From the NCBI RefSeq assembly GCF_006538165.1, contig NZ_BDLU01000037.1, positions 62,001-126,000 of the forward strand: 64,000 nucleotides of DNA, given 5' to 3'. This DNA comes from Komagataeibacter diospyri (GTDB taxonomy: Bacteria > Pseudomonadota > Alphaproteobacteria > Acetobacterales > Acetobacteraceae). The number at the start of each line of letters is the position of its first letter. The first letter of the stretch is position 1. Below the pieces are notes generated by a model. The model searched no databases and was not told the DNA's origin. It worked only from the letters and a program-made list of their open reading frames with translations. Shown here piece after piece: positions 1 through 64,000 of the stretch. The translations under genes were made by a program, and so were the position numbers.

Positions 1-233
1 GACCGCAGCAGCCGGCGCAGCGCCATGACCGCGGGCAGGTCACGCCATGGCGGCCTGCGGTCGACATGCACATGGTCGAACCACGGTGCATGCCGTGCAA
101 GCTCGGCAAAGGGCGCCTGCGTCAGCAGGTCGACCGTATCATGCACATAATGGGCGCGAATGGCCGCGAACGGCGCGAAGGACTGGATGAAATCGCCCAG
201 CGCGCCCAGCCGGATAACCAGAATGCGGGCCAT
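1..233 (-). CDS. glycosyltransferase family 9 (heptosyltransferase-like), N-terminal part
   Basis: The window edge cuts this gene; only the first 77 codons are present. The product begins MARILVIRLGALGDFIQS, the standard first strand and glycine loop of ADP-heptose:LPS heptosyltransferases (GT9, GT-B fold). It continues through the usual 'DLLTQAPFAELARHAPWFD' second strand. GT9 enzymes add heptose or related sugars to lipid A core on the cytoplasmic face. The start lies 4 bases after the stop of the upstream TPR gene at 238, so the two are probably co-transcribed. The acceptor sugar cannot be told from this fragment. Confidence 0.85.
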   Translation of the reverse strand, partial: MARILVIRLGALGDFIQSFAPFAAIRAHYVHDTVDLLTQAPFAELARHAPWFDHVHVDRRPPWRDLPAVMALRRLLR

Positions 234-237
234 GGGT

Positions 238-1233
238 TCAGGGTGCCTCGGGGTCGGTTTCAAGCAGCGACAGATCCTGACGCGCCAGATCGGCCTCATC
301 CGAATCCGGGGCCAGCGTCACGACATCCTGCCAGTCGGCGCGCGCCTGCGCCATCTGGCCCTCGCGCTGGTACAGGATACCGCGTTCCAGCAGTGCCGCG
401 CCATTGCGGGGCATGTCCTTCAGGGCCGCGTTGATATCGGTCATGGCCTGTTCGATCCGGCCCATCCGGCGCCATGCAGCCGCGCGCGCGACCAGTGCCT
501 CATCACGTTCCGCCGGAACGGATGGCAGCGGTGTCAGGGTATCGATCGCCCTCTGGGGCTGATCCAGTTCAACCGCGACCCGCGCGTAGACCAGACGTAG
601 CGGCACGTCATCCGGTTCCAGCATCAGGCCATAGGTCGCGCTATCAAATGCCTGTTTCGGGCTGTCATCCGCCTGCCATGCCCGCGCTGCCTGTTCAGCG
701 ACGGCCGCGCGGCGGCGCAGGGACTGCGGGGTATCAGGCTGCATGCCCGCATGGGCCGAGTCCCCCACGGGCCAGCCGGGCACATGCGCCAGACGGTCCA
801 GCGATGCCGCCGCCGTCGCCACATCCCCCAGTTCGATGCGCGCAAGGGCTTCGCACTGCTGGGCCTCCAGGCCACCGCCATGGTTCAGCCAGTCCTCGGC
901 ATAATCACGCGCGCCATCGGGATCATCGGACACGGTGGCGGTGCAGCGGGCGAAGCTCCATGCCTCATGCCCGGCCCCCTCATGCTCCGGCACGGTGGGG
1001 ACAGGTGTCGGGGCGGCGGCCCGTGGCGCATCAGCCGCCCATACACGGCCATTCCACGCGACGTTGACCGCCAGCAGCAGGCATGCCCCCACAATCACGA
1101 CACCAGCCGCCATGATGCCCCGGCATCCCACCCGCACCCGGCGGGCGGGCCGGACCGGCGCAATGGCGGGACGAACGGGACACCCCTCCGGCAGGGAAAA
1201 GGGGGATACAGGCAGGCACGCAAAGACTCTCAT
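238..1233 (-). CDS. TPR-containing membrane protein
   Basis: This 331-residue reading starts at the Met before VFACLPVSPFS; an upstream Met would add 17 residues. A basic N-terminus is followed by one hydrophobic segment (about residues 40-60, IMAAGVVIVGACLLLAV), which suggests a type II anchored or secreted protein. An Ala/Pro-rich linker and then alpha-helical repeats follow. The C-terminal 120 residues show tetratricopeptide repeats (pairs such as DEALVARAAAWRRMGRIEQA and AALLERGILYQREGQMAQA). TPR proteins scaffold protein contacts. It sits directly upstream of a GT9 gene and divergent from a GT4 gene, so a role in envelope polysaccharide assembly is an inference from context only. Confidence 0.75.
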   Translation of the reverse strand: MRVFACLPVSPFSLPEGCPVRPAIAPVRPARRVRVGCRGIMAAGVVIVGACLLLAVNVAWNGRVWAADAPRAAAPTPVPTVPEHEGAGHEAWSFARCTATVSDDPDGARDYAEDWLNHGGGLEAQQCEALARIELGDVATAAASLDRLAHVPGWPVGDSAHAGMQPDTPQSLRRRAAVAEQAARAWQADDSPKQAFDSATYGLMLEPDDVPLRLVYARVAVELDQPQRAIDTLTPLPSVPAERDEALVARAAAWRRMGRIEQAMTDINAALKDMPRNGAALLERGILYQREGQMAQARADWQDVVTLAPDSDEADLARQDLSLLETDPEAP

Positions 1234-1334
1234 TACCGCATTCGTCGGCCTGCCCGCCAAGAAGGTCAAGGGCCAGCCCCCCATTCGCCACCGACCCGTG
1301 CAGTTCCGATACGATCATGATATGGGGAAGGGTG

Positions 1335-2564
1335 ATGCAAACCGTGAGCGACCGACCTGTCATCCTGCAGGCCCTGCCAGCCCTCGAATCCGGCGGGATA
1401 GAACATGGCACGCTGGAAATGGCGCGTGCCATCGTCCAGGGCGGTGGCACGGCCATCGTGGCCAGTGCGGGCGGACGCCTTGTCCCGCGCCTGAAATACA
1501 TCGGGGCCATTCCGGTCGAGATGGACCTGAAAGCGAAGAATCCCCTTTCCATCATGCGCAACGCGGCCCGCCTGCGCCATGTCATCCGGGAATTCGGTGT
1601 CAATCTGGTCCATGCGCGTTCGCGCGCGCCTGCATGGGCGGCCTCCCTGGCATGCAGGCGGCTGAAGATACCGCTGGTCACTACATGGCATGGCGTGCAC
1701 GCCGCCAACCTGCCGGGCAAGCGGCGGTACAACAGCGTGCTGGCGTCCGGCAACCGGGTTATTGCCATAAGCCGCTACATCGAAAACCGCCTGCGTGAGG
1801 AATACAGGGTGGACGACGATCGCCTGCGCCTGATCCCGCGCGGGGCAGACATGCTGCGCTTCGACCCGCAGGGCGTGCGCGGCAACCGGGTGCAGAACCT
1901 GATCAACCTGTGGAACATCCCCGACGGCGCCACCGTCATCATGCTGCCCGCGCGCGTGACCCCGTGGAAGGGGCATGCGCTGCTGATCGAGGCGCTGGCG
2001 CGGATGAATGAAACAGCGGGCTTCAACGGGGACTGGGTGTGCATTTTCGTGGGTGAGGCGAACGAAAAGCTGGGCCGCGAACTCGTCACTCTCGCCCAGC
2101 GCAGGGGAATCGCCACGCACCTGCGTTTTGCCGGGCACTGCGCCGACATGCCGGCCGCCATGATGCTGGCGGACATGGTGGTTGTACCCTCGCTGCGGCC
2201 CGAACCCTTCGGCCGCGTCGTGGTGGAGGCCCAGGCCATGGGCCGCCCCGTTATCGTGGCGGGCCATGGCGCGGCGCTGGAAACGGTGGATGACGGCGTG
2301 ACCGGTTTCGTATTCCCCCCCGATGACGTGCAGGCACTGGCAGCCTGCATGCGCCATATCGCCACCATGACGCAGGAAGAACGCACCCGGCTGGCATGGC
2401 ACGCGCGCGAGAATGTGCGCGACCATTATTCAACACAGGCGATGCAGTACGCGACCCTGTCCGTATATGATGAACTGCTGCACACGCAGTTGGCGAATAC
2501 CTTCTACCATGCCGCCATGGCGGACATGGGCTGGGGTGATGAAGCCCTGCCACAGGCAGGATAG
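1335..2564 (+). CDS. glycosyltransferase family 4 (GT-B fold)
   Basis: This 409-residue protein has GT-B architecture. The N-terminal acceptor half begins 'VILQALPALESGGIEHGTLE', with the Gly-Gly-Ile-Glu loop seen in many lipopolysaccharide and capsule glycosyltransferases. The C-terminal donor half carries 'LPARVTPWKGHALLIEAL' and 'PSLRPEPFGRVVVEAQAMG', the E-x7-E nucleotide-sugar site of GT4 (E in PEPFG and in VVVEA). It probably transfers a sugar from a nucleotide donor to a lipid-linked or LPS acceptor at the inner membrane. The start at 1335 has a GGAAGG stretch just upstream; an in-frame ATG at 1317 is the alternative. It is divergent from the TPR/GT9 pair. Confidence 0.85.
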   Translation: MQTVSDRPVILQALPALESGGIEHGTLEMARAIVQGGGTAIVASAGGRLVPRLKYIGAIPVEMDLKAKNPLSIMRNAARLRHVIREFGVNLVHARSRAPAWAASLACRRLKIPLVTTWHGVHAANLPGKRRYNSVLASGNRVIAISRYIENRLREEYRVDDDRLRLIPRGADMLRFDPQGVRGNRVQNLINLWNIPDGATVIMLPARVTPWKGHALLIEALARMNETAGFNGDWVCIFVGEANEKLGRELVTLAQRRGIATHLRFAGHCADMPAAMMLADMVVVPSLRPEPFGRVVVEAQAMGRPVIVAGHGAALETVDDGVTGFVFPPDDVQALAACMRHIATMTQEERTRLAWHARENVRDHYSTQAMQYATLSVYDELLHTQLANTFYHAAMADMGWGDEALPQAG

Positions 2565-2798
2565 CAGCACGTGTGCGGTAATTGTGCCATATCGGGTGCG
2601 GGATTACCTTGATCTGCCTCATGGCATTCCAAAAAGCCGGGCCGAGCATCCAGTATTCAGCATGGGCCTTATGCAACGGGTGGTTTTACAGTCGACAAGA
2701 CGACTGAAATTCTTCACCCATTGCGCATTCTTCTTTCTGGCGGACGGGGATGACCCGCGGCCCGCCGTTTCAACGCGAACACTTCGGGACTGCACCAC

Positions 2799-3950
2799 AT
2801 GAACCAGATTTCCCCCGCCCAGACCGACGATATCACCCCCGTACCCGGCCCCCACCACCCCGACCTGCGCCGGGTCAACTCCAACCCGGATTTCTGGTAT
2901 CCGGTGGCATGGTCAGCCGACCTGAAACGCGACAAGACGCTGGCCGTCAGCTATGCTGGCATTCCCATCGTGCTGGTCCGCCCCGAAGAGGGCAGCGTCT
3001 TCGCGCTGTATGACCGTTGCCCCCACCGGCAGGTCCCGCTGAGCAAGGGCACCGTGAACGGCCAGACCGTGCGCTGCTGCTATCATGGCTGGGCCTTTGG
3101 CCGTTCGGGCCGCTGCATCGACGTGCCCTATCTTGGCAAGGGCAAGCTGCCCAATGGCGTACGTACCTTCCCGGTGCGTGAAGCGGGCGGGCTGATCTTC
3201 ATCTTCCCCGGCGACCCGGACAAGGCAGACAGCACCCCCTTCCCCAAGCTGGCCCAGACGGACAACCCCAAATACAAGACCAAGCATTTCAGCCCGCGGG
3301 TGAACTGCCACTACACCTTCATGCATGAAAACCTGATGGACATGAACCATCAGTTCCTGCACCGCCGCCAGATGGGCCAGATCAAGGCCCGTTTCCTGGG
3401 GCAGGACAAGGGCGAGGACTTTATCGAGGCACGTTACAGCTTCATGCGCTGCGCGGGACAGCAGCCGCTGGCCGAACGCCTGATCTTTGGCAAGCACAAG
3501 GACCTGCAGGGCAAGGAACAGCCCGTTGAGGAAGTTGTGACGATCCGCACGGAATATCCGTACCAGACCCTGCGCATCACCGACAAGGACGGTGACCTGA
3601 TCATGGATCTGTGGACCGCCTACGTGCCGGTGGACAAGGACGAACGCGTAACCCAGTCCTTTGGCCTGCTGTCCATCCTGCGCCCGCAGACCCCGTTCCT
3701 GATCGACATGATCTGGCCCGCGCTGGGCTGGTTCACCAACCGCATCTTCCTTGAAGACAAGGAAATCGTGGAACTGGAACAGGCCGCGTGGAACGAGGCT
3801 GGCTACGACCGCAACGTGGAAATCTTCCCCGTGGTCAAGGCGCTGCGTGAACTGCTTATCCGTCGTGGCATTCCGCAGGACATGCCGCCCGCTACGGACG
3901 CGAAACAGCCTGCTGCTCCCGCACCGGCCGAACCCGCCACATCAGCCTGA
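2799..3950 (+). CDS. Rieske [2Fe-2S] non-haem iron oxygenase, alpha-type
   Basis: This 383-residue protein has an N-terminal Rieske domain with C74-x-H76 and C93-x2-H96 ('RCPHRQ' and 'CCYHGW'). A C-terminal START-like catalytic domain follows, with the mononuclear iron region at D181, H184 and H188 ('ENLMDMNHQFLHRR'). Rieske oxygenases use electrons from a separate reductase to hydroxylate or demethylate aromatic, steroid or other substrates. No reductase or ferredoxin gene is adjacent, so the partner must be elsewhere. The H-x3-H spacing is shorter than the common H-x4-H. The last 20 residues are Pro/Ala-rich. The substrate is unknown. A GC hairpin follows the stop. Confidence 0.85.
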   Translation: MNQISPAQTDDITPVPGPHHPDLRRVNSNPDFWYPVAWSADLKRDKTLAVSYAGIPIVLVRPEEGSVFALYDRCPHRQVPLSKGTVNGQTVRCCYHGWAFGRSGRCIDVPYLGKGKLPNGVRTFPVREAGGLIFIFPGDPDKADSTPFPKLAQTDNPKYKTKHFSPRVNCHYTFMHENLMDMNHQFLHRRQMGQIKARFLGQDKGEDFIEARYSFMRCAGQQPLAERLIFGKHKDLQGKEQPVEEVVTIRTEYPYQTLRITDKDGDLIMDLWTAYVPVDKDERVTQSFGLLSILRPQTPFLIDMIWPALGWFTNRIFLEDKEIVELEQAAWNEAGYDRNVEIFPVVKALRELLIRRGIPQDMPPATDAKQPAAPAPAEPATSA

Positions 3951-3956
3951 TTGTCC

Positions 3957-3982
3957 GCCCGCCATCCCCATGGATGGCGGGC
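3957..3982 (+). terminator. GC-rich hairpin after the Rieske gene
   Basis: A perfect 11-bp stem (arms 3957-3967 and 3972-3982, GCCCGCCATCC type) with a 4-base loop lies 6 bases past the Rieske stop. It is followed by a pyrimidine-rich but not purely T stretch, so it is a likely but imperfect intrinsic terminator. Confidence 0.55.
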
Positions 3983-4015
3983 ATTCCCCTTCCCGTCGCT
4001 ACGTGAAAACACCCT

Positions 4016-4207
4016 ATGACCGAACGGCCTGACACACCCCGCCTGACCGATCGGGCCGAGGCCGCCCGCCAGCAGCGCCTCGCCCGGGAAGCCGAGGCCC
4101 TGCGCGCCAACCTGCGCCGGCGCAAGCAGCAGACCCGTGCCCGCACGGCCCCTGCATCCGATGCCCCTACTCCCGGCAGCGGCGACATATCCAGCAACGA
4201 AGCGTGA
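4016..4207 (+). CDS. small basic conserved protein of unknown function
   Basis: This 63-residue protein is highly charged: the stretch AEAARQQRLAREAEALRANL and the following RRRKQQTRAR predict one long basic amphipathic helix. A Ser/Ala/Pro-rich tail follows. It has no cysteines and no signal peptide. Similar short Arg/Ala-rich proteins occur in alphaproteobacteria near murA and dcd, which supports a real gene; I know of no function. It ends about 100 bases before dcd. Codon use and the position in a plus-strand run also favour coding. A nucleic-acid or ribosome contact would fit its charge but is speculative. Confidence 0.6.
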   Translation: MTERPDTPRLTDRAEAARQQRLAREAEALRANLRRRKQQTRARTAPASDAPTPGSGDISSNEA

Positions 4208-4303
4208 TTGCGGTTGCGGTCGGGCGGCCACTTCGTTAGTGGTCGCGCAACGGCCGACGGGTTGCCCGCGTGCCGCGCCACTGATGCCGAAGGAAGGGAC
4301 AGC

Positions 4304-4858
4304 ATGCCAATAATGCCCGATACGTGGATTCGTCGCATGGCCACGGACCATGGCATGATCGAACCCTTCGTGGAAAAGCAGAGCCGGGAGGGCGTGATTT
4401 CCTTCGGGCTGTCATCGTACGGGTATGATGCGCGCGTCGCCAATGAATTCAAGATTTTCACCGACGTGGACAACGCGGTGGTCGATCCCAAGAACTTTGC
4501 CGAAAACAGCTTTGTCACCCGCCGGGGCGACTGCTGCACCATTCCGCCGCACAGCTTCGTGCTGGCGCACACGGTCGAATATTTCCGCATACCGCGCGAC
4601 ACGCTGGTGGTCTGCCTGGGCAAGTCCACCTATGCGCGCTGCGGCATCATCGTGAACGTGACCCCGCTGGAACCGGAATGGGAAGGGCAGGTCACGATCG
4701 AGATCAGCAACACTACCCCCCTGCCCGCGCGCATTTACGCCAATGAAGGGATCTGCCAGTTCCTGTTCTTCCAGGGGGCATCACCGTGTGAAGTCAGCTA
4801 CGCCGACCGCAAGGGCAAATACATGGGGCAGGTCGGCGTCGCCCCGCCGCGTATGTAA
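4304..4858 (+). CDS. dcd: dCTP deaminase
   Basis: This 184-residue enzyme matches the usual length of the Dcd trimeric dUTPase-superfamily enzyme. It deaminates dCTP to dUTP for dTMP synthesis. Visible motifs are '[13 protein letters not shown]' near the N-terminus and '[20 protein letters not shown]', which includes the catalytic Glu region followed by [13 protein letters not shown]. The C-terminal '[11 protein letters not shown]' core also matches. The ATG at 4304 is preceded by AAGGAAGGGA, so the longer in-frame ORF from 4208 is not the true start. murA follows after 18 bases, as often in alphaproteobacteria. Confidence 0.96.
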
Positions 4859-4876
4859 GGGCAGGAAGCGCAAGTC

Positions 4877-6139
4877 ATGGACCGTTTCATCATTCACGGC
4901 GGCCACCCGCTGCGTGGGGACATCGTCATTGGCGGGGCAAAGAATTCCGCCCTGAAGCTGCTGGTGGCGGGGTTGCTGACCTCCGAAAAGCTGGTGCTGA
5001 ACAATGTCCCGCGCATTGCGGACATCCGCACCATGCGCAGGCTGCTTGAACAGCATGGCCTGACGGTGGAAGATGTCAGCGGCGACGGTGGCACACTGTC
5101 GGTTGGTGGCGAGATCACCAATACCGAGGCCCCCTACAATATCGTATCCAAGATGCGGGCATCGATCCTTGTGCTCGGCCCGCTTCTGGCACGCTGTGGC
5201 GAAGCCCGCGTGTCGCTGCCCGGTGGCTGCGCCATCGGCACGCGCCCGGTTGACCTGCACCTGAAGGCGCTGGAAACGCTGGGGGCAAAGATCACGCTGG
5301 AAAATGGCTACATCCATGCCGAAGCCCCCCACGGCCTGAAGGGGGAGCGGGTGATCCTGCCGTTCGCCTCCGTGGGTGCTACGGAAAACCTGCTGATGGC
5401 CGCAACCCTGGCCAAGGGGCGCACCGAAATCGTCAATGCCGCACGTGAACCCGAAATCGGGGACCTTGTCGGCTGCCTCAACGCCATGGGCGCGCGCATT
5501 ACCGGCATCGGCACGGGCAAGCTGGTCATTGACGGGGTGGACGGGCTGCATGGCGCGCATTACCGCGTCATGCCCGACCGGATCGAATGCGGCACCTATG
5601 CCTGTGCTGCCGCCATTACCGGCGGCGAGCTGCGCCTGGTGGGCGGTCAGGTCGAACACCTTGGCGCCGTCGTGCGCGCGCTGGAAGAAGCGGGCGTGGA
5701 GATGGTGCAGGAGGAAGGGGCCGTGCGCGTACAGCGTACCGGCGCACTGCGCGGGGTCGATATCATGACCGAGCCCTATCCCGGCTTCCCCACCGACATG
5801 CAGGCCCAGTTCATGGCGCTGCTGTCGGTTGCCGAAGGAGCATCGATGGTGACCGAAACCATTTTCGAAAACCGTTTCATGCATGTGCCCGAACTCAACC
5901 GCATGGGCGCGCGCATCAACGTGCATGGGTCATCGGCCATTATCCGGGGCGTGCATTCGCTGTCTGGTGCGCCAGTCATGGCGACCGACCTGCGGGCATC
6001 GTTCTCGCTCATCCTCGCGGGGCTTGCAGCCCATGGGGAGACGATCCTGAGCCGCGTCTACCACCTTGACCGGGGTTACGAGGCCGTGGAACGCAAGCTG
6101 GCGCAGTGCGGCGCGCATATCGAACGCGTTTCCGACTAG
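4877..6139 (+). CDS. murA: UDP-N-acetylglucosamine 1-carboxyvinyltransferase
   Basis: This 420-residue protein catalyses the first committed step of peptidoglycan synthesis, transferring enolpyruvate from PEP to UDP-GlcNAc in the cytoplasm. It contains the K22-N23 pair in '[11 protein letters not shown]' and the catalytic loop '[14 protein letters not shown]' with Cys118, the fosfomycin-target cysteine. The C-terminal '[19 protein letters not shown]' is typical of the family. A GCAGGAAG ribosome-binding site precedes the ATG. It sits between dcd and hisG on the same strand. Confidence 0.97.
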
Positions 6140-6239
6140 CTGCCGCCAGAAAAGCGCCCTTCCTGCATGATGGCTGAATGTGGTATGCGCGCATGTCACC
6201 AGAGGCACCCCGTACCATGCGGGGCAACTCCAGCCTTCA

Positions 6240-6980
6240 ATGTCGGAGAATGCATTGACCGTCCTGTCACCGGCCCAGACCGCCGTTCCGGAAACGGATA
6301 GCCCGCTGATACTTGCCCTGCCCAAGGGCCGTATCCTCAAAGCCGCGGCGCCGCTTCTGCATAGGGCGGGCATTGTGCCCGGACCGGATTTCAATGACGA
6401 GAAAAGCCGCCTGCTGCGCTTTGAAACCAATGATCCCAACATTGACGTGGTGCGCGTGCGCTCGTTCGATGTCGCGACCTTCGTTGCCTTTGGCGGCGCG
6501 CAGATCGGCATATGCGGCGCTGATGTGCTGATGGAATTCGACTACCCCGAAATCTACGCCCCGCTTGATCTGGGCATCGGCGGCTGCCGCATTTCCATCG
6601 CCCAGCCCAAGGACCGCAGCGGGCTTGAAGACAATCCCAACCGCCTGTCACAGGTGCGGGTCGCGACCAAGTATCCCTCCATCACGCGCCGTCACTTTGC
6701 CGCGCGCGGCATCAACGCCAGCATCGTCCACCTGCATGGCGCGATGGAACTGGCCCCGGTTCTGGACCTGTCCCACCTGATCGTTGATCTGGTTGATACG
6801 GGGTCCACCCTGCGCGCCAACGGACTGGAGGAAACCCACACCATCGCCCATGTCACCAGCCGCCTGATCGTGAATCGCACGGCGCTGAAAACCCAGCCCG
6901 AGCGCATAAGCGCCATCATCAACCGTTTCCGCACGGCGCTGGCGTCCAATTCCGCACCAGCCAAGGACCAGCAGGCATGA
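6240..6980 (+). CDS. hisG: ATP phosphoribosyltransferase, short form
   Basis: This 246-residue enzyme opens histidine synthesis by joining ATP and PRPP. The core 'LALPKGRILKAAAPLL', 'GICGADVLMEF' and the PRPP loop 'VDLVDTGSTLRANGLEE' are all present. There is no C-terminal ACT-like regulatory domain, so it belongs to the short HisG-S class that needs the HisZ partner for activity and feedback control. No hisZ is in this window. The chosen ATG gives a plausible N-terminus; an upstream extension to 6180 is unlikely. The stop overlaps the hisD start (ATGA), which indicates translational coupling. Confidence 0.95.
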   Translation: MSENALTVLSPAQTAVPETDSPLILALPKGRILKAAAPLLHRAGIVPGPDFNDEKSRLLRFETNDPNIDVVRVRSFDVATFVAFGGAQIGICGADVLMEFDYPEIYAPLDLGIGGCRISIAQPKDRSGLEDNPNRLSQVRVATKYPSITRRHFAARGINASIVHLHGAMELAPVLDLSHLIVDLVDTGSTLRANGLEETHTIAHVTSRLIVNRTALKTQPERISAIINRFRTALASNSAPAKDQQA

Positions 6981-8281
6981 AGCGCCTTGATACCACCCAG
7001 CCTGATTTCAAAGCCGAATTCGCCGGCCTGCTGGCTGACCGTGACAGCGACACCGCCCGCGTGGACGGCCCCGTAACCGAAATTCTGGCTGCCGTGCGGG
7101 CACGCGGTGATGACGCATTGTGCGAATTCACCAACCGTTTCGACCGGGCCAATGTCACCCCCGCCACCCTGCGGATCACGGCAGCGGAAGTCGAAGCCGC
7201 CTGTGCGCAGGTTCCGGCCAGATTGCTGGAATCCCTTGAAGTCGCAGCCACGCGGATCGAGTCGTTCCACAAGGCGCAGATGCCATCCGACATGCGTTAC
7301 GTGGATGATGCGGGTGTTACGCTGGGCATGCGCTGGACGGCACTGGACTCGGTAGGGCTGTACGTGCCGGGCGGCAAGGCGGCGTATCCGTCCTCCGTGC
7401 TGATGAACGCCATTCCCGCCCATGTGGCGGGGGTCGGGCGCATCGCCATGTGCGTGCCCACGCCTGATGGCGCGCTCAATCCGCTGGTGCTGGCGGCGGC
7501 GCGACGCGCGGGTGTGACTGAAATCTACCGCGTGGGCGGCGCGCAGGCCGTGGGCGCCATGGCCTATGGCACGGCCACCATCGCACCTGTGGACCGCGTG
7601 GTGGGACCGGGCAACGCCTATGTGGCCGAAGCGAAGCGGCAGGTCTTCGGCACGGTGGGAATCGACAGCATCGCCGGTCCATCCGAGGTGGTGGTGATTG
7701 CGGATGGCAACAACGATCCCCGCGCCATCGCACTCGACCTGCTGGCGCAGGCGGAACATGACCCCATGGCCCAGTCCATCCTGATTACGCCGGATGCAGG
7801 CATGGCGGCGAAGGTGGAACAGGCGGTCGCAACCGAGCTGGAAACCCTGCCGCGCGCTGAAATCGCCCGCACCAGCTGGGACGCCCATGGCGCAATCATC
7901 ACGGTGCGTGACCTGAATGAGGCCGCCGACCTTGTAAACACCATAGCGCCTGAACATCTGGAACTCATGATCGATGATCCGGCCCCGGTCTTTGACCGCG
8001 TGCGGCATGCTGGCGCCATTTTTGTCGGTCGGCACTGCCCCGAGGCCATTGGCGATTATGTCGGTGGTCCCAACCATGTGCTGCCGACCAGCCGCACGGC
8101 GCGTTTCTCGTCCGGGCTGTCGGTGTTCGACTTCATCAAGCGCACGACATTCATCGAGGCACAGCCCGAGTCGCTGCGCAGGATCGGGCCCGCCGCCGTC
8201 AGCCTGGCACAGGCCGAAGGCCTTGATGCACATGCACTGAGCGTGTCGGTCCGGCTGGCCGACCTTGATCGCCGCGCATAA
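6977..8281 (+). CDS. hisD: histidinol dehydrogenase
   Basis: This 434-residue zinc enzyme carries out the last two steps of histidine synthesis, oxidising L-histidinol to histidine with NAD. Typical segments are 'VGLYVPGGKAAYPSSVLMN', 'VGPGNAYVAEAKRQVFG', 'AGPSEVVVIAD', the 'LAQAEHD' zinc-ligand region and the C-terminal 'DYVGGPNHVLPTS'. It overlaps hisG by 4 bases, so the two form an operon. A promoter-like site before infA follows 7 bases after the stop. Confidence 0.96.
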   Translation: MKRLDTTQPDFKAEFAGLLADRDSDTARVDGPVTEILAAVRARGDDALCEFTNRFDRANVTPATLRITAAEVEAACAQVPARLLESLEVAATRIESFHKAQMPSDMRYVDDAGVTLGMRWTALDSVGLYVPGGKAAYPSSVLMNAIPAHVAGVGRIAMCVPTPDGALNPLVLAAARRAGVTEIYRVGGAQAVGAMAYGTATIAPVDRVVGPGNAYVAEAKRQVFGTVGIDSIAGPSEVVVIADGNNDPRAIALDLLAQAEHDPMAQSILITPDAGMAAKVEQAVATELETLPRAEIARTSWDAHGAIITVRDLNEAADLVNTIAPEHLELMIDDPAPVFDRVRHAGAIFVGRHCPEAIGDYVGGPNHVLPTSRTARFSSGLSVFDFIKRTTFIEAQPESLRRIGPAAVSLAQAEGLDAHALSVSVRLADLDRRA

Positions 8282-8287
8282 GGAAAC

Positions 8288-8316
8288 TTGACCCGGGCGA
8301 CGAGTATCCCCACATA
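8288..8316 (+). promoter_or_regulatory. predicted sigma-70 promoter for infA
   Basis: A TTGACC -35 box at 8288 and a CACATA -10 box at 8311 are separated by 17 bases. They lie in the 97-base gap between hisD and infA, about 65 bases before the infA start. The -35 is a good match and the -10 a moderate one. Confidence 0.45.
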
Positions 8317-8378
8317 AACCAACCGTATTGCGCTGCGGGCCCGCAGCATGACGGCAATTTTGATGATTGAAGGACACG

Positions 8379-8597
8379 ATGTCTAAAGAAGACATGATCG
8401 AATTCAGTGGCACAGTAACCGAACTGCTGCCCAATGCCATGTTCCGCGTGACACTGGATAATGAGCATACCATCCTGGCGCATACCAGCGGCAAGATGCG
8501 CAAGAACCGTATCCGCGTGCTGGCGGGCGACCGCGTGAATGTGGAAATGACGCCCTATGACCTGACAAAAGGTCGCATCACGTTCCGCTTCAAGTAA
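8379..8597 (+). CDS. infA: translation initiation factor IF-1
   Basis: The 72 residues match the exact usual length of IF-1, a single S1-type OB-fold domain that binds the 30S A site. The sequence '[20 protein letters not shown]' and the ending '[13 protein letters not shown]' are diagnostic. GAAGGA lies about 5 bases before the ATG at 8379, which excludes the upstream in-frame ATG at 8367. maf follows closely. Confidence 0.98.
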
Positions 8598-8614
8598 GCC
8601 GCCCTTTGTCGGTC

Positions 8615-9244
8615 ATGACCGCAGACACCGCTCCATCCGGGGCGGATACGGGTGCGCAGCTTGTCCTCGCCTCGGCTTCCCCCCGCAGGCTCGCGCTCCT
8701 GCGACAGATCGGGCTGGTTCCTGATCAGGTTCATCCAGCAGATATCGATGAAACGCCCCGGCCTGACGAACTGCCCCGTTCCCATGCCCAGCGTCTGGCG
8801 ACGGAAAAGGCCGAACACGTAGCGGACGCGTTGGATATTCCGGCACTGGTCATCGCGGCCGATACCGTTGTGGCCCTTGGCCGACGCATCCTGCCCAAGG
8901 CGGAGGATGCGGATACGGCACGCAGGTGCCTTAACCTGCTGTCCGGACGGCGCCATACCGTCTTTACCGCCGTGGCCCTGCGTCCCACCACCGCATGGCA
9001 GGGTGGCCGCGCGGGCAACCGGCTGGTCGCCAGCACGGTCACATTCTCCCGCCTGACGTCGGTGCAGATCGATGCGCTGATTGAAGCAGGTGACTGGAAC
9101 GGCAAGGCCGGGGGCTATGCCATCCAGGGCCAGGCGGCGGCGTTCGTGCGCTTCATGTCTGGCAGCTACACCGGCATTGTCGGCCTGCCACTGTTTGAAA
9201 CCGCGCAGATGCTGCGTGGCCAGAAGGGATGCTGGCTCCGGTGA
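8615..9244 (+). CDS. maf: Maf-family nucleotide pyrophosphatase
   Basis: This protein of about 209 residues belongs to the Maf/YhdE family, which hydrolyses dTTP, UTP or modified nucleotides to monophosphates as housecleaning enzymes. The signature 'LVLASASPRRLALLRQIGL' and 'VIAADTVVALGRRILPKAED' are present, as is 'DWNGKAGGYAIQGQAAAFV' near the C-terminus. The start may be the ATG at 8615 or the in-frame TTG at 8606; neither has a strong ribosome-binding site. The infA-maf-RNase E/G-yacG order is a known alphaproteobacterial arrangement. Confidence 0.93.
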   Translation: MTADTAPSGADTGAQLVLASASPRRLALLRQIGLVPDQVHPADIDETPRPDELPRSHAQRLATEKAEHVADALDIPALVIAADTVVALGRRILPKAEDADTARRCLNLLSGRRHTVFTAVALRPTTAWQGGRAGNRLVASTVTFSRLTSVQIDALIEAGDWNGKAGGYAIQGQAAAFVRFMSGSYTGIVGLPLFETAQMLRGQKGCWLR

Positions 9245-9246
9245 GC

Positions 9247-10359
9247 ATGCGCATCTGCGCCAGCAGCAGCCCTGGAGAGGTCCGCATCGCCGTCATGGAC
9301 AATGACGTCATGCAGGATTTTGCCCTGTGGCGGCCTGACATGGCTGATGGCGTGGGCGATATCTATCGCGCCCGTGTCAGCGCCCATGTCCCTGCACTTG
9401 GCGGCACGTTCATCACCCTGCCGGGACTGGAGCAGGCAGGTTTCCTGCCGGATTCTGAAGGACTTGGTCCCCTGACACAGGGGCAGACCGTCCTTGTGAC
9501 CGTCACCCGCAGCGCACAGGGGGGCAAGGGCGTGCGGCTGGGTGCGCGCAACCTGCCGTCCGACCTGCCCGGTGGGGCGGAACCAAAACTGCTGCGTCGT
9601 GGTCCTACGCCGCTGGAACGACTGGCCCGATATTACCCGCTGGCGCCCATCATCATTGATGACGTCGCCATTGGCACCCTGCTGCCTGCTGTCTTTCACC
9701 CACGCCTGACCCGCGTCAACTGCGCGTTCGACAGTGACCTCCGCGCGCAGGCCGATGCGCTGGAAGATCCCGTTGTGCCATTGCCCGGCGGCATGTCGGC
9801 CAGCATTACGCCCACACCCGCGCTGGTAGCGATCGACATGGATGGCGGAGGCACCAGCATGGACCGCCGCCCCAAGCAGACGGCACAGTTTGCCGCCAAC
9901 CGTGATGCACTGCCTGACCTGCTGCGCCAGTTGCGGCTGCGCAACCTGTCCGGCGCGATCATTGTCGATGTCGCGGGGCTTGCCATACGCAAGCGCCGGG
10001 CGCTGTCGGAAACGGTCGAGGCATTACTGAAAAACGACCCGCTGCGTCCGCGCTTCCTGGGCTTTACGGCGCTTGGGCTGGCAGAAATTGTCCGCCCGCG
10101 CATCCATCCGCCGCTGCATGAACTGTTCCAGTCGCGCGAAGGCCGACTGCTCCATGCGCTGCGTGGGCAGATGCAGGCCTATCGTGGCATGCCGCCCGAT
10201 GGCGGCCCTGTCATGCTGGCGTGTGGTTATGGCATCATGGCGCTGTTGCAGGACCATCCGGGCTGGATGGAGGACTTCATGCGCCTGACGGGCCGCGTAC
10301 TTCAGCCTGTCATGGATCAGGGCCTGCCCGCCAATGGCTGGAGATTCGATCATGGCTGA
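9247..10359 (+). CDS. ribonuclease E/G family protein
   Basis: This protein of about 370 residues resembles the catalytic core of RNase E/G in short form. It has an S1-like start ('VGDIYRARVSAHVPALGGTF'), a middle RNase-H-like part and the C-terminal 'LRNLSGAIIVDVAGLAIRKR', which matches the conserved 'GGxIVIDF' region, here with Val-Asp-Val. Family proteins cleave single-stranded AU-rich RNA, for example in rRNA maturation. It is shorter than typical RNase G (near 490) and lacks the Cys zinc-link motif, so activity is uncertain. The start could also be ATG 9229 or GTG 9241, both overlapping the maf stop. It overlaps yacG. Confidence 0.82.
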   Translation: MRICASSSPGEVRIAVMDNDVMQDFALWRPDMADGVGDIYRARVSAHVPALGGTFITLPGLEQAGFLPDSEGLGPLTQGQTVLVTVTRSAQGGKGVRLGARNLPSDLPGGAEPKLLRRGPTPLERLARYYPLAPIIIDDVAIGTLLPAVFHPRLTRVNCAFDSDLRAQADALEDPVVPLPGGMSASITPTPALVAIDMDGGGTSMDRRPKQTAQFAANRDALPDLLRQLRLRNLSGAIIVDVAGLAIRKRRALSETVEALLKNDPLRPRFLGFTALGLAEIVRPRIHPPLHELFQSREGRLLHALRGQMQAYRGMPPDGGPVMLACGYGIMALLQDHPGWMEDFMRLTGRVLQPVMDQGLPANGWRFDHG

Positions 10360-10558
10360 ACAGTCTACCCTTCCCCCCTGCCCCGTCTGCGGTCAACCCG
10401 CACAGCAGCAATACCGGCCGTTCTGTTCGCGCCGATGCGCCGATGTTGACCTGGGTCGCTGGTTTTCCGGCCAGTACCGCGTGCCCTCGACGGAGATTCC
10501 ATCCGGAGAGGATGAAAAATACACAAGACGGGTTGATCCCGATGATGAGGTAGGTTAA
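10352..10558 (+). CDS. yacG: DNA gyrase inhibitor YacG, zinc-ribbon protein
   Basis: This 68-residue protein has the four-cysteine zinc site C-x2-C...C-x3-C seen in 'CPVCGQPAQQQYRPFCSRRC', followed by 'DLGRWFSGQYRVP'. YacG binds the GyrB C-terminal domain and inhibits gyrase in E. coli. Its start overlaps the last 8 bases of the RNase E/G gene, and this pairing is common in alphaproteobacteria. The C-terminus is acidic. Confidence 0.94.
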   Translation: MAEQSTLPPCPVCGQPAQQQYRPFCSRRCADVDLGRWFSGQYRVPSTEIPSGEDEKYTRRVDPDDEVG

Positions 10559-10619
10559 ACGCTTGTCCAACGTCACGGCGGTCCCGACTGCCCTGACATA
10601 GCCGGACAGACGGCCCGGT

Positions 10620-10695
10620 GCCCAAGTAGCTCAGTTGGTAGAGCATGCGACTGAAAATCGCAGTGTCGGTGGTTCGATCCCGCCCTTGGGCACCA
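10620..10695 (+). tRNA. tRNA-Phe (GAA)
   Basis: The 76-base cloverleaf has acceptor arms GCCCAAG and CTTGGGC, discriminator A and an encoded CCA. The anticodon stem TGCGA/TCGCA holds the loop CTGAAAA, giving anticodon GAA. The T arm contains GGTTCGATCCC. It lies 61 bases downstream of yacG. Confidence 0.98.
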
Positions 10696-11016
10696 TTCAA
10701 ATTTCAAAAAATATAATGAAATCTGTAAGTCCATGTCATTCCGCACAGCCTGCGGTTCATGGTCCAGTCGGCTGTCTTATCCCACATATTCCTGACATGC
10801 CTGGGGACGCCCCATAGCACAGGTGGCATCAGGCCGATGCGGCGGTCACCATCATGTCGCGGGTCATATGATCTGCCTGGGTCAGGGCTTCATTACTGTT
10901 TAGCCCGTCTGGCGCTGAAAAATGGGAGACGACCGCAGAAGGAATCGGAGTAGCTACCCCTGTGGCCAGTAAGAGACTGTCTGAAACAGACTGCAAATCA
11001 TCAAGAAGTTTTAGGT

Positions 11017-11093
11017 GAAGCTTTTTTCAAAGGGCTACAGGGAATACCGCTTTTTTGAAAAAAGCGGCATCCAGAAACTTTTACTGCCCTTCT
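11017..11093 (-). repeat. dispersed hairpin repeat, copy A
   Basis: This is the only clear structure in the 420-base gap between tRNA-Phe and dihydroorotase. Read on the minus strand it gives TAAAAGTTTCTGGATGCCGC, a perfect 10-bp hairpin with one loop base (11047-11067, CCGCTTTTTT/AAAAAAGCGG) and then a second element that starts CTTTGAAAAAAGCTTC. The same pieces recur at 29.6, 35.6, 49.5, 51.0 and 59.5 kb. It is downstream of the dihydroorotase stop at 11116, so it may also end that transcript. I see no gene in the rest of the gap. Confidence 0.8.
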
Positions 11094-11115
11094 GTCTGCC
11101 TGTCTGCGACAACGC

Positions 11116-12456
11116 TCAAACGGATTGCGGGCGGTCCGTAGCGTCAAACAGCAGGGGTTTACCCTGGGCCGTCGGGGCAAGCTGGCCTTCCCACATGACA
11201 ACATTGCCACGAATGATCGTGCCGATGGGGCGCCCCGTCAGTTCGCGACCAACAAAAGGTGACCAGCCACATTTGGAAGCCAGCCATTCCTGCTGAACCG
11301 TCCAGCGCGCGGCAAGATCGACCACCGAGAAGTCGGCATCATACCCCACGGCAATGCGCCCCTTGCGCACCAGCCCGAACAGGCGCTGCGGACCGGCCGA
11401 TGTCATGTCCACCACCCGACGCAGCGACAGGCGGCCATGCGCCACATGGTCCAGCATCAGCGGCAGCAGGGTCTGCACGCCGGGCATGCCCGAAGGCGTT
11501 TCAGGATAACTGCGCTGCTTGGCTTCCAACGTATGGGGCGCATGATCGGACCCGATGATGTCAGGCACCCCCTGCCCCATCCAGTACCACAGGCCATCAC
11601 GCCATTTGCGGCCACGGATGGGCGGGTTCATCTGCGCCAGCGTGCCCAGTTCGGCATAGGCCTCTTCACCCGCCAGCGTCAGATGCTGGGGGGTTACCTC
11701 ACAACTGGCGATATCCTTGTGCCCCGACAGGAATTCCAGTTCCGCGGGTGTCGTGACATGCAGCACATGGATCCGCCGGCCCGTGCGCCGCGCCAGACGC
11801 ACGATACGCTGTGTCGCGCGCAGGGCCGTTTCCTCATCACGCCAGACAGGATGGCTGGATGGATCACCTGCCTTGCGTTCAGACAGGCGTTCATGCAGCC
11901 GGGCCTCGTCTTCGGCATGGATGGCGACACGGCGGCGGCCCGAACGCAGCACGCGCTCCAGCACCGCGTCATCGGATACCAGCAGGCTGCCGGTGGAAGA
12001 CCCCATGAAAATCTTGATCCCCGCCGTACCGGGCAGCATTTCCAGTTCACCACACCGATCGGCATTGTCGGTCGTGGCCCCCACATAAAACGCATGGTCA
12101 CACCACATGCGCCCACGCGCGCGTTCCAGCTTGTCGACAACGGCTTCGGGCCGGTCGGTGGCGGGCTTGGTATTGGGCATTTCGAATACGGCGGTAATCC
12201 CTCCCATCACGGCGGCCATGCTGCCGGTCGCCAGATCTTCCGCCGCAGTCAGGCCCGGTTCACGGAAATGGACCTGCGTGTCAATGACGCCGGGCAGGAT
12301 GGTCAGGCCGGTACAGTCAATGACGCGACCGGCATCCCCCTGCCCCCCGATCCGGGCAATCCGCCCGTCGCGCACGTATACATCGGTCACGACCGTTGCA
12401 TCAGGCAGGACAACGCTGCCATTTTTCAGACAAAGATCAAAAACGGGTAAGGTCAT
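11116..12456 (-). CDS. pyrC: dihydroorotase, type I
   Basis: This 446-residue amidohydrolase-fold enzyme converts carbamoyl-aspartate to dihydroorotate in pyrimidine synthesis. The metal motif 'PGVIDTQVHFREPG' (H-x-H), the 'GIKIFMGSSTGSLL' region with the bridging Lys, 'HILVLHVTTP'-type His ligands ('RIHVLHVTTPAELEF') and 'IIGSDHAPHTLEAK' are all visible. The chosen ATG at 12456 gives the normal N-terminus; the ORF upstream of it is not conserved in character. It appears monocistronic, convergent with tRNA-Phe and followed by repeat copy A. Confidence 0.92.
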   Translation of the reverse strand: MTLPVFDLCLKNGSVVLPDATVVTDVYVRDGRIARIGGQGDAGRVIDCTGLTILPGVIDTQVHFREPGLTAAEDLATGSMAAVMGGITAVFEMPNTKPATDRPEAVVDKLERARGRMWCDHAFYVGATTDNADRCGELEMLPGTAGIKIFMGSSTGSLLVSDDAVLERVLRSGRRRVAIHAEDEARLHERLSERKAGDPSSHPVWRDEETALRATQRIVRLARRTGRRIHVLHVTTPAELEFLSGHKDIASCEVTPQHLTLAGEEAYAELGTLAQMNPPIRGRKWRDGLWYWMGQGVPDIIGSDHAPHTLEAKQRSYPETPSGMPGVQTLLPLMLDHVAHGRLSLRRVVDMTSAGPQRLFGLVRKGRIAVGYDADFSVVDLAARWTVQQEWLASKCGWSPFVGRELTGRPIGTIIRGNVVMWEGQLAPTAQGKPLLFDATDRPQSV

Positions 12457-12610
12457 GGGACTATCCTGTGGCCATTGCCCGCAGGTCGGCAGCGCGGGCG
12501 GAAAATATCGCGCCGGGCCACGCCTGTGCCCGCCACGTCCTGACCCGATGTATGGCACGCGCCCGGTAGCATGCAAACCATCCTCACCCGTAATGACCCC
12601 CATAATGAAA

Positions 12611-12636
12611 CACCCCGGCCCTTTCGGACCGGGGTG
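12611..12636 (-). terminator. intrinsic terminator after the c-di-GMP genes
   Basis: The stem CACCCCGG/CCGGGGTG with a 10-base centre lies 30-56 bases past the stop of the 12667-14886 gene and is followed on the minus strand by TTTCATT. It probably ends the c-di-GMP transcript before dihydroorotase. Confidence 0.7.
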
Positions 12637-12666
12637 CTGCCATTACATTGACATGCTGGGAGGATG

Positions 12667-14886
12667 TCAGTCCGCAGACGCGATCTTACGTTCTTCCTGC
12701 GCTTTTTGCAGAACGGTCTGCAAGCTGCCTTCCTTGATCCATTCCTCCAGCTTCTGCGGCGTCATGGGACGGGCGAACAGGTATCCCTGAACCACGTCAC
12801 AGCCAAGCTGACACAGCAGGTCAAGCTGACGCACGGTCTCGACACCTTCAGTCACCACCGTCATGCCAAGGCGCCCGCCAATCCCGATCACCGCCGTGGT
12901 CACGGCCTGTGCGTTGGCGTCGTGCTCCAGGTTCATGATAAAGCTGCGGTCGATCTTGATTTCCGTCAGCGGCAGGCGCGTCAGCCTCGAGAGCGACGAA
13001 TATCCCGTCCCGAAATCATCCATCGACAGGGCGACGCCAAGGTTACGAATGGCCTGCAGGACCATGTTCGTATCCTCGTTTTCCGTCATCATGACGCTTT
13101 CGGTAATCTCGACCGTCAGGCGGTGCGGCTCCAGATTGCTGTCACTGAGCAGGCGGGCAATGAAACCGGGCAGATTACGGTTACGGAAATGCCCCGCCGA
13201 CAGGTTAACCGCTACCGTCGGCACATAAATGCCATGGGCGTCCCATTCCAGGATCTGCTGCACCGCGCGTTCCAGCGACCATGTGCCAATGGCTTCGATC
13301 TGCCCGGTTTCCTCGGCCACGGCAATGAAGCGCGAGGGATAGATGTTGCCCAGTGTCGGGTGGTTCCACCGCGACAGGGCCTCCACACCATACAGCGTAT
13401 TGTTCCGCACATCGATCTGGGGCTGGTAATGCAGGTTGAGCAGGCCCTGCGCCAGCGATTCACGCAGCGCCGACCCCAGCAGCAGCCGGTCCTGTGCCGC
13501 CTTGTTGTCTTCCGAACGCGCAAGGTGGGTCATGCCCAGTCCCGAACGCTTGGCCTGACGCATCGCCTGTTCGGCATAGCTGAGCAGGGATTCGCCGTCC
13601 GGCCCGTTTTCGGGGAACAGGCTGATGCCGATACCCAGGGTCGGCACGATCATGTTGCCACCGATTTCAATCGGCTGCTTTACGCATTCATGCAGCCTGT
13701 CGGCAAATTTCAGTGCGTCTGCCTGGTTCGTATTCGGCACGATAATCAGGAATTCATTCGAACCGGAACGGCTGAGAATATAATTGCTGCGTGAAATACC
13801 CTTCAGCCGTTCGGAAACGGACTTCAGGAACCCATCGCCATTGATATGGCCCAGCGCATCATTGATATCGCGGAAACGGTCGATATCGATCATGTACAGC
13901 GCGAAATGATTGTCACCCGGCTGACCGATCAGGGAGCGGATCACCTTATGCACCGCCGTACGGTTCAGGAAACCGGTCAGCGGGTCATAGTTCGACAGCT
14001 GCGAGATATGCTGGCGCGCCTCGTGCTGCTCGATCAGCACGCCACAGAACGGTACGCAGCTGCTGACGATCTGGGCCGGCCATTCGCCCCGGTTGCGTTC
14101 GGAACGCGAATACAGCGCGAAAATGCCCGTGATGCGCCCGTTGCGGGTACGGATGGCCGATGCCCAGCAATGGTGCAGCCCAAGCGAGATGCCCACGGAA
14201 CGGTAGCTGTCCCACACAATGGTGGTGGCCTCACCCAGATCATTGGCCAGGGCTGCGATATCCGCATCCGTCAGGCGCATTTCTTCCAGGGCCGCGGCAA
14301 AGCGGCGCGGCATGCCGGGACCGGACAGGATGCGCAGGCGGTTCTGTTCATCAAGCAGGATCAGCACGGCGACGGTATTGGGAACCAGCACCTCCACCTC
14401 GCGGCAGACCATGTCGGCCACGTCCTGAATCTGGATCTCGCTGGAAAGGGAGCGGAAAACAGTATTCTGCAGTTCCATCACCCGGCTGCGATGGCCCGCG
14501 CCGGTAATGCCACGCACCATCATCAGGCGATAGGTGCGTCCACCCTTCCCCAGCCGTGCCGCCGTCAGGCTGACCTCGGCGGAGATGTAATCCCCGCTGC
14601 GGTTTTCAAACGTGACCTCACCCGCGACCGGCTCCAGTGCCGGTGCCTCCACGGCGATCGGCAGGCTGCTGTTCCCGACCGATGCGGCCAGAAGTTCACC
14701 CACCGGCCTGCCCGCCAGCGCGCCGGTGTCGTAACCCCACAGCGTTTCAGCCGCAGGGTTGGCATACAGGATCATGTTATGATCATCGATTATGACCATC
14801 CCGTCGCGGGCCTGATTCAGCAGTTCAAAGCTGATGTCAGGAATGGTCTCGGTAGCTGGAAGCGGCTTGGGGTTCTCGGTTTTCAT
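12667..14886 (-). CDS. PAS-GAF-GGDEF-EAL protein, probable c-di-GMP phosphodiesterase
   Basis: This 739-residue protein has four parts: PAS (about 15-125), GAF (about 145-290), GGDEF (about 300-460, from 'YDPLTGFLNR') and EAL (about 480-725). The GGDEF site reads GSNEF, so cyclase activity is doubtful, and the I-site RxxD is absent (RSNY). The EAL domain keeps EALSRW, NLSAGHF, ITESVM, DDFGTGYSS, KIDRSF, TEGVET and QGYLFARP, so it should hydrolyse c-di-GMP. The layout matches PdeA/Dgc proteins that tune cellulose synthase in Komagataeibacter. It is downstream of a close paralogue with an intact GGDEF. The PAS may bind haem or flavin, as in known relatives, but this is not visible here. Confidence 0.9.
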   Translation of the reverse strand: MKTENPKPLPATETIPDISFELLNQARDGMVIIDDHNMILYANPAAETLWGYDTGALAGRPVGELLAASVGNSSLPIAVEAPALEPVAGEVTFENRSGDYISAEVSLTAARLGKGGRTYRLMMVRGITGAGHRSRVMELQNTVFRSLSSEIQIQDVADMVCREVEVLVPNTVAVLILLDEQNRLRILSGPGMPRRFAAALEEMRLTDADIAALANDLGEATTIVWDSYRSVGISLGLHHCWASAIRTRNGRITGIFALYSRSERNRGEWPAQIVSSCVPFCGVLIEQHEARQHISQLSNYDPLTGFLNRTAVHKVIRSLIGQPGDNHFALYMIDIDRFRDINDALGHINGDGFLKSVSERLKGISRSNYILSRSGSNEFLIIVPNTNQADALKFADRLHECVKQPIEIGGNMIVPTLGIGISLFPENGPDGESLLSYAEQAMRQAKRSGLGMTHLARSEDNKAAQDRLLLGSALRESLAQGLLNLHYQPQIDVRNNTLYGVEALSRWNHPTLGNIYPSRFIAVAEETGQIEAIGTWSLERAVQQILEWDAHGIYVPTVAVNLSAGHFRNRNLPGFIARLLSDSNLEPHRLTVEITESVMMTENEDTNMVLQAIRNLGVALSMDDFGTGYSSLSRLTRLPLTEIKIDRSFIMNLEHDANAQAVTTAVIGIGGRLGMTVVTEGVETVRQLDLLCQLGCDVVQGYLFARPMTPQKLEEWIKEGSLQTVLQKAQEERKIASAD

Positions 14887-14906
14887 GGTAATCCAAAATT
14901 ATAAAT

Positions 14907-14956
14907 GCCTGTTTCCAGGCAGGCACCAGGACGGGCGGGCGGTCATGGACCGCCCG
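14907..14956 (-). promoter_or_regulatory. two hairpins between the tandem c-di-GMP genes
   Basis: Five bases after the stop of the upstream gene (14962) is a perfect 9-bp stem with a 3-base loop (14936-14956, CGGGCGGTC arms). A second smaller hairpin (14907-14920, GCCTG/CAGGC) is followed on the minus strand by ATTTATAATTTT. They may attenuate or process the dicistronic mRNA. Confidence 0.5.
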
Positions 14957-14961
14957 GGGAC

Positions 14962-17220
14962 CTATTTTGTCTGCTCGCCTTCATGCGGGACATCGCGCGC
15001 CATGTCGGACACGCGCTTCATGTCCGGCCCTTTCGCCCATTTCAGCAGGGCATCGGGCGCCATGGGACGGGCAAACAGGTAACCCTGCACCACATCACAG
15101 TTCAGCCCCCGCAGCAGCTTGAGCTGCGCCTCCGTCTCGACCCCTTCGGTCACGACGGTCATGTTCAGGCGGTTGCCAATCCCGATCACCGCCGTGGTCA
15201 CGGCCTGCGCATTGGGATCGTGTTCAAGGTTCATGATGAAACTGCGGTCGATCTTGATTTCCGTCAGCGGCAGGCGCGTCAGCCGTGACAGGGATGAATA
15301 ACCCGTCCCGAAATCATCCATCGACAACCCGACGCCAAGGTTACGGATGGCGGCCAGCCCCTCCATCGTGTCCTCGTTTTCGTCCATCATGACGCTTTCG
15401 GTAATCTCGACACACAGGCGTTCAGGCTGCAGCTTGCGCTCCTTGAGGATACGCTCGATCAGCGCAGGCAGGCCACGGTTGCGGAAGTGTGCTGCCGACA
15501 GGTTGACCGAAACCGTAGGGACATGCAGCCCCTGGCGTTCCCAGTCAATGATCTGGCGCGTCGCTTCTTCCAGCGACCACGTGCCGATCGTCTCGATCTG
15601 CCCGGTATCTTCCGCCACCGCGATGAAACGTGAAGGGTAGATGTTGCCCAGCGTCGGATGCTGCCACCGCGACAGGGCCTCCACGCCATACAGCCTGCCC
15701 GTCTTGATATCGACCTGCGGCTGGTAATTCAGGTTGAGCATGCCCTTGGCCAGCGACTCACGCAGCGCGGACCCCAGCAGCAGCCGGTCCTGTGCCGCGC
15801 GGTTATCCGCCGTGCTGGACACACAGTAGCCACCACGCGCCTCCTTCTTGCACCGGCGCATGGCGATTTCGGCATGGCCCAGCAGGGATTCGCCATCCGG
15901 CCCGTTTTCAGGGAACACGCTGATGCCGATGCCAAGCGAGACGACAAGCAGGTTGCCCGCAATCTCGATGGGTTCCTGCATGGCCTTGATCAGGCTTTCG
16001 GCAAAGGCGGATGCCTTTGCTTCATCACTGTCGGGCATGACGATGACGAATTCATCACCGCCCGAACGGCTGAGGATATAGTTGCTGCGTGACATGCCCT
16101 TCAGCCGTTCGGCAATCGCCTTGAGGAAGGCATCGCCATTCTGGTGGCCAAGGGTGTCGTTGATATCGCGGAAACGGTCCACGTCGATCATGAAGACCGC
16201 GAACTGATTGTCACCCGGCCGGTCGATCATCGACTTGATGACCTTGTGGATGGCGGTCCGGTTCAGGAAACCCGTCAGGGAATCATGGTTGGCCAGCTGC
16301 GAGATATGCTGCTGGGCCTCATAATTCTCGATCACGACGCTACAGAACGGCACGCAACCGGTGACGATCTTCTGCGGCCAGTCGCTCAGCTTGTACTGGT
16401 TGCGCGAATACAGCGCGAAAATGCCCGAAATCCGCCCGTTGCGCGACTTGATGGCCGAAGCCCAGCAATTATGCAGCCCCAGCGAGATCCCGAGCGAGCG
16501 GTAGCTGTCCCACACGATGCTGTTCGCTTCGGACAGGTCATTGCCCAGTGCGGCAAGATCCCCTTCGGTCAGGGACATGTTTTCAAGGGCTGCGGCATAA
16601 CGCCGCGGCAGGCCGGGACCGGACAGGATGCTCAGGCGGTTGTTTTCATCCAGCAGGATGATGGCGGACACCGTGTTGGGAACAAAGCTTTCCACTTCAC
16701 GGCAGACGAGGTCGGCTACGTCCTCCACCTGCATGTCATTGGAAATGGCCTGGAATACCGTATTCTGCAGGTCCAGCAGCTTGCGGCGGTGGCTTTCCTC
16801 GGTCACGCCCTTCATGAAGGCCATGTAGTAGCGCTTCTTTTCCGGCCCCAGCAGCGCGGTCGAGATCGACATCTCGCCCGAAATGTAGTCCCCGGCCTTG
16901 TTCTCGAACGTGACTTCGCGTGAGGTGCCGACAATACGGTTCACGCCCGTCTTGCGGTTCTTGTAGATATAGCTGTCATGATCGGCGCGATAGACCGAGG
17001 GAACGAGGCAGCTGACATTGCGGCCAATCACCTCTTCCTCGGTGAAACCCCACAGTTTTTCCGCTGCCGGGTTGAAAAACACGACCTCGTTGCGCTCATT
17101 GATGATCACGACGCCATCCGTTGCCTGCTCCAGCAGCTGGAGGCTGACATCCGCTGTCATGTCCAGCTTGGTGGCAGGCTTGTGGTCGTCAGTCATGGCA
17201 GGCGCTTCGTGGGGGTTCAT
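14962..17220 (-). CDS. PAS-GAF-GGDEF-EAL protein, probable diguanylate cyclase or bifunctional
   Basis: This protein of about 752 residues has the same layout as its downstream neighbour and is similar to it over the whole length. The GGDEF site is intact ('SRSGGDEFVIVM') and has no RxxD inhibitory site. The EAL domain also keeps all motif residues (EALSRW, NLSAAHF, ITESVM, DDFGTGYSS, TEGVET). In characterised Komagataeibacter pairs one protein makes and the other degrades c-di-GMP; the GGDEF difference suggests this one is the cyclase member. The start at 17220 follows GAGAAAG; ATGs at 17241, 17196 and 17292 are alternatives. It is the upstream gene of the pair. Confidence 0.88.
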   Translation of the reverse strand: MNPHEAPAMTDDHKPATKLDMTADVSLQLLEQATDGVVIINERNEVVFFNPAAEKLWGFTEEEVIGRNVSCLVPSVYRADHDSYIYKNRKTGVNRIVGTSREVTFENKAGDYISGEMSISTALLGPEKKRYYMAFMKGVTEESHRRKLLDLQNTVFQAISNDMQVEDVADLVCREVESFVPNTVSAIILLDENNRLSILSGPGLPRRYAAALENMSLTEGDLAALGNDLSEANSIVWDSYRSLGISLGLHNCWASAIKSRNGRISGIFALYSRNQYKLSDWPQKIVTGCVPFCSVVIENYEAQQHISQLANHDSLTGFLNRTAIHKVIKSMIDRPGDNQFAVFMIDVDRFRDINDTLGHQNGDAFLKAIAERLKGMSRSNYILSRSGGDEFVIVMPDSDEAKASAFAESLIKAMQEPIEIAGNLLVVSLGIGISVFPENGPDGESLLGHAEIAMRRCKKEARGGYCVSSTADNRAAQDRLLLGSALRESLAKGMLNLNYQPQVDIKTGRLYGVEALSRWQHPTLGNIYPSRFIAVAEDTGQIETIGTWSLEEATRQIIDWERQGLHVPTVSVNLSAAHFRNRGLPALIERILKERKLQPERLCVEITESVMMDENEDTMEGLAAIRNLGVGLSMDDFGTGYSSLSRLTRLPLTEIKIDRSFIMNLEHDPNAQAVTTAVIGIGNRLNMTVVTEGVETEAQLKLLRGLNCDVVQGYLFARPMAPDALLKWAKGPDMKRVSDMARDVPHEGEQTK

Positions 17221-17261
17221 TACTTTCTCACACAGTTTCATAGGAATATTCCAGCCGGCAA

Positions 17262-19364
17262 TCAGGCGGCGGGATAGAATGACGGGGCGCACGCCGCACG
17301 CATGGGCGTCGCAGCGAACGCCTGTGGCATCGTGGGGGCTGCAGGCGCTGGCACGGTTGCCGCCATGGGGGCATGCGCGGGACGGCCAAGCAGGTAGCCC
17401 TGCCCTTCGTCACACCCTTCGGATGACAGCAGCGCAAGCTGGGCCGGCGTCTCGATCCCCTGCGCCAGAACAGAGACCTGCAGCGCATGACCCGCGATCA
17501 TGACGGAGCGCACCAGTTCGGCCATGGCCGGGTCCGTGCCCACCTGCTGCATGAGGGTGCGGTCGATCTTGATCTTGCCAAAGGGGAATTCGCGCAGCAT
17601 CGACAGGACCGATTTCGGGCCACCGAATTCGTCCAGCGCAAGCCTGACCCCAAGCGCATGCACCTTACGGGCCATGGCCAGGGCACGCGGACGGTCACGC
17701 TGTATCGTTGCCTCGGTAATTTCGATGACAAGGCGGCCCGCGGGCAGGCCAGTGCGTGCAAGGGTCGCCTGCACCGTATCGGCAAAACGCGGCAGCAGGA
17801 ACTGCGATGCGGACATGTTGACCGCGACACGGACATCCCCATCCCAGCCCACCGCAGCCTGGCACGCCTGGTCCAGCACCCATTCACCCAGTTCGATAAT
17901 CAGGCCGTTTTCATAGGCAAGGTCCAGGATTTCCGTGGGGGGAACGCTGCCACGCACCGGATGTTCCCACCGCAGCAGGGCCTCATATCCCGAAACCGCG
18001 CCCGTCGCGACGACAGTCTGCACCTGAAAGAACAGCGAAAGCTGGCCATTGGTCATGGCGTCGCGCAGGTCATCACCCATCGCACGGCGTTCACGCACGT
18101 TCTGGTCCAGCGAGCTTTCATAATACCAGATCGTATGCTGCAGGTCGGTCTTGGCGCGATACATGGCAAGATCGGCACGCGAGATCAGGGTTTCACTGTC
18201 CGTCGCATCAACCGGATAGACCGCAACCCCGATGCTGCCGCCACTGGTCACCATGTAATCATCAATGGGAATGGGCTGGTTCAGCGCCTGCTGGATGCGG
18301 TTTACGAAATCATGCAGTTCCGCCTGATCCGACGTGCGGTGGATGGCTATGAATTCATCCCCCCCCAGGCGAGCCACGAATTCTCCTTCCCCCAGTAGCG
18401 CGCTGAAACGCCCGGCCAGTGTGGTCAGCACGACATCGCCAGCCGCATGGCCACGGGTATCGTTGATTTCCTTAAATTTATTAAGGTCAATACCAATGAC
18501 CGCAAACTGTTCGCCATTCTGGTCAGCCGTTGCGACTTCCTGATTGAGGCGTTCATTGAAGCTTATGCGGTTGGGCAGGCCGGTCAGCGCATCGGACATG
18601 GCCATGCGGTGCAGTTCGTCATACGATTCCTGCCGCACGCTGCCGTCAATGACAAAGCAGGCGATACCGGCAATGATTGTCAGCATCGAACCGGCAATGA
18701 CAGCGAAGCCGATGGCCTGAAACTGTTCATTGTCATGCAGCATCTGCATATGCGGGTGCATGGTGACATGCATGGCCGCCATGCCGGTGAAATGCAGCCC
18801 GGCCACGGCACCCACCATGGCCAGCGTCATTTCGATCTCGCGCCGCAGGCTGACCGGGCGCAACGCCAGCAGCAGGGCCGCGGCGGACAGCCCGATGCCG
18901 ATCAGGACCGACACGATCGCCAGCGGCATGTTCCACACGACGGGCGCATCGATATGGTACGCCGCCATGCCGATATAATGCATGCTGGCGATACCAAGGC
19001 CGAGGATAATTCCCCCCAGCATGCAGCCCCCGCGCCCGCGCAGCCTGACCGCCACCATGACCGCACAGGGCATGGCCACGAACATGGCCACCAGCGAAAG
19101 CACGGTATACTGCGGGTCCAGATTCACGTCGGCGCCGGCATGATAGGCCAGCATGGCCGCAAAATGAGTACACCAGACAAAGCTGGCGCCCGCCATGGCG
19201 GTCAGAAAATACCAGCCGACACGCTGCCTGCCACTGGTTTCAGATACGCGGGCGACCAGTCGCATGGTAATCCATGCACCCAGCACACAAACGATCAGCG
19301 CACCAGAAAGCAGAAAGGGGTTATAAACCCTCAGTTCATAGATATGATTGCTCATTGATTCCAT
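17262..19364 (-). CDS. MHYT-GGDEF-EAL membrane c-di-GMP protein
   Basis: This 700-residue protein has seven predicted membrane helices carrying three MHYT-type motifs (WCTHFAAMLAYH, MHYIGMAAYH, LHFTGMAAMH), thought to bind metal and sense oxygen, CO or NO. A GGDEF domain with intact 'LGGDEF' follows. The EAL domain keeps EALLRWEHP, but the DDFGTGYSS loop reads DEFGGPKSV, so phosphodiesterase activity is questionable and net cyclase activity is likely. The stop is about 40 bases before the start of the PAS-GAF pair on the same strand, so all three may be co-transcribed. The start may be 19364 or the ATG at 19355; neither has a clear ribosome-binding site. Confidence 0.9.
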   Translation of the reverse strand: MESMSNHIYELRVYNPFLLSGALIVCVLGAWITMRLVARVSETSGRQRVGWYFLTAMAGASFVWCTHFAAMLAYHAGADVNLDPQYTVLSLVAMFVAMPCAVMVAVRLRGRGGCMLGGIILGLGIASMHYIGMAAYHIDAPVVWNMPLAIVSVLIGIGLSAAALLLALRPVSLRREIEMTLAMVGAVAGLHFTGMAAMHVTMHPHMQMLHDNEQFQAIGFAVIAGSMLTIIAGIACFVIDGSVRQESYDELHRMAMSDALTGLPNRISFNERLNQEVATADQNGEQFAVIGIDLNKFKEINDTRGHAAGDVVLTTLAGRFSALLGEGEFVARLGGDEFIAIHRTSDQAELHDFVNRIQQALNQPIPIDDYMVTSGGSIGVAVYPVDATDSETLISRADLAMYRAKTDLQHTIWYYESSLDQNVRERRAMGDDLRDAMTNGQLSLFFQVQTVVATGAVSGYEALLRWEHPVRGSVPPTEILDLAYENGLIIELGEWVLDQACQAAVGWDGDVRVAVNMSASQFLLPRFADTVQATLARTGLPAGRLVIEITEATIQRDRPRALAMARKVHALGVRLALDEFGGPKSVLSMLREFPFGKIKIDRTLMQQVGTDPAMAELVRSVMIAGHALQVSVLAQGIETPAQLALLSSEGCDEGQGYLLGRPAHAPMAATVPAPAAPTMPQAFAATPMRAACAPSFYPAA

Positions 19365-19761
19365 TTTTCAACGATCAATACCATCCAGTTATCAGCAGAT
19401 TTCTGGGTAAAATCTGCCACCACACACGTAATGCGGAAAACCGACCGGTATCAAACGCCTACAATAGGGGCATTTAACAAAGTATCAGATATTTATTTTT
19501 ATATTTATTATGATTAATCGGATATTAGTAAAGGTTTCCAGAATATGCAACAACAAATATCCCGTTCAAAATCCTATATCCAATCTCCCGCATCCCTACA
19601 TCATGCTGATAGGAACACTGCTCCAATATTAATAAGGAAATACCAGACCAACATACAATAATAGGTTTATTTTCCTAAATTATACCTATTTTCGTATTGT
19701 TTCTGTTTGTTTCTGGCTGGATTGCAAACGGTAGCAGTCCACCAAGCCCCGCATGCCGCCA
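19365..19761. other. 397-base AT-rich non-coding region
   Basis: I see no convincing gene here. The segment is far richer in A and T than its surroundings, with runs such as ATATTTATTTTTATATT near 19488. It lies upstream of the MHYT-GGDEF-EAL gene and downstream of cytochrome b561, both on the minus strand. It is a good candidate for a long regulatory leader or promoter of the c-di-GMP genes. Confidence 0.5.
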
Positions 19762-20328
19762 TTAGGGCAGCATGCGTTGGAAAACCTGATCCCGGATCCC
19801 CAGCAGGTGATAAAATCCTGCGCCGGCGTGAAAGCATGCCAGACAGAACAGTAACCATGCATTCCAATGATGTAACGACGAAAAAAAGAAATGCGCCCCG
19901 CCCATCAATGCCGGAAAAGGGGAATTGATCGGCACGCCAAATGCAATCACGGGACGCCCAGTTGTCCAGCGCGCCATGTAACCGAACACGATTTCCCCAC
20001 CCAGCAGCAGATAAAGCAGGCGGTGTATGCTGCGCGCGACACGATCCTGAAATGTTACAACGGGAAAACGAATTGCTTTCCCCCCCGTCATTGCCCATGC
20101 CATGCGGGTAACGAACACCGCCGCCAGCAGCACGCCCAGCGACGTATGGGTAACCGCCAGAAACAACCGCATGGGGGCCGTGCGGTCCATAAGGTGCCAC
20201 GCCACCTGCCCGACCACGAACTGTTCCACCACCAGGACGGCGGTGATCCAGTGCAGCCAGCGGGTTTCCCAACTGTACCGCTGGGGCATACGCGACGTGA
20301 CGGATGAATATGCTGCCATACCGATCAC
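19762..20328 (-). CDS. cytochrome b561 family protein
   Basis: This 188-residue protein is a four-helix integral membrane di-haem b cytochrome. It begins with 'RYSWETRWLHWITAVLVVEQ', the family hallmark with the first haem His. A second His pair ('THTSLGV' and 'SIHRLLYLLLGGEIVFGY') and 'SLHHWNAWLLFCLACFHAGA' near the C-terminus complete the set. Such proteins move electrons from quinol to periplasmic acceptors such as superoxide. It is probably monocistronic. The Met at 20319 is an alternative start. Confidence 0.88.
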   Translation of the reverse strand: MIGMAAYSSVTSRMPQRYSWETRWLHWITAVLVVEQFVVGQVAWHLMDRTAPMRLFLAVTHTSLGVLLAAVFVTRMAWAMTGGKAIRFPVVTFQDRVARSIHRLLYLLLGGEIVFGYMARWTTGRPVIAFGVPINSPFPALMGGAHFFFSSLHHWNAWLLFCLACFHAGAGFYHLLGIRDQVFQRMLP

Positions 20329-20376
20329 CTGCTGGCCTGGTAGCTGCGTGAAGACACTGGGAACGTGACGGTCGTA

Positions 20377-20745
20377 TCAGTCAACGCCGGGCAGAATCGA
20401 ACTGTCTTCCCCACCAATATGCATGTTGGAATAACTGCCGTCACTCATGCCGGGGGCTTCGCTGCCCGATGCGGTGCCGGGCATCATCATGGCGCCTGTC
20501 ATCTGGTCGGATTCCTCGCCATCATTACGGAACTGTGGCACGCCGCCGCCCGAACCGGTTTCCGGCGCGCTATAGTTACCCCTTACCCCGGCGGATGCAT
20601 CGTTCGCTTCCGATTCACCCGGTGTATAGCTGCCCATGTCACTGCTGTTTCCGCTGGAATGGCTGCGTGCATGTGCTACGCCACCATGACTGACCGCCAC
20701 CATCACCGTCAGGGCGGCCAGACCCTTCGTAATATAACCTGACAT
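20377..20745 (-). CDS. small secreted Ser/Gly/Met-rich protein
   Basis: This 122-residue protein has a clean signal peptide (SGYITKGLAALTVMVAVSHGGVAHA, cut after AHA). The mature part is low-complexity and acidic, rich in Ser, Gly, Asp and Met ('SSGNSSDMGSYTPGESEAND', 'SDQMTGAMMMPGTASGSEA'). No domain is recognised. GGGAGGAAAAGC lies before the ATG at 20745, which fixes the start well inside a longer ORF. It is next to cytochrome b561 on the same strand. A periplasmic or surface role is all that can be said. Confidence 0.7.
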   Translation of the reverse strand: MSGYITKGLAALTVMVAVSHGGVAHARSHSSGNSSDMGSYTPGESEANDASAGVRGNYSAPETGSGGGVPQFRNDGEESDQMTGAMMMPGTASGSEAPGMSDGSYSNMHIGGEDSSILPGVD

Positions 20746-20996
20746 CCGGCTTTTCCTCCCGTTATGCGCCATGCAATTGGTCCGCATGGCGTTCATGCTG
20801 TTTACATGGGGCATGCACCCCGCCGCGCCAATAGTATTGCGCATACGGCCGGACCGGGACATTTCTGCCACGCATATGACGCGCGTGTGCCATGCATCCT
20901 AAAACACGTGAACGGGCGTATGGTTGTCATGAAACGTAACGCTGTACACGGTCCACCCGCAGCGTTACCGACACATTGCCTGCTGGAGAATGAGAG

Positions 20997-21518
20997 ATGA
21001 CCATCCTCGCCACCCTTCCCCTGACCCAGATGACCGTTGTGCCCGACCTGCTGGCAGCACCGGTGGGCACCGTGATGCTTGCATCGGAAGTCTCACGCGA
21101 TGACCAGAAAATCGTCATTCGCAGCCGCCTTGTCACGAACGGCAGGACAACGCCCGGCCTGATCATGATGACGGCGGCGGCCAAGGGCTATTTCGTGCCC
21201 GATGAAGCCTGCACCGCCTTCGTACGCACGGCGCTGGATGTCACGGAAGTCATGCCGCTGCTGCTGACAAAGATCATTCCCGGCTTCCGCTACAAATACG
21301 ATGCGGTCGTGCGCGGGGATGTATGGCAGCTGAAGGATGAAGCGGGCACGCAGTTCGCGGGGCTTGCGATCGGTTCCTCCGATGAGGAGGAAAGCAAGGT
21401 CTATGCCTATGCCCGGATCGAGGGTGGCCGGATCGGCGACATCGTGGCCGCAAGCCGCGTGGCCTATCTGGGCCAGCTTGATTTCGGCGCAGGCACAGCT
21501 ACCCCTACCCTGGGCTGA
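20997..21518 (+). CDS. conserved-looking cytoplasmic protein of unknown function
   Basis: This 173-residue protein has a GGAGAATGAGAG ribosome-binding region just before the ATG. It has no signal peptide or membrane segment. It starts with a hydrophobic stretch (ILATLPLTQMTVVPDLLAAP) and continues as mixed alpha/beta; I recognise no domain or catalytic motif. It is divergent from the small secreted protein and convergent with the ferritin-like gene, with a strong hairpin between the two stops. Confidence 0.65.
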   Translation: MTILATLPLTQMTVVPDLLAAPVGTVMLASEVSRDDQKIVIRSRLVTNGRTTPGLIMMTAAAKGYFVPDEACTAFVRTALDVTEVMPLLLTKIIPGFRYKYDAVVRGDVWQLKDEAGTQFAGLAIGSSDEEESKVYAYARIEGGRIGDIVAASRVAYLGQLDFGAGTATPTLG

Positions 21519-21526
21519 GGATATGG

Positions 21527-21553
21527 CCCCACCCGCCGCATTCGCGGGTGGGG
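21527..21553. terminator. bidirectional terminator hairpin
   Basis: A perfect 10-bp stem (CCCCACCCGC / GCGGGTGGGG, arms 21527-21536 and 21544-21553) lies between the convergent stops at 21518 and 21563. It has no long T run on either side, so it may work with Rho or as an mRNA end stabiliser. Confidence 0.6.
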
Positions 21554-21562
21554 ACCGGACGG

Positions 21563-22567
21563 TTACGCCGCGCCGGCCTGGCTTTCCAGGCTGGCGGAAT
21601 TGGACGTGCGCGGCAGGAAGAAGCGGATGAGACGCGCAAGATTGGGCGCAAGCTTCGGCCGCAGCAGGCGCGGGTCGTAGCCGGAAAAACGGCGTTCGTT
21701 CTCGATCAGGCAGATGTCGATCATGTCGCGCAGCGGCACGTCGACATTGGCGACTTCCTTCGTGCCATTCACGGTGAAGTTGTTGTCCTGTTCGTGCTTG
21801 TTGCCTTCGGCATCGAACGTCGTGACCATGCCCAGACGTTCATACAGCAGGAAGAACCATACGCCGATCACGCGCGCCTCGAACCAGGGGCGCTTCCACA
21901 TCGGCATGGTGGCGCGATGCCACGCCAGCCAGTTGGCGAACAGCAGGATATGGCGGCATTCTTCCTGCATCACCGGCTCGAACGTATCGATCAGCGCAGG
22001 GGGGAAGAAGGCGGATTTCTGCGCGATGGCGAACAGGCCGAACGCGAAGAAGCTGTCCACGCATTCCGAAAAACCCGTGACCAGATAGGCCCATTCCACA
22101 TCGCGCGGTTCGATGTAGGGGGGTTCGGACGCCAGCGGGATATCGTAGGCCGCCACCATCTTGGACAGGACTTCCTTATGGCGGTTTTCCTCCCACGCGT
22201 TGCGTGACAGGGCATCCTTCATGTCCGGGTCGTCAATCAGGCGGGCATAGGCCGCCATGCGCAGGCGGGCCTTGCCTTCGGTCTGCACGGCAATGTCCCA
22301 GATCGGCAGCGAGGTCACGCGTTCCAGCGTTTCCTTGTCCAGCTTGGGCCATTCGATGACCGAGGGTTTGTAGGGATTGAAGGTGTCGCGGAACATGTCC
22401 GCCACCGCCTTCTTGTGCTCCGCCGATCCGGGCGTAAGCGGGCCCGGCACCGGGCTGGACCAGTGACGGGCATTGAAATCGGCCTTTGCCACGGCATCAG
22501 GGGTCGCGGCCCCCGGGTCGCGGGCTTCGGGCAGAGTAGTGTAGATGTCAGAAAGTGATTTCGTCAT
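21563..22567 (-). CDS. ferritin-like di-iron fold protein of unknown function
   Basis: This 334-residue protein has a four-helix ferritin-like core with two carboxylate/His pairs: 'TEGKARLRMAAYARLI' and 'WEENRHKEVL', then 'FSECVDSFFAFGLF' and 'MQEECRHILLFANW'. The repeated E-E-x-R-H pattern is that of di-iron carboxylate proteins. No signal peptide is present. The start at 22567 was chosen because the upstream 32 residues are not protein-like. The substrate is unknown; oxidase, hydroxylase or iron-binding roles are possible. It is downstream of the ClpP-like gene on the same strand but 211 bases away. Confidence 0.72.
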   Translation of the reverse strand: MTKSLSDIYTTLPEARDPGAATPDAVAKADFNARHWSSPVPGPLTPGSAEHKKAVADMFRDTFNPYKPSVIEWPKLDKETLERVTSLPIWDIAVQTEGKARLRMAAYARLIDDPDMKDALSRNAWEENRHKEVLSKMVAAYDIPLASEPPYIEPRDVEWAYLVTGFSECVDSFFAFGLFAIAQKSAFFPPALIDTFEPVMQEECRHILLFANWLAWHRATMPMWKRPWFEARVIGVWFFLLYERLGMVTTFDAEGNKHEQDNNFTVNGTKEVANVDVPLRDMIDICLIENERRFSGYDPRLLRPKLAPNLARLIRFFLPRTSNSASLESQAGAA

Positions 22568-22778
22568 GTCGGCTCGCTGCTCGGAACGGTGTCGCGTGGA
22601 TACGCCGGCCGATGTGGCATTCATCCCAACAGCTGACACCCTGATTTCTGGTGTCCATATCACACCAAACCAGGAAGTGCAGAACTGTTATCTGAAATTT
22701 GCGGGGAATGCCGAAACACCCCCCGCACAACGCACCATCAGCATTATGGACCCGACAGGCGGTCCGCCTTGCCTTAAA

Positions 22779-23453
22779 TCAATGCAGGTCAGAGATTTTG
22801 TCGATCACGCGCGTCACCAGCCCGTATTCGATCGCCTCATGCGCGGACATCCAGTAATTGCGGTCCGTATCCTTGCACACCTTTTCATAAGGCTGTCCGG
22901 TTTCACGCGCGAACAGGCGGTTCAGGCGCTCACGCATCTTGATGATCTCGCGCGCTTCGATATCGATATCGGTCGCGGGGCCACGCACGCCGCCCATGGG
23001 CTGGTGCAGCAGGAAACGCGTATTGGGCAGGCAGTAGCGCCGTTCCTTATTGCCCGCAGCAAAGATCAGCGCGCCAGCGGATGCGACCCAGCCGGTACCG
23101 ATCATGTTGACGGGCGCCACCGAATCGACAAAGCGGATCATGTCATGGATGGTGTCGCCACTTTCCACATGACCGCCGGGGGAGTTCACGTACACATCGA
23201 TCGGCTTGTCCGACGCACCGGCCAGCGCCAGCAGGCGACCTGTCACGTCACGGGCGATCTTGTCATTGATCGGACCGAACACCAGCACCTTGCGCTGATC
23301 GAACAGACGACTTTCCAGTTCCCCGATGGGGGAGGACAACGTACGGTTCTTGTCAGGTTCCTCGGTTTCCGGGCCCTGGGGTTCGGGGATATCGGGATCC
23401 CTGGGATCTTCATCATCCATGCGGATGCGGTGTTTCGGCTGCATGCCGTTCAT
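22779..23453 (-). CDS. ClpP-family serine protease with altered triad
   Basis: This 224-residue protein has a charged N-terminal extension (about 40 residues, Asp/Glu/Pro-rich) before a ClpP/crotonase-fold domain. 'VYVNSPGGHVESGDTIHDMI' is the oxyanion strand, Ser125 sits in 'GWVASAGAL' and His150 in 'RFLLHQPMGG'. The third triad position, Asp in 'DTDRDxF' of ClpP, is Asn199 here ('DTDRNYWMSAHEA'). It is probably a second, divergent ClpP that pairs with a standard one or works with another chaperone. AGGGAGAA precedes the ATG at 23453. No clpX is adjacent. Confidence 0.85.
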   Translation of the reverse strand: MNGMQPKHRIRMDDEDPRDPDIPEPQGPETEEPDKNRTLSSPIGELESRLFDQRKVLVFGPINDKIARDVTGRLLALAGASDKPIDVYVNSPGGHVESGDTIHDMIRFVDSVAPVNMIGTGWVASAGALIFAAGNKERRYCLPNTRFLLHQPMGGVRGPATDIDIEAREIIKMRERLNRLFARETGQPYEKVCKDTDRNYWMSAHEAIEYGLVTRVIDKISDLH

Positions 23454-23665
23454 CGGGTTCTCCCTATGCTCCGGGACTGTCCTGGTCATGTCCTTATCCT
23501 GCGCCGCCTTGCGTCCGGTGCCAAGTCCCGACCTGACAATCAGCCACGATGACCGCTGCCGGCTACGGCCCCGGTGCGCGATCCCCCTCGCTAAGATCGG
23601 CATTGCAGGCTAGTTTGCCCCGGTCGTGTTGTGTGCAGGCCAAAAAAAGGCCATGGGAGCTAAGA

Positions 23666-24670
23666 TTGGGAAAGCGGGCACTATCGCCAAGTCCCGGAAG
23701 ATTTTTTTTTCCGCCGTCCAGACAGACCGCCGTCGCGCGGGCTGCCCTGCTGGCGTTGCTTGCCACCGGTGTGGCGGGCTGCGCGCACCATCAGGACACG
23801 GTCGATTCCGTGTCCGACTGGTACCATAACTACCAGGGCGGCGTGATCGGCCAGCAGCGTCCCCCGCCACCCGGCACGCACCAACCCTATCCCAAGGTCG
23901 GGCTGGGGCCGGACAGAACGCCCGAACTCCCCTCACCCGACCTGCGTCAGGACATCACCGCCGACCTTGAGGCCCAGCGCGAACTCAACCAGCGCCAGGA
24001 CGCGATCATGGGCACCATGCCCACGGCTGCCGACATTCCCCCCATCCCGTCGCGCCCGGCCAGCAATGGTGGGGGACAATCCGCCTCCCTCGCGGCGGCG
24101 GATGACGGCACGCAGGCAGGAAGGCAGGCAGCAGCGGGCACCAGGCCAAAATCCGAACGTGGCATGTCCCATCAGGCCGAACCCGTGCGTGACAGCAATG
24201 GACAGCTGGTCATGCCGGAGGTGACGGAAACGGTATCCGACACGCCCGAGGCGATTCCCGCCAACCTGCCATCGATCGCCGATGCACCGCCCGAACTGCC
24301 CTCCGTGGGTGGGATCAGCCTGCCCGACAATGCCGCGCGAGACGGCATGGACCTGCCCACCTATCATCTGGCAACGCCGGAAGACGGGGACCCGGTACGC
24401 TTCCTGCCCGGGTCGGACCAGATCGAGGATGGCGAGGAAGACGTGGTCGGCAACGTCGTGAAACAGCGGGGCAACCGCTTTGTGATCGTGAATGGTTATG
24501 GCAATGCCGCCACCGCCACGGCGGAAGGGCAGACCGCGGCCCTCAATCTTGCCCTGCTGCGCACCCGCACCCTAAGCAACATGCTGCGGGCGCGTGGCGT
24601 GCCAGCCAACCGAATCGTGGTACACGCCCATGCCTTTGGCAATGGTGCAAGAATTGCCATCGTGCGCTAG
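23666..24670 (+). CDS. OmpA-like outer-membrane lipoprotein
   Basis: This protein of about 334 residues, if the TTG at 23666 is used, has a signal peptide ending in the lipobox 'LLATGVAGC' and a long Pro-rich disordered linker. The C-terminal part resembles an OmpA/Pal peptidoglycan-binding domain in short form ('FVIVNGYGNAATATAEGQTA', 'LLRTRTLSNMLRARGVPANR'). The start is unclear: no ATG in this frame gives a normal signal peptide, and a T9 run lies at 23702-23710. One base fewer there would join the ATG at 23653 (MGAKIGKAGTIAKSRKIFF) to the signal peptide. It is divergent from the ClpP-like gene and followed by a terminator. Confidence 0.72.
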   Translation: MGKRALSPSPGRFFFPPSRQTAVARAALLALLATGVAGCAHHQDTVDSVSDWYHNYQGGVIGQQRPPPPGTHQPYPKVGLGPDRTPELPSPDLRQDITADLEAQRELNQRQDAIMGTMPTAADIPPIPSRPASNGGGQSASLAAADDGTQAGRQAAAGTRPKSERGMSHQAEPVRDSNGQLVMPEVTETVSDTPEAIPANLPSIADAPPELPSVGGISLPDNAARDGMDLPTYHLATPEDGDPVRFLPGSDQIEDGEEDVVGNVVKQRGNRFVIVNGYGNAATATAEGQTAALNLALLRTRTLSNMLRARGVPANRIVVHAHAFGNGARIAIVR

Positions 24671-24679
24671 AGTGTGGTG

Positions 24680-24712
24680 CATGCCCCCCCGCCGGGCGGG
24701 CATGTCATTTTT
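24680..24712 (+). terminator. intrinsic terminator after the OmpA-like lipoprotein
   Basis: A stem CATGCCC/GGGCATG (24680-24686 and 24698-24704) with a GC-rich centre is followed by TCATTTTT, 10 bases past the stop. Confidence 0.7.
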
Positions 24713-24757
24713 CCAACCCGGCGCACATCCTTCCGTGCGCCCGCAACAGAGCGTCCC

Positions 24758-25999
24758 ATGACCGAAGAATTCCATCGTATCCGCCGCCTGCCGCCCTATG
24801 TCTTCGCTGAAGTCAACAAGGCCAAGGCCCAGGCCCGAGCGCGGGGGGAGGATATCATTGATCTGGGCATGGGCAATCCCGACACCCCCACCCCGCCCCA
24901 TATCGTGCAGAAGCTGGTGGAAACGGTGGCGGACCCGCGCGCGCACCGTTATTCCGTCAGCCGTGGCATTCCGGGCCTGCGCCGGGCGCTGGCGGGGTAT
25001 TACGAACGACGTTTCAACGTAAAGCTGGACCCCGAGACGGAAGTGATTGCGACCCTTGGGTCCAAGGAAGGGCTGGCGAATCTCGCCTCCGCCATCACCA
25101 GCCCGGGCGATACGATCCTGGTGCCCAATCCGTCCTATCCCATCCATCAGTTCGGCTTCATCATCGCAGGCGCGTCCGTGCGCTCCATTCCTGCGACACC
25201 GGATGATGAAATGCTGGAAGCACTGGACCGCGCGGTGCGCCATTCCGTGCCGAAGCCCACTGCGCTGATCGTCAATTTTCCGTCAAATCCCACCGCATAT
25301 CTCGCGGACCTTGATTTCTACCGCAAGCTTGTGGCCTTTGCGCGCAAGCATGAAATCTGGATCCTGTCGGACCTTGCGTATGCGGAAATCTATTTTGGCG
25401 ACAATGTGCCCCCTTCCATCCTTGAGGTTCCCGGGGCGAAGGACATCGCCGTTGAATTCACGTCCCTGTCCAAGACCTATTCCATGGCGGGCTGGCGCAT
25501 GGGCTTTGCCGCGGGCAACCCGAAGCTGATCGCGGCCCTTACCCGTATCAAGTCCTATCTGGACTATGGCGCGTTCACCCCCATTCAGGTCGCGGCGGTC
25601 GCGGCACTCAGCGGCCCGCAGGACTGTGTGGCTGAAATCCGCGACATCTATCGCAAGCGCCGTGACGTGCTGATCCAGGGACTGCAGGCGGCAGGATGGG
25701 AGGTTCCTTCCCCCGAAGGGTCGATGTTCGCATGGGCCCCCATCCCCGGACGCTTCCGCGAACTGGGCAGCGTGGGTTTTTCCAAGCTGCTGCTGAAGGA
25801 AGCGGGCGTCGCGGTGGCCCCCGGCCTTGGCTTCGGGGAACATGGCGAGGGTTTCGTGCGCATCGGACTGGTGGAAAATACCCAGCGCCTGCGTCAGGCC
25901 TGCCGTTCCATCCGCCATTTCATGACGGAACATGGCGGCATCGCCCCCACCACGCAGCAGGCTGCCCCGCTGCCTGACTCGCAGCCTGCCCATTCATGA
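24758..25999 (+). CDS. class I/II aminotransferase, AlaC-like
   Basis: This 413-residue PLP enzyme of fold type I begins 'FHRIRRLPPYVFAEVNKAKA', typical of the AlaC/YfdZ group that transaminates alanine/pyruvate or related pairs. The PLP-binding Lys is in 'SLSKTYSMAGWRMGF'. The 'NFPSNPTAYLADLDFY' stretch and the C-terminal 'RIGLVENTQRLRQACRSI' also match. It overlaps hom by 4 bases (ATGA), an arrangement seen in many alphaproteobacteria and pointing to a link with aspartate-family amino acids. The ATG at 24758 is preferred to the longer ORF. Confidence 0.9.
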   Translation: MTEEFHRIRRLPPYVFAEVNKAKAQARARGEDIIDLGMGNPDTPTPPHIVQKLVETVADPRAHRYSVSRGIPGLRRALAGYYERRFNVKLDPETEVIATLGSKEGLANLASAITSPGDTILVPNPSYPIHQFGFIIAGASVRSIPATPDDEMLEALDRAVRHSVPKPTALIVNFPSNPTAYLADLDFYRKLVAFARKHEIWILSDLAYAEIYFGDNVPPSILEVPGAKDIAVEFTSLSKTYSMAGWRMGFAAGNPKLIAALTRIKSYLDYGAFTPIQVAAVAALSGPQDCVAEIRDIYRKRRDVLIQGLQAAGWEVPSPEGSMFAWAPIPGRFRELGSVGFSKLLLKEAGVAVAPGLGFGEHGEGFVRIGLVENTQRLRQACRSIRHFMTEHGGIAPTTQQAAPLPDSQPAHS

Positions 26000-27363
26000 C
26001 TGCCCACTCGGTTGACGGAAAACAGATGACTTCTTCCCCTTGCAAACCCGCCCCCAAACCGCCGCTGCGCATCGGTATTGCGGGACTGGGCACGGTTGGT
26101 GCCGGCGTTGTAAAACTGCTGCGTGAAAACGCGTCCCTGATCCGTGCCCGCGCGGGCCGCGAACTGGTGGTGACCGCCGTCAGCGCGCGCGACCGCACGC
26201 GTGACCGTGGCATAGACCTGGGCAATGTCGCCTGGTGTGACACGCCCGAGGAACTGGCCACCCACCCCGACGTGGATGTAGTGGCAGAACTGATTGGCGG
26301 GGCTGAAGGCGCTGCGCGCCTGACGGTGACCCGCGCACTGGAAAACCGGCGCCCGGTAGTGACCGCCAACAAGGCGCTGATCGCCATTCACGGTGCCGAA
26401 CTGGCCTGCACGGCGCAGGCAGCTGGCGTGCCATTGATGTTCGAGGCGGCTGTGGCCGGTGGCATTCCCGCCATCAAGACCGTGCGCGAGGGACTGGCAG
26501 CGGACCGGATCCTGAAGATCGGCGGCATCCTGAACGGCACGTGCAACTACATCCTGACCGTCATGCATGAAACCGGGCGGGACTTTGCCGAAATTCTGTC
26601 CGATGCGCAGAAGCTTGGCTATGCCGAGGCCGATCCATCGACCGATGTGGATGGCATCGATACCGCGCACAAGCTGGCAATTCTTGCCGGCCTGGCGTTC
26701 GGTCGGCCCGTGGTGTTTGCCTCCGTCTATATCGAAGGCATCCGCCGCATCGGCGCGCTGGACCTGCAGTTCGCGCGCAGGATGGGTTACCGCATCAAGC
26801 TGCTGGGCATCGCGCGCCAGCATGAAAACGGCATCGAGGCCCGGGTGCATCCCTGCCTTGTGCCGCAGGATGCGCCAATCGCGGAAGTCAATGGCGTCTT
26901 CAACGCCGTGGTGGCGGAAGGGGCCTTTGCCGGCCGCCTGATGCTGGAAGGCCGCGGTGCGGGCGAAGGGCCGACCGCCACCGCCGTATGCGCCGACCTG
27001 ATCGACATAGCCCGTGGCTCCGCCATGCCGGTCTGGGGTTGTGCCGCTGACAGCCTGATGCAGGCCGTAGCCCTGCCCAGCAAGTCGTTTACGGGTGAGT
27101 ACTACCTGCGCCTGAATGTGGAAGACCGCCCCGGCGTGATTGCCGACATAACGGCAGTACTGCGGGACAACGGGGTATCGCTGCGCAGCATGCTCCAGCA
27201 TGCCGATGCGCATGACGTCCGCGCCGATGGTACCCATGCCGTGCCGCTGGTGCTGCTGACGCACAAAACCAGCGAGGCGGCGATGCAGCACGCGCTGCAC
27301 CATATTGCGGAACTGTCCGCCGTACTGGATGAGCCTGCGCTGATCCGTATCGAAGCGGCCTGA
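25996..27363 (+). CDS. hom: homoserine dehydrogenase
   Basis: This 455-residue protein reduces aspartate semialdehyde to homoserine for Thr, Met and Ile synthesis. The NAD(P)-binding motif 'IGIAGLGTVGAGVVKLLREN' lies near residue 28, the catalytic region 'GILNGTCNYILTVMHETG' and 'YAEADPSTDVDGIDTAHKL' in the middle, and an ACT regulatory domain at the C-terminus ('EDRPGVIADITAVLRDNGVS'). Its start overlaps the aminotransferase stop, so the two are coupled. An internal Met 15 codons later is a possible start. A hairpin follows. Confidence 0.96.
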   Translation: MTAHSVDGKQMTSSPCKPAPKPPLRIGIAGLGTVGAGVVKLLRENASLIRARAGRELVVTAVSARDRTRDRGIDLGNVAWCDTPEELATHPDVDVVAELIGGAEGAARLTVTRALENRRPVVTANKALIAIHGAELACTAQAAGVPLMFEAAVAGGIPAIKTVREGLAADRILKIGGILNGTCNYILTVMHETGRDFAEILSDAQKLGYAEADPSTDVDGIDTAHKLAILAGLAFGRPVVFASVYIEGIRRIGALDLQFARRMGYRIKLLGIARQHENGIEARVHPCLVPQDAPIAEVNGVFNAVVAEGAFAGRLMLEGRGAGEGPTATAVCADLIDIARGSAMPVWGCAADSLMQAVALPSKSFTGEYYLRLNVEDRPGVIADITAVLRDNGVSLRSMLQHADAHDVRADGTHAVPLVLLTHKTSEAAMQHALHHIAELSAVLDEPALIRIEAA

Positions 27364-27372
27364 CCGTCGGGC

Positions 27373-27401
27373 GGGGAATGGTTCCGGTCGGACCATTCCC
27401 C
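27373..27401 (+). terminator. hairpin after hom
   Basis: A perfect 10-bp stem GGGGAATGGT/ACCATTCCCC with a 9-base loop lies 10 bases past the hom stop and 40 bases before recJ. There is no T run, so it is a terminator or mRNA-end structure of moderate certainty. Confidence 0.55.
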
Positions 27402-27442
27402 CTGCCTTCCCGTGCGCCGCATACCAACAAGGATCCGTTTTC

Positions 27443-29290
27443 ATGTCCGCTGCCGACCTGCTTGCCCCCTTTCCCGCGTCCCCCGCGCCACAGGAGGAAC
27501 AGGAGCCAGCCGTGCTGGGGGTTACCCGCAGTGTTACGGGCCGCCGGTGGAACTGGCGCGAAGGCGGACAGGCCAGCCATACCGACCGCATGGGCATGGC
27601 CATTGCACAGCAGACCGGGCTACCGGAAATCGTGGGCCGCATGCTGGCCCTGCGCCGTATCGCACCCGAACAGGTTGCAACCTACCTGACACCCACCCTG
27701 CGCGCGCTGATGCCCGATCCGTCCACCTTTACGGATATGGATACGGCGGCTGCCCGTCTGGCCACTGCCATCCGCAATGGAGAAACGGTGGGCCTGTTCG
27801 GGGATTATGACGTGGATGGCGCGTGTTCCACGGCACTCCTGACCGATTTCCTGCGCCGTCAGGGCTGCACGGTGCTGACCCATATTCCTGACCGCATGCG
27901 GGAAGGTTACGGCCCGAACGCACCCGCAATCGCGGCCATGCAGGACCAGGGGGCGACCCTGATCGTCTGCCTGGACTGCGGCACGGCGGCGGTGGAGGTG
28001 CTGGAACACGCAAGCGGGCGCGGTGACGTCATTGTCCTTGACCACCATCAGGTGCAGGGCGCACTGCCGCGCGTGCTGGCCACGGTCAACCCGAACCGGC
28101 CCGACTGCCCTTCGGGACTACACGGCATCTGTGCCGCCGCGGTCACATTCATGACCGTGGTGGCCACAGTGCGCATCCTGCGTCACGACGGGTGGTTCGA
28201 CACCCATACCGACCCGCAGCTTATGGACAGCCTCGACCTCGTCGCGCTGGCGACCGTATGCGACGTCATGCCGTTAAGCGGCCTGAACCGCGCCTTTGTC
28301 ACCCAGGGGCTGAAAGTCATGGCACGACGGCAGCGCACGGGATTGTCCGCACTGCTGGATGCGGCGGGGGCACGTGACCCGCTATCAGCATTTACATGTG
28401 GATTCGCGCTGGGGCCGCGCATCAATGCCGGCGGGCGTATCGCGGATTCCGGTCTGGGGCTGCGCCTGCTGCTGTGCGCGGACGCAGCGGAAGCGCAGGC
28501 ACTGGCCGAGAAGCTGAATTCCGTCAACCATAACCGGCAGGGCGTCGAATCCGGCATCCTTGACCGTGCCATGGAACTGGCGGCCGAACAACGCGCGCAG
28601 GGTCATGCCGTACTGGTGCTGAGCGGCCGGGACTGGCACCCCGGCGTGGTCGGAATCGTGGCCGGACGTATCAAGGAAAAATTCAACCGCCCCGTTCTGG
28701 TGGGTGCGGAAATGGAAGATGGCAGCATAAAAGGCTCCGCCCGGTCCGTTCCGGGGCTGGACCTTGGTGGCGCCATTATCGCGGCACGACAGGCGGGACT
28801 GCTGTCATCGGGGGGGGGACATGCCATGGCGGCGGGCTTCGGCCTGCCAGCGGATGGCATTCCCGCCCTGCAGGAATTCCTTGACCGCCACCTGGCTACC
28901 GCCGCCAGCCTGCCCGATGCCGTGGACCTGACCATCGACGCCGTGGTGAATGTCGCTGCCGCCGATGTGGCCCTGGCGACCGACATGGACCGTCTGGCCC
29001 CCTTTGGCGCGGGCAATGATGAACCCCTGATCGCCCTGCCCCGCGTGCGCGTGGCCTATGCCGAACGGATCGGGCGGGAAGGCAATACCCTGCGCCTGAC
29101 GCTGCAGGGCGAAGGCCGTGGTCCCCGACTGAAGGCGCTGGTGTTCCGCGCCAATGAAAGCCCCCTGGCCCCCGTGCTGGAAGATCGCGACAGCCCGCCG
29201 CTGCATCTGGCGGGATGGCTGCGCGCGGAAAGCTGGAACGGCCGGACATCCGCCACTTTTTTTATCCGCGACGCGGCAATCGCCCAATAA
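27443..29290 (+). CDS. recJ: single-stranded-DNA-specific exonuclease RecJ
   Basis: This 615-residue 5'-3' exonuclease acts in recombination and mismatch repair. The DHH phosphoesterase motifs are visible: 'FGDYDVDGACSTALLTDF', 'LIVCLDCGTAA', 'VIVLDHHQVQG' and, in the DHHA1 domain, 'SSGGGHAMAAGFG'. The C-terminal OB-type region follows. The ATG is preceded by AAGGATC. tRNA-Glu lies 68 bases downstream with its own promoter. Confidence 0.95.
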   Translation: MSAADLLAPFPASPAPQEEQEPAVLGVTRSVTGRRWNWREGGQASHTDRMGMAIAQQTGLPEIVGRMLALRRIAPEQVATYLTPTLRALMPDPSTFTDMDTAAARLATAIRNGETVGLFGDYDVDGACSTALLTDFLRRQGCTVLTHIPDRMREGYGPNAPAIAAMQDQGATLIVCLDCGTAAVEVLEHASGRGDVIVLDHHQVQGALPRVLATVNPNRPDCPSGLHGICAAAVTFMTVVATVRILRHDGWFDTHTDPQLMDSLDLVALATVCDVMPLSGLNRAFVTQGLKVMARRQRTGLSALLDAAGARDPLSAFTCGFALGPRINAGGRIADSGLGLRLLLCADAAEAQALAEKLNSVNHNRQGVESGILDRAMELAAEQRAQGHAVLVLSGRDWHPGVVGIVAGRIKEKFNRPVLVGAEMEDGSIKGSARSVPGLDLGGAIIAARQAGLLSSGGGHAMAAGFGLPADGIPALQEFLDRHLATAASLPDAVDLTIDAVVNVAAADVALATDMDRLAPFGAGNDEPLIALPRVRVAYAERIGREGNTLRLTLQGEGRGPRLKALVFRANESPLAPVLEDRDSPPLHLAGWLRAESWNGRTSATFFIRDAAIAQ

Positions 29291-29314
29291 TTTCAATATT
29301 TTTGAATCAGGGGG

Positions 29315-29342
29315 TTGACCCCACCCCCGTGTCGGGATACTT
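29315..29342 (+). promoter_or_regulatory. predicted promoter of tRNA-Glu
   Basis: TTGACC at 29315 and ATACTT at 29337 are separated by 16 bases and end 16 bases before the tRNA. They lie in the gap after recJ. Confidence 0.5.
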
Positions 29343-29358
29343 ACCGCTCACGCCTTTA

Positions 29359-29434
29359 GTCCCGTTCGTCTAGAGGCCTAGGACACCGCCCTTTCACGGC
29401 GGCAACACGGGTTCGAATCCCGTACGGGACGCCA
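29359..29434 (+). tRNA. tRNA-Glu (TTC)
   Basis: The acceptor stem GTCCCGT/ACGGGAC, discriminator G and an encoded CCA frame the 76-base gene. The anticodon stem CCGCC/GGCGG holds loop CTTTCAC, giving anticodon TTC. The T loop is GGTTCGAATCC. Confidence 0.98.
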
Positions 29435-29580
29435 GCTACTTTGTCGCAGTCTTTTGCGAATGTAAGCTGATTACAGGCACTTTCCAGATTGCCGCTTTAT
29501 TTTAATTTGTATCCTGCGGGCTTCGTTGCCCGGGTTACAGCGGATAGGCTGGCACGCCTATGGCCATAAAGGCAGTTTGA

Positions 29581-29700
29581 AAACAAAACTTATTGTAAAA
29601 AATTTTGACGCCGCCCTTGCCAAAACAAGACTGCATTCCATGAAGCTTCTGACAAAGCTTCACCAAACAACTTCCTTTAATTACAGGAAGTTTCCCGGTT
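29581..29700 (+). repeat. dispersed hairpin repeat, degenerate copy B
   Basis: This covers most of the 300-base gap between tRNA-Glu and eutC. AAAAAATTTTGACGCCGCCC is followed by a broken second arm (GACTGCATTCC) and then by an intact second hairpin (GAAGCTTCTGACAAAGCTTC) and a third (CTTCCTTTAATTACAGGAAG). The order matches copy E at 49.5 kb. I see no gene in this gap. Confidence 0.65.
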
Positions 29701-29734
29701 TGACTTTCCAACCAGCCTCTCAGCGACCGTTTTT

Positions 29735-30505
29735 TTACTGGTCTGTTCTATCCAATAACATTTTCTGCCCATCCGGTCGGACTGTCTGTTCAATAGTACA
29801 GGTTTCGTCTTTGAGATTGACGCCACTGTAATTGCGCATTCGCGCCATCTTCAGCAACCATACCAGACTGCTTGCTGCCGTCATGGCGGATAACCCGCCA
29901 TGACCATGGATATTGGAAATGCAGTTCCGTCCTGAATCCCGCATCCCGACCTTCGGGTTCCATGTCATGTACAGACTCATGCTTTCGGCACAGCGCAGGC
30001 CGGGACGCTCCCCGATCATCATCACCACGCACCGCGCACCCAGGCAGGTCGCGATTTCATCGCCCAACGCCACCCGCGCCCTTTGCGCCACAACCAGCGG
30101 GGCGATACACCAGTCCGCCAGCAAGGGTATTACCGCTGCCAGTACTGCAGGCCCCTGCTGCTGCGCCGCGAGAGCCGACAGTCCATCGGCAATGACAAAC
30201 ACGATATCATACCGCCCATGTGGCAGGCTTTCCCGACTGGTGTCGGACAACTGTCGCCCAAGGTCGGGACGCCTGACGTATTCATCACGGTCCCCAGCCC
30301 TGCTTTCAACCTCGATATGAGGCAGCGACAGGTTCAGTTGGTTGATATCCAGCGTGATGGAGACAGCATGACGCGCACGGACATGGGCGTACTGGAATTC
30401 CCGTACCGCCGCGCCGGAAATCGTGTTGCCCGCACGGGCAAGGCCGATGCGCGCCGAAGTCCGTGCCTGCAATGCCTGCCAGGAAATGGGACGATCATCA
30501 GTCAT
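29735..30505 (-). CDS. eutC: ethanolamine ammonia-lyase small subunit
   Basis: This 256-residue protein is the small subunit of the adenosylcobalamin-dependent enzyme that splits ethanolamine to acetaldehyde and ammonia. The start 'SWQALQARTSARIGLARAGN', 'IVFVIADGLSALAAQQQG', 'CVVMMIGERPGLRCAESMSL' and 'RNCISNIHGHGGLSAMTAA' match EutC throughout. It overlaps eutB by 8 bases. The C-terminus ends in a short divergent tail. No reactivating factor EutA and no shell proteins are nearby. Confidence 0.96.
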   Translation of the reverse strand: MTDDRPISWQALQARTSARIGLARAGNTISGAAVREFQYAHVRARHAVSITLDINQLNLSLPHIEVESRAGDRDEYVRRPDLGRQLSDTSRESLPHGRYDIVFVIADGLSALAAQQQGPAVLAAVIPLLADWCIAPLVVAQRARVALGDEIATCLGARCVVMMIGERPGLRCAESMSLYMTWNPKVGMRDSGRNCISNIHGHGGLSAMTAASSLVWLLKMARMRNYSGVNLKDETCTIEQTVRPDGQKMLLDRTDQ

Positions 30506-31880
30506 TACAGGGTATTATCCCGGAAAAAATGCTGGGGGAATTGACGCGTATCCGACCCTTTGCATCAACCATTTCACGCGCAACCAGCCACTCTTCAAAC
30601 TCCGGCGCCGCCCGCACGCCAAACAGCGAACGCAGGGTCTGGATATCGTGGTAGGACAGGCTCTGGTAATTCAGCATGATGTCATCACTGCCGGGTACGG
30701 CGATAAGGAAATTGATGCCTGCGGTGCATAACAGCATCATCAGGTTGTCCATGTCGTCCTGATCCACTTCCGCATGATTGGTGTAACAGACGTCACACCC
30801 CATCGGCAGCCCCATGAGCTTCCCGCAGAAATGGTCTTCCAGCCCCGCCCGGATGATCTGTTTGCCATCGTACAGATATTCCGGGCCGATGAAGCCGACC
30901 ACCGTATTGACCAGCAGTGGCGAGAAAGCCCGCGCCACGGCATAGGCCCGTACCTCCGCCGTCTGCTGGTCCATGCCATGATGGGCGTCGGCCGACAGGG
31001 CCGACCCCTGTCCCGTTTCGAAATACATGGTATTCGTGCCCAGCGTTCCCCGCCCCAGCGACTGGCTGGCCATATACGCTTCCGACAGTACTGACAGGGA
31101 AATGCCAAAGCCGGCATTCGCCTCCTGTGTGCCCGATATGGACTGGAACACGAGGTCCACCGGCGCATTCCGCTCCATAAGCTGGAGTGTATTGGTCACA
31201 TGCGTCAGCAGGCAGGTCTGTATGGGAATGTCATACCGCACCCGCACATCTTCAAGCATATGCAGGATGTCACTGGCATTGGCCATGTTGTCTGATGCGG
31301 GGTTTATGCCGACCACGGCATCACCCACCCCCAGCAGCAGGCCATCCAGCATGGATGCGGCAATGCCCGGCAGGCTGTCCACCGGGTGATTGGGCTGCAG
31401 CCGCGATCCCATGCATCCCGGCAGGCCCTGCGTGTTGCGAAAGGCCGTACGGACCGTAATCTTGCGCGCAACCGCCACCAGATCCTGGTTGCGCATGAGC
31501 TTGCTGACCGCCGCAACCATTTCCGCCGTCAGTCCCGGCGCAAGCGCCGCAAGGGTCGCGCCGTCAGTTTCGTGATCCAGCAGCCAGTCGCGCAGGTCCC
31601 CCACCGTCATATGCGCGACGGGGGCAAAGGCCGCGGCATCATGACTGTCAATAATCAGCCGCGTGACTTCATCCGTCTCGTACGGGACAGGAACCTCGTT
31701 CAGAAAGGTCCGGAGCGGAATGTTCGCCAGCGCTTCACGCGCACCGATGCGCTGCAGGGGATCAGGTGCCGCAACCCCTGCCAGTTCATCACCGCTGCGA
31801 TAGGGTGAAGCATAGGCAAGCACCTGTTTCAGGGAGGAAAAGCAGAATTTCTCCCCCCCCAGAAAAGCATGATATGACAC
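30498..31880 (-). CDS. eutB: ethanolamine ammonia-lyase large subunit
   Basis: This 460-residue catalytic TIM-barrel subunit binds ethanolamine and cobalamin together with EutC. Diagnostic stretches include 'KLMRNQDLVAVARKITVRT', 'NHPVDSLPGIAASMLDGLLL', 'VNTVVGFIGPEYLYDGKQII' and 'GCDVCYTNHAEVDQDDMDNL'. The start is a GTG at 31880 preceded by GGGAAGG. It directly follows the AraC-type regulator gene (61-base gap), so the regulator and eutBC are probably one transcript. Confidence 0.96.
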   Translation of the reverse strand: MSYHAFLGGEKFCFSSLKQVLAYASPYRSGDELAGVAAPDPLQRIGAREALANIPLRTFLNEVPVPYETDEVTRLIIDSHDAAAFAPVAHMTVGDLRDWLLDHETDGATLAALAPGLTAEMVAAVSKLMRNQDLVAVARKITVRTAFRNTQGLPGCMGSRLQPNHPVDSLPGIAASMLDGLLLGVGDAVVGINPASDNMANASDILHMLEDVRVRYDIPIQTCLLTHVTNTLQLMERNAPVDLVFQSISGTQEANAGFGISLSVLSEAYMASQSLGRGTLGTNTMYFETGQGSALSADAHHGMDQQTAEVRAYAVARAFSPLLVNTVVGFIGPEYLYDGKQIIRAGLEDHFCGKLMGLPMGCDVCYTNHAEVDQDDMDNLMMLLCTAGINFLIAVPGSDDIMLNYQSLSYHDIQTLRSLFGVRAAPEFEEWLVAREMVDAKGRIRVNSPSIFSGIIPCND

Positions 31881-31941
31881 AGTACAATAGCCTTCCCAAC
31901 GGGAGGTAGTTCATCCACGGCTGAATTATAAACGTCTGTTT

Positions 31942-33045
31942 TCAGATATCTTGACCGACAGGCACAAAGACTTGACCTGACTGCCGCGCCGCGCGGTACA
32001 GGCGTGGCGATACCCCGGTCCATTTGCGGAATGCGCGACTGAAAGCGCTGATTTCCGAATATCCCAGCAGTAACGCGATTTCGCCAACAGGCATCATGGG
32101 ACGGGCAAGGTATTCGCGGGCCATTTCCTGCCGGGTCCGTTCCACCAGGGCGGAAAATGTGATGCCCATTGCATCCAGACGACGCTGCAGGGTCCAGCGC
32201 GGCATGCGCAGCGTTTCCGCCATCTGCGACAGGGCTGGCACGCCATTGCCCATGGAATACCGGATTTCGGTGCGGATACGCAACAGCAGCGGATCCATGG
32301 CGGGCGGCGCCTGCTGGCGCATGTCGGCAGATGACAGTGCTGTCAGGCTACACCGCAGCACATCAAGCAGCCGCACATTTCCCTGCGGCATGGCGCAGCC
32401 CATTTCCGCCCTGTCAAACACGACCGCATTGACGCCCATGCCAAAATGCACCGGCGCGCCAAAGGCATTATCGTATTCGCCCGGCGCGGCAATGCGGCGA
32501 TGTTCCAGCCAGATGGCCCGTGGCACCCAGTATTGCCCCAGCACATGGCGGAATATGTTACAGAACATACCCATGGTCAGTTCCGCATCCTGCTCACGCC
32601 CGATGATGCCACCCGTCATGATCCGGTATTCCAGCCGCGCGCATCCATCATCCTGATAGACAAGGCGGGTAATGGTACCGCCCTGATGATACGGAAACAG
32701 TTCAGCCACATTTTCCACCGCATTGCCCAACGTGGGGGACGCCATGGCGATAAAACCGATCAGGCCCAGCATGTCCGGGGTAAAATGCCGGCCATATGAC
32801 AGGCCCACCCCTGCATGCCCGCTCTGCCGGGTGGTTTCCTCAAACAGAAGGCAGTATCCGGCAAGGTCGAGCAAGGCCGTCTGCGACAGGCCCGGATCAA
32901 GCCGCAGCCCGGCAGACAGGGCCACGCGATCAGGATCGCAGCCCTGTTCACGAATGAACTGGTATGCCCCTGTAGCAGCGGCGGCAAGCACGTGCGGCTG
33001 CCTGATCGCGCCATCTGCCGGGCCAGGTATATCGCCAGACAGCAT
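31942..33045 (-). CDS. AraC-family transcriptional regulator of the ethanolamine cluster
   Basis: This 367-residue protein has an N-terminal effector domain of the arabinose-binding/OruR type (from 'YQFIREQGCDPDRVALSAGL') and a C-terminal double HTH ('LSQMAETLRMPRWTLQRRLD' and 'VGEIALLLGYSEISAFSRAF', then the AraC signature 'FRKWTGVSPRLYRAAR'). It is likely to activate eutBC and the permease in response to ethanolamine. The ATG is preceded by GGGGAAGGGA. The 12-base direct repeats at 33090 and 33168, just upstream, are candidate binding sites. Confidence 0.88.
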   Translation of the reverse strand: MLSGDIPGPADGAIRQPHVLAAAATGAYQFIREQGCDPDRVALSAGLRLDPGLSQTALLDLAGYCLLFEETTRQSGHAGVGLSYGRHFTPDMLGLIGFIAMASPTLGNAVENVAELFPYHQGGTITRLVYQDDGCARLEYRIMTGGIIGREQDAELTMGMFCNIFRHVLGQYWVPRAIWLEHRRIAAPGEYDNAFGAPVHFGMGVNAVVFDRAEMGCAMPQGNVRLLDVLRCSLTALSSADMRQQAPPAMDPLLLRIRTEIRYSMGNGVPALSQMAETLRMPRWTLQRRLDAMGITFSALVERTRQEMAREYLARPMMPVGEIALLLGYSEISAFSRAFRKWTGVSPRLYRAARQSGQVFVPVGQDI

Positions 33046-33089
33046 CGTCCCTTCCCCACATCCTGAAGCGACTGCCAGTTTTCATGTTT

Positions 33090-33179
33090 TGACGATCTGG
33101 AACAAGCCTAAACGCCATGATGCCAGAATTATGTAGGGCATGTCGTCAGTGCCCCCCATGCCAGCAATGACGATCTGGA
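33090..33179. promoter_or_regulatory. two direct repeats, candidate AraC-regulator sites
   Basis: TGACGATCTGGA occurs exactly at 33090-33101 and 33168-33179, in the same orientation, 78 bases start to start, in the gap between the AraC gene and the permease. Direct repeats of this length suit an AraC-type regulator. Confidence 0.5.
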
Positions 33180-33234
33180 CGGAAGTCATTTTACTATACT
33201 TCAATTCCCGTCGCAAAAGCTGCGCGATGGTGAA

Positions 33235-33252
33235 TTCCTTAATATTAAGGAA
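33235..33252. promoter_or_regulatory. 18-base perfect palindrome
   Basis: TTCCTTAATATTAAGGAA lies between the AraC gene and the permease stop, about 190 bases upstream of the AraC start. It may be an operator or part of an AT-rich promoter. Confidence 0.4.
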
Positions 33253-33334
33253 CAAGACACTTAGTATTGACACAAGCGCGCACCGAAAAACCAGATACAC
33301 GCGACCGGACAGCACCTGCCGGTCAGCCCCCCCC

Positions 33335-34729
33335 TCAGGCTTCAGCCCTGCGGCTGATCAGATAAACCGTAAGCCCCATGACCATGAACACGACGTAGAT
33401 GCCAAAAATGGCCAGATGACTGGCTGCCATGCCTACCAGTGCACAGGACGCCGCGACAAAGGCAAACACGGGCACCACAGGATAACCCGGCACGGACCAT
33501 GGCCGCACCCGTTCCGGCTGCCTATGCCGCAGCCGGAACAGGCTGGCCATGGCAAACAGGTACATGGTCAGCGCACCGAATACCGATATGGTCACGATAT
33601 TGGCGGTCAGCGGCTGGCCACCGATGGTAATATACCGGTCACCATAGATGGCCAGCATCCCCACGATCCCGCCAGCCAGCGTTGCGGCCCACGGCGTCCC
33701 GAACCGGGGATGCAGACGCCCCAGCACCACAGGCAGGTAGCCTTCACGCGCCATGGCATAGATCTGGCGCGAATACCCCATGATGATCCCATGGAAAGAC
33801 GCCACAAGACCGAACAGCCCAAGCCACACCAGCATATGCACATAACCGCTGCGGGGGCCGACCACGCTCAGCATGGCCTGTGGCAGCGGGTCGTTCAGGC
33901 TGGCCAGGGTCTTCCAGTCACCCACGCCGCCTGCAAGGATCATGATGCCAAACGCCAGAACCATCAGGGTCATGATCCCGGCGATGTAGGCCACCGGAAT
34001 GGTCCGGTGCGGGGTGTGCGCTTCTTCCGCTGTCATGGCCACCCCTTCAATCGCAAGGAAAAACCATATGGCGAAGGGAACCGCCGCCAGAATGCCGCCA
34101 ACGGCATGCAGGCTGAACGTATCGGACCCGGCCCAGCCATCATGGACGAAATTCGCCCACGAAAAACCGGGCATCACCACAATCATGAACACAAGAAGCT
34201 CGGCAATGGCCGCTATGGTAATGACCAGTTCAAATGTGGCCGCAATATTCACACCGAATATATTCAGCGCCATGAACACTACATAGGCGCCAGTCGCGGC
34301 TGTCGATGCGCTGACATCGGGATACTGCACATGCAGATAGGCCCCGATCGCCAGCGCGATGGCGGGGGGCGCAAAGACAAATTCCATGATCGACGCAAAG
34401 CCCGTAAGGAATGCCGGTACGGGACCATAAGCCGCCAGAACATACGCAAACGGACCGCCTGCCTTCGGTATGGAAGTGGTCAGTTCGGTATAGGAAAAAA
34501 TCAACGCCGCATACATGAGCGCAACCATGAACGTGGTGACAAGGAAACCCAGCGTGCCCGCCGTGGCCCACCCGTAACTCCACCCGAAATATTCCCCCGA
34601 AATCACCAGACCTACGGCAATGCCCCATAGATGAAAGACCCCGAACCGGCGCTGGAGCGCGGGCGCGGGGCCATCTGCATCATGCGGCGGAGTCAGCGGG
34701 GCGGCAGCAGTCACGGAAGGTCGGGTCAT
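33335..34729 (-). CDS. eat: ethanolamine permease, APC superfamily
   Basis: This 464-residue protein has about 12 membrane helices. 'RRFGVFHLWGIAVGLVISGEYFGWSYGWA' is the family start, shown here by its first part RRFGVFHLWGIAVGLVISGE. 'FAIWFFLAIEGVAMTAEEA' is another match to Eat-type ethanolamine permeases. It imports ethanolamine for the ammonia-lyase encoded downstream. The ATG at 34729 is preferred to the TTG 9 bases upstream. About 290 bases separate it from the AraC gene, so it may have its own promoter. Confidence 0.88.
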   Translation of the reverse strand: MTRPSVTAAAPLTPPHDADGPAPALQRRFGVFHLWGIAVGLVISGEYFGWSYGWATAGTLGFLVTTFMVALMYAALIFSYTELTTSIPKAGGPFAYVLAAYGPVPAFLTGFASIMEFVFAPPAIALAIGAYLHVQYPDVSASTAATGAYVVFMALNIFGVNIAATFELVITIAAIAELLVFMIVVMPGFSWANFVHDGWAGSDTFSLHAVGGILAAVPFAIWFFLAIEGVAMTAEEAHTPHRTIPVAYIAGIMTLMVLAFGIMILAGGVGDWKTLASLNDPLPQAMLSVVGPRSGYVHMLVWLGLFGLVASFHGIIMGYSRQIYAMAREGYLPVVLGRLHPRFGTPWAATLAGGIVGMLAIYGDRYITIGGQPLTANIVTISVFGALTMYLFAMASLFRLRHRQPERVRPWSVPGYPVVPVFAFVAASCALVGMAASHLAIFGIYVVFMVMGLTVYLISRRAEA

Positions 34730-35194
34730 TGTCCACAACAGATCTTAGGATGGCCTGTACAGGCAACACGCATGATGAATGCCCCCGCTTAACACGAAGC
34801 CCGGACTGGCTTCCATCACCACGATAGACCGCTCCACCGGCAACATTCTTGACCCCTTGAAACATTTTCTTGACCTGGAAAAACGTCTTACTTCAACCTT
34901 AAGGACCGCATCATCCCATTCTAATGGTGAAAATCCTGTTTCAGGCCGCCGCCCCATGAAACATCCCATGAATGATCAAAAATTCCGGTCGCCTGTCGGC
35001 AGGGTCATGGCAGGCATTGCATCATCAATTACGGGATACCCCCTTATTTGCCGGGGATATCAGGCATCCATTGCGCCATCGACAGAGAGCCCGACACAAC
35101 GTGGCCCGCATGGCTGATGGACGACGCGCCCCTATCCCACCGGCGTGATGAGATATGGCATAGTGCGACCACCACCCAAGGAGGGAACAGGCTT
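34730..35194. other. 465-base region with no recognised gene
   Basis: It lies between the start of the ethanolamine permease (minus) and a small protein gene (plus). Short ORFs here lack protein-like composition. It must hold the permease promoter and that of the small gene, but I see no clear operator. AAGGAGGGA at its right end is the ribosome-binding site of the next gene. Confidence 0.4.
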
Positions 35195-35524
35195 ATGGAA
35201 CCGTGGACTTCTTTCACGCTATTTGGAAAATCCGGCACGATCTACCAGTTCCGGCGCACACCCTCGCCCCTGCCGCCGCAGGCCTGCATATTCCTGCTAA
35301 CAACCGTCATGGGATCAACGGTCAAGGGCGGGTCATGGCAGTTTGTGGAACCGGCAATCGGCACCGTGACCTCACTGTCGGGCGATTGGGACAGCGTGAT
35401 CACGCCTGCCCGCGAAGCCAAATCGGAAAGCGATGACGTCCTTGTCTGCTTTCCTGAAAGCGGTGACGTGGCCGACGCATTTACCGATCTGATCGAAGGC
35501 GGGGCGACACGCCTGCCGCGCTAG
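35195..35524 (+). CDS. small protein of unknown function
   Basis: This 109-residue protein is preceded by a near-perfect AAGGAGGGA eight bases before the ATG at 35195, strong support for a real gene. It starts 'EPWTSFTLFGKSGTIYQFRR', with regular alternation of hydrophobic and polar residues that suggests a mainly beta fold. It has no signal peptide or known motif. The neighbours are an ethanolamine permease on one side and repeat copy C on the other, so there is no useful context. Confidence 0.6.
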   Translation: MEPWTSFTLFGKSGTIYQFRRTPSPLPPQACIFLLTTVMGSTVKGGSWQFVEPAIGTVTSLSGDWDSVITPAREAKSESDDVLVCFPESGDVADAFTDLIEGGATRLPR

Positions 35525-35557
35525 GTTTCACCTGAAAAAGCTGACTGAAAACAACTT

Positions 35558-35631
35558 ATTGATAAATAATGAAAGTTTTCAGTTACGGCCTTTTTTTGAA
35601 AAAAGGCAGCGTTTTCCAAGGGTTTTTTCAC
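35558..35631 (+). repeat. dispersed hairpin repeat, copy C
   Basis: TTATTGATAAATAATGAAAG is followed by the hairpin at 35588-35607 (GCCTTTTTTT G AAAAAAGGC) and by GGTTTTTTCACAATTTGCAG, which resembles the tail of copy A. It follows the stop of the small gene by 34 bases. Confidence 0.75.
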
Positions 35632-35751
35632 AATTTGCAGGATGTTCCACAAGCAGGGTTAGCAAGCAGTCGCCCGGCCCGCCCAGATGTGAATGGACGC
35701 GCGTTTGCACGCGTTCCACACTGCGCCGTCCCGCCGGATGGAGATCCCGCC

Positions 35752-37161
35752 ATGTTCCGTTACCGTCGCCCTGCCCTGCTGACCTTCATGACGGGGCTTC
35801 TGCTGGCCCACGGCATGGCCCATGCCCGGCCCGACCGGCCGGTGCTGCTGCGCCATGCCACCGTTATTGATGGCACGGGCAGCGCGCCGCAGGCGGATAC
35901 GGATATCCTGATCCGCGGCGGGCATATTGCGGCAACCGGTCACAACCTGCCGTCAGCAGCACATGCACGGACCATTGACCTGTCGGGCCAGACCGTGCTG
36001 CCCGGACTGATTTCCGACCACAGCCATGTGGGACAGGTCAGCGGCACGCAGAATGGGGAAGTCAATTATACCCGCGCCAACATCCTGTCCGAACTGTCGC
36101 AGTATGAACGTTACGGAGTGCTGACCATTGTTGCGCTGGGACTGAACCGCTCACCCCTGTTTGACGACCTGCGGCGCGAGCAGCATGCGGGCCTTAACCC
36201 CGGCGCCGACCTGTTTGGCGTGGATCAGGGCATTGGCGCACCCGATGGTGTGCCACCGCAGAACATGTTCCACCTTGGCGCGGATCAGGTTTTCCGTCCC
36301 ACCACGCCCGATGAAGCCCGCGCCGCAGTCAATAAAATGGCGGATGAAGGTACGGACCTGATCAAGCTGTGGGTCGATGATTTCCGCAACGGCGTGCCCG
36401 GCGCACGTGGCCTGCCCAAAATGCAGCCCGAGATATACCGCGCCGCCATTACGCAGGCCCATCTGCGCGGCAAGCGCGTGGCCGCCCATATCCATGACCT
36501 GTCCGATGCCCGCGCGCTGGTGGCCGCGGGCGTGGACATCCTTGCCCACGGCGTGCGCGACAAACCGGTTGACGCCACCCTGATCCACGCCATGACACAG
36601 CAGGGCACGGGCTATATCGCGACGCTGGACCTTGATGAAGCCAACTATATCTTTGCCGAGCATCCCGAATGGCTGGATGATCCCTTCCTGTCATTCGGGC
36701 TGTCGCCTGCGTTGCGCCAGCAGTTCGCGGATCCGACATGGCGGGAAAAGGTTCTGGCAGCCCCTCTGACCGCAGCAGCACACAAGGCGCTGGCGATGAA
36801 CATGCGCAATCTGCTGACCCTTTACCGTGCGGGCATCTCCATCGGGTTCGGTACGGATTCGGGGGCAACGCCAACCCGCATTCCCGGTTTTGCCGAACAT
36901 CGGGAATTCCGGCTGTCGATCATGGCCGGGCTGACCCCGCTGCAGGCCATTACGCTGGCGACGGGGGATGCCGCCCACCTCATGCAGCTTACGGACCGGG
37001 GCACCATCGCGGCGGGACAACTGGCGGACCTGCTGGTGGTCTCAGGCAATCCGGCACAGGACCCGACGGCGCTGGATCGTATCCAGCAGGTCTGGCACCG
37101 TGGGCGTCAGGTACCCGGCCCGCTGGCGGGACAGGACAGGCCGGTATCCCGGCCCGAGTAA
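35752..37161 (+). CDS. secreted metal-dependent amidohydrolase
   Basis: This 469-residue protein has an N-terminal signal peptide (FRYRRPALLTFMTGLLLAHG, cut after AHA). The amidohydrolase fold shows H-x-H in 'GLISDHSHVGQV', Lys in 'DLIKLWVDDF', His in 'RVAAHIHDLSDA', His in 'DILAHGVRD' and Asp in 'IGFGTDSGATP'. The family includes periplasmic prolidases and imidazolonepropionase-like enzymes. The substrate is not clear. GGAG lies upstream of the ATG. A small lipoprotein gene follows 11 bases after the stop. Confidence 0.85.
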   Translation: MFRYRRPALLTFMTGLLLAHGMAHARPDRPVLLRHATVIDGTGSAPQADTDILIRGGHIAATGHNLPSAAHARTIDLSGQTVLPGLISDHSHVGQVSGTQNGEVNYTRANILSELSQYERYGVLTIVALGLNRSPLFDDLRREQHAGLNPGADLFGVDQGIGAPDGVPPQNMFHLGADQVFRPTTPDEARAAVNKMADEGTDLIKLWVDDFRNGVPGARGLPKMQPEIYRAAITQAHLRGKRVAAHIHDLSDARALVAAGVDILAHGVRDKPVDATLIHAMTQQGTGYIATLDLDEANYIFAEHPEWLDDPFLSFGLSPALRQQFADPTWREKVLAAPLTAAAHKALAMNMRNLLTLYRAGISIGFGTDSGATPTRIPGFAEHREFRLSIMAGLTPLQAITLATGDAAHLMQLTDRGTIAAGQLADLLVVSGNPAQDPTALDRIQQVWHRGRQVPGPLAGQDRPVSRPE

Positions 37162-37172
37162 AGAAAGCCGAC

Positions 37173-37433
37173 ATGACCGGAAAAATGACACGCAATCCCT
37201 TTTGCAGACTGCTTCCCCTGATCGGGATGGCAGCAGCCCTTGCCGCCTGCGCCGGGCCGACCGGCCCGCAGTTATCGGGACCTGATGGGCCGATGATCGC
37301 CAACAATGACTGGAACGAACATAATTACGGCATGGGGTTCTATTCCGGGCCGTATGATGATGGCTTCGAGGCGGAAGGCCTGAATGGCGGGCCGCCCAAT
37401 TATCTGGGCGATGAGTTTATGGGCGTTCCCTAA
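37173..37433 (+). CDS. small lipoprotein
   Basis: This 86-residue protein has a short signal peptide ending in the lipobox 'AAALAAC' and a mature part rich in Gly, Asn, Pro, Tyr and Asp ('WNEHNYGMGFYSGPYDDGFE'). No family is recognised. It begins 11 bases after the amidohydrolase stop, so the two are probably co-expressed. A second ATG four codons on is possible. The IS element begins 127 bases downstream. Confidence 0.65.
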   Translation: MTGKMTRNPFCRLLPLIGMAAALAACAGPTGPQLSGPDGPMIANNDWNEHNYGMGFYSGPYDDGFEAEGLNGGPPNYLGDEFMGVP

Positions 37434-37454
37434 GAAATATTCAAAATAAATATA

Positions 37455-37553
37455 CTGATAAAAAATAATAAAAGTTTTTAATCGCTTCATTTTTTAAATG
37501 AAATTATCTTGTAATATTTAAAAAAATATTCACAAAAAACTTTTATTATTTAT
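37455..37553. repeat. inverted pair of repeat leaders, copy D
   Basis: The left arm has GATAAAAAATAATAAAAG followed by TTTTT (ending near 37480) and the right arm has AAAAAACTTTTATTATTTAT (37533-37552). They are inverted copies of the leader motif of the dispersed repeat. The centre has CATTTTTTAAATG instead of the usual GCCGCC hairpin. The IS element is inserted 8 bases further on. Confidence 0.55.
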
Positions 37554-37560
37554 AATCTGA

Positions 37561-38476
37561 GTGTCTGACCGAAAATGAGTTGAGTGATTTCAGCAGGTTA
37601 TGATTCATGGGTTTGCGAGAACCTGATGAGATCAGGATGGCCTGGACTGAAATCACCCGCGCGCAGTATCAAAGGGACGATCTGGAGTATGCAAGCGACC
37701 TGCGCGATGCGGAGTGGGCGCAGATTGCGCCGCTGATGCCCGAGAGGAAACGACCGGGGAGACCACGACGTACGGATTTGCGCCGGGTCATGGAGGCGAT
37801 CCTCCATATCGTCACGACCGGCTGCCAATGGCGGCAGTTGCCCCGGCACTTTCCCGCCTTCACGACCGTACAGGGCTATTTCTACCGTTGGATCCGCGAG
37901 GGACGATGGGAAGCGATGAACCATATTCTCGTGATCCTGTCACGTGAGCAGGACGGGCGAGACGCCACGCCTTCAGTGGGCATTATCGACAGCCAGTCGG
38001 TTAAAACTACTGAAAACGGCGATCCACGAGGTTATGACGCGGGCAAGAAGATCAAGGGACGCAAGCGGCATATCGCGACCGACACGCCGGGCCATGTCGT
38101 GGCGGCTGTCGTGCATCCCGCCGACGTTCAGGATCGTGATGGTGCGCCGCTGGTAGCAACCAGAATACGCTCATTATTCCCCTGGCTTCGCCATCTGATC
38201 GGTGACGGCGGGTATGCTGGCGAGAAGTTGCGTGGTGCGCTGGCTGAACGCGGCCGATGGACGATCGAAATCGTCAGGCGTAGCAATCGAGACGAAGGCT
38301 TCGTCGTCCTGCCGAAACGCTGGATCGTGGAGCGCAGCTTTGCATGGCTCGGACGCTGCCGCCGCCTCACGAAGGATGTCGAGGCAACAATCTCGTCATC
38401 CCATGCGTGGTTGATGATTGCCCATATCCGCAGGGTTCTGCGAAAAATCAATCAAACCGCTTTCTGATTCAGGCTC
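37561..38476 (+). mobile_element. IS5-family insertion sequence (IS1031-like)
   Basis: The element is 916 bases and carries one transposase. The ends are imperfect inverted repeats: left GTGTCTGACCGAAAATGAG, right end (reverse complement) GAGCCTGAATCAGAAAGCGG. A TGA target duplication flanks it (37558-37560 and 38477-38479), which fits the T-N-A target of the IS1031 subgroup common in Komagataeibacter. Both the reading frame and the ends look intact, so it may still be active. Confidence 0.85.
37607..38467 (+). CDS. IS5-family transposase
   Basis: This 286-residue DDE transposase has an N-terminal IS4/IS5-type region ('LRDAEWAQIAPLMPERKRPG'). The catalytic Asp lies in 'VGIIDSQSVKTTENGDPRG', the second Asp in 'LIGDGGYAGEKLRGAL' and the Glu in 'RWIVERSFAWLGRCRRL', the latter with the R-x3-E-type signature. 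No frameshift is present. An internal Met 10 codons in is another possible start. Confidence 0.93.
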   Translation: MGLREPDEIRMAWTEITRAQYQRDDLEYASDLRDAEWAQIAPLMPERKRPGRPRRTDLRRVMEAILHIVTTGCQWRQLPRHFPAFTTVQGYFYRWIREGRWEAMNHILVILSREQDGRDATPSVGIIDSQSVKTTENGDPRGYDAGKKIKGRKRHIATDTPGHVVAAVVHPADVQDRDGAPLVATRIRSLFPWLRHLIGDGGYAGEKLRGALAERGRWTIEIVRRSNRDEGFVVLPKRWIVERSFAWLGRCRRLTKDVEATISSSHAWLMIAHIRRVLRKINQTAF

Positions 38477-38515
38477 TGAGGATCATTCCACCCGATATAC
38501 CCTGTGGTCGTGCCG

Positions 38516-39418
38516 TCAGCACCGCGTGGAAAAACGGTCCCACGGCGTGATGCGGGTTACGGGCAGTTCAACGGGGCGCGCATAGACCTCGGCCGACAGG
38601 AATGCCAGTTCTGCCGCCACCTGCTCTTCAGGCAGCGAGATGGACCATGCACGCGGGTTGCCATCGGTTCCATCATTCCAGCGGTAACCACGCTGGCGTA
38701 GCATATCCTTGTATTCATAAGGCGCGTTTTCAGCCCAGATCCGGCAACGGATCTGCCGCGCATTTTCCAGCAGCACCCCCAGCGCCGGACGCCCCGATAC
38801 CGGCAGGTCACGATCCAGAATCGCAATCCCCGCCTGACAGTCATCCACCGCCCGATGGCCATCGAACCAGAAGCCCGCCTGCATGCCCAGATAGGACAGC
38901 TTGCGCCCTTCATACCCTTCCGCCGCCCAATCGACATCGCGCATGGAACATGCCCACGGCTTGGTAGTGAAGGCAGGCGTGAAGCGTTCTGCAAACTTGC
39001 GGTCGAAATTTGCATTATGAGCGATAATTAATGATGCAGGCGCGACAAAACGCTCCACCTCTTCCGGGGTGACGGACTGTCCCGCCACCATGGCCGGGGT
39101 AATGCCGGTCAGTTCGGTAATCTGGGCCGGAATGGGACAGGACGGTTCACGCAGGCGACTGAAGGGCTCCAGCGATCCCAGTATCCGACCGTCCAGCGTA
39201 TAGACGAAGGGCACGATCCCGAATTCGATGATTTCGTCCTGGGCGGCACTCAGCCCGGTTGTCTCAAGATCAAGGAACATGCCAAGCCGCGTGCCCGCCC
39301 CCGCCGGATAATGGTCCAGCACGCGTGGCGCCAGCGGGCGCAGGACACGGTAACGACCCGTACCCTCCAGCGTCCTGGCCATGTGTTCCATCTGTTCGGG
39401 GGCTGGGTCGTCTGTCAT
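38516..39418 (-). CDS. DEDDh 3'-5' exonuclease
   Basis: This 300-residue protein has an RNase T/DnaQ-type domain: Exo I 'GMFLDLETTGLS' (D-x-E), Exo II 'IIAHNANFDRKFAERF' and Exo III 'DGHRAVDDCQAGIAIL' (H-x4-D). The C-terminal 110 residues ('APYEYKDMLRQRGYRW...') belong to a conserved extension seen in alphaproteobacterial DNA polymerase III epsilon-like proteins. It may degrade single-stranded DNA or RNA ends. AGGAGA precedes the ATG at 39418. It is divergent from the Kir channel gene. Confidence 0.85.
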   Translation of the reverse strand: MTDDPAPEQMEHMARTLEGTGRYRVLRPLAPRVLDHYPAGAGTRLGMFLDLETTGLSAAQDEIIEFGIVPFVYTLDGRILGSLEPFSRLREPSCPIPAQITELTGITPAMVAGQSVTPEEVERFVAPASLIIAHNANFDRKFAERFTPAFTTKPWACSMRDVDWAAEGYEGRKLSYLGMQAGFWFDGHRAVDDCQAGIAILDRDLPVSGRPALGVLLENARQIRCRIWAENAPYEYKDMLRQRGYRWNDGTDGNPRAWSISLPEEQVAAELAFLSAEVYARPVELPVTRITPWDRFSTRC

Positions 39419-39579
39419 CGCAGGTCTCCTGTGCAGGCATGTCTGCATGGATATGTAGACTGCATGCCCGTTCCGTCCAGCAGAACGGACGTTGTCCTGT
39501 AGCGCGACATGGAATATTACAAAACTTGTCAGGTCGGCCTGATCCTGATGCAATACGACATGCGCACACAGGATACGTC

Positions 39580-40557
39580 ATGGCCCAGCATGCCGCGCCA
39601 GACCGCACAGCCCGGCCCACCAGACCCACGCCCCCGCCATCAGGGGCTGCGAATACCCACCGTCTGGAAGATAACGGGCATGATACGATCATACGCGTGG
39701 GGCAGGTTGACCGCATCTGGTCCGATTTCTATCACCATGCCCTGACCGCACCGTGGAGCACGTTCTTCTATGGCTCCCTGCTGGTTTATGTCGGCATCAA
39801 CCTGCTGTTCGCCCTGCTGTACATGGCGGACAGTGACGGGATCAGCGGCACGCATCCGCACAGCTTTGCCGATTTCTTCTTTTTCAGCGTGCAGACCCTG
39901 TCCACCGTGGGCTATGGTGGCATGATCCCCATCAGCCGTACCGCCAACCTGATCGCCACGGTGGAGGTACTGGGCGGCATGATGATAAACGCCCTGGCGA
40001 CCGGGCTGATCTTCGCCCGTTTTTCCCGCCCCCGCGCCCGGGTCATGTTCAGTGACAAGGCGCTCATACTACGCGAAAACAACCAGCTTCACCTTGATAT
40101 CCGCATTGCCAACTGCAGGCGCAGCCCGATCCTGTCGGTGGATGTGGAATTCGCTCTGGCCCGCCTGATCCGCACGCCCGCGGGCCGGGTGGTGCGACAG
40201 TTTGATCCCCTGCCCCTGCAGCAGGCCCATGTGCCGGTGCTGCGCTTTGCCTGCACGCCCACACATGTCATTGATGAAGACAGCCCGCTATATGGCATGA
40301 CGGAAGCCGACCTGTCGGCACAGGAAGCGGAAATCATCGTCAGCCTGACCGGCACGGACGAAGCATCCGGCCAGACAGTATTTGCTCGCTCGGCTTACGG
40401 ATTTGACCGTATGCTCTATAACCATCGCTTCGTGGATATCATAAACGCCGGGCCGGATGGACGGATCACCGTTGACTACACCCGTTTCGACCAGACCGAA
40501 TCCCCACAGGACGCAACTGCCGATGTGGCGGAATACCTGGCTGACCAGCCTGACTGA
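39580..40557 (+). CDS. inward-rectifier potassium channel (KirBac type)
   Basis: This 325-residue protein has two membrane helices around a pore loop with filter TVGYG ('FFFSVQTLSTVGYGGMIPIS'). A C-terminal immunoglobulin-like cytoplasmic domain follows ('ARVMFSDKALILRENNQLHL', 'FACTPTHVIDEDSPLYGM'). The preceding slide-helix region 'RIWSDFYHHALTAPWSTFF' is typical of KirBac. It conducts potassium across the inner membrane. Its stop overlaps the start region of the next gene by one base gap, so the two are probably translated together. Confidence 0.92.
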   Translation: MAQHAAPDRTARPTRPTPPPSGAANTHRLEDNGHDTIIRVGQVDRIWSDFYHHALTAPWSTFFYGSLLVYVGINLLFALLYMADSDGISGTHPHSFADFFFFSVQTLSTVGYGGMIPISRTANLIATVEVLGGMMINALATGLIFARFSRPRARVMFSDKALILRENNQLHLDIRIANCRRSPILSVDVEFALARLIRTPAGRVVRQFDPLPLQQAHVPVLRFACTPTHVIDEDSPLYGMTEADLSAQEAEIIVSLTGTDEASGQTVFARSAYGFDRMLYNHRFVDIINAGPDGRITVDYTRFDQTESPQDATADVAEYLADQPD

Positions 40558-40558
40558 C

Positions 40559-41665
40559 ATGTCTCCGCGCATCCTGCGCGCGGGCCTGTGCGCCATGGGT
40601 ATCATGAGCTGCGCGGGGTCCACCCATGCCCGTCCCATTCACCATCCCCCGCCACCGCCCGAAGCCGCGCCGGAACTGCTGTATGGCCTGCCTGCCGCCT
40701 GCATTGCCCATGTCATCACGGCCCCGCTGCTGACCAATAGCGGCAGCCCCATCATTCCCGTCACGTTCAACGCGACGGACGGGCTGTCCTATATCAGCGT
40801 GACACAGGACAGGGTGGGCGTGTACGCCGCCACGACACATGATTTCCCCGTGGAATCCATCGTCAACATCAAGACCATCGCAGGCGAGGACACCACTTAC
40901 GCCACCACCCTGAACACCCTGCGCATAAACAACGGCATGGCGGAAAACGTACCCGCCCTGCTGGAGGGGATCGGCCTGCCGCATATCAACACCCGGCCGG
41001 TGCTGGGAATCATCGGGTATGATGTGCTGGGTAATTATGACGTGCTGTTCGATTTTCCGGCCCGGCGCATGGTCCTGTTCCTGCCGCGTAAGGGCAAGGC
41101 GTGCCCGCCAATGCGTGACTGGCTGGGGGCGGACAGCACGGCGCTGCCGCTTCTGCCCGATTCCACCGGGCGGATGACCGGGGTGGCCCTGCGGGTGGGG
41201 GAGCGCACCGTCCGGATGGAAATCGAACCGGGGGCCGACATCTCCTCCCTTTCACGCAGGGATGCACGCGCGCTGGGCCTGACCAGTGCCATGCTGCATG
41301 CGGATATGCATGTGCGCACCAATGCAGGCAAGATCCTGAACGGACGGCGGCATCATTTCGATAATGTCACGCTGGGGACATGGCAGAACCTTGGTCTGGA
41401 CGTGAACGTGGAAAAGACCACCTACAGCGTCCTTGGCATGAATTTCCTGCGCCGCAGGCAGGTCCTCATGGCCTTTCCACAGGACATGATCTTCATGACC
41501 CCGCAGCAGGACATGCCCGATGACCGGGGGCAGGCGACACATGGCGTGCTGAGCACGCGCACCGCCATCGCCCGCATGGTCGATACCCCCCCGCCGCCAC
41601 CTGCGGGCAGCAGCACCCTGCTGGCGCCAACGGACAGCCCCGCTGCCCAGCCTGCCGCGCACTGA
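40559..41665 (+). CDS. secreted retropepsin-like protein lacking the catalytic Asp motif
   Basis: This 368-residue protein has a signal peptide (ILRAGLCAMGIMSCAGSTHA). It appears to hold two lobes of the bacterial aspartyl-protease-like fold (residues about 50-190 and 200-330); the second contains 'MEIEPGADISSLSRRDARAL', where active family members read D-T-G-A. The 'VLGIIGYDVLGNYDVLFDFP' and 'VLGMNFLRRRQVLMAF' stretches match the conserved end of each lobe. The Pro/Ala-rich tail is disordered. It starts one base after the Kir channel stop, a coupling that may mean a joint role. Proteolysis is doubtful. Confidence 0.72.
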   Translation: MSPRILRAGLCAMGIMSCAGSTHARPIHHPPPPPEAAPELLYGLPAACIAHVITAPLLTNSGSPIIPVTFNATDGLSYISVTQDRVGVYAATTHDFPVESIVNIKTIAGEDTTYATTLNTLRINNGMAENVPALLEGIGLPHINTRPVLGIIGYDVLGNYDVLFDFPARRMVLFLPRKGKACPPMRDWLGADSTALPLLPDSTGRMTGVALRVGERTVRMEIEPGADISSLSRRDARALGLTSAMLHADMHVRTNAGKILNGRRHHFDNVTLGTWQNLGLDVNVEKTTYSVLGMNFLRRRQVLMAFPQDMIFMTPQQDMPDDRGQATHGVLSTRTAIARMVDTPPPPPAGSSTLLAPTDSPAAQPAAH

Positions 41666-41668
41666 TCC

Positions 41669-43498
41669 CTATGCCGGCAGGTCGCCGCCCATGGGCAGCA
41701 GCCTGTCACGATAGGGACCGGGCACGCGTTCGAGTTCCGCCATGCTGCCCTGCTGGGCGATGCGTCCTTTCTCCATCACCACGATGCGGTCAAACCCCCG
41801 CAACGTGGACAGGCGGTGCGCCACCGCGATCACGGTGCGCCCGACCATCAGCCGCTCAAGGGCAGCATGGACATGGCGCTCGCTTTCACCATCCAGCGCG
41901 CTGGTGGCCTCATCCAGGATCAGCACCGGCGCATTGCGCAGAAAGGCACGCGCAATGGCGATGCGCTGGCGCTGCCCACCCGACAGCATCACGCCACGCT
42001 CCCCCACCACGGTATCGAACCCACGCGGCATGGCGGCTATAAAACCGCTACATCCCGCGGCCTCCGCCGCCGCGCGGACTTCGGCATCGGTGGCGTCGGG
42101 GCGGCCATAGCGGATATTTTCCCCTACCGAGCGGCGCAGCAGGTACACATCCTGCGGCACGACCGCCATGGTGGCGCGCAGGCTGGCCTCATCCAGTTCC
42201 AGAATGTTGATGCCATCCATTTCCACCGCCCCCGCCTGCACGAAACGCTGGCGCTGCAACAGGGCGAGGACCGTACTTTTGCCTGATCCCGATACCCCCA
42301 CCAGCCCGACACGGCTGCCTGCGGGAATATCCAGATCGAAATGCGACAGGACGGGCGGACTGCCGGGATAGGCAAAGGTGACATCACGCAGCCGCACATG
42401 CCCCCGACATGCGGCGGAAGGCAGGGTCATGGACTCCACGACACCGCTATGTTCATGCGGCACCAGCAGGTGACCCAGCGTTTCGGACAGGCGGGTGACA
42501 TGCTTCATGGCCTCGACCATTGAAAAAGCAAGGTCGCGCGTGCAGTTCAGGATCAGGAACCCCAGCGTCGTCACCATCACCACATCACCCGTCGTGGCCT
42601 GGTGCATGCGCCACAGCAGCACCGTCCATACCAGAAGCCCCGTGGTCATGAAGGCGGTGACGGTGGAATGGATCATGCGCAGCTGTTCCATGTACCGCAG
42701 CGACCGGCTGTGCATGCCCGTTTCCACCTGAATGCGCCTGCGCATGCGGCCATGTTCGGAACCGATCATGCCATACGCACGCACCAGCGGCAGGTTCTGC
42801 ATTACATCCAGCATTTCGCCGTCCACCTCCGCCGCCTCGGCGGCATAGGACAGGTGCAGGAACTGCCCCCGCCCTGCCAGCCGGTATATGCCAAGGCCCA
42901 GCAGCAGGGTCATGCCCACCAGAACCAGCGCCATCCACGGGCTGACCGTGCCAAGGGTGACGATGGCCAGCACAAGGTTCAGCACCGAAGGCAGCAGGTT
43001 CCATGCCGCCATGTTTTCCAGCGCCACCACCGCAGCCGCGGCTGCCGATACACGTGCCGCCAGCGCACCGGACAGCCGCTCCGCGAAATAGGTCGCGGCG
43101 TGGCCGGTCAGATATCGGAACAGGTCCTGGCGCACATCACCACCCACGCGCACGAACACACCCGACGCCATCCACCCCGCGACACGCCATGCCGCGTTGT
43201 CACAGATGATGGTACCGCAGAACAGGATGATGGATACCCATACCGCCCCCATCCCCCGCCCGCCCTGCGTCATGCCATCGACCAGATGGCGGATGATGGC
43301 GGACATGCCCACGTTGCACGCAACCGCCACCGCAATCGCGCTGACTATGATGACATGCCAGCGCGCATGCAGGCGCACGTAATGGAAAATGAAGGCAAGC
43401 GGATGATGCCGGTAACGCTGCAGGTCGACCACCCCCGCCATATCGGGCGCGGGATCGGGGTTTGCCGGATGGGGCAAACGGGGATCAATGACGGTCAT
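41669..43498 (-). CDS. ABC exporter, fused membrane and ATPase domains
   Basis: This 609-residue protein has six predicted membrane helices in its first 320 residues and a C-terminal ATPase with Walker A 'VGVSGSGKSTVLALL', signature 'LSGGQRQRIAIARAF' and Walker B 'APVLILDEATSALDGESE'. It belongs to the MsbA/multidrug half-transporter class and should act as a dimer at the inner membrane. The ATG at 43498 is chosen because the upstream residues are not membrane-like. It lies downstream of the DUF763 gene on the same strand (94-base gap) and ends convergent to the Kir pair. The substrate is unknown. Confidence 0.9.
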   Translation of the reverse strand: MTVIDPRLPHPANPDPAPDMAGVVDLQRYRHHPLAFIFHYVRLHARWHVIIVSAIAVAVACNVGMSAIIRHLVDGMTQGGRGMGAVWVSIILFCGTIICDNAAWRVAGWMASGVFVRVGGDVRQDLFRYLTGHAATYFAERLSGALAARVSAAAAAVVALENMAAWNLLPSVLNLVLAIVTLGTVSPWMALVLVGMTLLLGLGIYRLAGRGQFLHLSYAAEAAEVDGEMLDVMQNLPLVRAYGMIGSEHGRMRRRIQVETGMHSRSLRYMEQLRMIHSTVTAFMTTGLLVWTVLLWRMHQATTGDVVMVTTLGFLILNCTRDLAFSMVEAMKHVTRLSETLGHLLVPHEHSGVVESMTLPSAACRGHVRLRDVTFAYPGSPPVLSHFDLDIPAGSRVGLVGVSGSGKSTVLALLQRQRFVQAGAVEMDGINILELDEASLRATMAVVPQDVYLLRRSVGENIRYGRPDATDAEVRAAAEAAGCSGFIAAMPRGFDTVVGERGVMLSGGQRQRIAIARAFLRNAPVLILDEATSALDGESERHVHAALERLMVGRTVIAVAHRLSTLRGFDRIVVMEKGRIAQQGSMAELERVPGPYRDRLLPMGGDLPA

Positions 43499-43591
43499 GG
43501 ATGTGATGCTGCCCTCCAGGCGTGACGAACGGAATGACCCGTATTTCTGCCGTATTCGGCCCGGTATCATGGCTGCATGACAGACGCACCC

Positions 43592-44932
43592 CTATCCCGA
43601 CTGGCGGGACGTATCACGATCGTGTCCCTGCTGGTCCTGTGGCTGGCCATCATGGCGCATGACCCGGTTTCGCTCCCCTTCTTCTGAAACCCGTCGAGGC
43701 GGCGGTGGTTCATATCCAAACACCGACCGGCCGCCATATTCGTGTGAACGGTTGTATTCCTCTGCCATGATGGCGGAAAAGGTGGGGCCGGTCGCGTCCC
43801 GTTCCAGACGGCGTGCTGCCGCATCCAGCCTGCGGATGGCGTCCAGCCGTTCCTCACGCCCCAGCTTCGCCGCCGTCACCGCCGCCTTCATGACCGACAG
43901 CGTACGGTCATATACCGCCACCGGCACGGGATAGGGATGGCGGTCCTTGCCGCCATGGGCCAGTGAAAACCGCGCCGGATCGGAAAAACGGCACGGCGCG
44001 CCATGCACGACCTCCGCCACCAGCGCCAGCGCGCGCACGGTCCGCGCGCCCACACCGGGCACGCGCAGCAGGCCCGCGAAATCACGCGGCCCCGCTTCCG
44101 CCGCCGCAGCCAGCGCGCCATGCAGGCGACGCATGTTCACATCCTGTGGCTGGACATCATGGTGGCCGGGCATGGACAGGTGCGGCAGTTCCCCCTGCGC
44201 GGGCACTGGTGGGGGTAGACGCCCCTCGATACGCATGAGTTCGCGTGTCAGCCTGTCCGGCCCCATGTTGTGCAGCAGGTCCACCTGTCCCCGGCGCGAG
44301 GCATCGGCACGCCGGTCGGTCAGGTTCATGATCGCAGACTTCGTGACCTGGCCATCAATGGCCGCGTGCGGGGCTTCAACAAAATCATCCAGCCCTTCGG
44401 ACAGCCAGTGATAGCGCCGCGCCATGCGCTGGCCCGCATGCATGCCCTGCTGGACCACACACCACCGCCCATCCGCCGCCACCATGAATCCATGCAGGTA
44501 CAGATCGAACCCATCCTGCACGGCGGCGCTGTCCACTTTCGCCACCATACGGCTGGTCGCCACCAGCGGGGTTGCATCAAGGCCGGTCGCCTGCCCCACT
44601 TCCAGCAGCTCATCAGGCGTGCGGCGCGAATGTCGGCCCCGACCGCCACACACATACAGGCCCAGTTCGTCCTGCAACGGGGCCAGCCCGCGCTTGAGCG
44701 CACCGATCACGCTGGTGGTCATGCCCGATGAATGCCAGTCCATGCCCATGACCGCGCCAAAGGACTGGAACCAGAAAGGATGGGCAAGGCGGCGCAGGAA
44801 TTCATCACGCCCGTAATGATGGATGATCGCCTGTGTCATGACCGCGCCAAGGCGCGCCATGCGCTGGCCCAGCCATGCAGGCACGCGGCCGGTATGCAGC
44901 GGCAGGTCGGCAGAACCCGCGCGTCTGGTCAT
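43592..44932 (-). CDS. DUF763 family protein
   Basis: This 446-residue protein matches the DUF763 family: 'RRAGSADLPLHTGRVPAWLG', 'FGAVMGMDWHSSGMTTSVIG', 'LYVCGGRGRHSRRTPDELLE' and 'GQRMARRYHWLSEGLDDFVE' are all characteristic. A helix-hairpin-helix-like segment, 'LRVPGVGARTVRALALVAEV', occurs in the C-terminal third, as in DNA repair proteins. No biochemical function is known to me; a nucleic-acid enzyme or structural role is inferred. A C11 run lies between this start and the mntR stop (44970-44980). It is probably in a mntR-DUF763-ABC gene string. Confidence 0.82.
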   Translation of the reverse strand: MTRRAGSADLPLHTGRVPAWLGQRMARLGAVMTQAIIHHYGRDEFLRRLAHPFWFQSFGAVMGMDWHSSGMTTSVIGALKRGLAPLQDELGLYVCGGRGRHSRRTPDELLEVGQATGLDATPLVATSRMVAKVDSAAVQDGFDLYLHGFMVAADGRWCVVQQGMHAGQRMARRYHWLSEGLDDFVEAPHAAIDGQVTKSAIMNLTDRRADASRRGQVDLLHNMGPDRLTRELMRIEGRLPPPVPAQGELPHLSMPGHHDVQPQDVNMRRLHGALAAAAEAGPRDFAGLLRVPGVGARTVRALALVAEVVHGAPCRFSDPARFSLAHGGKDRHPYPVPVAVYDRTLSVMKAAVTAAKLGREERLDAIRRLDAAARRLERDATGPTFSAIMAEEYNRSHEYGGRSVFGYEPPPPRRVSEEGERNRVMRHDGQPQDQQGHDRDTSRQSG

Positions 44933-44988
44933 GGCGTTCCCCCCCCTGTGGGCGTCCCCCCGTGGCCTGCCCCCCCCCCCGGCGGGGG

Positions 44989-45498
44989 TCAGTCGTGGCG
45001 GTGCGTGCTGGCGGTTTTCATGAATGCGGCAAGACCCGCATCCAGTGCGTGACGGAAAGCATCCAGCGTTTCAGCGCCCACATAATGCTCCATGCCCTCG
45101 GCATCAATACGGGCATTGGCTTCACTTACGCCCAGCGCGCGCAGGAAGCGTTCAACCGTATGATGCCGCGCGCGGCTCAGGGCCGCCATGTCACGCCCGG
45201 CCGCGGTCAGGAAAATGCCGCGATACGGGCGGCGCGTCACCAGCCCGTCCGCTTCCAGCCGCACCAGCATCTTGGCCACCGTAGGTTGTGATACGCCCAG
45301 CCGGGCGGCGATATCCACCTGTCGCGCTTCCTGCCCGTCATTGAGCAGGTCATCGATCAGTTCGACATAATCCTCGATCAGGGCGGTCTTGCGCGCCAGG
45401 CGCGCCTGGCGGAAACCGGCGGACTGCATGTCGGCGTCCGGCATGGGCTGCGGGTGCCGGTCACGCCGTGGTCCGCCACCGTGTCCCGCTGGCGTCAT
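44989..45498 (-). CDS. mntR: manganese-dependent transcriptional regulator MntR
   Basis: This 169-residue DtxR/MntR family protein has a winged helix ('[20 protein letters not shown]', '[20 protein letters not shown]') and a dimerisation domain with the metal residues His/Glu in '[20 protein letters not shown]' and '[19 protein letters not shown]'. It represses manganese import and can control efflux genes. The ATG at 45498 overlaps the purU stop (ATGA). No mntH or mntABC gene is in this window, so its targets lie elsewhere. There is a disordered His/Pro-rich N-terminal extension. Confidence 0.9.
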
Positions 45499-46397
45499 GG
45501 GTTGAACACGATCGTCTTGTGCCCGTTGGGAATGACCCGGCATTCGGTGAAATAGCGCACGGCGCGGGCCAGCACCCGGCGTTCGATATCACGTCCCTTG
45601 CGGATCAGGTCATCAGGGCTGTCGGCATGGGTGATGCGTTCGACATCCTGTTCGATAATCGGACCTTCATCCAGGTCGGGTGTCACGAAATGGGCCGTGG
45701 CCCCGATCAGCTTCACACCACGCGCAAAGGCCTGATGATAGGGCTTCGCCCCCTTGAAACCGGGCAGGAAGGAATGATGGATGTTGATGCAGCGCCCGGC
45801 AAGCCATTCACTCATGCCATCGGACAGGATCTGCATGTACCGCGCCAGCACCACCAGTTCAGCATCCGTCTCGCGCACGATATCCGCGATGCGGGCTTCC
45901 TGTTCGCCACGGGTGGCGGCGGTGACCGGCAGGTAGTGGAACGCAATGCCGTCCAGATCGATATGGGCGTAGGTCTGCCGGGGGTGGTTGGCGATGATGG
46001 CCACCGGTTCGATGGCCAGTTCGCCAATGCGCCAGCGGTACAGCAGGTCCACAAGGCAGTGGTCAAAGCGCGAGACCATGATGACGGTGCGGGTGGGACG
46101 CGGGTTCTCGCGCAGCGACCATTTCATGCTGAACCGGGCGGCAACCCGGGCCAGCGCGACGTCAAGCCCCCCGCGCGCGATGCCATCGGCCGGCACGCTG
46201 AACACGACGCGCATGAAGAAGATACGGCTTTCGCGTTCGTCAAACTGCTGGGCACCCGCGATATCCCCACCCAGTTCGAACAGTGTGTGGCTGATCGCGG
46301 CGACAATGCCCGGACGGTTCGGGCATGACAGTGTCAGGATATAGGAACGGCGATCGCGGTTCTTGTGGTCGGGCATCATTTCCCCATTGCCGGACAT
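45495..46397 (-). CDS. purU: formyltetrahydrofolate deformylase
   Basis: This 300-residue enzyme hydrolyses 10-formyl-THF to formate and THF. An N-terminal ACT domain ('[20 protein letters not shown]', '[13 protein letters not shown]') precedes a formyltransferase domain with '[20 protein letters not shown]', the '[14 protein letters not shown]' catalytic His region and '[15 protein letters not shown]' with the catalytic Asp. ATGs at 46379 and 46397 both fit. It is the first gene of the purU-mntR-DUF763 string and is convergent with nothing; the peroxiredoxin stop lies 7 bases upstream, so read-through is possible. Confidence 0.95.
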
Positions 46398-46403
46398 GGC
46401 GCG

Positions 46404-47075
46404 CTAGCGGGTGCGGCCCGTATCGGGCACGCTGTTATAGAACCAGCATTCACCCGCAGCCTTGCGCACACCGGCCTGCGTGGTAGGCACTGGCCTGACC
46501 ACATCACCACCCGGCACCCAGCCCTCGGGTGTCATGACGGCGTTGCCGGCACTGCGGCGCAGGGCTTCGACAAGACGGAGCAGTTCCTCCACCGAACGGC
46601 CGACAGACATGGGATACCACATCACGGCACGGACAATGCCATCGGGATCGATCACGTAGCACGCGCGCACGGTCGCGCTGTCCTGCGCGGTCTGGTCCAG
46701 CATGCCATAGGCGCGACATACCGCCATGGAGGGATCTTCCACCAGCGGAAAGGGAATCTCGACCCCGAAGCGTTCGTATATCGTCTCCAGCCACGCAAGA
46801 TGCGCGTACAGGCTGTCAACCGACAGCCCCAGCAGGGCGCAGTCCAGCGCATCGAAACGGTCCTGCGCCTTGGCCAGCGCCATGAATTCGCTGGTGCAGA
46901 CCGGCGTGAAATCCGCCGGGTGCGAAAAAAACAGAAGCCAGCGCCCACGGAAATCCGACAGGCGTATCTCACCTTTCGTTGTGCGGGCCTGAAAGTCCGG
47001 CGCCACGTCACCAATACGCAACGGGCGTGCTTCGATCACGCCGCCGGTTGCGGGAATGCTGCCCTCGTTACTCAT
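46404..47075 (-). CDS. peroxiredoxin, Prx6/1-Cys type
   Basis: This 223-residue protein reduces peroxides or persulfides in the cytoplasm. The peroxidatic Cys60 is in 'HPADFTPVCTSEFMALAKAQ'; the long C-terminal domain is typical of the Prx6 group. A second Cys in 'AAGECWFYNSVPD' near the end is at the position used by some archaeal members for resolving. AAGGGCAGGG precedes the ATG. It is divergent from the persulfide dioxygenase-like and SQR genes and shares their promoter gap, so joint control by sulfide stress is likely. Confidence 0.93.
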   Translation of the reverse strand: MSNEGSIPATGGVIEARPLRIGDVAPDFQARTTKGEIRLSDFRGRWLLFFSHPADFTPVCTSEFMALAKAQDRFDALDCALLGLSVDSLYAHLAWLETIYERFGVEIPFPLVEDPSMAVCRAYGMLDQTAQDSATVRACYVIDPDGIVRAVMWYPMSVGRSVEELLRLVEALRRSAGNAVMTPEGWVPGGDVVRPVPTTQAGVRKAAGECWFYNSVPDTGRTR

Positions 47076-47119
47076 ACCCTGCCCTTTTGCATCTGTCGCG
47101 CCTTGACGCAAGCCATCTT

Positions 47120-47142
47120 ATAACATACATTTATTATGTAAT
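47120..47142. promoter_or_regulatory. palindromic operator candidate in the divergent sulfide promoter
   Basis: ATAACATA (47120-47127), a 7-base spacer, and TATGTAAT (47135-47142) form an imperfect palindrome (7 of 8 positions pair) in the 90-base gap between the peroxiredoxin and the MBL-fold gene. ArsR-type sulfide sensors such as BigR bind AT-rich palindromes of this kind. Confidence 0.5.
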
Positions 47143-47165
47143 TCATAAAGTATGGAAAATATTCC

Positions 47166-48089
47166 ATGACCGACCCTGTCATCGCGGCCGCCGCCAGCCA
47201 GATCACAACATGCCGCGCCACAGGCCATACGCCTGTTGTCAGGACGTTTTTTGACGATCCGACCTTCACCGCCACACATGTCGTCCATGATCCGGCCACC
47301 ATGGCCTGCGCCGTTGTGGACAGCGTGATGGACTACGACCCCGCATCCGGCCGCACCGACCACGCCATGGCGCAGGAAATCGTGGATTACGTGACGGCGG
47401 AAAAGCTGAAGGTGGAATGGCTGCTGGAAACCCACGTCCATGCCGACCATCTGTCCGCAGCGCCGTGGCTGCAGGAACGGCTGGGCGGAAAGCTGGGCAT
47501 CGGGGAATCCATCATCCGCGTGCAGGACATCTTTGGCAAAATGTTCAATGCGGGCACACGCTTCGCGCGCGACGGGTCGCAGTTCGACTGCCTGTTCAGC
47601 GACGGGACGCAGTTCATGCTGGGTTCACTTCCCGTCATCGCCATGCATGTGCCTGGCCACACGCCCGCGGACATGGCTTATGTGATCGGGGACGCCGCCT
47701 TCATCGGTGATACGCTGTTCATGCCCGATTACGGCACCGCGCGCGCCGATTTTCCCGGTGGCGATGCCCGCACGCTGTACCATTCCATCCGGCGGCTGCT
47801 TTCCCTGCCCGATGAAACCCGTGTTTTCCTGTGCCATGACTACAAGGCGCCGGGACGCGATGAATATGCGTGGGAAACCACAATCGGCGCGGAACGGCGC
47901 GACAATGTCCACGTTCATGACGGCGTGGATGAAAATACATTCGTCACGATGCGTACCGCACGCGACGCCACGCTGTCGCTGCCAAACCTGATCATGCCTT
48001 CGGTGCAGGTCAACATGCGTGGCGGGCACCTGCCCGAACCGGAAGACAATGGTGTAAGTTATATCAAAATTCCGGTCAGCGGCTCATGA
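47166..48089 (+). CDS. metallo-beta-lactamase-fold persulfide dioxygenase-like protein
   Basis: This 307-residue protein has the MBL metal motif H-x-H-x-D-H in 'LLETHVHADHLSAAPWL', further ligands in 'VIAMHVPGHTPADMAYVI' and 'AFIGDTLFMPDYGTARADFP', and His in 'VFLCHDYKAPGRDEYAWET'. The last pattern is that of ETHE1/Blh persulfide dioxygenases, which oxidise glutathione persulfide to sulfite. The next gene is sulfide:quinone reductase, the partner that makes the persulfide. No fused rhodanese domain is present. The start could have alternatives, but the ATG at 47166 fits. Confidence 0.88.
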   Translation: MTDPVIAAAASQITTCRATGHTPVVRTFFDDPTFTATHVVHDPATMACAVVDSVMDYDPASGRTDHAMAQEIVDYVTAEKLKVEWLLETHVHADHLSAAPWLQERLGGKLGIGESIIRVQDIFGKMFNAGTRFARDGSQFDCLFSDGTQFMLGSLPVIAMHVPGHTPADMAYVIGDAAFIGDTLFMPDYGTARADFPGGDARTLYHSIRRLLSLPDETRVFLCHDYKAPGRDEYAWETTIGAERRDNVHVHDGVDENTFVTMRTARDATLSLPNLIMPSVQVNMRGGHLPEPEDNGVSYIKIPVSGS

Positions 48090-48146
48090 CATCCCTGCCG
48101 CAGCCGATTACAGCCGATCATTCATTCTGAGTTACGGAGACCCTTC

Positions 48147-49433
48147 ATGACAGATACCGACGCAGCCGCCCCGAACCTGTCCAGCCCCGCACACGGGCTG
48201 ACCTATGATGTTGTCGTGGTAGGCGGCGGGGCGGCCGGCCTGTCCACGGCTGCCAGCATCCTCAGGCGTCGGGGCGGTATCACGGTCGCGATCATCGAGC
48301 CGTCGGGATCGCATTTCTACCAGCCGGGCTGGACACTGGTGGGCGGCGGGGTATTCAAGCAGTCCCAGACGCGCCGTTCGGAAAAGCGGCTGATCCCCGC
48401 GGGTGCCGACTGGGTGCAGGCGGCGGCGACCGGGTTTGAACCCGAATCGAACCTTGTCCACCTGTCGAACGGGTCGTCCATCCGCTACAACGTGCTGGTT
48501 GTCGCCACCGGCCTGACGCTGGACTGGGACGCAATCGAGGGGCTGAACGAAACGCTGGGCCGCAACGGTGTGACATCCAACTACCGTTACGATCTTGCCC
48601 CCTACACATGGCAACTGGTGCAGACGCTGGGCCGTGGCAATGCCATATTCACCCAGCCGCCCATGCCCATCAAATGCGCAGGCGCCCCGCAGAAGGCGAT
48701 GTACCTGGCCTGTGACGCATGGCGCAAGCGGGGGCTGGCCGACAATATCAACGTCTCCTTCCACACCGCCACGCCGGGGCTGTTCGGGGTGAAGGAATTC
48801 GTGCCGGCCCTTATGGAATACATCCAGCGCTACCACATCGACCTGCGCCTGAAATCCAACCTGACGAAGGTGGATGGCAAGAACCGGGTCGCGACCTTCA
48901 CCAACGTGGCCGAAGACGGAACCAAGACCACGACCGAGACGGAATTCGACATGCTGCATGTCGTCCCGCCCCAGCGCGCGCCGGATGTGATCCGCAACAG
49001 CCCGCTGGCGGGTGAAGGCGGCTGGGTATCGGTTGATCCCGCCACCCTGCGGCATACAAAATACGAAAACGTCTTCGCGCTGGGTGATGTTGCCGGCACG
49101 TCCAACGCCAAGACGGCGGCAGCCGTGCGCGTGCAGGCCCCAGTGGTTGCAGTCAACGTGCTGGCCACGCTGGACCACAAGCCTGCCGTCGCCGATTACA
49201 ACGGTTACGGCGCCTGCCCGCTGACGGTCGAACGCGGCAAGATCGTGCTGGCGGAATTCGGTTATGGCGGCAAGCTGGAACCGACTCTGCCGACATGGCT
49301 GCTCAATGGCCAGAAGCCCACGCATCTGGCATGGATGCTGAAGGAATGGGTCATGCCGGCGCTGTACTGGGATGGCATGCTCAAGGGGCGTGAAATCATG
49401 GTTGCCCCACACAAGATCGGCACGCCGCGCTGA
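48147..49433 (+). CDS. sqr: sulfide:quinone oxidoreductase
   Basis: This 428-residue FAD enzyme of the type II SQR group has the nucleotide-binding start 'YDVVVVGGGAAGLSTAASIL', the conserved 'SHFYQPGWTLVGGG', Cys in 'PIKCAGAPQKAMYLACDAW', Cys in 'NGYGACPLTVERGKIVLAEF' and the FAD motif 'ENVFALGDVAGTSNAKTAAA'. It oxidises sulfide at the inner membrane and passes electrons to quinone. TACGGAG lies before the ATG. With the preceding MBL protein and the divergent peroxiredoxin it forms a sulfide detoxification set. Confidence 0.93.
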   Translation: MTDTDAAAPNLSSPAHGLTYDVVVVGGGAAGLSTAASILRRRGGITVAIIEPSGSHFYQPGWTLVGGGVFKQSQTRRSEKRLIPAGADWVQAAATGFEPESNLVHLSNGSSIRYNVLVVATGLTLDWDAIEGLNETLGRNGVTSNYRYDLAPYTWQLVQTLGRGNAIFTQPPMPIKCAGAPQKAMYLACDAWRKRGLADNINVSFHTATPGLFGVKEFVPALMEYIQRYHIDLRLKSNLTKVDGKNRVATFTNVAEDGTKTTTETEFDMLHVVPPQRAPDVIRNSPLAGEGGWVSVDPATLRHTKYENVFALGDVAGTSNAKTAAAVRVQAPVVAVNVLATLDHKPAVADYNGYGACPLTVERGKIVLAEFGYGGKLEPTLPTWLLNGQKPTHLAWMLKEWVMPALYWDGMLKGREIMVAPHKIGTPR

Positions 49434-49455
49434 GGACTCGTTTCAAGACAGATCA

Positions 49456-49526
49456 TTGATAAAAAATAATAAAATTTTTGGATGCCGCCTTTCTTAAAAA
49501 GGCGGCATTCTTCCTGAAGCTTTTCG
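49456..49526 (+). repeat. dispersed hairpin repeat, copy E (most complete)
   Basis: TTGATAAAAAATAATAAAAT runs into TTTTTGGATGCCGCC. The hairpin at 49482-49508 (ATGCCGCCTTT / AAAGGCGGCAT, 11 bp perfect) follows, then a second element GAAGCTTTTCGAAAG at 49515. It lies between the sqr stop and the DUF1643 gene. It is the best copy from which to define the family. Confidence 0.85.
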
Positions 49527-49588
49527 AAAGACAGTTTTCCGTCCGATGGGATGATGCATGGCCGCGTGGGGTGGACCTTCACGCGGCC

Positions 49589-50176
49589 ATGCGTATGAAT
49601 ACGGCCATGGATACCAAGCCGTCTGCCACCCACCATGTGGGGTCTTCCCGTCCGCTGCGCCTGGCCGATGATGTGGTCAGCCATGCCGTCTATGGCGGCC
49701 GGGACAGATGTTATCGTTACGAACTGACCCGCACGTGGGATGCGGACCGTCCCGCTGTCATGTGGCTCATGATGAACCCTTCGGTCGCGACCGAGGACGG
49801 GGACGACCGCACCGTGGCCAAGTGTCAGCGTTATGCACGTGCATGGGGATACGGCACGCTGCTGGTGGGCAATACGTTCGCCTATCGCTGCACCGACCAG
49901 AAACGCCTGACGGAAGTGCCCGACCCGGTTGGCCCCGATAATGACCGTCACCTGCTGGAAATGGCGCGCCGGGCCGATCTGGTAATCGCCGCCTATGGCT
50001 CCCCCCAGATCAAAAGCCTGCTGCCGCGGGGGCCGGAAGTGGTACGGATGCTGCAGCAGCACGGCATTACCGTCAGCGCCATGCGCCTGAGCCGCCGTTC
50101 GGGCCGGCCGGAACATCCGTTATACCTGCCCGCCGACCTGCGTCCCGCCCCCCTGCCCGCCTATCCGCCTGCCTGA
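49589..50176 (+). CDS. DUF1643 family protein
   Basis: This 195-residue protein matches DUF1643: 'CYRYELTRTWDADRPAVMWL', 'MMNPSVATEDGDDRTVAKCQ' and 'WGYGTLLVGNTFAYRCTDQK' are characteristic. The C-terminal region 'YGSPQIKSLLPRGPEVV' is also typical. It has no known function; members often occur singly and may be in mobile DNA. Possible starts are 49589, 49595 and 49607. An upstream ORF end at 49478 overlaps repeat copy E and is not credible. Confidence 0.78.
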   Translation: MRMNTAMDTKPSATHHVGSSRPLRLADDVVSHAVYGGRDRCYRYELTRTWDADRPAVMWLMMNPSVATEDGDDRTVAKCQRYARAWGYGTLLVGNTFAYRCTDQKRLTEVPDPVGPDNDRHLLEMARRADLVIAAYGSPQIKSLLPRGPEVVRMLQQHGITVSAMRLSRRSGRPEHPLYLPADLRPAPLPAYPPA

Positions 50177-50219
50177 ACGGCTGCGACGGAACGCGGCGGA
50201 CGTTGTGCGGGCTGCCGGG

Positions 50220-50915
50220 TCAGAAGCTTTCTTCTGCCCGGCAGTTGACCGGCACTTCGGAAATGCTGACCTCGTTGGGCGATGTGACAAGGAAATGGGC
50301 AATACGGCCGATTTCCTCCGGCGGGGTCATTTTCAGGTCCGGCATCATGCCAGCCACCATGTCCGTCTTGACGAATCCCGGGCAGATGACGGTAGCGCGG
50401 ATGCCATGGTCAAAACCTGCATGCCGGATGGCGTGGGCCAGCGCCAGCGACCCGAATTTGGACACGGCATAGGCTCCCGAATCCGCATCATAGACACGTT
50501 TGCTGGACAGTGAACCAATCACGATCACCCGCCCCTGTCCACAGGCCACCAACTGGTCCCATGCGGCGGCCACAAGCCTGCGGGGGCTTTTGATATGGAC
50601 CTCCAGCATGTCGTTCATATCACGTTCGGAAATGTCGATGACGCTGTTCCATGTCCCGATTCCCGCATTGGCCACGACAGCGTCAATCCGTCTGAAACGG
50701 GCCTGTGTCTCGGCTACCCATGCCGCTTCGGTCGTGGCGTCAAGGGCATCATAGCTGGAAACCAGCACACGCTCCCCATCCGCCCATGCAGGCATGTGGG
50801 GGGTACGCATGCCAAGGCTGACGCACCAGCCCTCGTCATGAAATTTGCGGGCGATGGCGGCTCCCATGCCACGTGCGGCACCCGAAACCATAATGACCCG
50901 TGTGGATTCTACCAT
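50220..50915 (-). CDS. short-chain dehydrogenase/reductase
   Basis: This 231-residue Rossmann-fold SDR has the nucleotide motif 'IMVSGAARGMGAAIARKF' (a G-x3-G-x-G type), 'VVANAGIGTWNSVIDISERD' with the NAG motif, the catalytic Ser in 'VIVIGSLSSKRVYDADSGAY' and Y-x3-K in 'AYAVSKFGSLALAHAI'. It reduces or oxidises an unknown carbonyl/alcohol pair. It is convergent with DUF1643 and no pathway partner is adjacent. Confidence 0.9.
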   Translation of the reverse strand: MVESTRVIMVSGAARGMGAAIARKFHDEGWCVSLGMRTPHMPAWADGERVLVSSYDALDATTEAAWVAETQARFRRIDAVVANAGIGTWNSVIDISERDMNDMLEVHIKSPRRLVAAAWDQLVACGQGRVIVIGSLSSKRVYDADSGAYAVSKFGSLALAHAIRHAGFDHGIRATVICPGFVKTDMVAGMMPDLKMTPPEEIGRIAHFLVTSPNEVSISEVPVNCRAEESF

Positions 50916-51033
50916 CTAGGCTTTTCCTGCATCCTGTTTGTTATCGATACAGGTACCATCCTTTCACATGACGAACGATCTGACGAATTCATATGCACGC
51001 CGTAACGAAAAGAACGCCATCATGCCCTTAGAC

Positions 51034-51083
51034 AGATAAAAGTTCATGGATGCCGCCTTTTTTTCAAAAAGGTAGCATTTTCC
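51034..51083 (+). repeat. dispersed hairpin repeat, copy F
   Basis: GATAAAAGTTCATGGATGCC is followed by the hairpin (ATGCCGCCTTTT... AAAAGGTAGCAT, 51050-51078), slightly less perfect than copy E. It ends two bases before the dinB stop, so it may act as that gene's terminator as well. Confidence 0.75.
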
Positions 51084-51084
51084 T

Positions 51085-52194
51085 TTACCCGAACAGTGCC
51101 AGTTGCCGGGGCGCAGGCTGTGTATCGCGGGTGCGCAGTCCCGATACGGTAATGCCCAGTAGCCTTATGCCCCGTGGCGGGGGAAAGCAGGGGGCCAGCA
51201 ATGCCTGTGCCCGATCCGTAAGATCGGTTGCGTCATGCACTGGCTCCTCCGCCGTGCGCCCACGCACGATCTGGCGGAAATCGTTGTATTTTACTTTTAC
51301 TGTCACGGTAACGCCCGTCAGGCTGCGGGACGTGCAGCGGTCCCAGACACGTGCCGACAGGTCCACCACAATATCGCGTGCCATGGGCCAGTCATGGATA
51401 TCAGCTTCGAATGTTTTTTCGGCTCCCACCGAACGGCGTGGACGATTGACCTCGACCGGGCGTTCGTCAATTCCGCGCGCGATGCCATAATAGAAATCTG
51501 CCGCCTTGCCAAAATGCCGCAGCAGGCGGGACAGTGGCTGCTGCCGCAGGTCCAGTCCCGTGCGAATGCCCAGCGCATGCATCCGCGCCGCCGTGGCCGG
51601 GCCGATGCCGTGAAATTCTTCCACCGGCAGGGCCGCCACAAAATCGCCCCCCATACGCGGCGTTATGACAAACTGCCCGTCCGGTTTGCGATAATCCGAC
51701 GCCAGCTTGGCCAGGAATTTATTGTAGGACACGCCTGCAGATGCGGTCAGCCCCGTTTCCGCGCGGATCAGGTCACGAATGGTCTGTGCAATTGCCGTGG
51801 CGGATGGATAGGGCAGCAAAGGACGGGTGACATCCAGATAGGCTTCATCAAGGGAAAGCGGCTGGATCAGCGGGGTAAAACGCGAAAAGATGTCATGAAC
51901 CTGTGCCGAGACGCCACGATAGACATCAAAGCGCGGTGGCACGAACACCAGGTCTGGGCATTTACGTAGCGCGGTCACGGACGGCATGGCCGAACGGACA
52001 CCGAAACGACGGGCTTCGTAACTGGCTGCGGCAACCACCCCACGGCGGCCCAGTCCCCCTACGGCAAGGGGCCTGCCCCGCAGGGCCGGGTCATCGCGCT
52101 GTTCAACCGAAGCATAGAATGCATCCATGTCTACATGGATGATACGGCGGTGCGCAGGCTGCTGCGTCACGGCGCGCCATCCGCCCGGTGGCAT
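51085..52194 (-). CDS. dinB: DNA polymerase IV (Y-family)
   Basis: This 369-residue translesion polymerase has catalytic Asp in 'RRIIHVDMDAFYASVEQRDD' and the Asp-Glu pair in 'IQPLSLDEAYLDVTRPLL'. 'KFLAKLASDYRKPDGQFVIT', the helix-hairpin-helix 'FHGIGPATAARMHALGIRTG' and the little-finger domain follow. The C-terminus ends 'APRQLALFG', a beta-clamp-binding-like QLALF motif. A GTG at 52170 is an alternative start. It is usually SOS-controlled, but I saw no clear LexA box just upstream. Confidence 0.95.
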   Translation of the reverse strand: MPPGGWRAVTQQPAHRRIIHVDMDAFYASVEQRDDPALRGRPLAVGGLGRRGVVAAASYEARRFGVRSAMPSVTALRKCPDLVFVPPRFDVYRGVSAQVHDIFSRFTPLIQPLSLDEAYLDVTRPLLPYPSATAIAQTIRDLIRAETGLTASAGVSYNKFLAKLASDYRKPDGQFVITPRMGGDFVAALPVEEFHGIGPATAARMHALGIRTGLDLRQQPLSRLLRHFGKAADFYYGIARGIDERPVEVNRPRRSVGAEKTFEADIHDWPMARDIVVDLSARVWDRCTSRSLTGVTVTVKVKYNDFRQIVRGRTAEEPVHDATDLTDRAQALLAPCFPPPRGIRLLGITVSGLRTRDTQPAPRQLALFG

Positions 52195-52252
52195 GGCGTG
52201 CCGCGCGCGGCCACGCCCCGATGGGGCATGGCCGGCACGACATTACGGCGGA

Positions 52253-52372
52253 TCAGCCGTTGCACTTCTTCTTCTTAAGGAAATACGCGATGACACCGGC
52301 GATCGCGCCAAGAACCAGGATGCCCTTGAGGCAAGGGGACTTGGAAGGGCACTTGGTTGTACATTCAGACAT
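52253..52372 (-). CDS. 39-residue Cys/Lys-rich single-helix membrane peptide
   Basis: This gene is shorter than normal gene-finder limits. The product reads SECTTKCPSKSPCLKG, then a hydrophobic helix ILVLGAIAGVIAYFL and a basic end KKKKCNG. It has four cysteines, three before and one after the helix, and a clear positive-inside tail. CAAGGAATG with AGGA about 7 bases before the ATG gives a good ribosome-binding site. It lies in the gap between dinB and the yfdX-like gene. No family is recognised. It could be a membrane or metal-binding peptide. Confidence 0.6.
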   Translation of the reverse strand: MSECTTKCPSKSPCLKGILVLGAIAGVIAYFLKKKKCNG

Positions 52373-52583
52373 GGTTCATTCCTTGATAGACAGGTCCGTT
52401 CCAGACGGGAACGACACCGTTTCATACTAACGCATGGCGGAAACATGACCATACCGCATTTTACACCGATTGCGCCCGGTCAGGCCTGACATGCGAAGAC
52501 AGGGCAGCGGCATTGCGTTGCTACATCTTTTGTTACATCTGGCGCCGCGCGATGATGCGGTGACAGAGACCGGAGTATGAACC

Positions 52584-53276
52584 ATGAAGAAATTCGCCCT
52601 ACTGCCTGCCGCAGCCCTGATGATGGGAACCGCGCTGGGTGTTGCCCATGCCGTCCCTTCCAACGGCCGTGCCGTCAACCGTGACTTCGCCAAGCTGTCG
52701 GCGGATGGCAGCCGTGCATTTGACGACATCGCCATGGCCCGTACCGCACTGGCCAATAACGACCCTGCCGGTGCGGCAAAGCTGCTGACCGACGCCAACA
52801 ATGCCCTGACCCGCGCCAAGAGCGACAACAAGGTGTTCATGAAGGCGGAAGCCCAGCTGACCCCGCCCAGGAAGGCCCCGGCCGGCACGCCTGCGCCCTC
52901 CGCCGCGGCTTCCACCCAGCCTGTCGCGTGGCTGCCGGTTGATGGCGAATATATCGTGACCGAGGACCTTGAGCCCACATCCACCAAGGGTTCGGCCGTG
53001 GCGTCCGCCAATACCAGCCTGAACAAGGGCCAGACCGCACAGGCGGCGCAGAACCTGCAGGTTGCGGCCGTGGATGTTGACTTCGTCCTGGCCATCGCCC
53101 CGCTCGACGCCAGCGCAGGCGATGTCTACCGTGCATCCAACCTGCTGGCAGGCAAGGACACCAAGGGCGCCGACAGCGCACTGCAGGAAGCACAGAACAG
53201 CATCCGCTTCGTATCCGAAGACATGGTCGGCTCCCCCGAAGGCCAGGGTAGCGGCAAGAAATCCGCTGCCCACTGA
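52584..53276 (+). CDS. YfdX-family periplasmic protein
   Basis: This 230-residue protein has a signal peptide (KKFALLPAAALMMGTALGVA, cut after AHA) and a helical mature part with repeated Ala/Asp/Asn patterns ('DIAMARTALANNDPAGAAKL', 'LLTDANNALTRAKSDNKVFM') that fit the YfdX family. YfdX proteins are periplasmic, and in enterobacteria are linked to acid and antibiotic tolerance. A Pro/Ala-rich linker sits in the middle. The ATG is preceded by GAGTATGAACC. A second secreted protein gene follows on the same strand. Confidence 0.78.
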   Translation: MKKFALLPAAALMMGTALGVAHAVPSNGRAVNRDFAKLSADGSRAFDDIAMARTALANNDPAGAAKLLTDANNALTRAKSDNKVFMKAEAQLTPPRKAPAGTPAPSAAASTQPVAWLPVDGEYIVTEDLEPTSTKGSAVASANTSLNKGQTAQAAQNLQVAAVDVDFVLAIAPLDASAGDVYRASNLLAGKDTKGADSALQEAQNSIRFVSEDMVGSPEGQGSGKKSAAH

Positions 53277-53301
53277 TACGCAGTCGTTTCCGGTCGTTTT
53301 C

Positions 53302-53997
53302 ATGCACTGCATGCTTACGTCATATGCCGCTTTCCGGTCAGGAAAGCGGCATTGCCTGCCTGACCGGCTACGGACAGCCTGCCTTACCGCTGCATATGTC
53401 GGCATGGCCTGCGCGGTCCTGTCGGCCCGGCCCGCACGGGCAGGTGGCGAAATCGAGCTGTGCCTGGAACAGCACGCAGTGGAAAACGCCTTTGTACAGG
53501 ATACGCCAGCGCGTGGCCCGATCCATGTACCTGCGGGCACAGCGTTCAGCTATGCCGGGCATGCCTTCGGGCCTGCATCCGACCCGCTGGATCGTGCCCA
53601 CGCCGCCCCGGACGGGGATGGATGGCGAAACGTCACACCAGCCGAAGAAGCGCGCCGTCGCCAGTTGCAGATGGAAGATATCGGGGGGGACGGCGATTAT
53701 CACCGTCCGCAGGCGGCCCTCATGACCACAACGGCAACGACCCTGTCCCGTGCCCACCCCTGCGCGCACATTGGTGCGATGGCGCTGTTGTCCGATGACT
53801 GGACATGGACAATGGATACCATCCCGGACCGTCCCGACATGTATTTTCAGGTTTATGGCACGGTCACCAATGACCAGCTTGACCCGACATTCAACAATGA
53901 TGCCGATCCATTCCAGTGGACTGCCGCGCATGGCGGCCTGAACGCAATCGTTACCCAGACCATTGACCAGTCACTGACCCTGCATTCAGGGAATTAG
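53302..53997 (+). CDS. secreted protein of unknown function
   Basis: This 231-residue protein has a long N-region with a hydrophobic core (RTACLTAAYVGMACAVLSAR) and a signal cleavage likely after ARA. The mature part contains 'IELCLEQHAVENAFVQDTPA', 'IHVPAGTAFSYAGHAFG' and 'PDMYFQVYGTVTNDQLDPTF'. No domain is recognised, but the composition and the signal are protein-like. It lies 25 bases after the YfdX-like gene and could be co-expressed with it. The start has no strong ribosome-binding site, so a later Met at 53311 or 53404 is possible. Confidence 0.6.
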   Translation: MHCMLTSYAAFRSGKRHCLPDRLRTACLTAAYVGMACAVLSARPARAGGEIELCLEQHAVENAFVQDTPARGPIHVPAGTAFSYAGHAFGPASDPLDRAHAAPDGDGWRNVTPAEEARRRQLQMEDIGGDGDYHRPQAALMTTTATTLSRAHPCAHIGAMALLSDDWTWTMDTIPDRPDMYFQVYGTVTNDQLDPTFNNDADPFQWTAAHGGLNAIVTQTIDQSLTLHSGN

Positions 53998-54221
53998 TAT
54001 TACACGAATTTAAATAATATACTGCCTTATACTCCGACCGTCGCGAACCGTTCCATAACCTGCGCAACATGCCCATCCGGAATGTTGCATTCAGTTACCG
54101 GAAAGGCGGATGACCGAAGATGGTGGTATAACATAACATGCATGCTAAAGGTTGTTTTAACAGCCCTGTTGGCAGGCTGGACAATTCCTGGCAACCGATA
54201 TGGGAAACTATGGAGAACGGG

Positions 54222-54464
54222 ATGGCCCTTTACCAGTCCGCACAGTTTGTTGATACGTGGACCGATCCTGAATTCGACAAGATCCATCCCCCTCGTACCG
54301 TAGCACCCCATTCCGGCATTTATCGCTGTGTTGGCTGCGGCGTGGAAATTGCCGCAAGCGAGGGGCATCTCCTGCCCCCCGCCCATGCCCACCCGCACCG
54401 GCTGGGTACACGCGAAGCGTGGCAAATGGTGGTCTATGCCGACCACCGCCCCAAAATAGTGTGA
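54222..54464 (+). CDS. small zinc-ribbon-like protein
   Basis: This 80-residue protein has a C-x2-C pair in 'SGIYRCVGCGVEIAASEGHL' followed by a His-rich stretch 'LPPAHAHPHRLG', likely metal ligands. GGAGAA lies 5 bases before the ATG at 54222, which makes that start better than the longer upstream ones. It has no signal peptide. Similar short proteins of this type are conserved in acetic acid bacteria in my recollection, with no known role. Confidence 0.62.
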   Translation: MALYQSAQFVDTWTDPEFDKIHPPRTVAPHSGIYRCVGCGVEIAASEGHLLPPAHAHPHRLGTREAWQMVVYADHRPKIV

Positions 54465-54506
54465 AATATCACTGAACAGGTGCGGTACACGGATGTACCT
54501 TACCCT

Positions 54507-54953
54507 TTACCACCAGCCGCCACCCCATGGGCCGCCCCAGCCGCCACCCCAGCCCCACATGCCCCAGTTCCATGAAGCATCCTGGTACATATCGGCGGTC
54601 ATCTGCTGCTGGTCCGCCAGGTTCTGGGCCTGCACATAGGACATGTACCGTCCATAGGCCGCCTGGTTACCGACATACAGGCAATTACATACCTTGGGGT
54701 CGGAATAGACATACAGCATGTGATCCCCGAACGATTTCTGAAGAAACCGGTTGGGGGGAAGTTTCTGCAGCATTTCCTGACGTTCCGGCGTGTTGGCGGG
54801 ACGGGCGACAAACCCTGCCGCGGCCAGGCTGTTTTCCTTGTCCACAATCTGGTCATGCACGCTTTCGCACGCAGTCAGGCCACCAGCCGCCGCAACCAGC
54901 AATGCGCCGCCAGTGTATAGGTTCCTGAACCTTTTCCTGTGTCCCATCGACAT
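54507..54953 (-). CDS. lipoprotein with Trp/Gly-rich tail
   Basis: This 148-residue protein begins MSMGHRKRFRNLYTGG and has a signal with lipobox 'GGLTAC'. The mature part has Cys in 'YSDPKVCNCLYVGNQAAYGR' and a helical region 'YMSYVQAQNLADQQQMTADM'. The last 20 residues are almost all Trp and Gly (WNWGMWGWGGG, then GGPWGGGWW). It is probably an outer-membrane or periplasmic lipoprotein. The start may be 54953 or 54947; 54968 is also possible. No family is recognised. Confidence 0.7.
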   Translation of the reverse strand: MSMGHRKRFRNLYTGGALLVAAAGGLTACESVHDQIVDKENSLAAAGFVARPANTPERQEMLQKLPPNRFLQKSFGDHMLYVYSDPKVCNCLYVGNQAAYGRYMSYVQAQNLADQQQMTADMYQDASWNWGMWGWGGGWGGPWGGGWW

Positions 54954-55069
54954 TCTGCCTGTTTCCATCCTGTTAATTCCCGCATCCTGTCCCATGCGCG
55001 AAACGGAATAAAGATGTGACAGAAAAAACATATGCATTATTCCGACCGACTTTGATTTATCTCATGTCC

Positions 55070-55176
55070 GGGGGTGGAACACCAATGCAATAACAGCAGG
55101 GCGATGGGGGCATCGCATATCGAATCATCACTTTAAAACTCAGGCAGGCTCACCATACGGTGGCCTGCCTTTTTTA
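55070..55176 (+). ncRNA. candidate small RNA
   Basis: This segment between the lipoprotein (minus) and the CtrA-like gene (minus) has no ORF. It has a hairpin GCGATGGGGGCATCGC, then an unpaired A-rich stretch, and ends in a strong intrinsic terminator. That terminator has no plus-strand gene before it, which is what suggests a small RNA. The 5' end is not defined; a TTGATT-like -35 occurs near 55051. Confidence 0.35.
55142..55176 (+). terminator. strong intrinsic terminator
   Basis: AGGCAGGCTCACC / GGTGGCCTGCCT pairs with a 4-base loop and is followed by TTTTTT on the plus strand. On the minus strand it is followed by GAGTTTT, so it can also end the CtrA-like gene's transcript. Confidence 0.75.
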
Positions 55177-55259
55177 ATTACTACCAGATTCAACTGTTAT
55201 CCATGACTTTTTTAAGGCACGAGGTGCCAGAAAGTCATCCAGCGACAGCCATGCCGCGG

Positions 55260-55985
55260 TCAGAAAACCGCTGCATGCGTCTTGGCCTGTTCAGGGGGCA
55301 CTGCAAGCGGACTGCCTTCATCACGCAGGACGTAACCCTGTCCCCATACGGTGGAGATAAGCTGCCCTGCCCCTGCCATCTGCAGTTTTTTGCGCAGCTT
55401 GCAGATGAAGACGTCAATGATCTTCATTTCCGGTTCATCCATGCCGCCATACAGGTGATTAAGGAAGGCATCCTTGGTCAGCACCATGCCCTTGCGCAGC
55501 AGCAACAGCTCCAGGATCATGTATTCCTTGCCGGTCAGGTGTACATTCTGGCCATGGACCGTGACTTCCCGGCTGTCCAGACTCAGCTCAAGCTCCCCCG
55601 CGCGCAGCGTTGGTTCACTATACCCCTTTGATCGCCGGATGACCGCCTGCATCCGTGCGGTCAGTTCCATGGATTCATAGGGACGTGTCACATAATCATC
55701 CGCACCGATGGAAAATGCCTTCACCTTGGCCATGGCGGTCCGTTCTTCCGACAGGACCAGCACCGGGGTGGGTACACGTGCGGCCCGGCTGATGCGCAGG
55801 ACTTCATACCCATCCAAATCAGGAAGCCGGACATCAATAACAGCAAGATCGTAATTGTACGATTTCAGCATGCCCAGCGCATCATGCCCCGTATCGACAT
55901 GATCGACTGTAAATCCACCTTTTTCCATATGCCGGGTGGTCTCTTCGGCTTTTCGTGCAACAGGCTCAACAAGCAGGATCCGCAT
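55260..55985 (-). CDS. CtrA-like response regulator with an atypical receiver
   Basis: This 241-residue OmpR-type regulator matches CtrA in its DNA-binding part: 'VHLTGKEYMILELLLLRKGM', then 'LTKDAFLNHLYGGMDEPEMK' and 'IIDVFICKLRKKL'. The receiver keeps Asp51 ('AVIDVRLPDLDGYEV'), but the acidic pair reads 'VEPVAR' (P8, V9 in place of Asp-Asp) and the invariant Lys is Arg101 ('VTRPY'). It may therefore bind DNA without normal phosphorylation, or be a paralogue of a true CtrA elsewhere. The Met at 55985 is preferred to one 9 bases upstream. The upstream gap is AT-rich. Confidence 0.85.
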   Translation of the reverse strand: MRILLVEPVARKAEETTRHMEKGGFTVDHVDTGHDALGMLKSYNYDLAVIDVRLPDLDGYEVLRISRAARVPTPVLVLSEERTAMAKVKAFSIGADDYVTRPYESMELTARMQAVIRRSKGYSEPTLRAGELELSLDSREVTVHGQNVHLTGKEYMILELLLLRKGMVLTKDAFLNHLYGGMDEPEMKIIDVFICKLRKKLQMAGAGQLISTVWGQGYVLRDEGSPLAVPPEQAKTHAAVF

Positions 55986-56112
55986 ATCGACCATCCAGTA
56001 GATATTTTACAACAAAACCACCTATAAGTGCATTGTAAATTTAGGACAACCTAAAGTTGATAATATATTACTCTCCTGTTATGACGATTATGAATTAATA
56101 CCATTCGCTTTA

Positions 56113-56127
56113 TTAATTAAATATTAA
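56113..56127. promoter_or_regulatory. TTAA-N7-TTAA site, possible CtrA box
   Basis: TTAATTAAATATTAA fits the CtrA consensus TTAA-N7-TTAA exactly. It lies 128 bases upstream of the CtrA-like start and overlaps the thiD stop codon. The area is AT-rich, so a chance match is possible. Confidence 0.35.
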
Positions 56128-56927
56128 TATCCCCACATCGTCATTCCAGCCGTATGGTCCAGTGGCCCAGCCCCCGCACCATAACCGGGAGCCCCGGCAA
56201 TCGCCTGCTGCACATAGGCACGTGCCCGTACTACCGCATCACGCAGGGGCATGCCCTGCCCCAGGCCGGTTGCAATCGCACTGGCCAGCGTACAACCGGT
56301 TCCGTGCGTATGGCGGGTATGGATGCGCCGGGTCACGAATTCTTCCGCTACGCCGCCACGTTCCAGCAGCACATCCACCAGTTCATCCCCTTCCATATGC
56401 CCACCCTTGAGCAATACGGCACGCGGTCCCAGAACCAGCAGGTCGTATGCTGCGGCAATCATTTCCGCCCGGTTCCCGATCCGTCGTTCCAGCAGGGCCT
56501 CGGCTTCCGGCAGGTTGGGGGTCAGGACGGATGCAAGCGGCAACAGCCGCGATTTCAGGGTAGACAGCGCACTGTCCTGCAATAACGCCGCCCCCCCCTT
56601 CGCCACCATGACCGGGTCAAGGACGTAGGGAATATCAGCGGAGGTCATCAGTACACTGGCGATGGCTTCGATCGCTTCGGGACGATCCAGCATGCCGCTC
56701 TTGAACGCATCCACGCCCAGGTCATCCATGACGCAGCGCATCTGCGCGATTATGAAAGCGGGCGATACCGGCATCACTTCCTGCACACCCAAGGTATTCT
56801 GCGCGGTCAGCGCCGTCACGGCGGTCATGGCGAAACCACCCAGCATGGTGACGGTCTTGATATCCGCCTGGATACCGGCTCCGCCCCCGCTATCGCTGCC
56901 TGCCATGATAAGGATACGCCCACGCAT
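56124..56927 (-). CDS. thiD: hydroxymethylpyrimidine/phosphomethylpyrimidine kinase
   Basis: This 267-residue ribokinase-fold enzyme phosphorylates HMP and HMP-P for thiamine synthesis. 'GRILIMAGSDSGGGAGIQAD' is the family start, 'VLDPVMVAKGGAALLQDSAL' the middle, and the anion hole 'TRHTHGTGCTLASAIATGLG' holds the catalytic Asp-region motif in the G-T-G-C-T-L form. It starts 3 bases after the glmM stop, so it belongs to the folP-glmM-thiD operon. Confidence 0.96.
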   Translation of the reverse strand: MRGRILIMAGSDSGGGAGIQADIKTVTMLGGFAMTAVTALTAQNTLGVQEVMPVSPAFIIAQMRCVMDDLGVDAFKSGMLDRPEAIEAIASVLMTSADIPYVLDPVMVAKGGAALLQDSALSTLKSRLLPLASVLTPNLPEAEALLERRIGNRAEMIAAAYDLLVLGPRAVLLKGGHMEGDELVDVLLERGGVAEEFVTRRIHTRHTHGTGCTLASAIATGLGQGMPLRDAVVRARAYVQQAIAGAPGYGAGAGPLDHTAGMTMWGY

Positions 56928-56930
56928 GGA

Positions 56931-58289
56931 TCAGCCCGCCATCTGGATCGCGTTGATTGCGTCGCACATATCCTCGACCACTTCTTTCACCAGCACTTCA
57001 TCTTCCGCTTCCGCCATCACGCGCACCAGCGGTTCCGTCCCGCTTTCACGCAGCAGCAGCCGGCCGCGTTCCCCCAGGCGTTTTTCCGCGGCCTTGCGCG
57101 CTTCGTGCACCTGCGGGTCCTGCAGCGGGCTTTTTCCGGCAAAGCGGACATTCTGCAAAAGCTGGGGATAGGGTTTGAACATGCGGCAGACCGCACTGGC
57201 GGGACGGCCGGATTCAACCACTTCCGCCAGTACCTGCAGGGCGGCGATCAGCCCGTCGCCCGTCGTGGCGAAATCGGACAGAACCATGTGCCCTGACTGC
57301 TCGCCACCGATATTAGCGCCGAGTTCACGCATCTTTTCGACCACGTAACGGTCACCCACCGCCGTGCGGACCAGTTCCAGCCCCTGTGTTTCCAGATAAC
57401 GCTCCAGCCCCATGTTGGACATGACGGTCGCCACGATATACCGGCTGGACAGTCGTCCCTGCCGCGCCCATGACTTGGAAATCAGGGCAAGGATCTGATC
57501 ACCATCGATCAGACGGCCCTTTTCATCGGAAATCAGTACCCGGTCGGCATCCCCATCAAGGGCTATGCCGATATCCGCGCGGTGCCGCAGCACGGCGGCA
57601 CACAGGGCTTCGGGCCGGGTTGAGCCACAGCCTTCGTTGATGTTGATGCCATCGGGGTCACACCCGATCCGCACAACCTCTGCCCCCAGTTCCCACAATG
57701 CCGTAGGTGCCACACGGTAGGCCGCGCCATTGGCGCAGTCGATCACGATACGCAGTCCGTCCAGCCGCAGCCCGCGCGGGAACGATGATTTGGCGTTTTC
57801 CACATACCGTCCCGCCGCGTCATTCAGACGGGATGCGCGACCGATCTGGTCCGGGGCCGCCAGCATGTGGGTCAGGTCGGAACCCATCGCCGCCTCGATC
57901 CCGGCTTCCGTCTCATCCGACAGCTTGAAACCATCCGGGCCGAACAGCTTGATGCCGTTATCACCATACGGGTTATGCGACGCCGAGATCATGACCCCCA
58001 GATCCGCGCGCAGCGAACGGGTCAGCATGGCAATGGCAGGTGTGGGCATTGGTCCCACCAGCGTCACATCCATGCCCGCCGACAGGAAACCCGACACCAG
58101 CGCACATTCGATCATGTACCCCGACAGGCGCGTATCCTTGCCCAGCAGTACGCTATGGCGATGCGTCCCCTGAATGAAGCGAAGGCCGGCAGCCTGTCCC
58201 AGCTTCTGTGCCACTTCGACCGTCATGGGAAAACGGTTGGCGGTGCCCCGAATTCCATCAGTACCGAACAGCTTTCTTGTTTTTACCAT
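56931..58289 (-). CDS. glmM: phosphoglucosamine mutase
   Basis: This 452-residue enzyme converts glucosamine-6-phosphate to glucosamine-1-phosphate for peptidoglycan and LPS. The start '[20 protein letters not shown]' is diagnostic, phosphoserine S104 lies in '[16 protein letters not shown]', the metal loop is '[17 protein letters not shown]' and the sugar-binding loop '[20 protein letters not shown]'. The C-terminal phosphate loop is '[17 protein letters not shown]'. It sits 51 bases after folP on the same strand. Confidence 0.97.
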
Positions 58290-58340
58290 TACTGGGGATC
58301 TCCGGATGCATTCAGGTCGTACACCGACCTACCTTACCTG

Positions 58341-59378
58341 TCAGTGACGATCCAGCCCTTGGCAGACCCGCATGGCCTGCATCATGGCCGTAACGTTATG
58401 AACGCGCAGCACGGTGCCTGCAAAAACCAGTCCCGGCAGGCTGGCGGCAATGGTGGCCGGATCACGACGGGCCGCATCCGGCTGGTCACAGATTTCACCC
58501 AGCATGCGCTTGCGTGAAACGCCCAGCACCACCCGACAGCCCAGATTGGCCAGCAACGGCAGGCGGGCAAGCAGGTCCAGATTGCCCTCCACCGTCTTGG
58601 CAAAACCGATACCGGGATCAACCAGTATGCGCGTCCTGTCGATACCGGCGGCCACCGCTTCGTCCACCCGCTGCGACAGTTCACGCACTACATCCACCGC
58701 AATATCATCGTAGGCCGTATGGTCACGCATGGTTGCAGGCGTGCCGCGCATGTGCATGAGCATGACCGGGCAGCCATGCCGCGCTACCACGCCACGCGCC
58801 GCCGGATCATATGTCAGGGCCGAGACATCATTGATGATATTGGCCCCTGCCCCCAGCGCACGGTCCATGACCATGCCCTGTCGCGTATCAATGGACAGGA
58901 GCAGGTCATCAAGGACAGTGCATTCCCGCACCGCATGGATAACCGGCCCGATACGCCGCCATTCTTCTTCCGCGGTCACCGGCGGGGCACCGGGACGGGT
59001 GCTTTCGCCGCCAATATCAACAATCCGGCATCCGGCCGCATACATCGCCTGTATGGATTCCAGCGCGGGGGCAACGCAGTAATGCCGTCCCCCATCGCTG
59101 AAACTGTCGGGGGTGACATTGATGATTCCCATTACCTGCGGGCCGGACGGCAGACCGGCATCAGGAAATCCCGTGCTGACCCTGTCCACAACCCCCGCCC
59201 ATTGTGCAGGAATGGCGCGAACCGGAAAGATATGTCCGTCTTTCCCTCCACCCCACAGGCGCGCCAGCGTATAGGCGGACGCCCCCCCCGCCAGCCAGCG
59301 GGCCAGACCAGCCGCCACGGCCTGCCGGGCGGCTTGCCCATGCAGCAGGGCAAGGGGTTCAATCAGCCAGTCGTTCAT
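58341..59378 (-). CDS. folP: dihydropteroate synthase
   Basis: This 345-residue protein joins pABA to the pterin in folate synthesis and is the sulfonamide target. The core motifs are 'VMGIINVTPDSFSDGGRH', 'RIVDIGGESTRPGAPPV', 'IINDVSALTYDP', 'VDPGIGFAKTVEGNLDLLAR' and 'LGVSRKRMLGEICD'. About 85 extra residues precede the core, with no known domain. AGGATGATC before the ATG at 59378 supports this start. The dihydroneopterin-binding core is complete. Confidence 0.94.
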   Translation of the reverse strand: MNDWLIEPLALLHGQAARQAVAAGLARWLAGGASAYTLARLWGGGKDGHIFPVRAIPAQWAGVVDRVSTGFPDAGLPSGPQVMGIINVTPDSFSDGGRHYCVAPALESIQAMYAAGCRIVDIGGESTRPGAPPVTAEEEWRRIGPVIHAVRECTVLDDLLLSIDTRQGMVMDRALGAGANIINDVSALTYDPAARGVVARHGCPVMLMHMRGTPATMRDHTAYDDIAVDVVRELSQRVDEAVAAGIDRTRILVDPGIGFAKTVEGNLDLLARLPLLANLGCRVVLGVSRKRMLGEICDQPDAARRDPATIAASLPGLVFAGTVLRVHNVTAMMQAMRVCQGLDRH

Positions 59379-59462
59379 GATCATCCTGTCAATGCGGGTA
59401 TCCGGGAAAGCATTTTTCGGAAACCGGTTTATCCCAAGAATGGTTCCGACGGCTTCGGACAA

Positions 59463-59515
59463 TGCCGCCTTTATTAAAAAAAGGCGGCACCCAAAAACTT
59501 TTATTACTTTCCTAT
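59463..59515 (-). repeat. dispersed hairpin repeat, copy G
   Basis: Read on the minus strand it gives AAGTAATAAAAGTTTTTGGG followed by the hairpin (59463-59489, TGCCGCCTTT / AAAGGCGGCA). It lies between folP and ftsH, with the leader on the ftsH side. Confidence 0.8.
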
Positions 59516-59613
59516 CAAGGGATTATTTCAAACAATTCCTTATGCTTCAGATACAAACATGGCGGGGCAGCCATGGGCCACCCCGCCATCTTCTTCCGTC
59601 CAGATCAAATGTC

Positions 59614-61554
59614 CTAGCCAGCCGGCGCCGCGCCGACTCCACCGCCACCTTCCGGCGCGGGCAGCGGCGCCACCGGGGCGGAAGGGGCCGAAGGCGGCAC
59701 GGACGGACGCCGGTTTTCCGGCATCGGGTCATCCACCACCACGCGCTCGATCTTCTCGCCACGCAGTACCTGCCGGATTTCCTCACCCGTCAGGGTTTCA
59801 TATTCCAGCAGGGCGCTACCCAGACGGTGCAGCTGGTCAATATGTTCCAGCAGCAGGCTACGGGCACGATCGTATGCGGCGTCGATCAGCTTGCGGACCT
59901 CATTATCGATCTCGCGGGCTGTTTCCTCGGACACGTTCTTGTTCTGCGTGACACTGTGACCAAGGAACACTTCCTGTCCGTTACCGCCATAGGCCACCAT
60001 GCCCAGCTTTTCGCTCATGCCCCATTCGGTCACCATGCGGCGGGCCACGTCGGTCGCCATCTTGATGTCGCCTGAAGCGCCGGTAGATACATTGTCCGGG
60101 CCAAAGATGATTTCCTCAGCCGCACGTCCACCCATGGCCAGCGTCAGCTTGCCGATACACCATGACCTGCTTTCGGAATAACGGTCTTTTTCCGGCAGGC
60201 TCATCACCATGCCCAGCGCACGCCCACGCGGAATGATGGTCGCCTTGTGAACCGGGTCGGAACCGGGGGTGAGGATACCTACCAGCGCATGACCACCTTC
60301 ATGATAGGCGGTCATCTTCTTTTCGTCCTCGGTCATGACCAGGGACCGGCGCTCGGCCCCCATCATCACCTTGTCCTTGGCATTCTCGAATTCCAGCATG
60401 GCGACAGTACGCTTGCCAAGCCGGGCCGCCATAAGGGCCGCTTCATTGACAAGGTTGGCCAGATCCGCGCCAGAGAAGCCGGGCGTGCCACGGGCAATGA
60501 CCTTGGGATCCACATCGGATGCCAGCGGTACCTTGCGCATATGGACACGCAGGATCTTTTCGCGGCCTGCCACATCGGGGTTGGGCACCACGACCTGACG
60601 GTCAAAACGGCCGGGACGCAGCAGGGCGGGGTCCAGCACGTCGGGACGGTTGGTCGCAGCAATCAGGATCACGCCCTCATTGCTGTCAAACCCGTCCATC
60701 TCGACCAGCATCTGGTTCAGGGTCTGCTCGCGCTCGTCATTCCCGCCGCCAAGGCCCGCGCCACGGTGGCGGCCGACAGCGTCGATTTCGTCAATGAAGA
60801 TGATGCAGGGCGCAGCCTTCTTGCCCTGTTCGAACATGTCACGGACACGCGACGCCCCCACACCCACGAACATTTCCACGAAGTCGGAACCGGAAATGGT
60901 GAAGAACGGCACGTTCGCCTCACCCGCGATGGCGCGGGCCAGCAGCGTCTTACCGGTGCCGGGAGGACCGACCAGCAGCACGCCCTTCGGGATCTTGCCA
61001 CCCAGGCGGGTGAATTTCTGCGGATCACGCAGAAAGTCGACGATTTCCTGCAGTTCGCCCTTGGCTTCATCAATGCCGGCCACGTCGTCAAACGTTACGC
61101 GGCCCTGCTTTTCGGTCAGCATCCGCGCACGCGACTTGCCAAATCCCATGGCGCGCCCGCCACCGGACTGCATCTGGCGCATGATGAAGATCCAAGCACC
61201 CACCATAAGCAGCAGCGGCGCATAGTTGATGAGGTAACGCAGGAAGGGGTTCGTGTCGCTTTCCAGCGGTTTGGCCGCGACCTCCACCCCCTTGTCCGTC
61301 AGGCGGGAAATCAGGGTCGGGTCCTGCGGCGCGTACGTGTCGAACGAGGTGCCATCCGTCAACGTGCCGGTAATATTATGTTCCTGCACCACGACAGACC
61401 GGACATGTCCGCTGTTCACGTCTCCGATGAAATCGGAATACGCCAGTTGCTGCGATGCGTGCTGCACGCTTCCCGGCTGGAAAACGTTAAACAGCAGCAG
61501 CAACAGGACGATGATGATAACCCACAGGGCCAGGTTGCGGCCGAAATTGTTCAT
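59614..61554 (-). CDS. ftsH: ATP-dependent zinc metalloprotease FtsH
   Basis: This 646-residue membrane AAA protease degrades membrane and regulatory proteins. It has one helix at the start ('[18 protein letters not shown]') and a second near residue 105, flanking a periplasmic loop. The AAA module has Walker A '[15 protein letters not shown]', Walker B '[12 protein letters not shown]' and the SRH arginines. The zinc site is H-E-x-x-H in '[17 protein letters not shown]', with Gly in place of the usual Ala. The ATG at 61554 follows TGGGCAAG-like sequence. It lies between tilS and folP as usual in alphaproteobacteria. Confidence 0.97.
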
Positions 61555-61685
61555 CTTGCCTACTGTTCCATGCGCTGGCCCCTTCGCCATCACCCCACGC
61601 GGGCAGACGAACAGACGCCACGTTCACTACGTCCTAACATACATAGGACGATCAAGGGACATTCACACCCCCAATCCGCCACCTT

Positions 61686-62960
61686 TTATGACAATGGATC
61701 AGAAGGTCCGTCATCGGGAGCACAAAACATGGCTCCGGGCAGCACGGGATGGGGTGGCTGGTTCACAAAAACTGCATCGGCCACGCAATCCTGCGTGCAC
61801 AGCCCCATATGCGGAACGGCCATTACCCGCCCATCATGCCACAGCGCGGGCAGCGTGCGCAACACGCGCGCGGGCCAGATGGAACGCGACCGGCCGGCAG
61901 GCCACCATGACGCCACGGCCCCAGCTGCCCCCATGGTCCACCCCGGCATCACGGCGTGCGTCCGCAGCACGAAGCGCCGATCCCATATAATGCCCGCGCG
62001 GGCAGGTATGGGGGGCGCAAGCGCCGATTCCTCACGCGCGATGATCCACTGCCCATCACGCCACGGAATGATGGCCGCACCCGCCAGGGTTGCGGGCCGG
62101 GGCGTATGGGCCAGTCTTTCGACAGCCTCGCGCCCCGGCGGATAATCCCGTCCCCCAATCACGCCGATCAGGGCAGACAGCAGTCGTGCGGACGCCAGCC
62201 CCGCCGGCAGCACCACCCAGCCCCCGCAATGGAACCGCGCATGGGCCGCAAGCCACCGCGCATCCGCCGCATCACGCGCCATACGCCCTGCCCCTGCGTG
62301 CCGGGCCCCGGCCAGCAACTGCGCGGCGTGCACCCCATCATGCGCCAGCGCCTGCCGCGCACGCGCCCGTTCCGTACGCAGGTCATGGTTTGACGGGTCT
62401 TCCACCCATGCCACCCCTGCCGCGCGGACAGTGGCATACAGGGCAGACTTGGGAATTCCCAGCAAGGGCCTGACAAGCCGCACATCGGTTACAGGAATCT
62501 CAGCCGCCATGGCCGCCAGTCCGTCATTCCCACTGGCGGCGCGCCTGCGCATCATGACCGTTTCAGCCTGATCCCCCGCATGATGGGCCACCAGCAGGTC
62601 CAGCGCCCCGATTTCGCGACAGGCGGCAAAAAGGGCCTGATAGCGCATGCGCCGGGCACGTTCCGCCATGCGGGGGCCGCGCACCAGCCCCGTCAGGGAC
62701 AGCAGGAGACCGGGGATGCCAAGCGTGGACAGCCGGGCCAGGGTCTGCACGGCTTCGGATCGGGATTCGGCACGCAGGCCATGATCGACCACCAGCGCAA
62801 CCACATCACGCCGCCATTGCCGCGCAAGAATGGCCAGCGCCATGCTGTCCGCCCCCCCCGATACGGCAACCGCAACTGGCACGCCCTGACCCGGCCATGG
62901 GCCAAGGGCCACCATCATGGCAGAAAAATGCGACGGATTAACCGCTTCAGCCGAAAGCAC
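61686..62960 (-). CDS. tilS: tRNA(Ile)-lysidine synthase
   Basis: This enzyme of about 424 residues modifies C34 of the CAU-anticodon tRNA-Ile to lysidine so that it reads AUA. The ATP pyrophosphatase P-loop is 'VAVAVSGGADSMALAILARQ'. Other matching parts are 'LLVAHHAGDQAETVMMRRRA' and 'VRLVRPLLGIPKSALYATVR'. The C-terminal part is long and divergent. The first codon appears to be GTG at 62960; a later ATG at 62918 is another choice. It follows cpoB closely (17 bases). Confidence 0.9.
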   Translation of the reverse strand: MLSAEAVNPSHFSAMMVALGPWPGQGVPVAVAVSGGADSMALAILARQWRRDVVALVVDHGLRAESRSEAVQTLARLSTLGIPGLLLSLTGLVRGPRMAERARRMRYQALFAACREIGALDLLVAHHAGDQAETVMMRRRAASGNDGLAAMAAEIPVTDVRLVRPLLGIPKSALYATVRAAGVAWVEDPSNHDLRTERARARQALAHDGVHAAQLLAGARHAGAGRMARDAADARWLAAHARFHCGGWVVLPAGLASARLLSALIGVIGGRDYPPGREAVERLAHTPRPATLAGAAIIPWRDGQWIIAREESALAPPIPARAGIIWDRRFVLRTHAVMPGWTMGAAGAVASWWPAGRSRSIWPARVLRTLPALWHDGRVMAVPHMGLCTQDCVADAVFVNQPPHPVLPGAMFCAPDDGPSDPLS

Positions 62961-62977
62961 CAGCGCCCTGCCGCAGG

Positions 62978-63724
62978 TCAGCTACACTTGGCGCGCTTAC
63001 GATAAACCTGTTCGGCGGATTTGATACGGGCGGCGGGTTCAGGAAACTCACTGGACAGCTTGTCCAGCGCCTGACAGGCCGACGCCCTGTCATTCAGCGC
63101 CACAAGCGTCGCTGCCACTCCCAGCAGGGCGCTGGGTGCGCGCTGGCCGTGCGGCGCACGGTTATAGGCGTCATAATAGGCCAGCGCCGACTGACGATAC
63201 TGTTTCTGCCCCGCCAGTGACTGGGCCAGAAGATACTGGGCATCCACCTGTCGGGGCGATTTGGGACCGGACAGAACCTGCTGTGCATCAGCCTGCGCCG
63301 TGGCGTAATCCTGTTTCAGCAGCGCGTCATTTCCGGCTTTCAGCACTTCGTCAGGCGTGCGCTTGGCAGATGCAGCGGCCGGGGCCGCAGCCGCTGCGGT
63401 GGCAGGCGGGGCAACGGTACTGGCACCTGCGCCGCCATGGCCATGCTGCATGGCGAAGTTCATGTCCTCGATCTGCTTGTTCATGGTTGCGTTCTGCTGC
63501 TGGACCTGATTGGTCAACTGGTCGATCTGACCGCGCATTTCCCGCGTCTGGTCTTCCAGCGCATTGACGCGGTCAAGCAGCTGCAGGGTCAGATTGCCGC
63601 TATTGTCAGCAGCCTGCGCCAGCCCCATGCCCACCAGCGAGACCCCACCGGCCAGCACGCCCACCCTGCCCCACCGTCGGCACAGGGCGGGGACCGAAAG
63701 GAAACATGACATCACAGACTGCAT
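62978..63724 (-). CDS. cpoB: Tol-Pal system protein CpoB (YbgF)
   Basis: This 248-residue protein has a signal peptide (cleaved near AQA), a trimerising coiled coil ('LLDRVNALEDQTREMRGQID', 'LTNQVQQQNATMNKQIED'), an Ala/Pro linker, and a TPR domain ('AGNDALLKQDYATAQADAQQ', 'YLLAQSLAGQKQYRQSALAY') at the C-terminus. CpoB coordinates outer-membrane constriction with peptidoglycan synthesis at the septum. AAAGGG lies 8 bases before the ATG at 63724. It follows pal on the same strand. Confidence 0.92.
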   Translation of the reverse strand: MQSVMSCFLSVPALCRRWGRVGVLAGGVSLVGMGLAQAADNSGNLTLQLLDRVNALEDQTREMRGQIDQLTNQVQQQNATMNKQIEDMNFAMQHGHGGAGASTVAPPATAAAAAPAAASAKRTPDEVLKAGNDALLKQDYATAQADAQQVLSGPKSPRQVDAQYLLAQSLAGQKQYRQSALAYYDAYNRAPHGQRAPSALLGVAATLVALNDRASACQALDKLSSEFPEPAARIKSAEQVYRKRAKCS

Positions 63725-63767
63725 GGACCAAACCCTTTGAAACACAAGACATGCATACCTAAAACAA

Positions 63768-63798
63768 AACCGGCCGAGCGATAAGCGCCCGGCCGGTT
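63768..63798 (-). terminator. terminator or attenuator after pal
   Basis: AACCGGCCG / CGGCCGGTT pair perfectly around an inner GCG/CGC stem and are followed on the minus strand by TTTTGTTTT. It lies 38 bases past the pal stop and 44 bases before cpoB, so it should reduce read-through between them. Confidence 0.75.
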
Positions 63799-63835
63799 CC
63801 ATAACTGTCACGCCATAAAAAGCGTGGGCAGAAAC

Positions 63836-64000
63836 TTACTGTACCGCCGTGATGGCGTTACGGTTCTGGGCCCAGGACGCTTCGTCATCGCCAACAGCGG
63901 TCGGACGGTCCTTGCCATAGGAAATGGTGGTGATGCGCGATGCATCGACACCCTTTGCCACCAGATAGTCATGCGCCGCGTTGGCACGACGTTCACCCAG
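63836..64000 (-). CDS. pal: peptidoglycan-associated lipoprotein, C-terminal part
   Basis: The window edge cuts this gene; only the last 54 codons are here. The end reads LGERRANAAHDYLVAKGVDA, then SRITTISYGKDRPTAVGDDE and a final AWAQNRNAI-type helix (here 'ASWAQNRNAITAVQ'). This is the OmpA-like peptidoglycan-binding domain of Pal, which anchors the outer membrane to the cell wall. Its position before cpoB is the standard Tol-Pal order. Confidence 0.93.
   Translation of the reverse strand: MGERRANAAHDYLVAKGVDASRITTISYGKDRPTAVGDDEASWAQNRNAITAVQ

Follow-up and report, generated by a model that had tools for sequence, protein, structure and literature searches.

Control of cellulose synthase is ascribed, in PMC6559022, to the canonical cdg1-3 operons. 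In these operons of Komagataeibacter xylinus, pdeA is located directly upstream of dgc. The inactive EAL domain of a diguanylate cyclase of the same species is attributed to a degenerate loop six in PMC10333796. Oxygen-sensing by a coupled cyclase and phosphodiesterase is represented by dosC-dosP of Escherichia coli, and the domain order MHYT-GGDEF-EAL by MucR and NbdA of Pseudomonas aeruginosa (PMC11347149). A knockout study on tandem GGDEF-EAL genes (2025) is cited in PMC13068021.

The analysed window is a 64,000-nucleotide stretch of contig NZ_BDLU01000037.1 of Komagataeibacter diospyri. Three open reading frames annotated at 12667-19364 were found there, each on the minus strand. In the direction of transcription they are:

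17262..19364, minus strand: MHYT-GGDEF-EAL protein, 700 aa, first of the trio; candidate diguanylate cyclase, EAL predicted to be dead (ORF, Pfam, alignment, dN/dS)
14962..17220, minus strand: PAS-GAF-GGDEF-EAL protein with GGDEF, 752 aa from the ATG at 17220; PDEA1-type, heme ligands present (ORF, Pfam, tree, alignment)
12667..14886, minus strand: PAS-GAF-GGDEF-EAL protein with GSNEF in place of GGDEF, 739 aa; candidate phosphodiesterase, no cyclase site, no heme ligands (ORF, Pfam, tree, alignment)

Comparison with described systems

As in cdg1-3, a PDEA1-type PAS-GAF-GGDEF-EAL protein adjoins a cyclase candidate in which GGDEF is intact and EAL degenerate. Unlike in cdg1-3, this candidate belongs to a different clade, that of membrane proteins with MHYT, and comes first, and there are two PDEA-type proteins, one of them without heme ligands. 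Assignment of the trio to the canonical cdg operons was rejected: pdeA does not lie directly upstream of dgc, cdg1 was located elsewhere in the genome (C14, where crp/fnr and Rrf2 genes accompany pde and dgc), and C40 and C54 each hold a pde-dgc pair of similar make-up. By likeness, we infer that these two pairs are cdg2 and cdg3.

The trio resembles dosC-dosP in coupling a cyclase and a phosphodiesterase, both predicted, with putative gas sensors; it differs in that the MHYT cyclase candidate replaces DosC and a protein without heme ligands is added. By sequence, both PAS proteins matched DosP chains best among PDB entries. Their scores against the DosP equivalog NF008467 (NCBIfam) were 558.5 and 648.8 bits, below the cut-off of 857 bits, as were those of three pde controls (686.9-703.6 bits). 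The MHYT protein shares its domain order with MucR and NbdA, and the MucR EAL chain 5m1t_A was among its PDB matches (E 1.6e-52), but its own EAL domain is degenerate.

The trio looks like a variation on known c-di-GMP switches and does not imply a new kind of system. Its membrane protein is probably the one that makes c-di-GMP, and its two soluble proteins probably break it down. With a probability of about 0.58, it is an accessory cyclase/phosphodiesterase operon in which an MHYT cyclase is joined by two phosphodiesterases, one with a heme PAS and the other lacking heme ligands. Residues, domain order, conservation, synteny and relative constraint were observed; what the enzymes do, what they bind, whether they are co-transcribed and what they act on is inferred, as is a connection with cellulose. 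The position of the cyclase candidate at the head of the set, contrary to the pdeA-dgc order, counts against this explanation.

Estimation of selective constraint

dN/dS was calculated by the NG86 method with a script of our own and is given as medians (median dS 0.48-1.19) of pairs that all include the window gene and are hence non-independent. Hits of more than 99.5% identity, below the set identity threshold or with less than 88% domain coverage were excluded. Identical codon sets were dropped; a species present in two collections may be represented by a locus from each. Bootstraps were based on at most 15 orthologues, and on 4-5 for C24_b, C58_b and C40_pde. For the trio genes, values were much the same in an earlier run with 11 loci.

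The MHYT protein

The MHYT domain (two stretches), GGDEF and EAL were recognized by Pfam. The following elements were located:

18636..19331, minus strand: MHYT membrane sensor domain with the motifs WCTHFAAML, SMHYIGMAA and GLHFTGMAA (Pfam, orthologue alignment)
18351..18365, minus strand: intact GGDEF motif (alignment)
17607..17636, minus strand: LDEFGGPKSV, degenerate EAL loop-6 motif; MDDFGTGYSS in both PAS proteins (alignment)
17451..17465, minus strand: AQGIE, the counterpart of EGVE with Gln instead of the catalytic-base Glu (alignment; PMC12900916)

In 18/18 orthologues each of the three MHYT motifs retains its His, and motifs two and three also retain their Met; the Met/His motifs lie in three transmembrane segments, as expected of a putative gas sensor. 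The protein combines GG[DE]EF with the FK-IND core, a pattern consistent with diguanylate cyclase activity. Its EAL domain does not have the set expected of an active one, namely the catalytic-base Glu of EGVE and both Asp of DDFG. Among 17 readable orthologues, all carry GGDEF and QGIE, and all have replaced the second Asp of DDFG (15 Glu, 1 Gln, 1 Ala). Retention of GGDEF together with DEFGGPKSV, as initially annotated, was read in the sequence; the QGIE change had not been recorded. The best two PDB matches, 5m3c_A 'Diguanylate cyclase' and 4rnh_A 'Motility regulator', share the FK.

Median dN/dS was 0.074 for GGDEF and 0.191 for EAL, compared with 0.049 and 0.062 in a sister protein at locus C66 whose EAL is intact. 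Because its GGDEF is intact and more constrained than its degenerate EAL, the MHYT protein stands out in the trio as the likeliest cyclase, and its EAL domain is probably non-hydrolysing. Constraint on GGDEF was discarded as proof of cyclase activity: the domain is tighter in cdg1 pdeA1 (0.069) than in the dgc genes of cdg1 (0.099) and C54 (0.142), for which dN/dS covered GGDEF, the loci being too short for EAL. As GGDEF constraint fails to tell phosphodiesterases from cyclases here, it speaks only weakly for the MHYT protein as a cyclase, and the argument stands on the EAL domain and the motifs.

The upstream PAS-GAF protein

The start of this protein is uncertain, with ATG 17241 and GTG 17292 as alternatives. 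Its relevant segments are:

16963..16992, minus strand: PAS segment YRADHDSYIY, the His of which aligns to DosP His77 (alignment)
16912..16932, minus strand: PAS segment VGTSREV, with Thr at the place of DosP Met95 and Arg at that of DosP Arg97 (alignment)
16312..16809, minus strand: GAF domain, approximate bounds (predicted structure)
16048..16062, minus strand: GGDEF motif (alignment)

PAS, GGDEF and EAL were identified by Pfam in both tandem proteins; a GAF domain was matched by Pfam in neither. In the upstream protein, the stretch that links PAS to GGDEF was modelled with a mean pLDDT of 89.1 and gave TM-scores, normalized by query length, of 0.52-0.67 to PDB GAF domains (among the 50 matches listed). 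This resemblance supports the label PAS-GAF and, for the upstream protein, the annotated architecture. The proximal His and distal Arg were present in 18/18 readable orthologues, as in a putative heme PAS; Thr takes the place of DosP Met95.

In a phylogenetic tree with long branches among the dgc and MHYT rows, both PAS proteins fell into one 30-row group with PDEA1-type proteins, apart from the MHYT clade and from a separate clade of the three dgc rows, which contained none of the window's proteins. Tree placement and domain order of both agree with the PDEA1/DosP-like family. The GGDEF core begins with FR in 27/27 PDEA-type rows, and with FK in both MHYT proteins and all three dgc proteins of the genome. 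The PDEA1-type protein of cdg1 has RSGGDEF; an intact motif in this family is therefore no marker of cyclase activity. The absence of the RxxD feedback site from the trio was confirmed (RSNY, RSNY and GEGE at the respective positions), but it is not special, because the canonical-type dgc genes of the genome, with GGDEF intact and EAL degenerate like the MHYT protein, lack RxxD too (SPQD, HPDD, GSQD).

A somewhat unlikely alternative is that the upstream protein is the cyclase, or bifunctional, with the GSNEF protein as phosphodiesterase and the MHYT protein mainly as sensor. GGDEF is indeed kept in 18/19 upstream orthologues, and bifunctional GGDEF-EAL proteins such as CdgB are described (title of PMC9683572; PMC11347149). 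Median dN/dS was 0.029 for PAS, 0.024 for GAF, 0.071 for GGDEF and 0.075 for EAL; the near-equal constraint of the last two gives a purely phosphodiesterase role no advantage over a bifunctional one. In the cdg1 pdeA1 control, EAL (0.025) was clearly more constrained than GGDEF (0.069). Against the alternative are the placement among PDEA1-type phosphodiesterases, the FR of the whole family, the complete cyclase site of the MHYT protein, and an EAL metal and catalytic motif set that is complete in all 16 orthologues readable across the whole domain. The one deviating orthologue (G012) has GADEF with its EAL motifs intact. The upstream protein is probably a phosphodiesterase of the PDEA1/DosP type, as judged from family and residues.

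The GSNEF protein

Three segments were located in the last protein of the trio:

14614..14682, minus strand: PAS segment SVGNSSLPIAVEAPALEPVAGEV, heme His and distal Arg absent (alignment, predicted structure)
13750..13764, minus strand: GSNEF motif (alignment)
12994..13023, minus strand: MDDFGTGYSS, intact EAL motif (alignment)

The difference between GGDEF upstream and GSNEF downstream, with full EAL motifs in both, was seen as annotated. The downstream orthologues read GSNEF (6/16) or GPNEF (10/16), the third residue being N in all of them; the D-to-N change is thus fixed across the genus, and the D or E expected of a diguanylate cyclase at this place is missing. Loss of cyclase activity is only partly predictable from changes of the GGDEF motif, as stated in PMC12900916. 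The full EAL set was found in each of the 15 orthologues readable across the domain, and the protein probably degrades c-di-GMP.

In the aligned PAS segment, His is absent from 14/16 and Arg from 15/16 orthologues, the exceptions being a His in ENGHLPF (G008, G011) and an Arg in G016. This loss had been overlooked initially; the 'complementary decay' described for the locus is real and extends to the heme-pocket residues of the GSNEF protein. Of the full-length model (pTM 0.39), only the low confidence of model residues 66-80 was considered. Relaxation of PAS was rejected as proof of heme loss: paralogues that retain the His are similarly relaxed (C54_pde 0.190, C66_PAS 0.188, C40_pde 0.151), so the claim stands on the residues alone.

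Origin of the tandem PAS genes by recent duplication was also rejected. The GSNEF proteins cluster with single GANEF genes at the equivalent genomic place in Novacetimonas and Gluconacetobacter entanii (support 95/94), alternatives to this grouping being only moderately rejected (p-AU 0.032 and 0.048). Support for one clade of all three groups was 60/59.

The 75-base gap between the PAS genes contains one recognizable element:

14904..14927, minus strand: small stem-loop, core CCTGnnTGGAAACAGG (gap alignment, genome search)

The core is present in 12/12 aligned gaps, and its exact sequence occurs once in the genome. The idea of a terminator in this gap was rejected, terminator-like matches numbering 7 versus 6.6 by chance; the promoter scan gave 5 matches versus 3.5 expected.

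Constraint across the trio

Median dN/dS of the GSNEF protein was 0.020 for EAL, 0.056 for GGDEF and 0.172 for PAS. The reciprocal pattern in the two PAS proteins (PAS 0.029 upstream vs 0.172; EAL 0.075 vs 0.020) fits, without proving, a heteromer in which the upstream protein supplies the heme sensor and the GSNEF partner the phosphodiesterase, the MHYT cyclase being docked as a local source. Six paralogues spanned 0.037-0.190 for PAS and 0.018-0.105 for EAL, and only the upstream PAS lies, slightly, outside this span; the heteromer is considered unlikely.

It is improbable that the GSNEF-bearing GGDEF domain and the QGIE-bearing EAL domain are kept mainly for binding GTP or c-di-GMP, or for protein contacts, instead of bulk turnover. 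Purifying selection on the former (0.056) indicates that it is not simply decaying; the EAL domain of the MHYT protein, however, is relaxed (0.191), unlike a conserved receptor, and EAL is the most constrained part of the GSNEF protein, pointing to catalysis.

Conservation of gene order in the genus

Candidates were scored among the best 5 per genome. The three genes are contiguous on a single contig in 16/19 Komagataeibacter genomes. The GSNEF gene is missing from the other three; in one of these the MHYT gene is split, and in another no MHYT match was obtained. The MHYT gene adjoins the upstream PAS gene in 18/18 genomes that possess it. The K. diospyri genome contains 19 GGDEF-EAL frames plus one split, among them several tandem pairs and varied motifs (SSADEF, GGDDF, degenerate EALs). 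That the trio consists of members of this expanded family, adjacent by history and without joint function, is very improbable despite these numbers and a network called patchy in PMC6528568, given the conserved adjacency, a second MHYT-PAS pair at C66 and a median dN/dS below 0.2 in every domain.

Relation to cellulose synthesis

The statement in the initial annotation that such pairs control cellulose synthase holds for the canonical cdg1-3 of the literature (PMC6559022); these are other loci in the present genome. No match to cellulose synthase was obtained on the window's contig.

Proposed function

In the preferred reading of an accessory operon, the GGDEF domain of the membrane MHYT protein would make c-di-GMP, the EAL domain of that protein would not hydrolyse it, and a diatomic gas, acting at copper held by the MHYT motifs, would adjust the synthesis. 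The middle protein would be a PDEA1/DosP-type phosphodiesterase with oxygen read by the heme PAS; cyclase activity may persist. The last protein would be a phosphodiesterase with a GGDEF domain unable to cyclise GTP. As its PAS is without the usual heme ligands, it is proposed to be active regardless of heme, and its level may be set by its own GAF domain or by GTP bound to the inactive GGDEF. The net effect would be a gas-dependent balance above a heme-independent drain.

Of the switch originally proposed, in which one protein makes, one degrades and one senses gas, we retain the idea of a set that makes and degrades c-di-GMP locally and includes gas-sensing parts. The roles were probably misassigned: tree placement with the PDEA1 type speaks against the GGDEF-bearing PAS protein as maker, and the intact cyclase site against the MHYT protein as mere sensor.

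The trio warns that the GGDEF motif is a poor guide to cyclase activity in the PDEA1-type family. If the heteromer were real, the proteins would form an oxygen-switched signalling patch instead of three free enzymes. The locus offers a natural comparison of linked DosP-like phosphodiesterase candidates with and without heme ligands, adjoining a membrane cyclase candidate, and raises the question whether a heme-independent phosphodiesterase puts a floor under the oxygen response.

Gene organization and domain architecture

Three adjacent genes for c-di-GMP proteins were found at the positions assigned by the initial annotation. In transcription order they are:

17262-19364, minus strand: MHYT-GGDEF-EAL protein, 700 aa (first; MHYT protein)
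14962-17220, minus strand: PAS-GAF-GGDEF-EAL protein (second; upstream PAS protein), read from the ATG at 17220, with an alternative start possible at 17241 or 17292
12667-14886, minus strand: PAS-GAF-GGDEF-EAL protein with GSNEF, 739 aa (third; GSNEF protein)

Only 41 bases separate the MHYT stop codon from the ATG at 17220, and only 75 bases the two PAS genes, which fits a putative single operon. A short stem-loop with the core CCTGnnTGGAAACAGG (14904-14927, minus strand) lies immediately 5' of the GSNEF gene; all 12 aligned gaps contained the core, and a scan of this genome returned a single exact copy.

The PAS, GGDEF, EAL and MHYT domains of the three proteins were all backed by Pfam matches. 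For GAF, no Pfam match was obtained in the PAS proteins of the window. A modelled segment of the upstream PAS protein (pLDDT 89.1) matched GAF domains of solved structures, including that of the E. coli PAS phosphodiesterase DosP, and this supports the PAS-GAF architecture proposed initially.

Motifs and their conservation

The reported motif pattern was recovered: GGDEF in the upstream versus GSNEF in the downstream PAS protein, both with full EAL motif sets; GGDEF together with DEFGGPKSV in the MHYT protein; and no RxxD in any of the three. RxxD is likewise missing from the three dgc proteins of canonical type encoded in this genome. Two changes came in addition. The PAS domain of the GSNEF protein is devoid of the residues aligned to DosP His77 and Arg97, which we take, in line with titles referenced in PMC4263535, to be the heme His and the distal Arg, and the upstream protein has both. 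The EAL domain of the MHYT protein carries QGIE at the EGVE site, the catalytic-base position. EAL domains without this base were predicted to be inactive in a recent study (PMC12900916), and a review attributes EAL inactivation in a K. xylinus cyclase to a degenerate loop six (PMC10333796).

Orthologues were compared in 19 Komagataeibacter genomes. The GSNEF protein carries GSNEF in 6/16 and GPNEF in 10/16, so the D to N exchange is fixed and the second Gly is drifting; its EAL motifs are complete in all 15 fully readable orthologues (the copy in genome G002 is cut). The upstream PAS protein has GGDEF in 18 of 19 and GADEF in one (genome G012), both His and Arg in 18/18 readable orthologues, and complete EAL motifs in the 16/16 that could be read, the G011, G014 and G016 loci stopping short of EAL. 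In the MHYT protein, GGDEF and QGIE are present, and the second Asp of DDFG is substituted, in all 17 readable orthologues (G012 is split there); in G014, VNMS lacks its Asn and QGYL its QG as well.

Constraint

Median dN/dS by domain (bootstrap range in brackets where given)
MHYT protein (contig C37, window): MHYT 0.191 (0.158-0.216); GGDEF 0.074 (0.051-0.082); EAL 0.191 (0.159-0.219)
MHYT sister on contig C66 (EAL site kept): N-terminal part 0.083; GGDEF 0.049; EAL 0.062
Upstream PAS protein: PAS 0.029 (0.012-0.033); GAF 0.024; GGDEF 0.071; EAL 0.075 (0.060-0.088)
GSNEF protein: PAS 0.172; GAF 0.048; GGDEF 0.056; EAL 0.020 (0.014-0.026)
pdeA1 of the cdg1 operon: PAS 0.037; GAF 0.035; GGDEF 0.069; EAL 0.025

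The EAL contrast between the C37 and C66 MHYT proteins is the firmest of these results. Constraint on GGDEF was ruled out as a marker of cyclases, because the GGDEF domains of two dgc proteins (cdg1, 0.099; contig C54, 0.142) are less constrained than that of pdeA1. A relaxed PAS domain is not special to the GSNEF protein either, since similar values were obtained with His retained (C54_pde, 0.190; C66_PAS, 0.188; C40_pde, 0.151).

Distribution and history

Eleven loci matching at 90-96% (L001-L011) all belong to Komagataeibacter. The upstream PAS gene was found in 19/19 genomes of the genus (in G009 only its C-terminal part, located where a contig ends), the MHYT gene in 18/19, in one genome as two separate frames, and the GSNEF gene, at an identity of at least 89%, in 16/19; it is absent at that level from G004, G009 and G012. 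Coordinates place the three as direct neighbours on the same contig in each of these 16 genomes. In G012 (loci L057 and L073) the MHYT gene lies in two frames, the GSNEF gene is absent and the one PAS protein left carries GADEF; the set may therefore be in the course of being lost there.

At an E-value of 1e-150, the GSNEF protein matched in 8 of 200 family genomes and 3 of 102 genera. Novacetimonas and Gluconacetobacter entanii contribute four loci (L012, L013, L014, L018) at which a lone PAS gene encodes GANEF, without an adjoining MHYT gene. They are flanked on one side by a cytochrome b561 gene (4/4) and on the opposite side by a presumably RNase E/G-like gene (3/4). The GSNEF proteins clustered with the Novacetimonas-type GANEF proteins in two trees (support 96/94 and 95/94). 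Two alternative topologies, one placing these GANEF proteins with the GGDEF group (p-AU 0.032) and one uniting the two Komagataeibacter groups (p-AU 0.048), were rejected only moderately. The likely course of events is an old duplication, disappearance of the cyclase site ahead of the divergence of the genera, and subsequent heme-ligand loss in Komagataeibacter, the last because GANEF proteins keep the PAS His (2/2 in one alignment, 3/3 in another).

Other GGDEF-EAL genes

The genome yielded 21 GGDEF matches, two being halves of one split frame. At G000:C14:118681-119156 (L039), one match runs across two overlapping frames, resembling a broken or frameshifted GGDEF-EAL gene. The cdg1 operon was identified on contig C14 from neighbours that we take to be Crp/Fnr-like and Rrf2-like genes. 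Such surroundings are described for K. xylinus E25 (PMC6667682). In cdg1, RSGGDEF and a complete EAL occur in the phosphodiesterase, and GGDEF accompanies a degenerate EAL (DDFGQATLP) in the cyclase; the pde-dgc pairs on C40 and C54 repeat this pattern. A second MHYT-GGDEF-EAL and PAS-GAF-GGDEF-EAL pair lies on C66 (L030:2407-6811), both proteins with GGDEF, DDFGTGYSS and EG[IV]E; its MHYT gene was matched in 10/19 genomes of the genus and also in Novacetimonas. Two tandem pairs with SSADEF and GGDDF motifs (L031:2578-7087 and L032:3225-7757) each lie close to a gene assumed to be resolvase-like, which may hint at pair copying.

Three cdg operons are described in the literature, PDEA1 being a heme protein whose activity is suppressed by O2 and DGC2 an FAD protein (PMC6559022; PMC12405394); counts of GGDEF/EAL proteins reached up to 17 per genome (PMC6528568). 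For K. intermedius, PMC13068021 (2026) gives nine PDE/DGC loci, seven of them annotated dosP. It also notes a junction formed by an insertion sequence that lies between dosP_3 and a DGC/PDE gene; a 2025 K. xylinus knockout study cited there may include genes of this set. MHYT of CoxC is reported to sense CO and O2 with copper (PMC11347149). Among the papers listed, three name both MHYT and Komagataeibacter, and the passages covered made no connection between the two words.

Predicted roles

In a tree with long-branch warnings for the dgc and MHYT rows, both window PAS proteins fell in one group with cdg-type phosphodiesterases; the C37 and C66 MHYT proteins formed one separate clade and the dgc proteins, three in number, a second. 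At the FK position of the GGDEF core, 27/27 PDEA-type family rows read FR. The two MHYT proteins have FK, as do the three dgc proteins and the solved chains 5m3c_A and 4rnh_A; the Lys of this pair matters for catalysis. The MHYT protein resembles the dgc proteins and on that ground is likely a cyclase; both PAS proteins are likely phosphodiesterases, and the upstream one could be bifunctional. The initial annotation suggested that the set could have one protein making, one degrading and one sensing gas. Its observation is real and conserved, and the roles predicted here differ: the MHYT protein is probably the cyclase, and the two PAS proteins are probably phosphodiesterases, of which one has heme ligands and the other lacks them. 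As in the K. xylinus-type cdg1 operon, where a phosphodiesterase stands beside a GGDEF cyclase with degenerate EAL, the MHYT protein combines GGDEF with a degenerate EAL. The locus would thereby be a variant form of this known type of couple, adding a membrane-type MHYT candidate cyclase and two PAS candidate phosphodiesterases, one of them without heme ligands.
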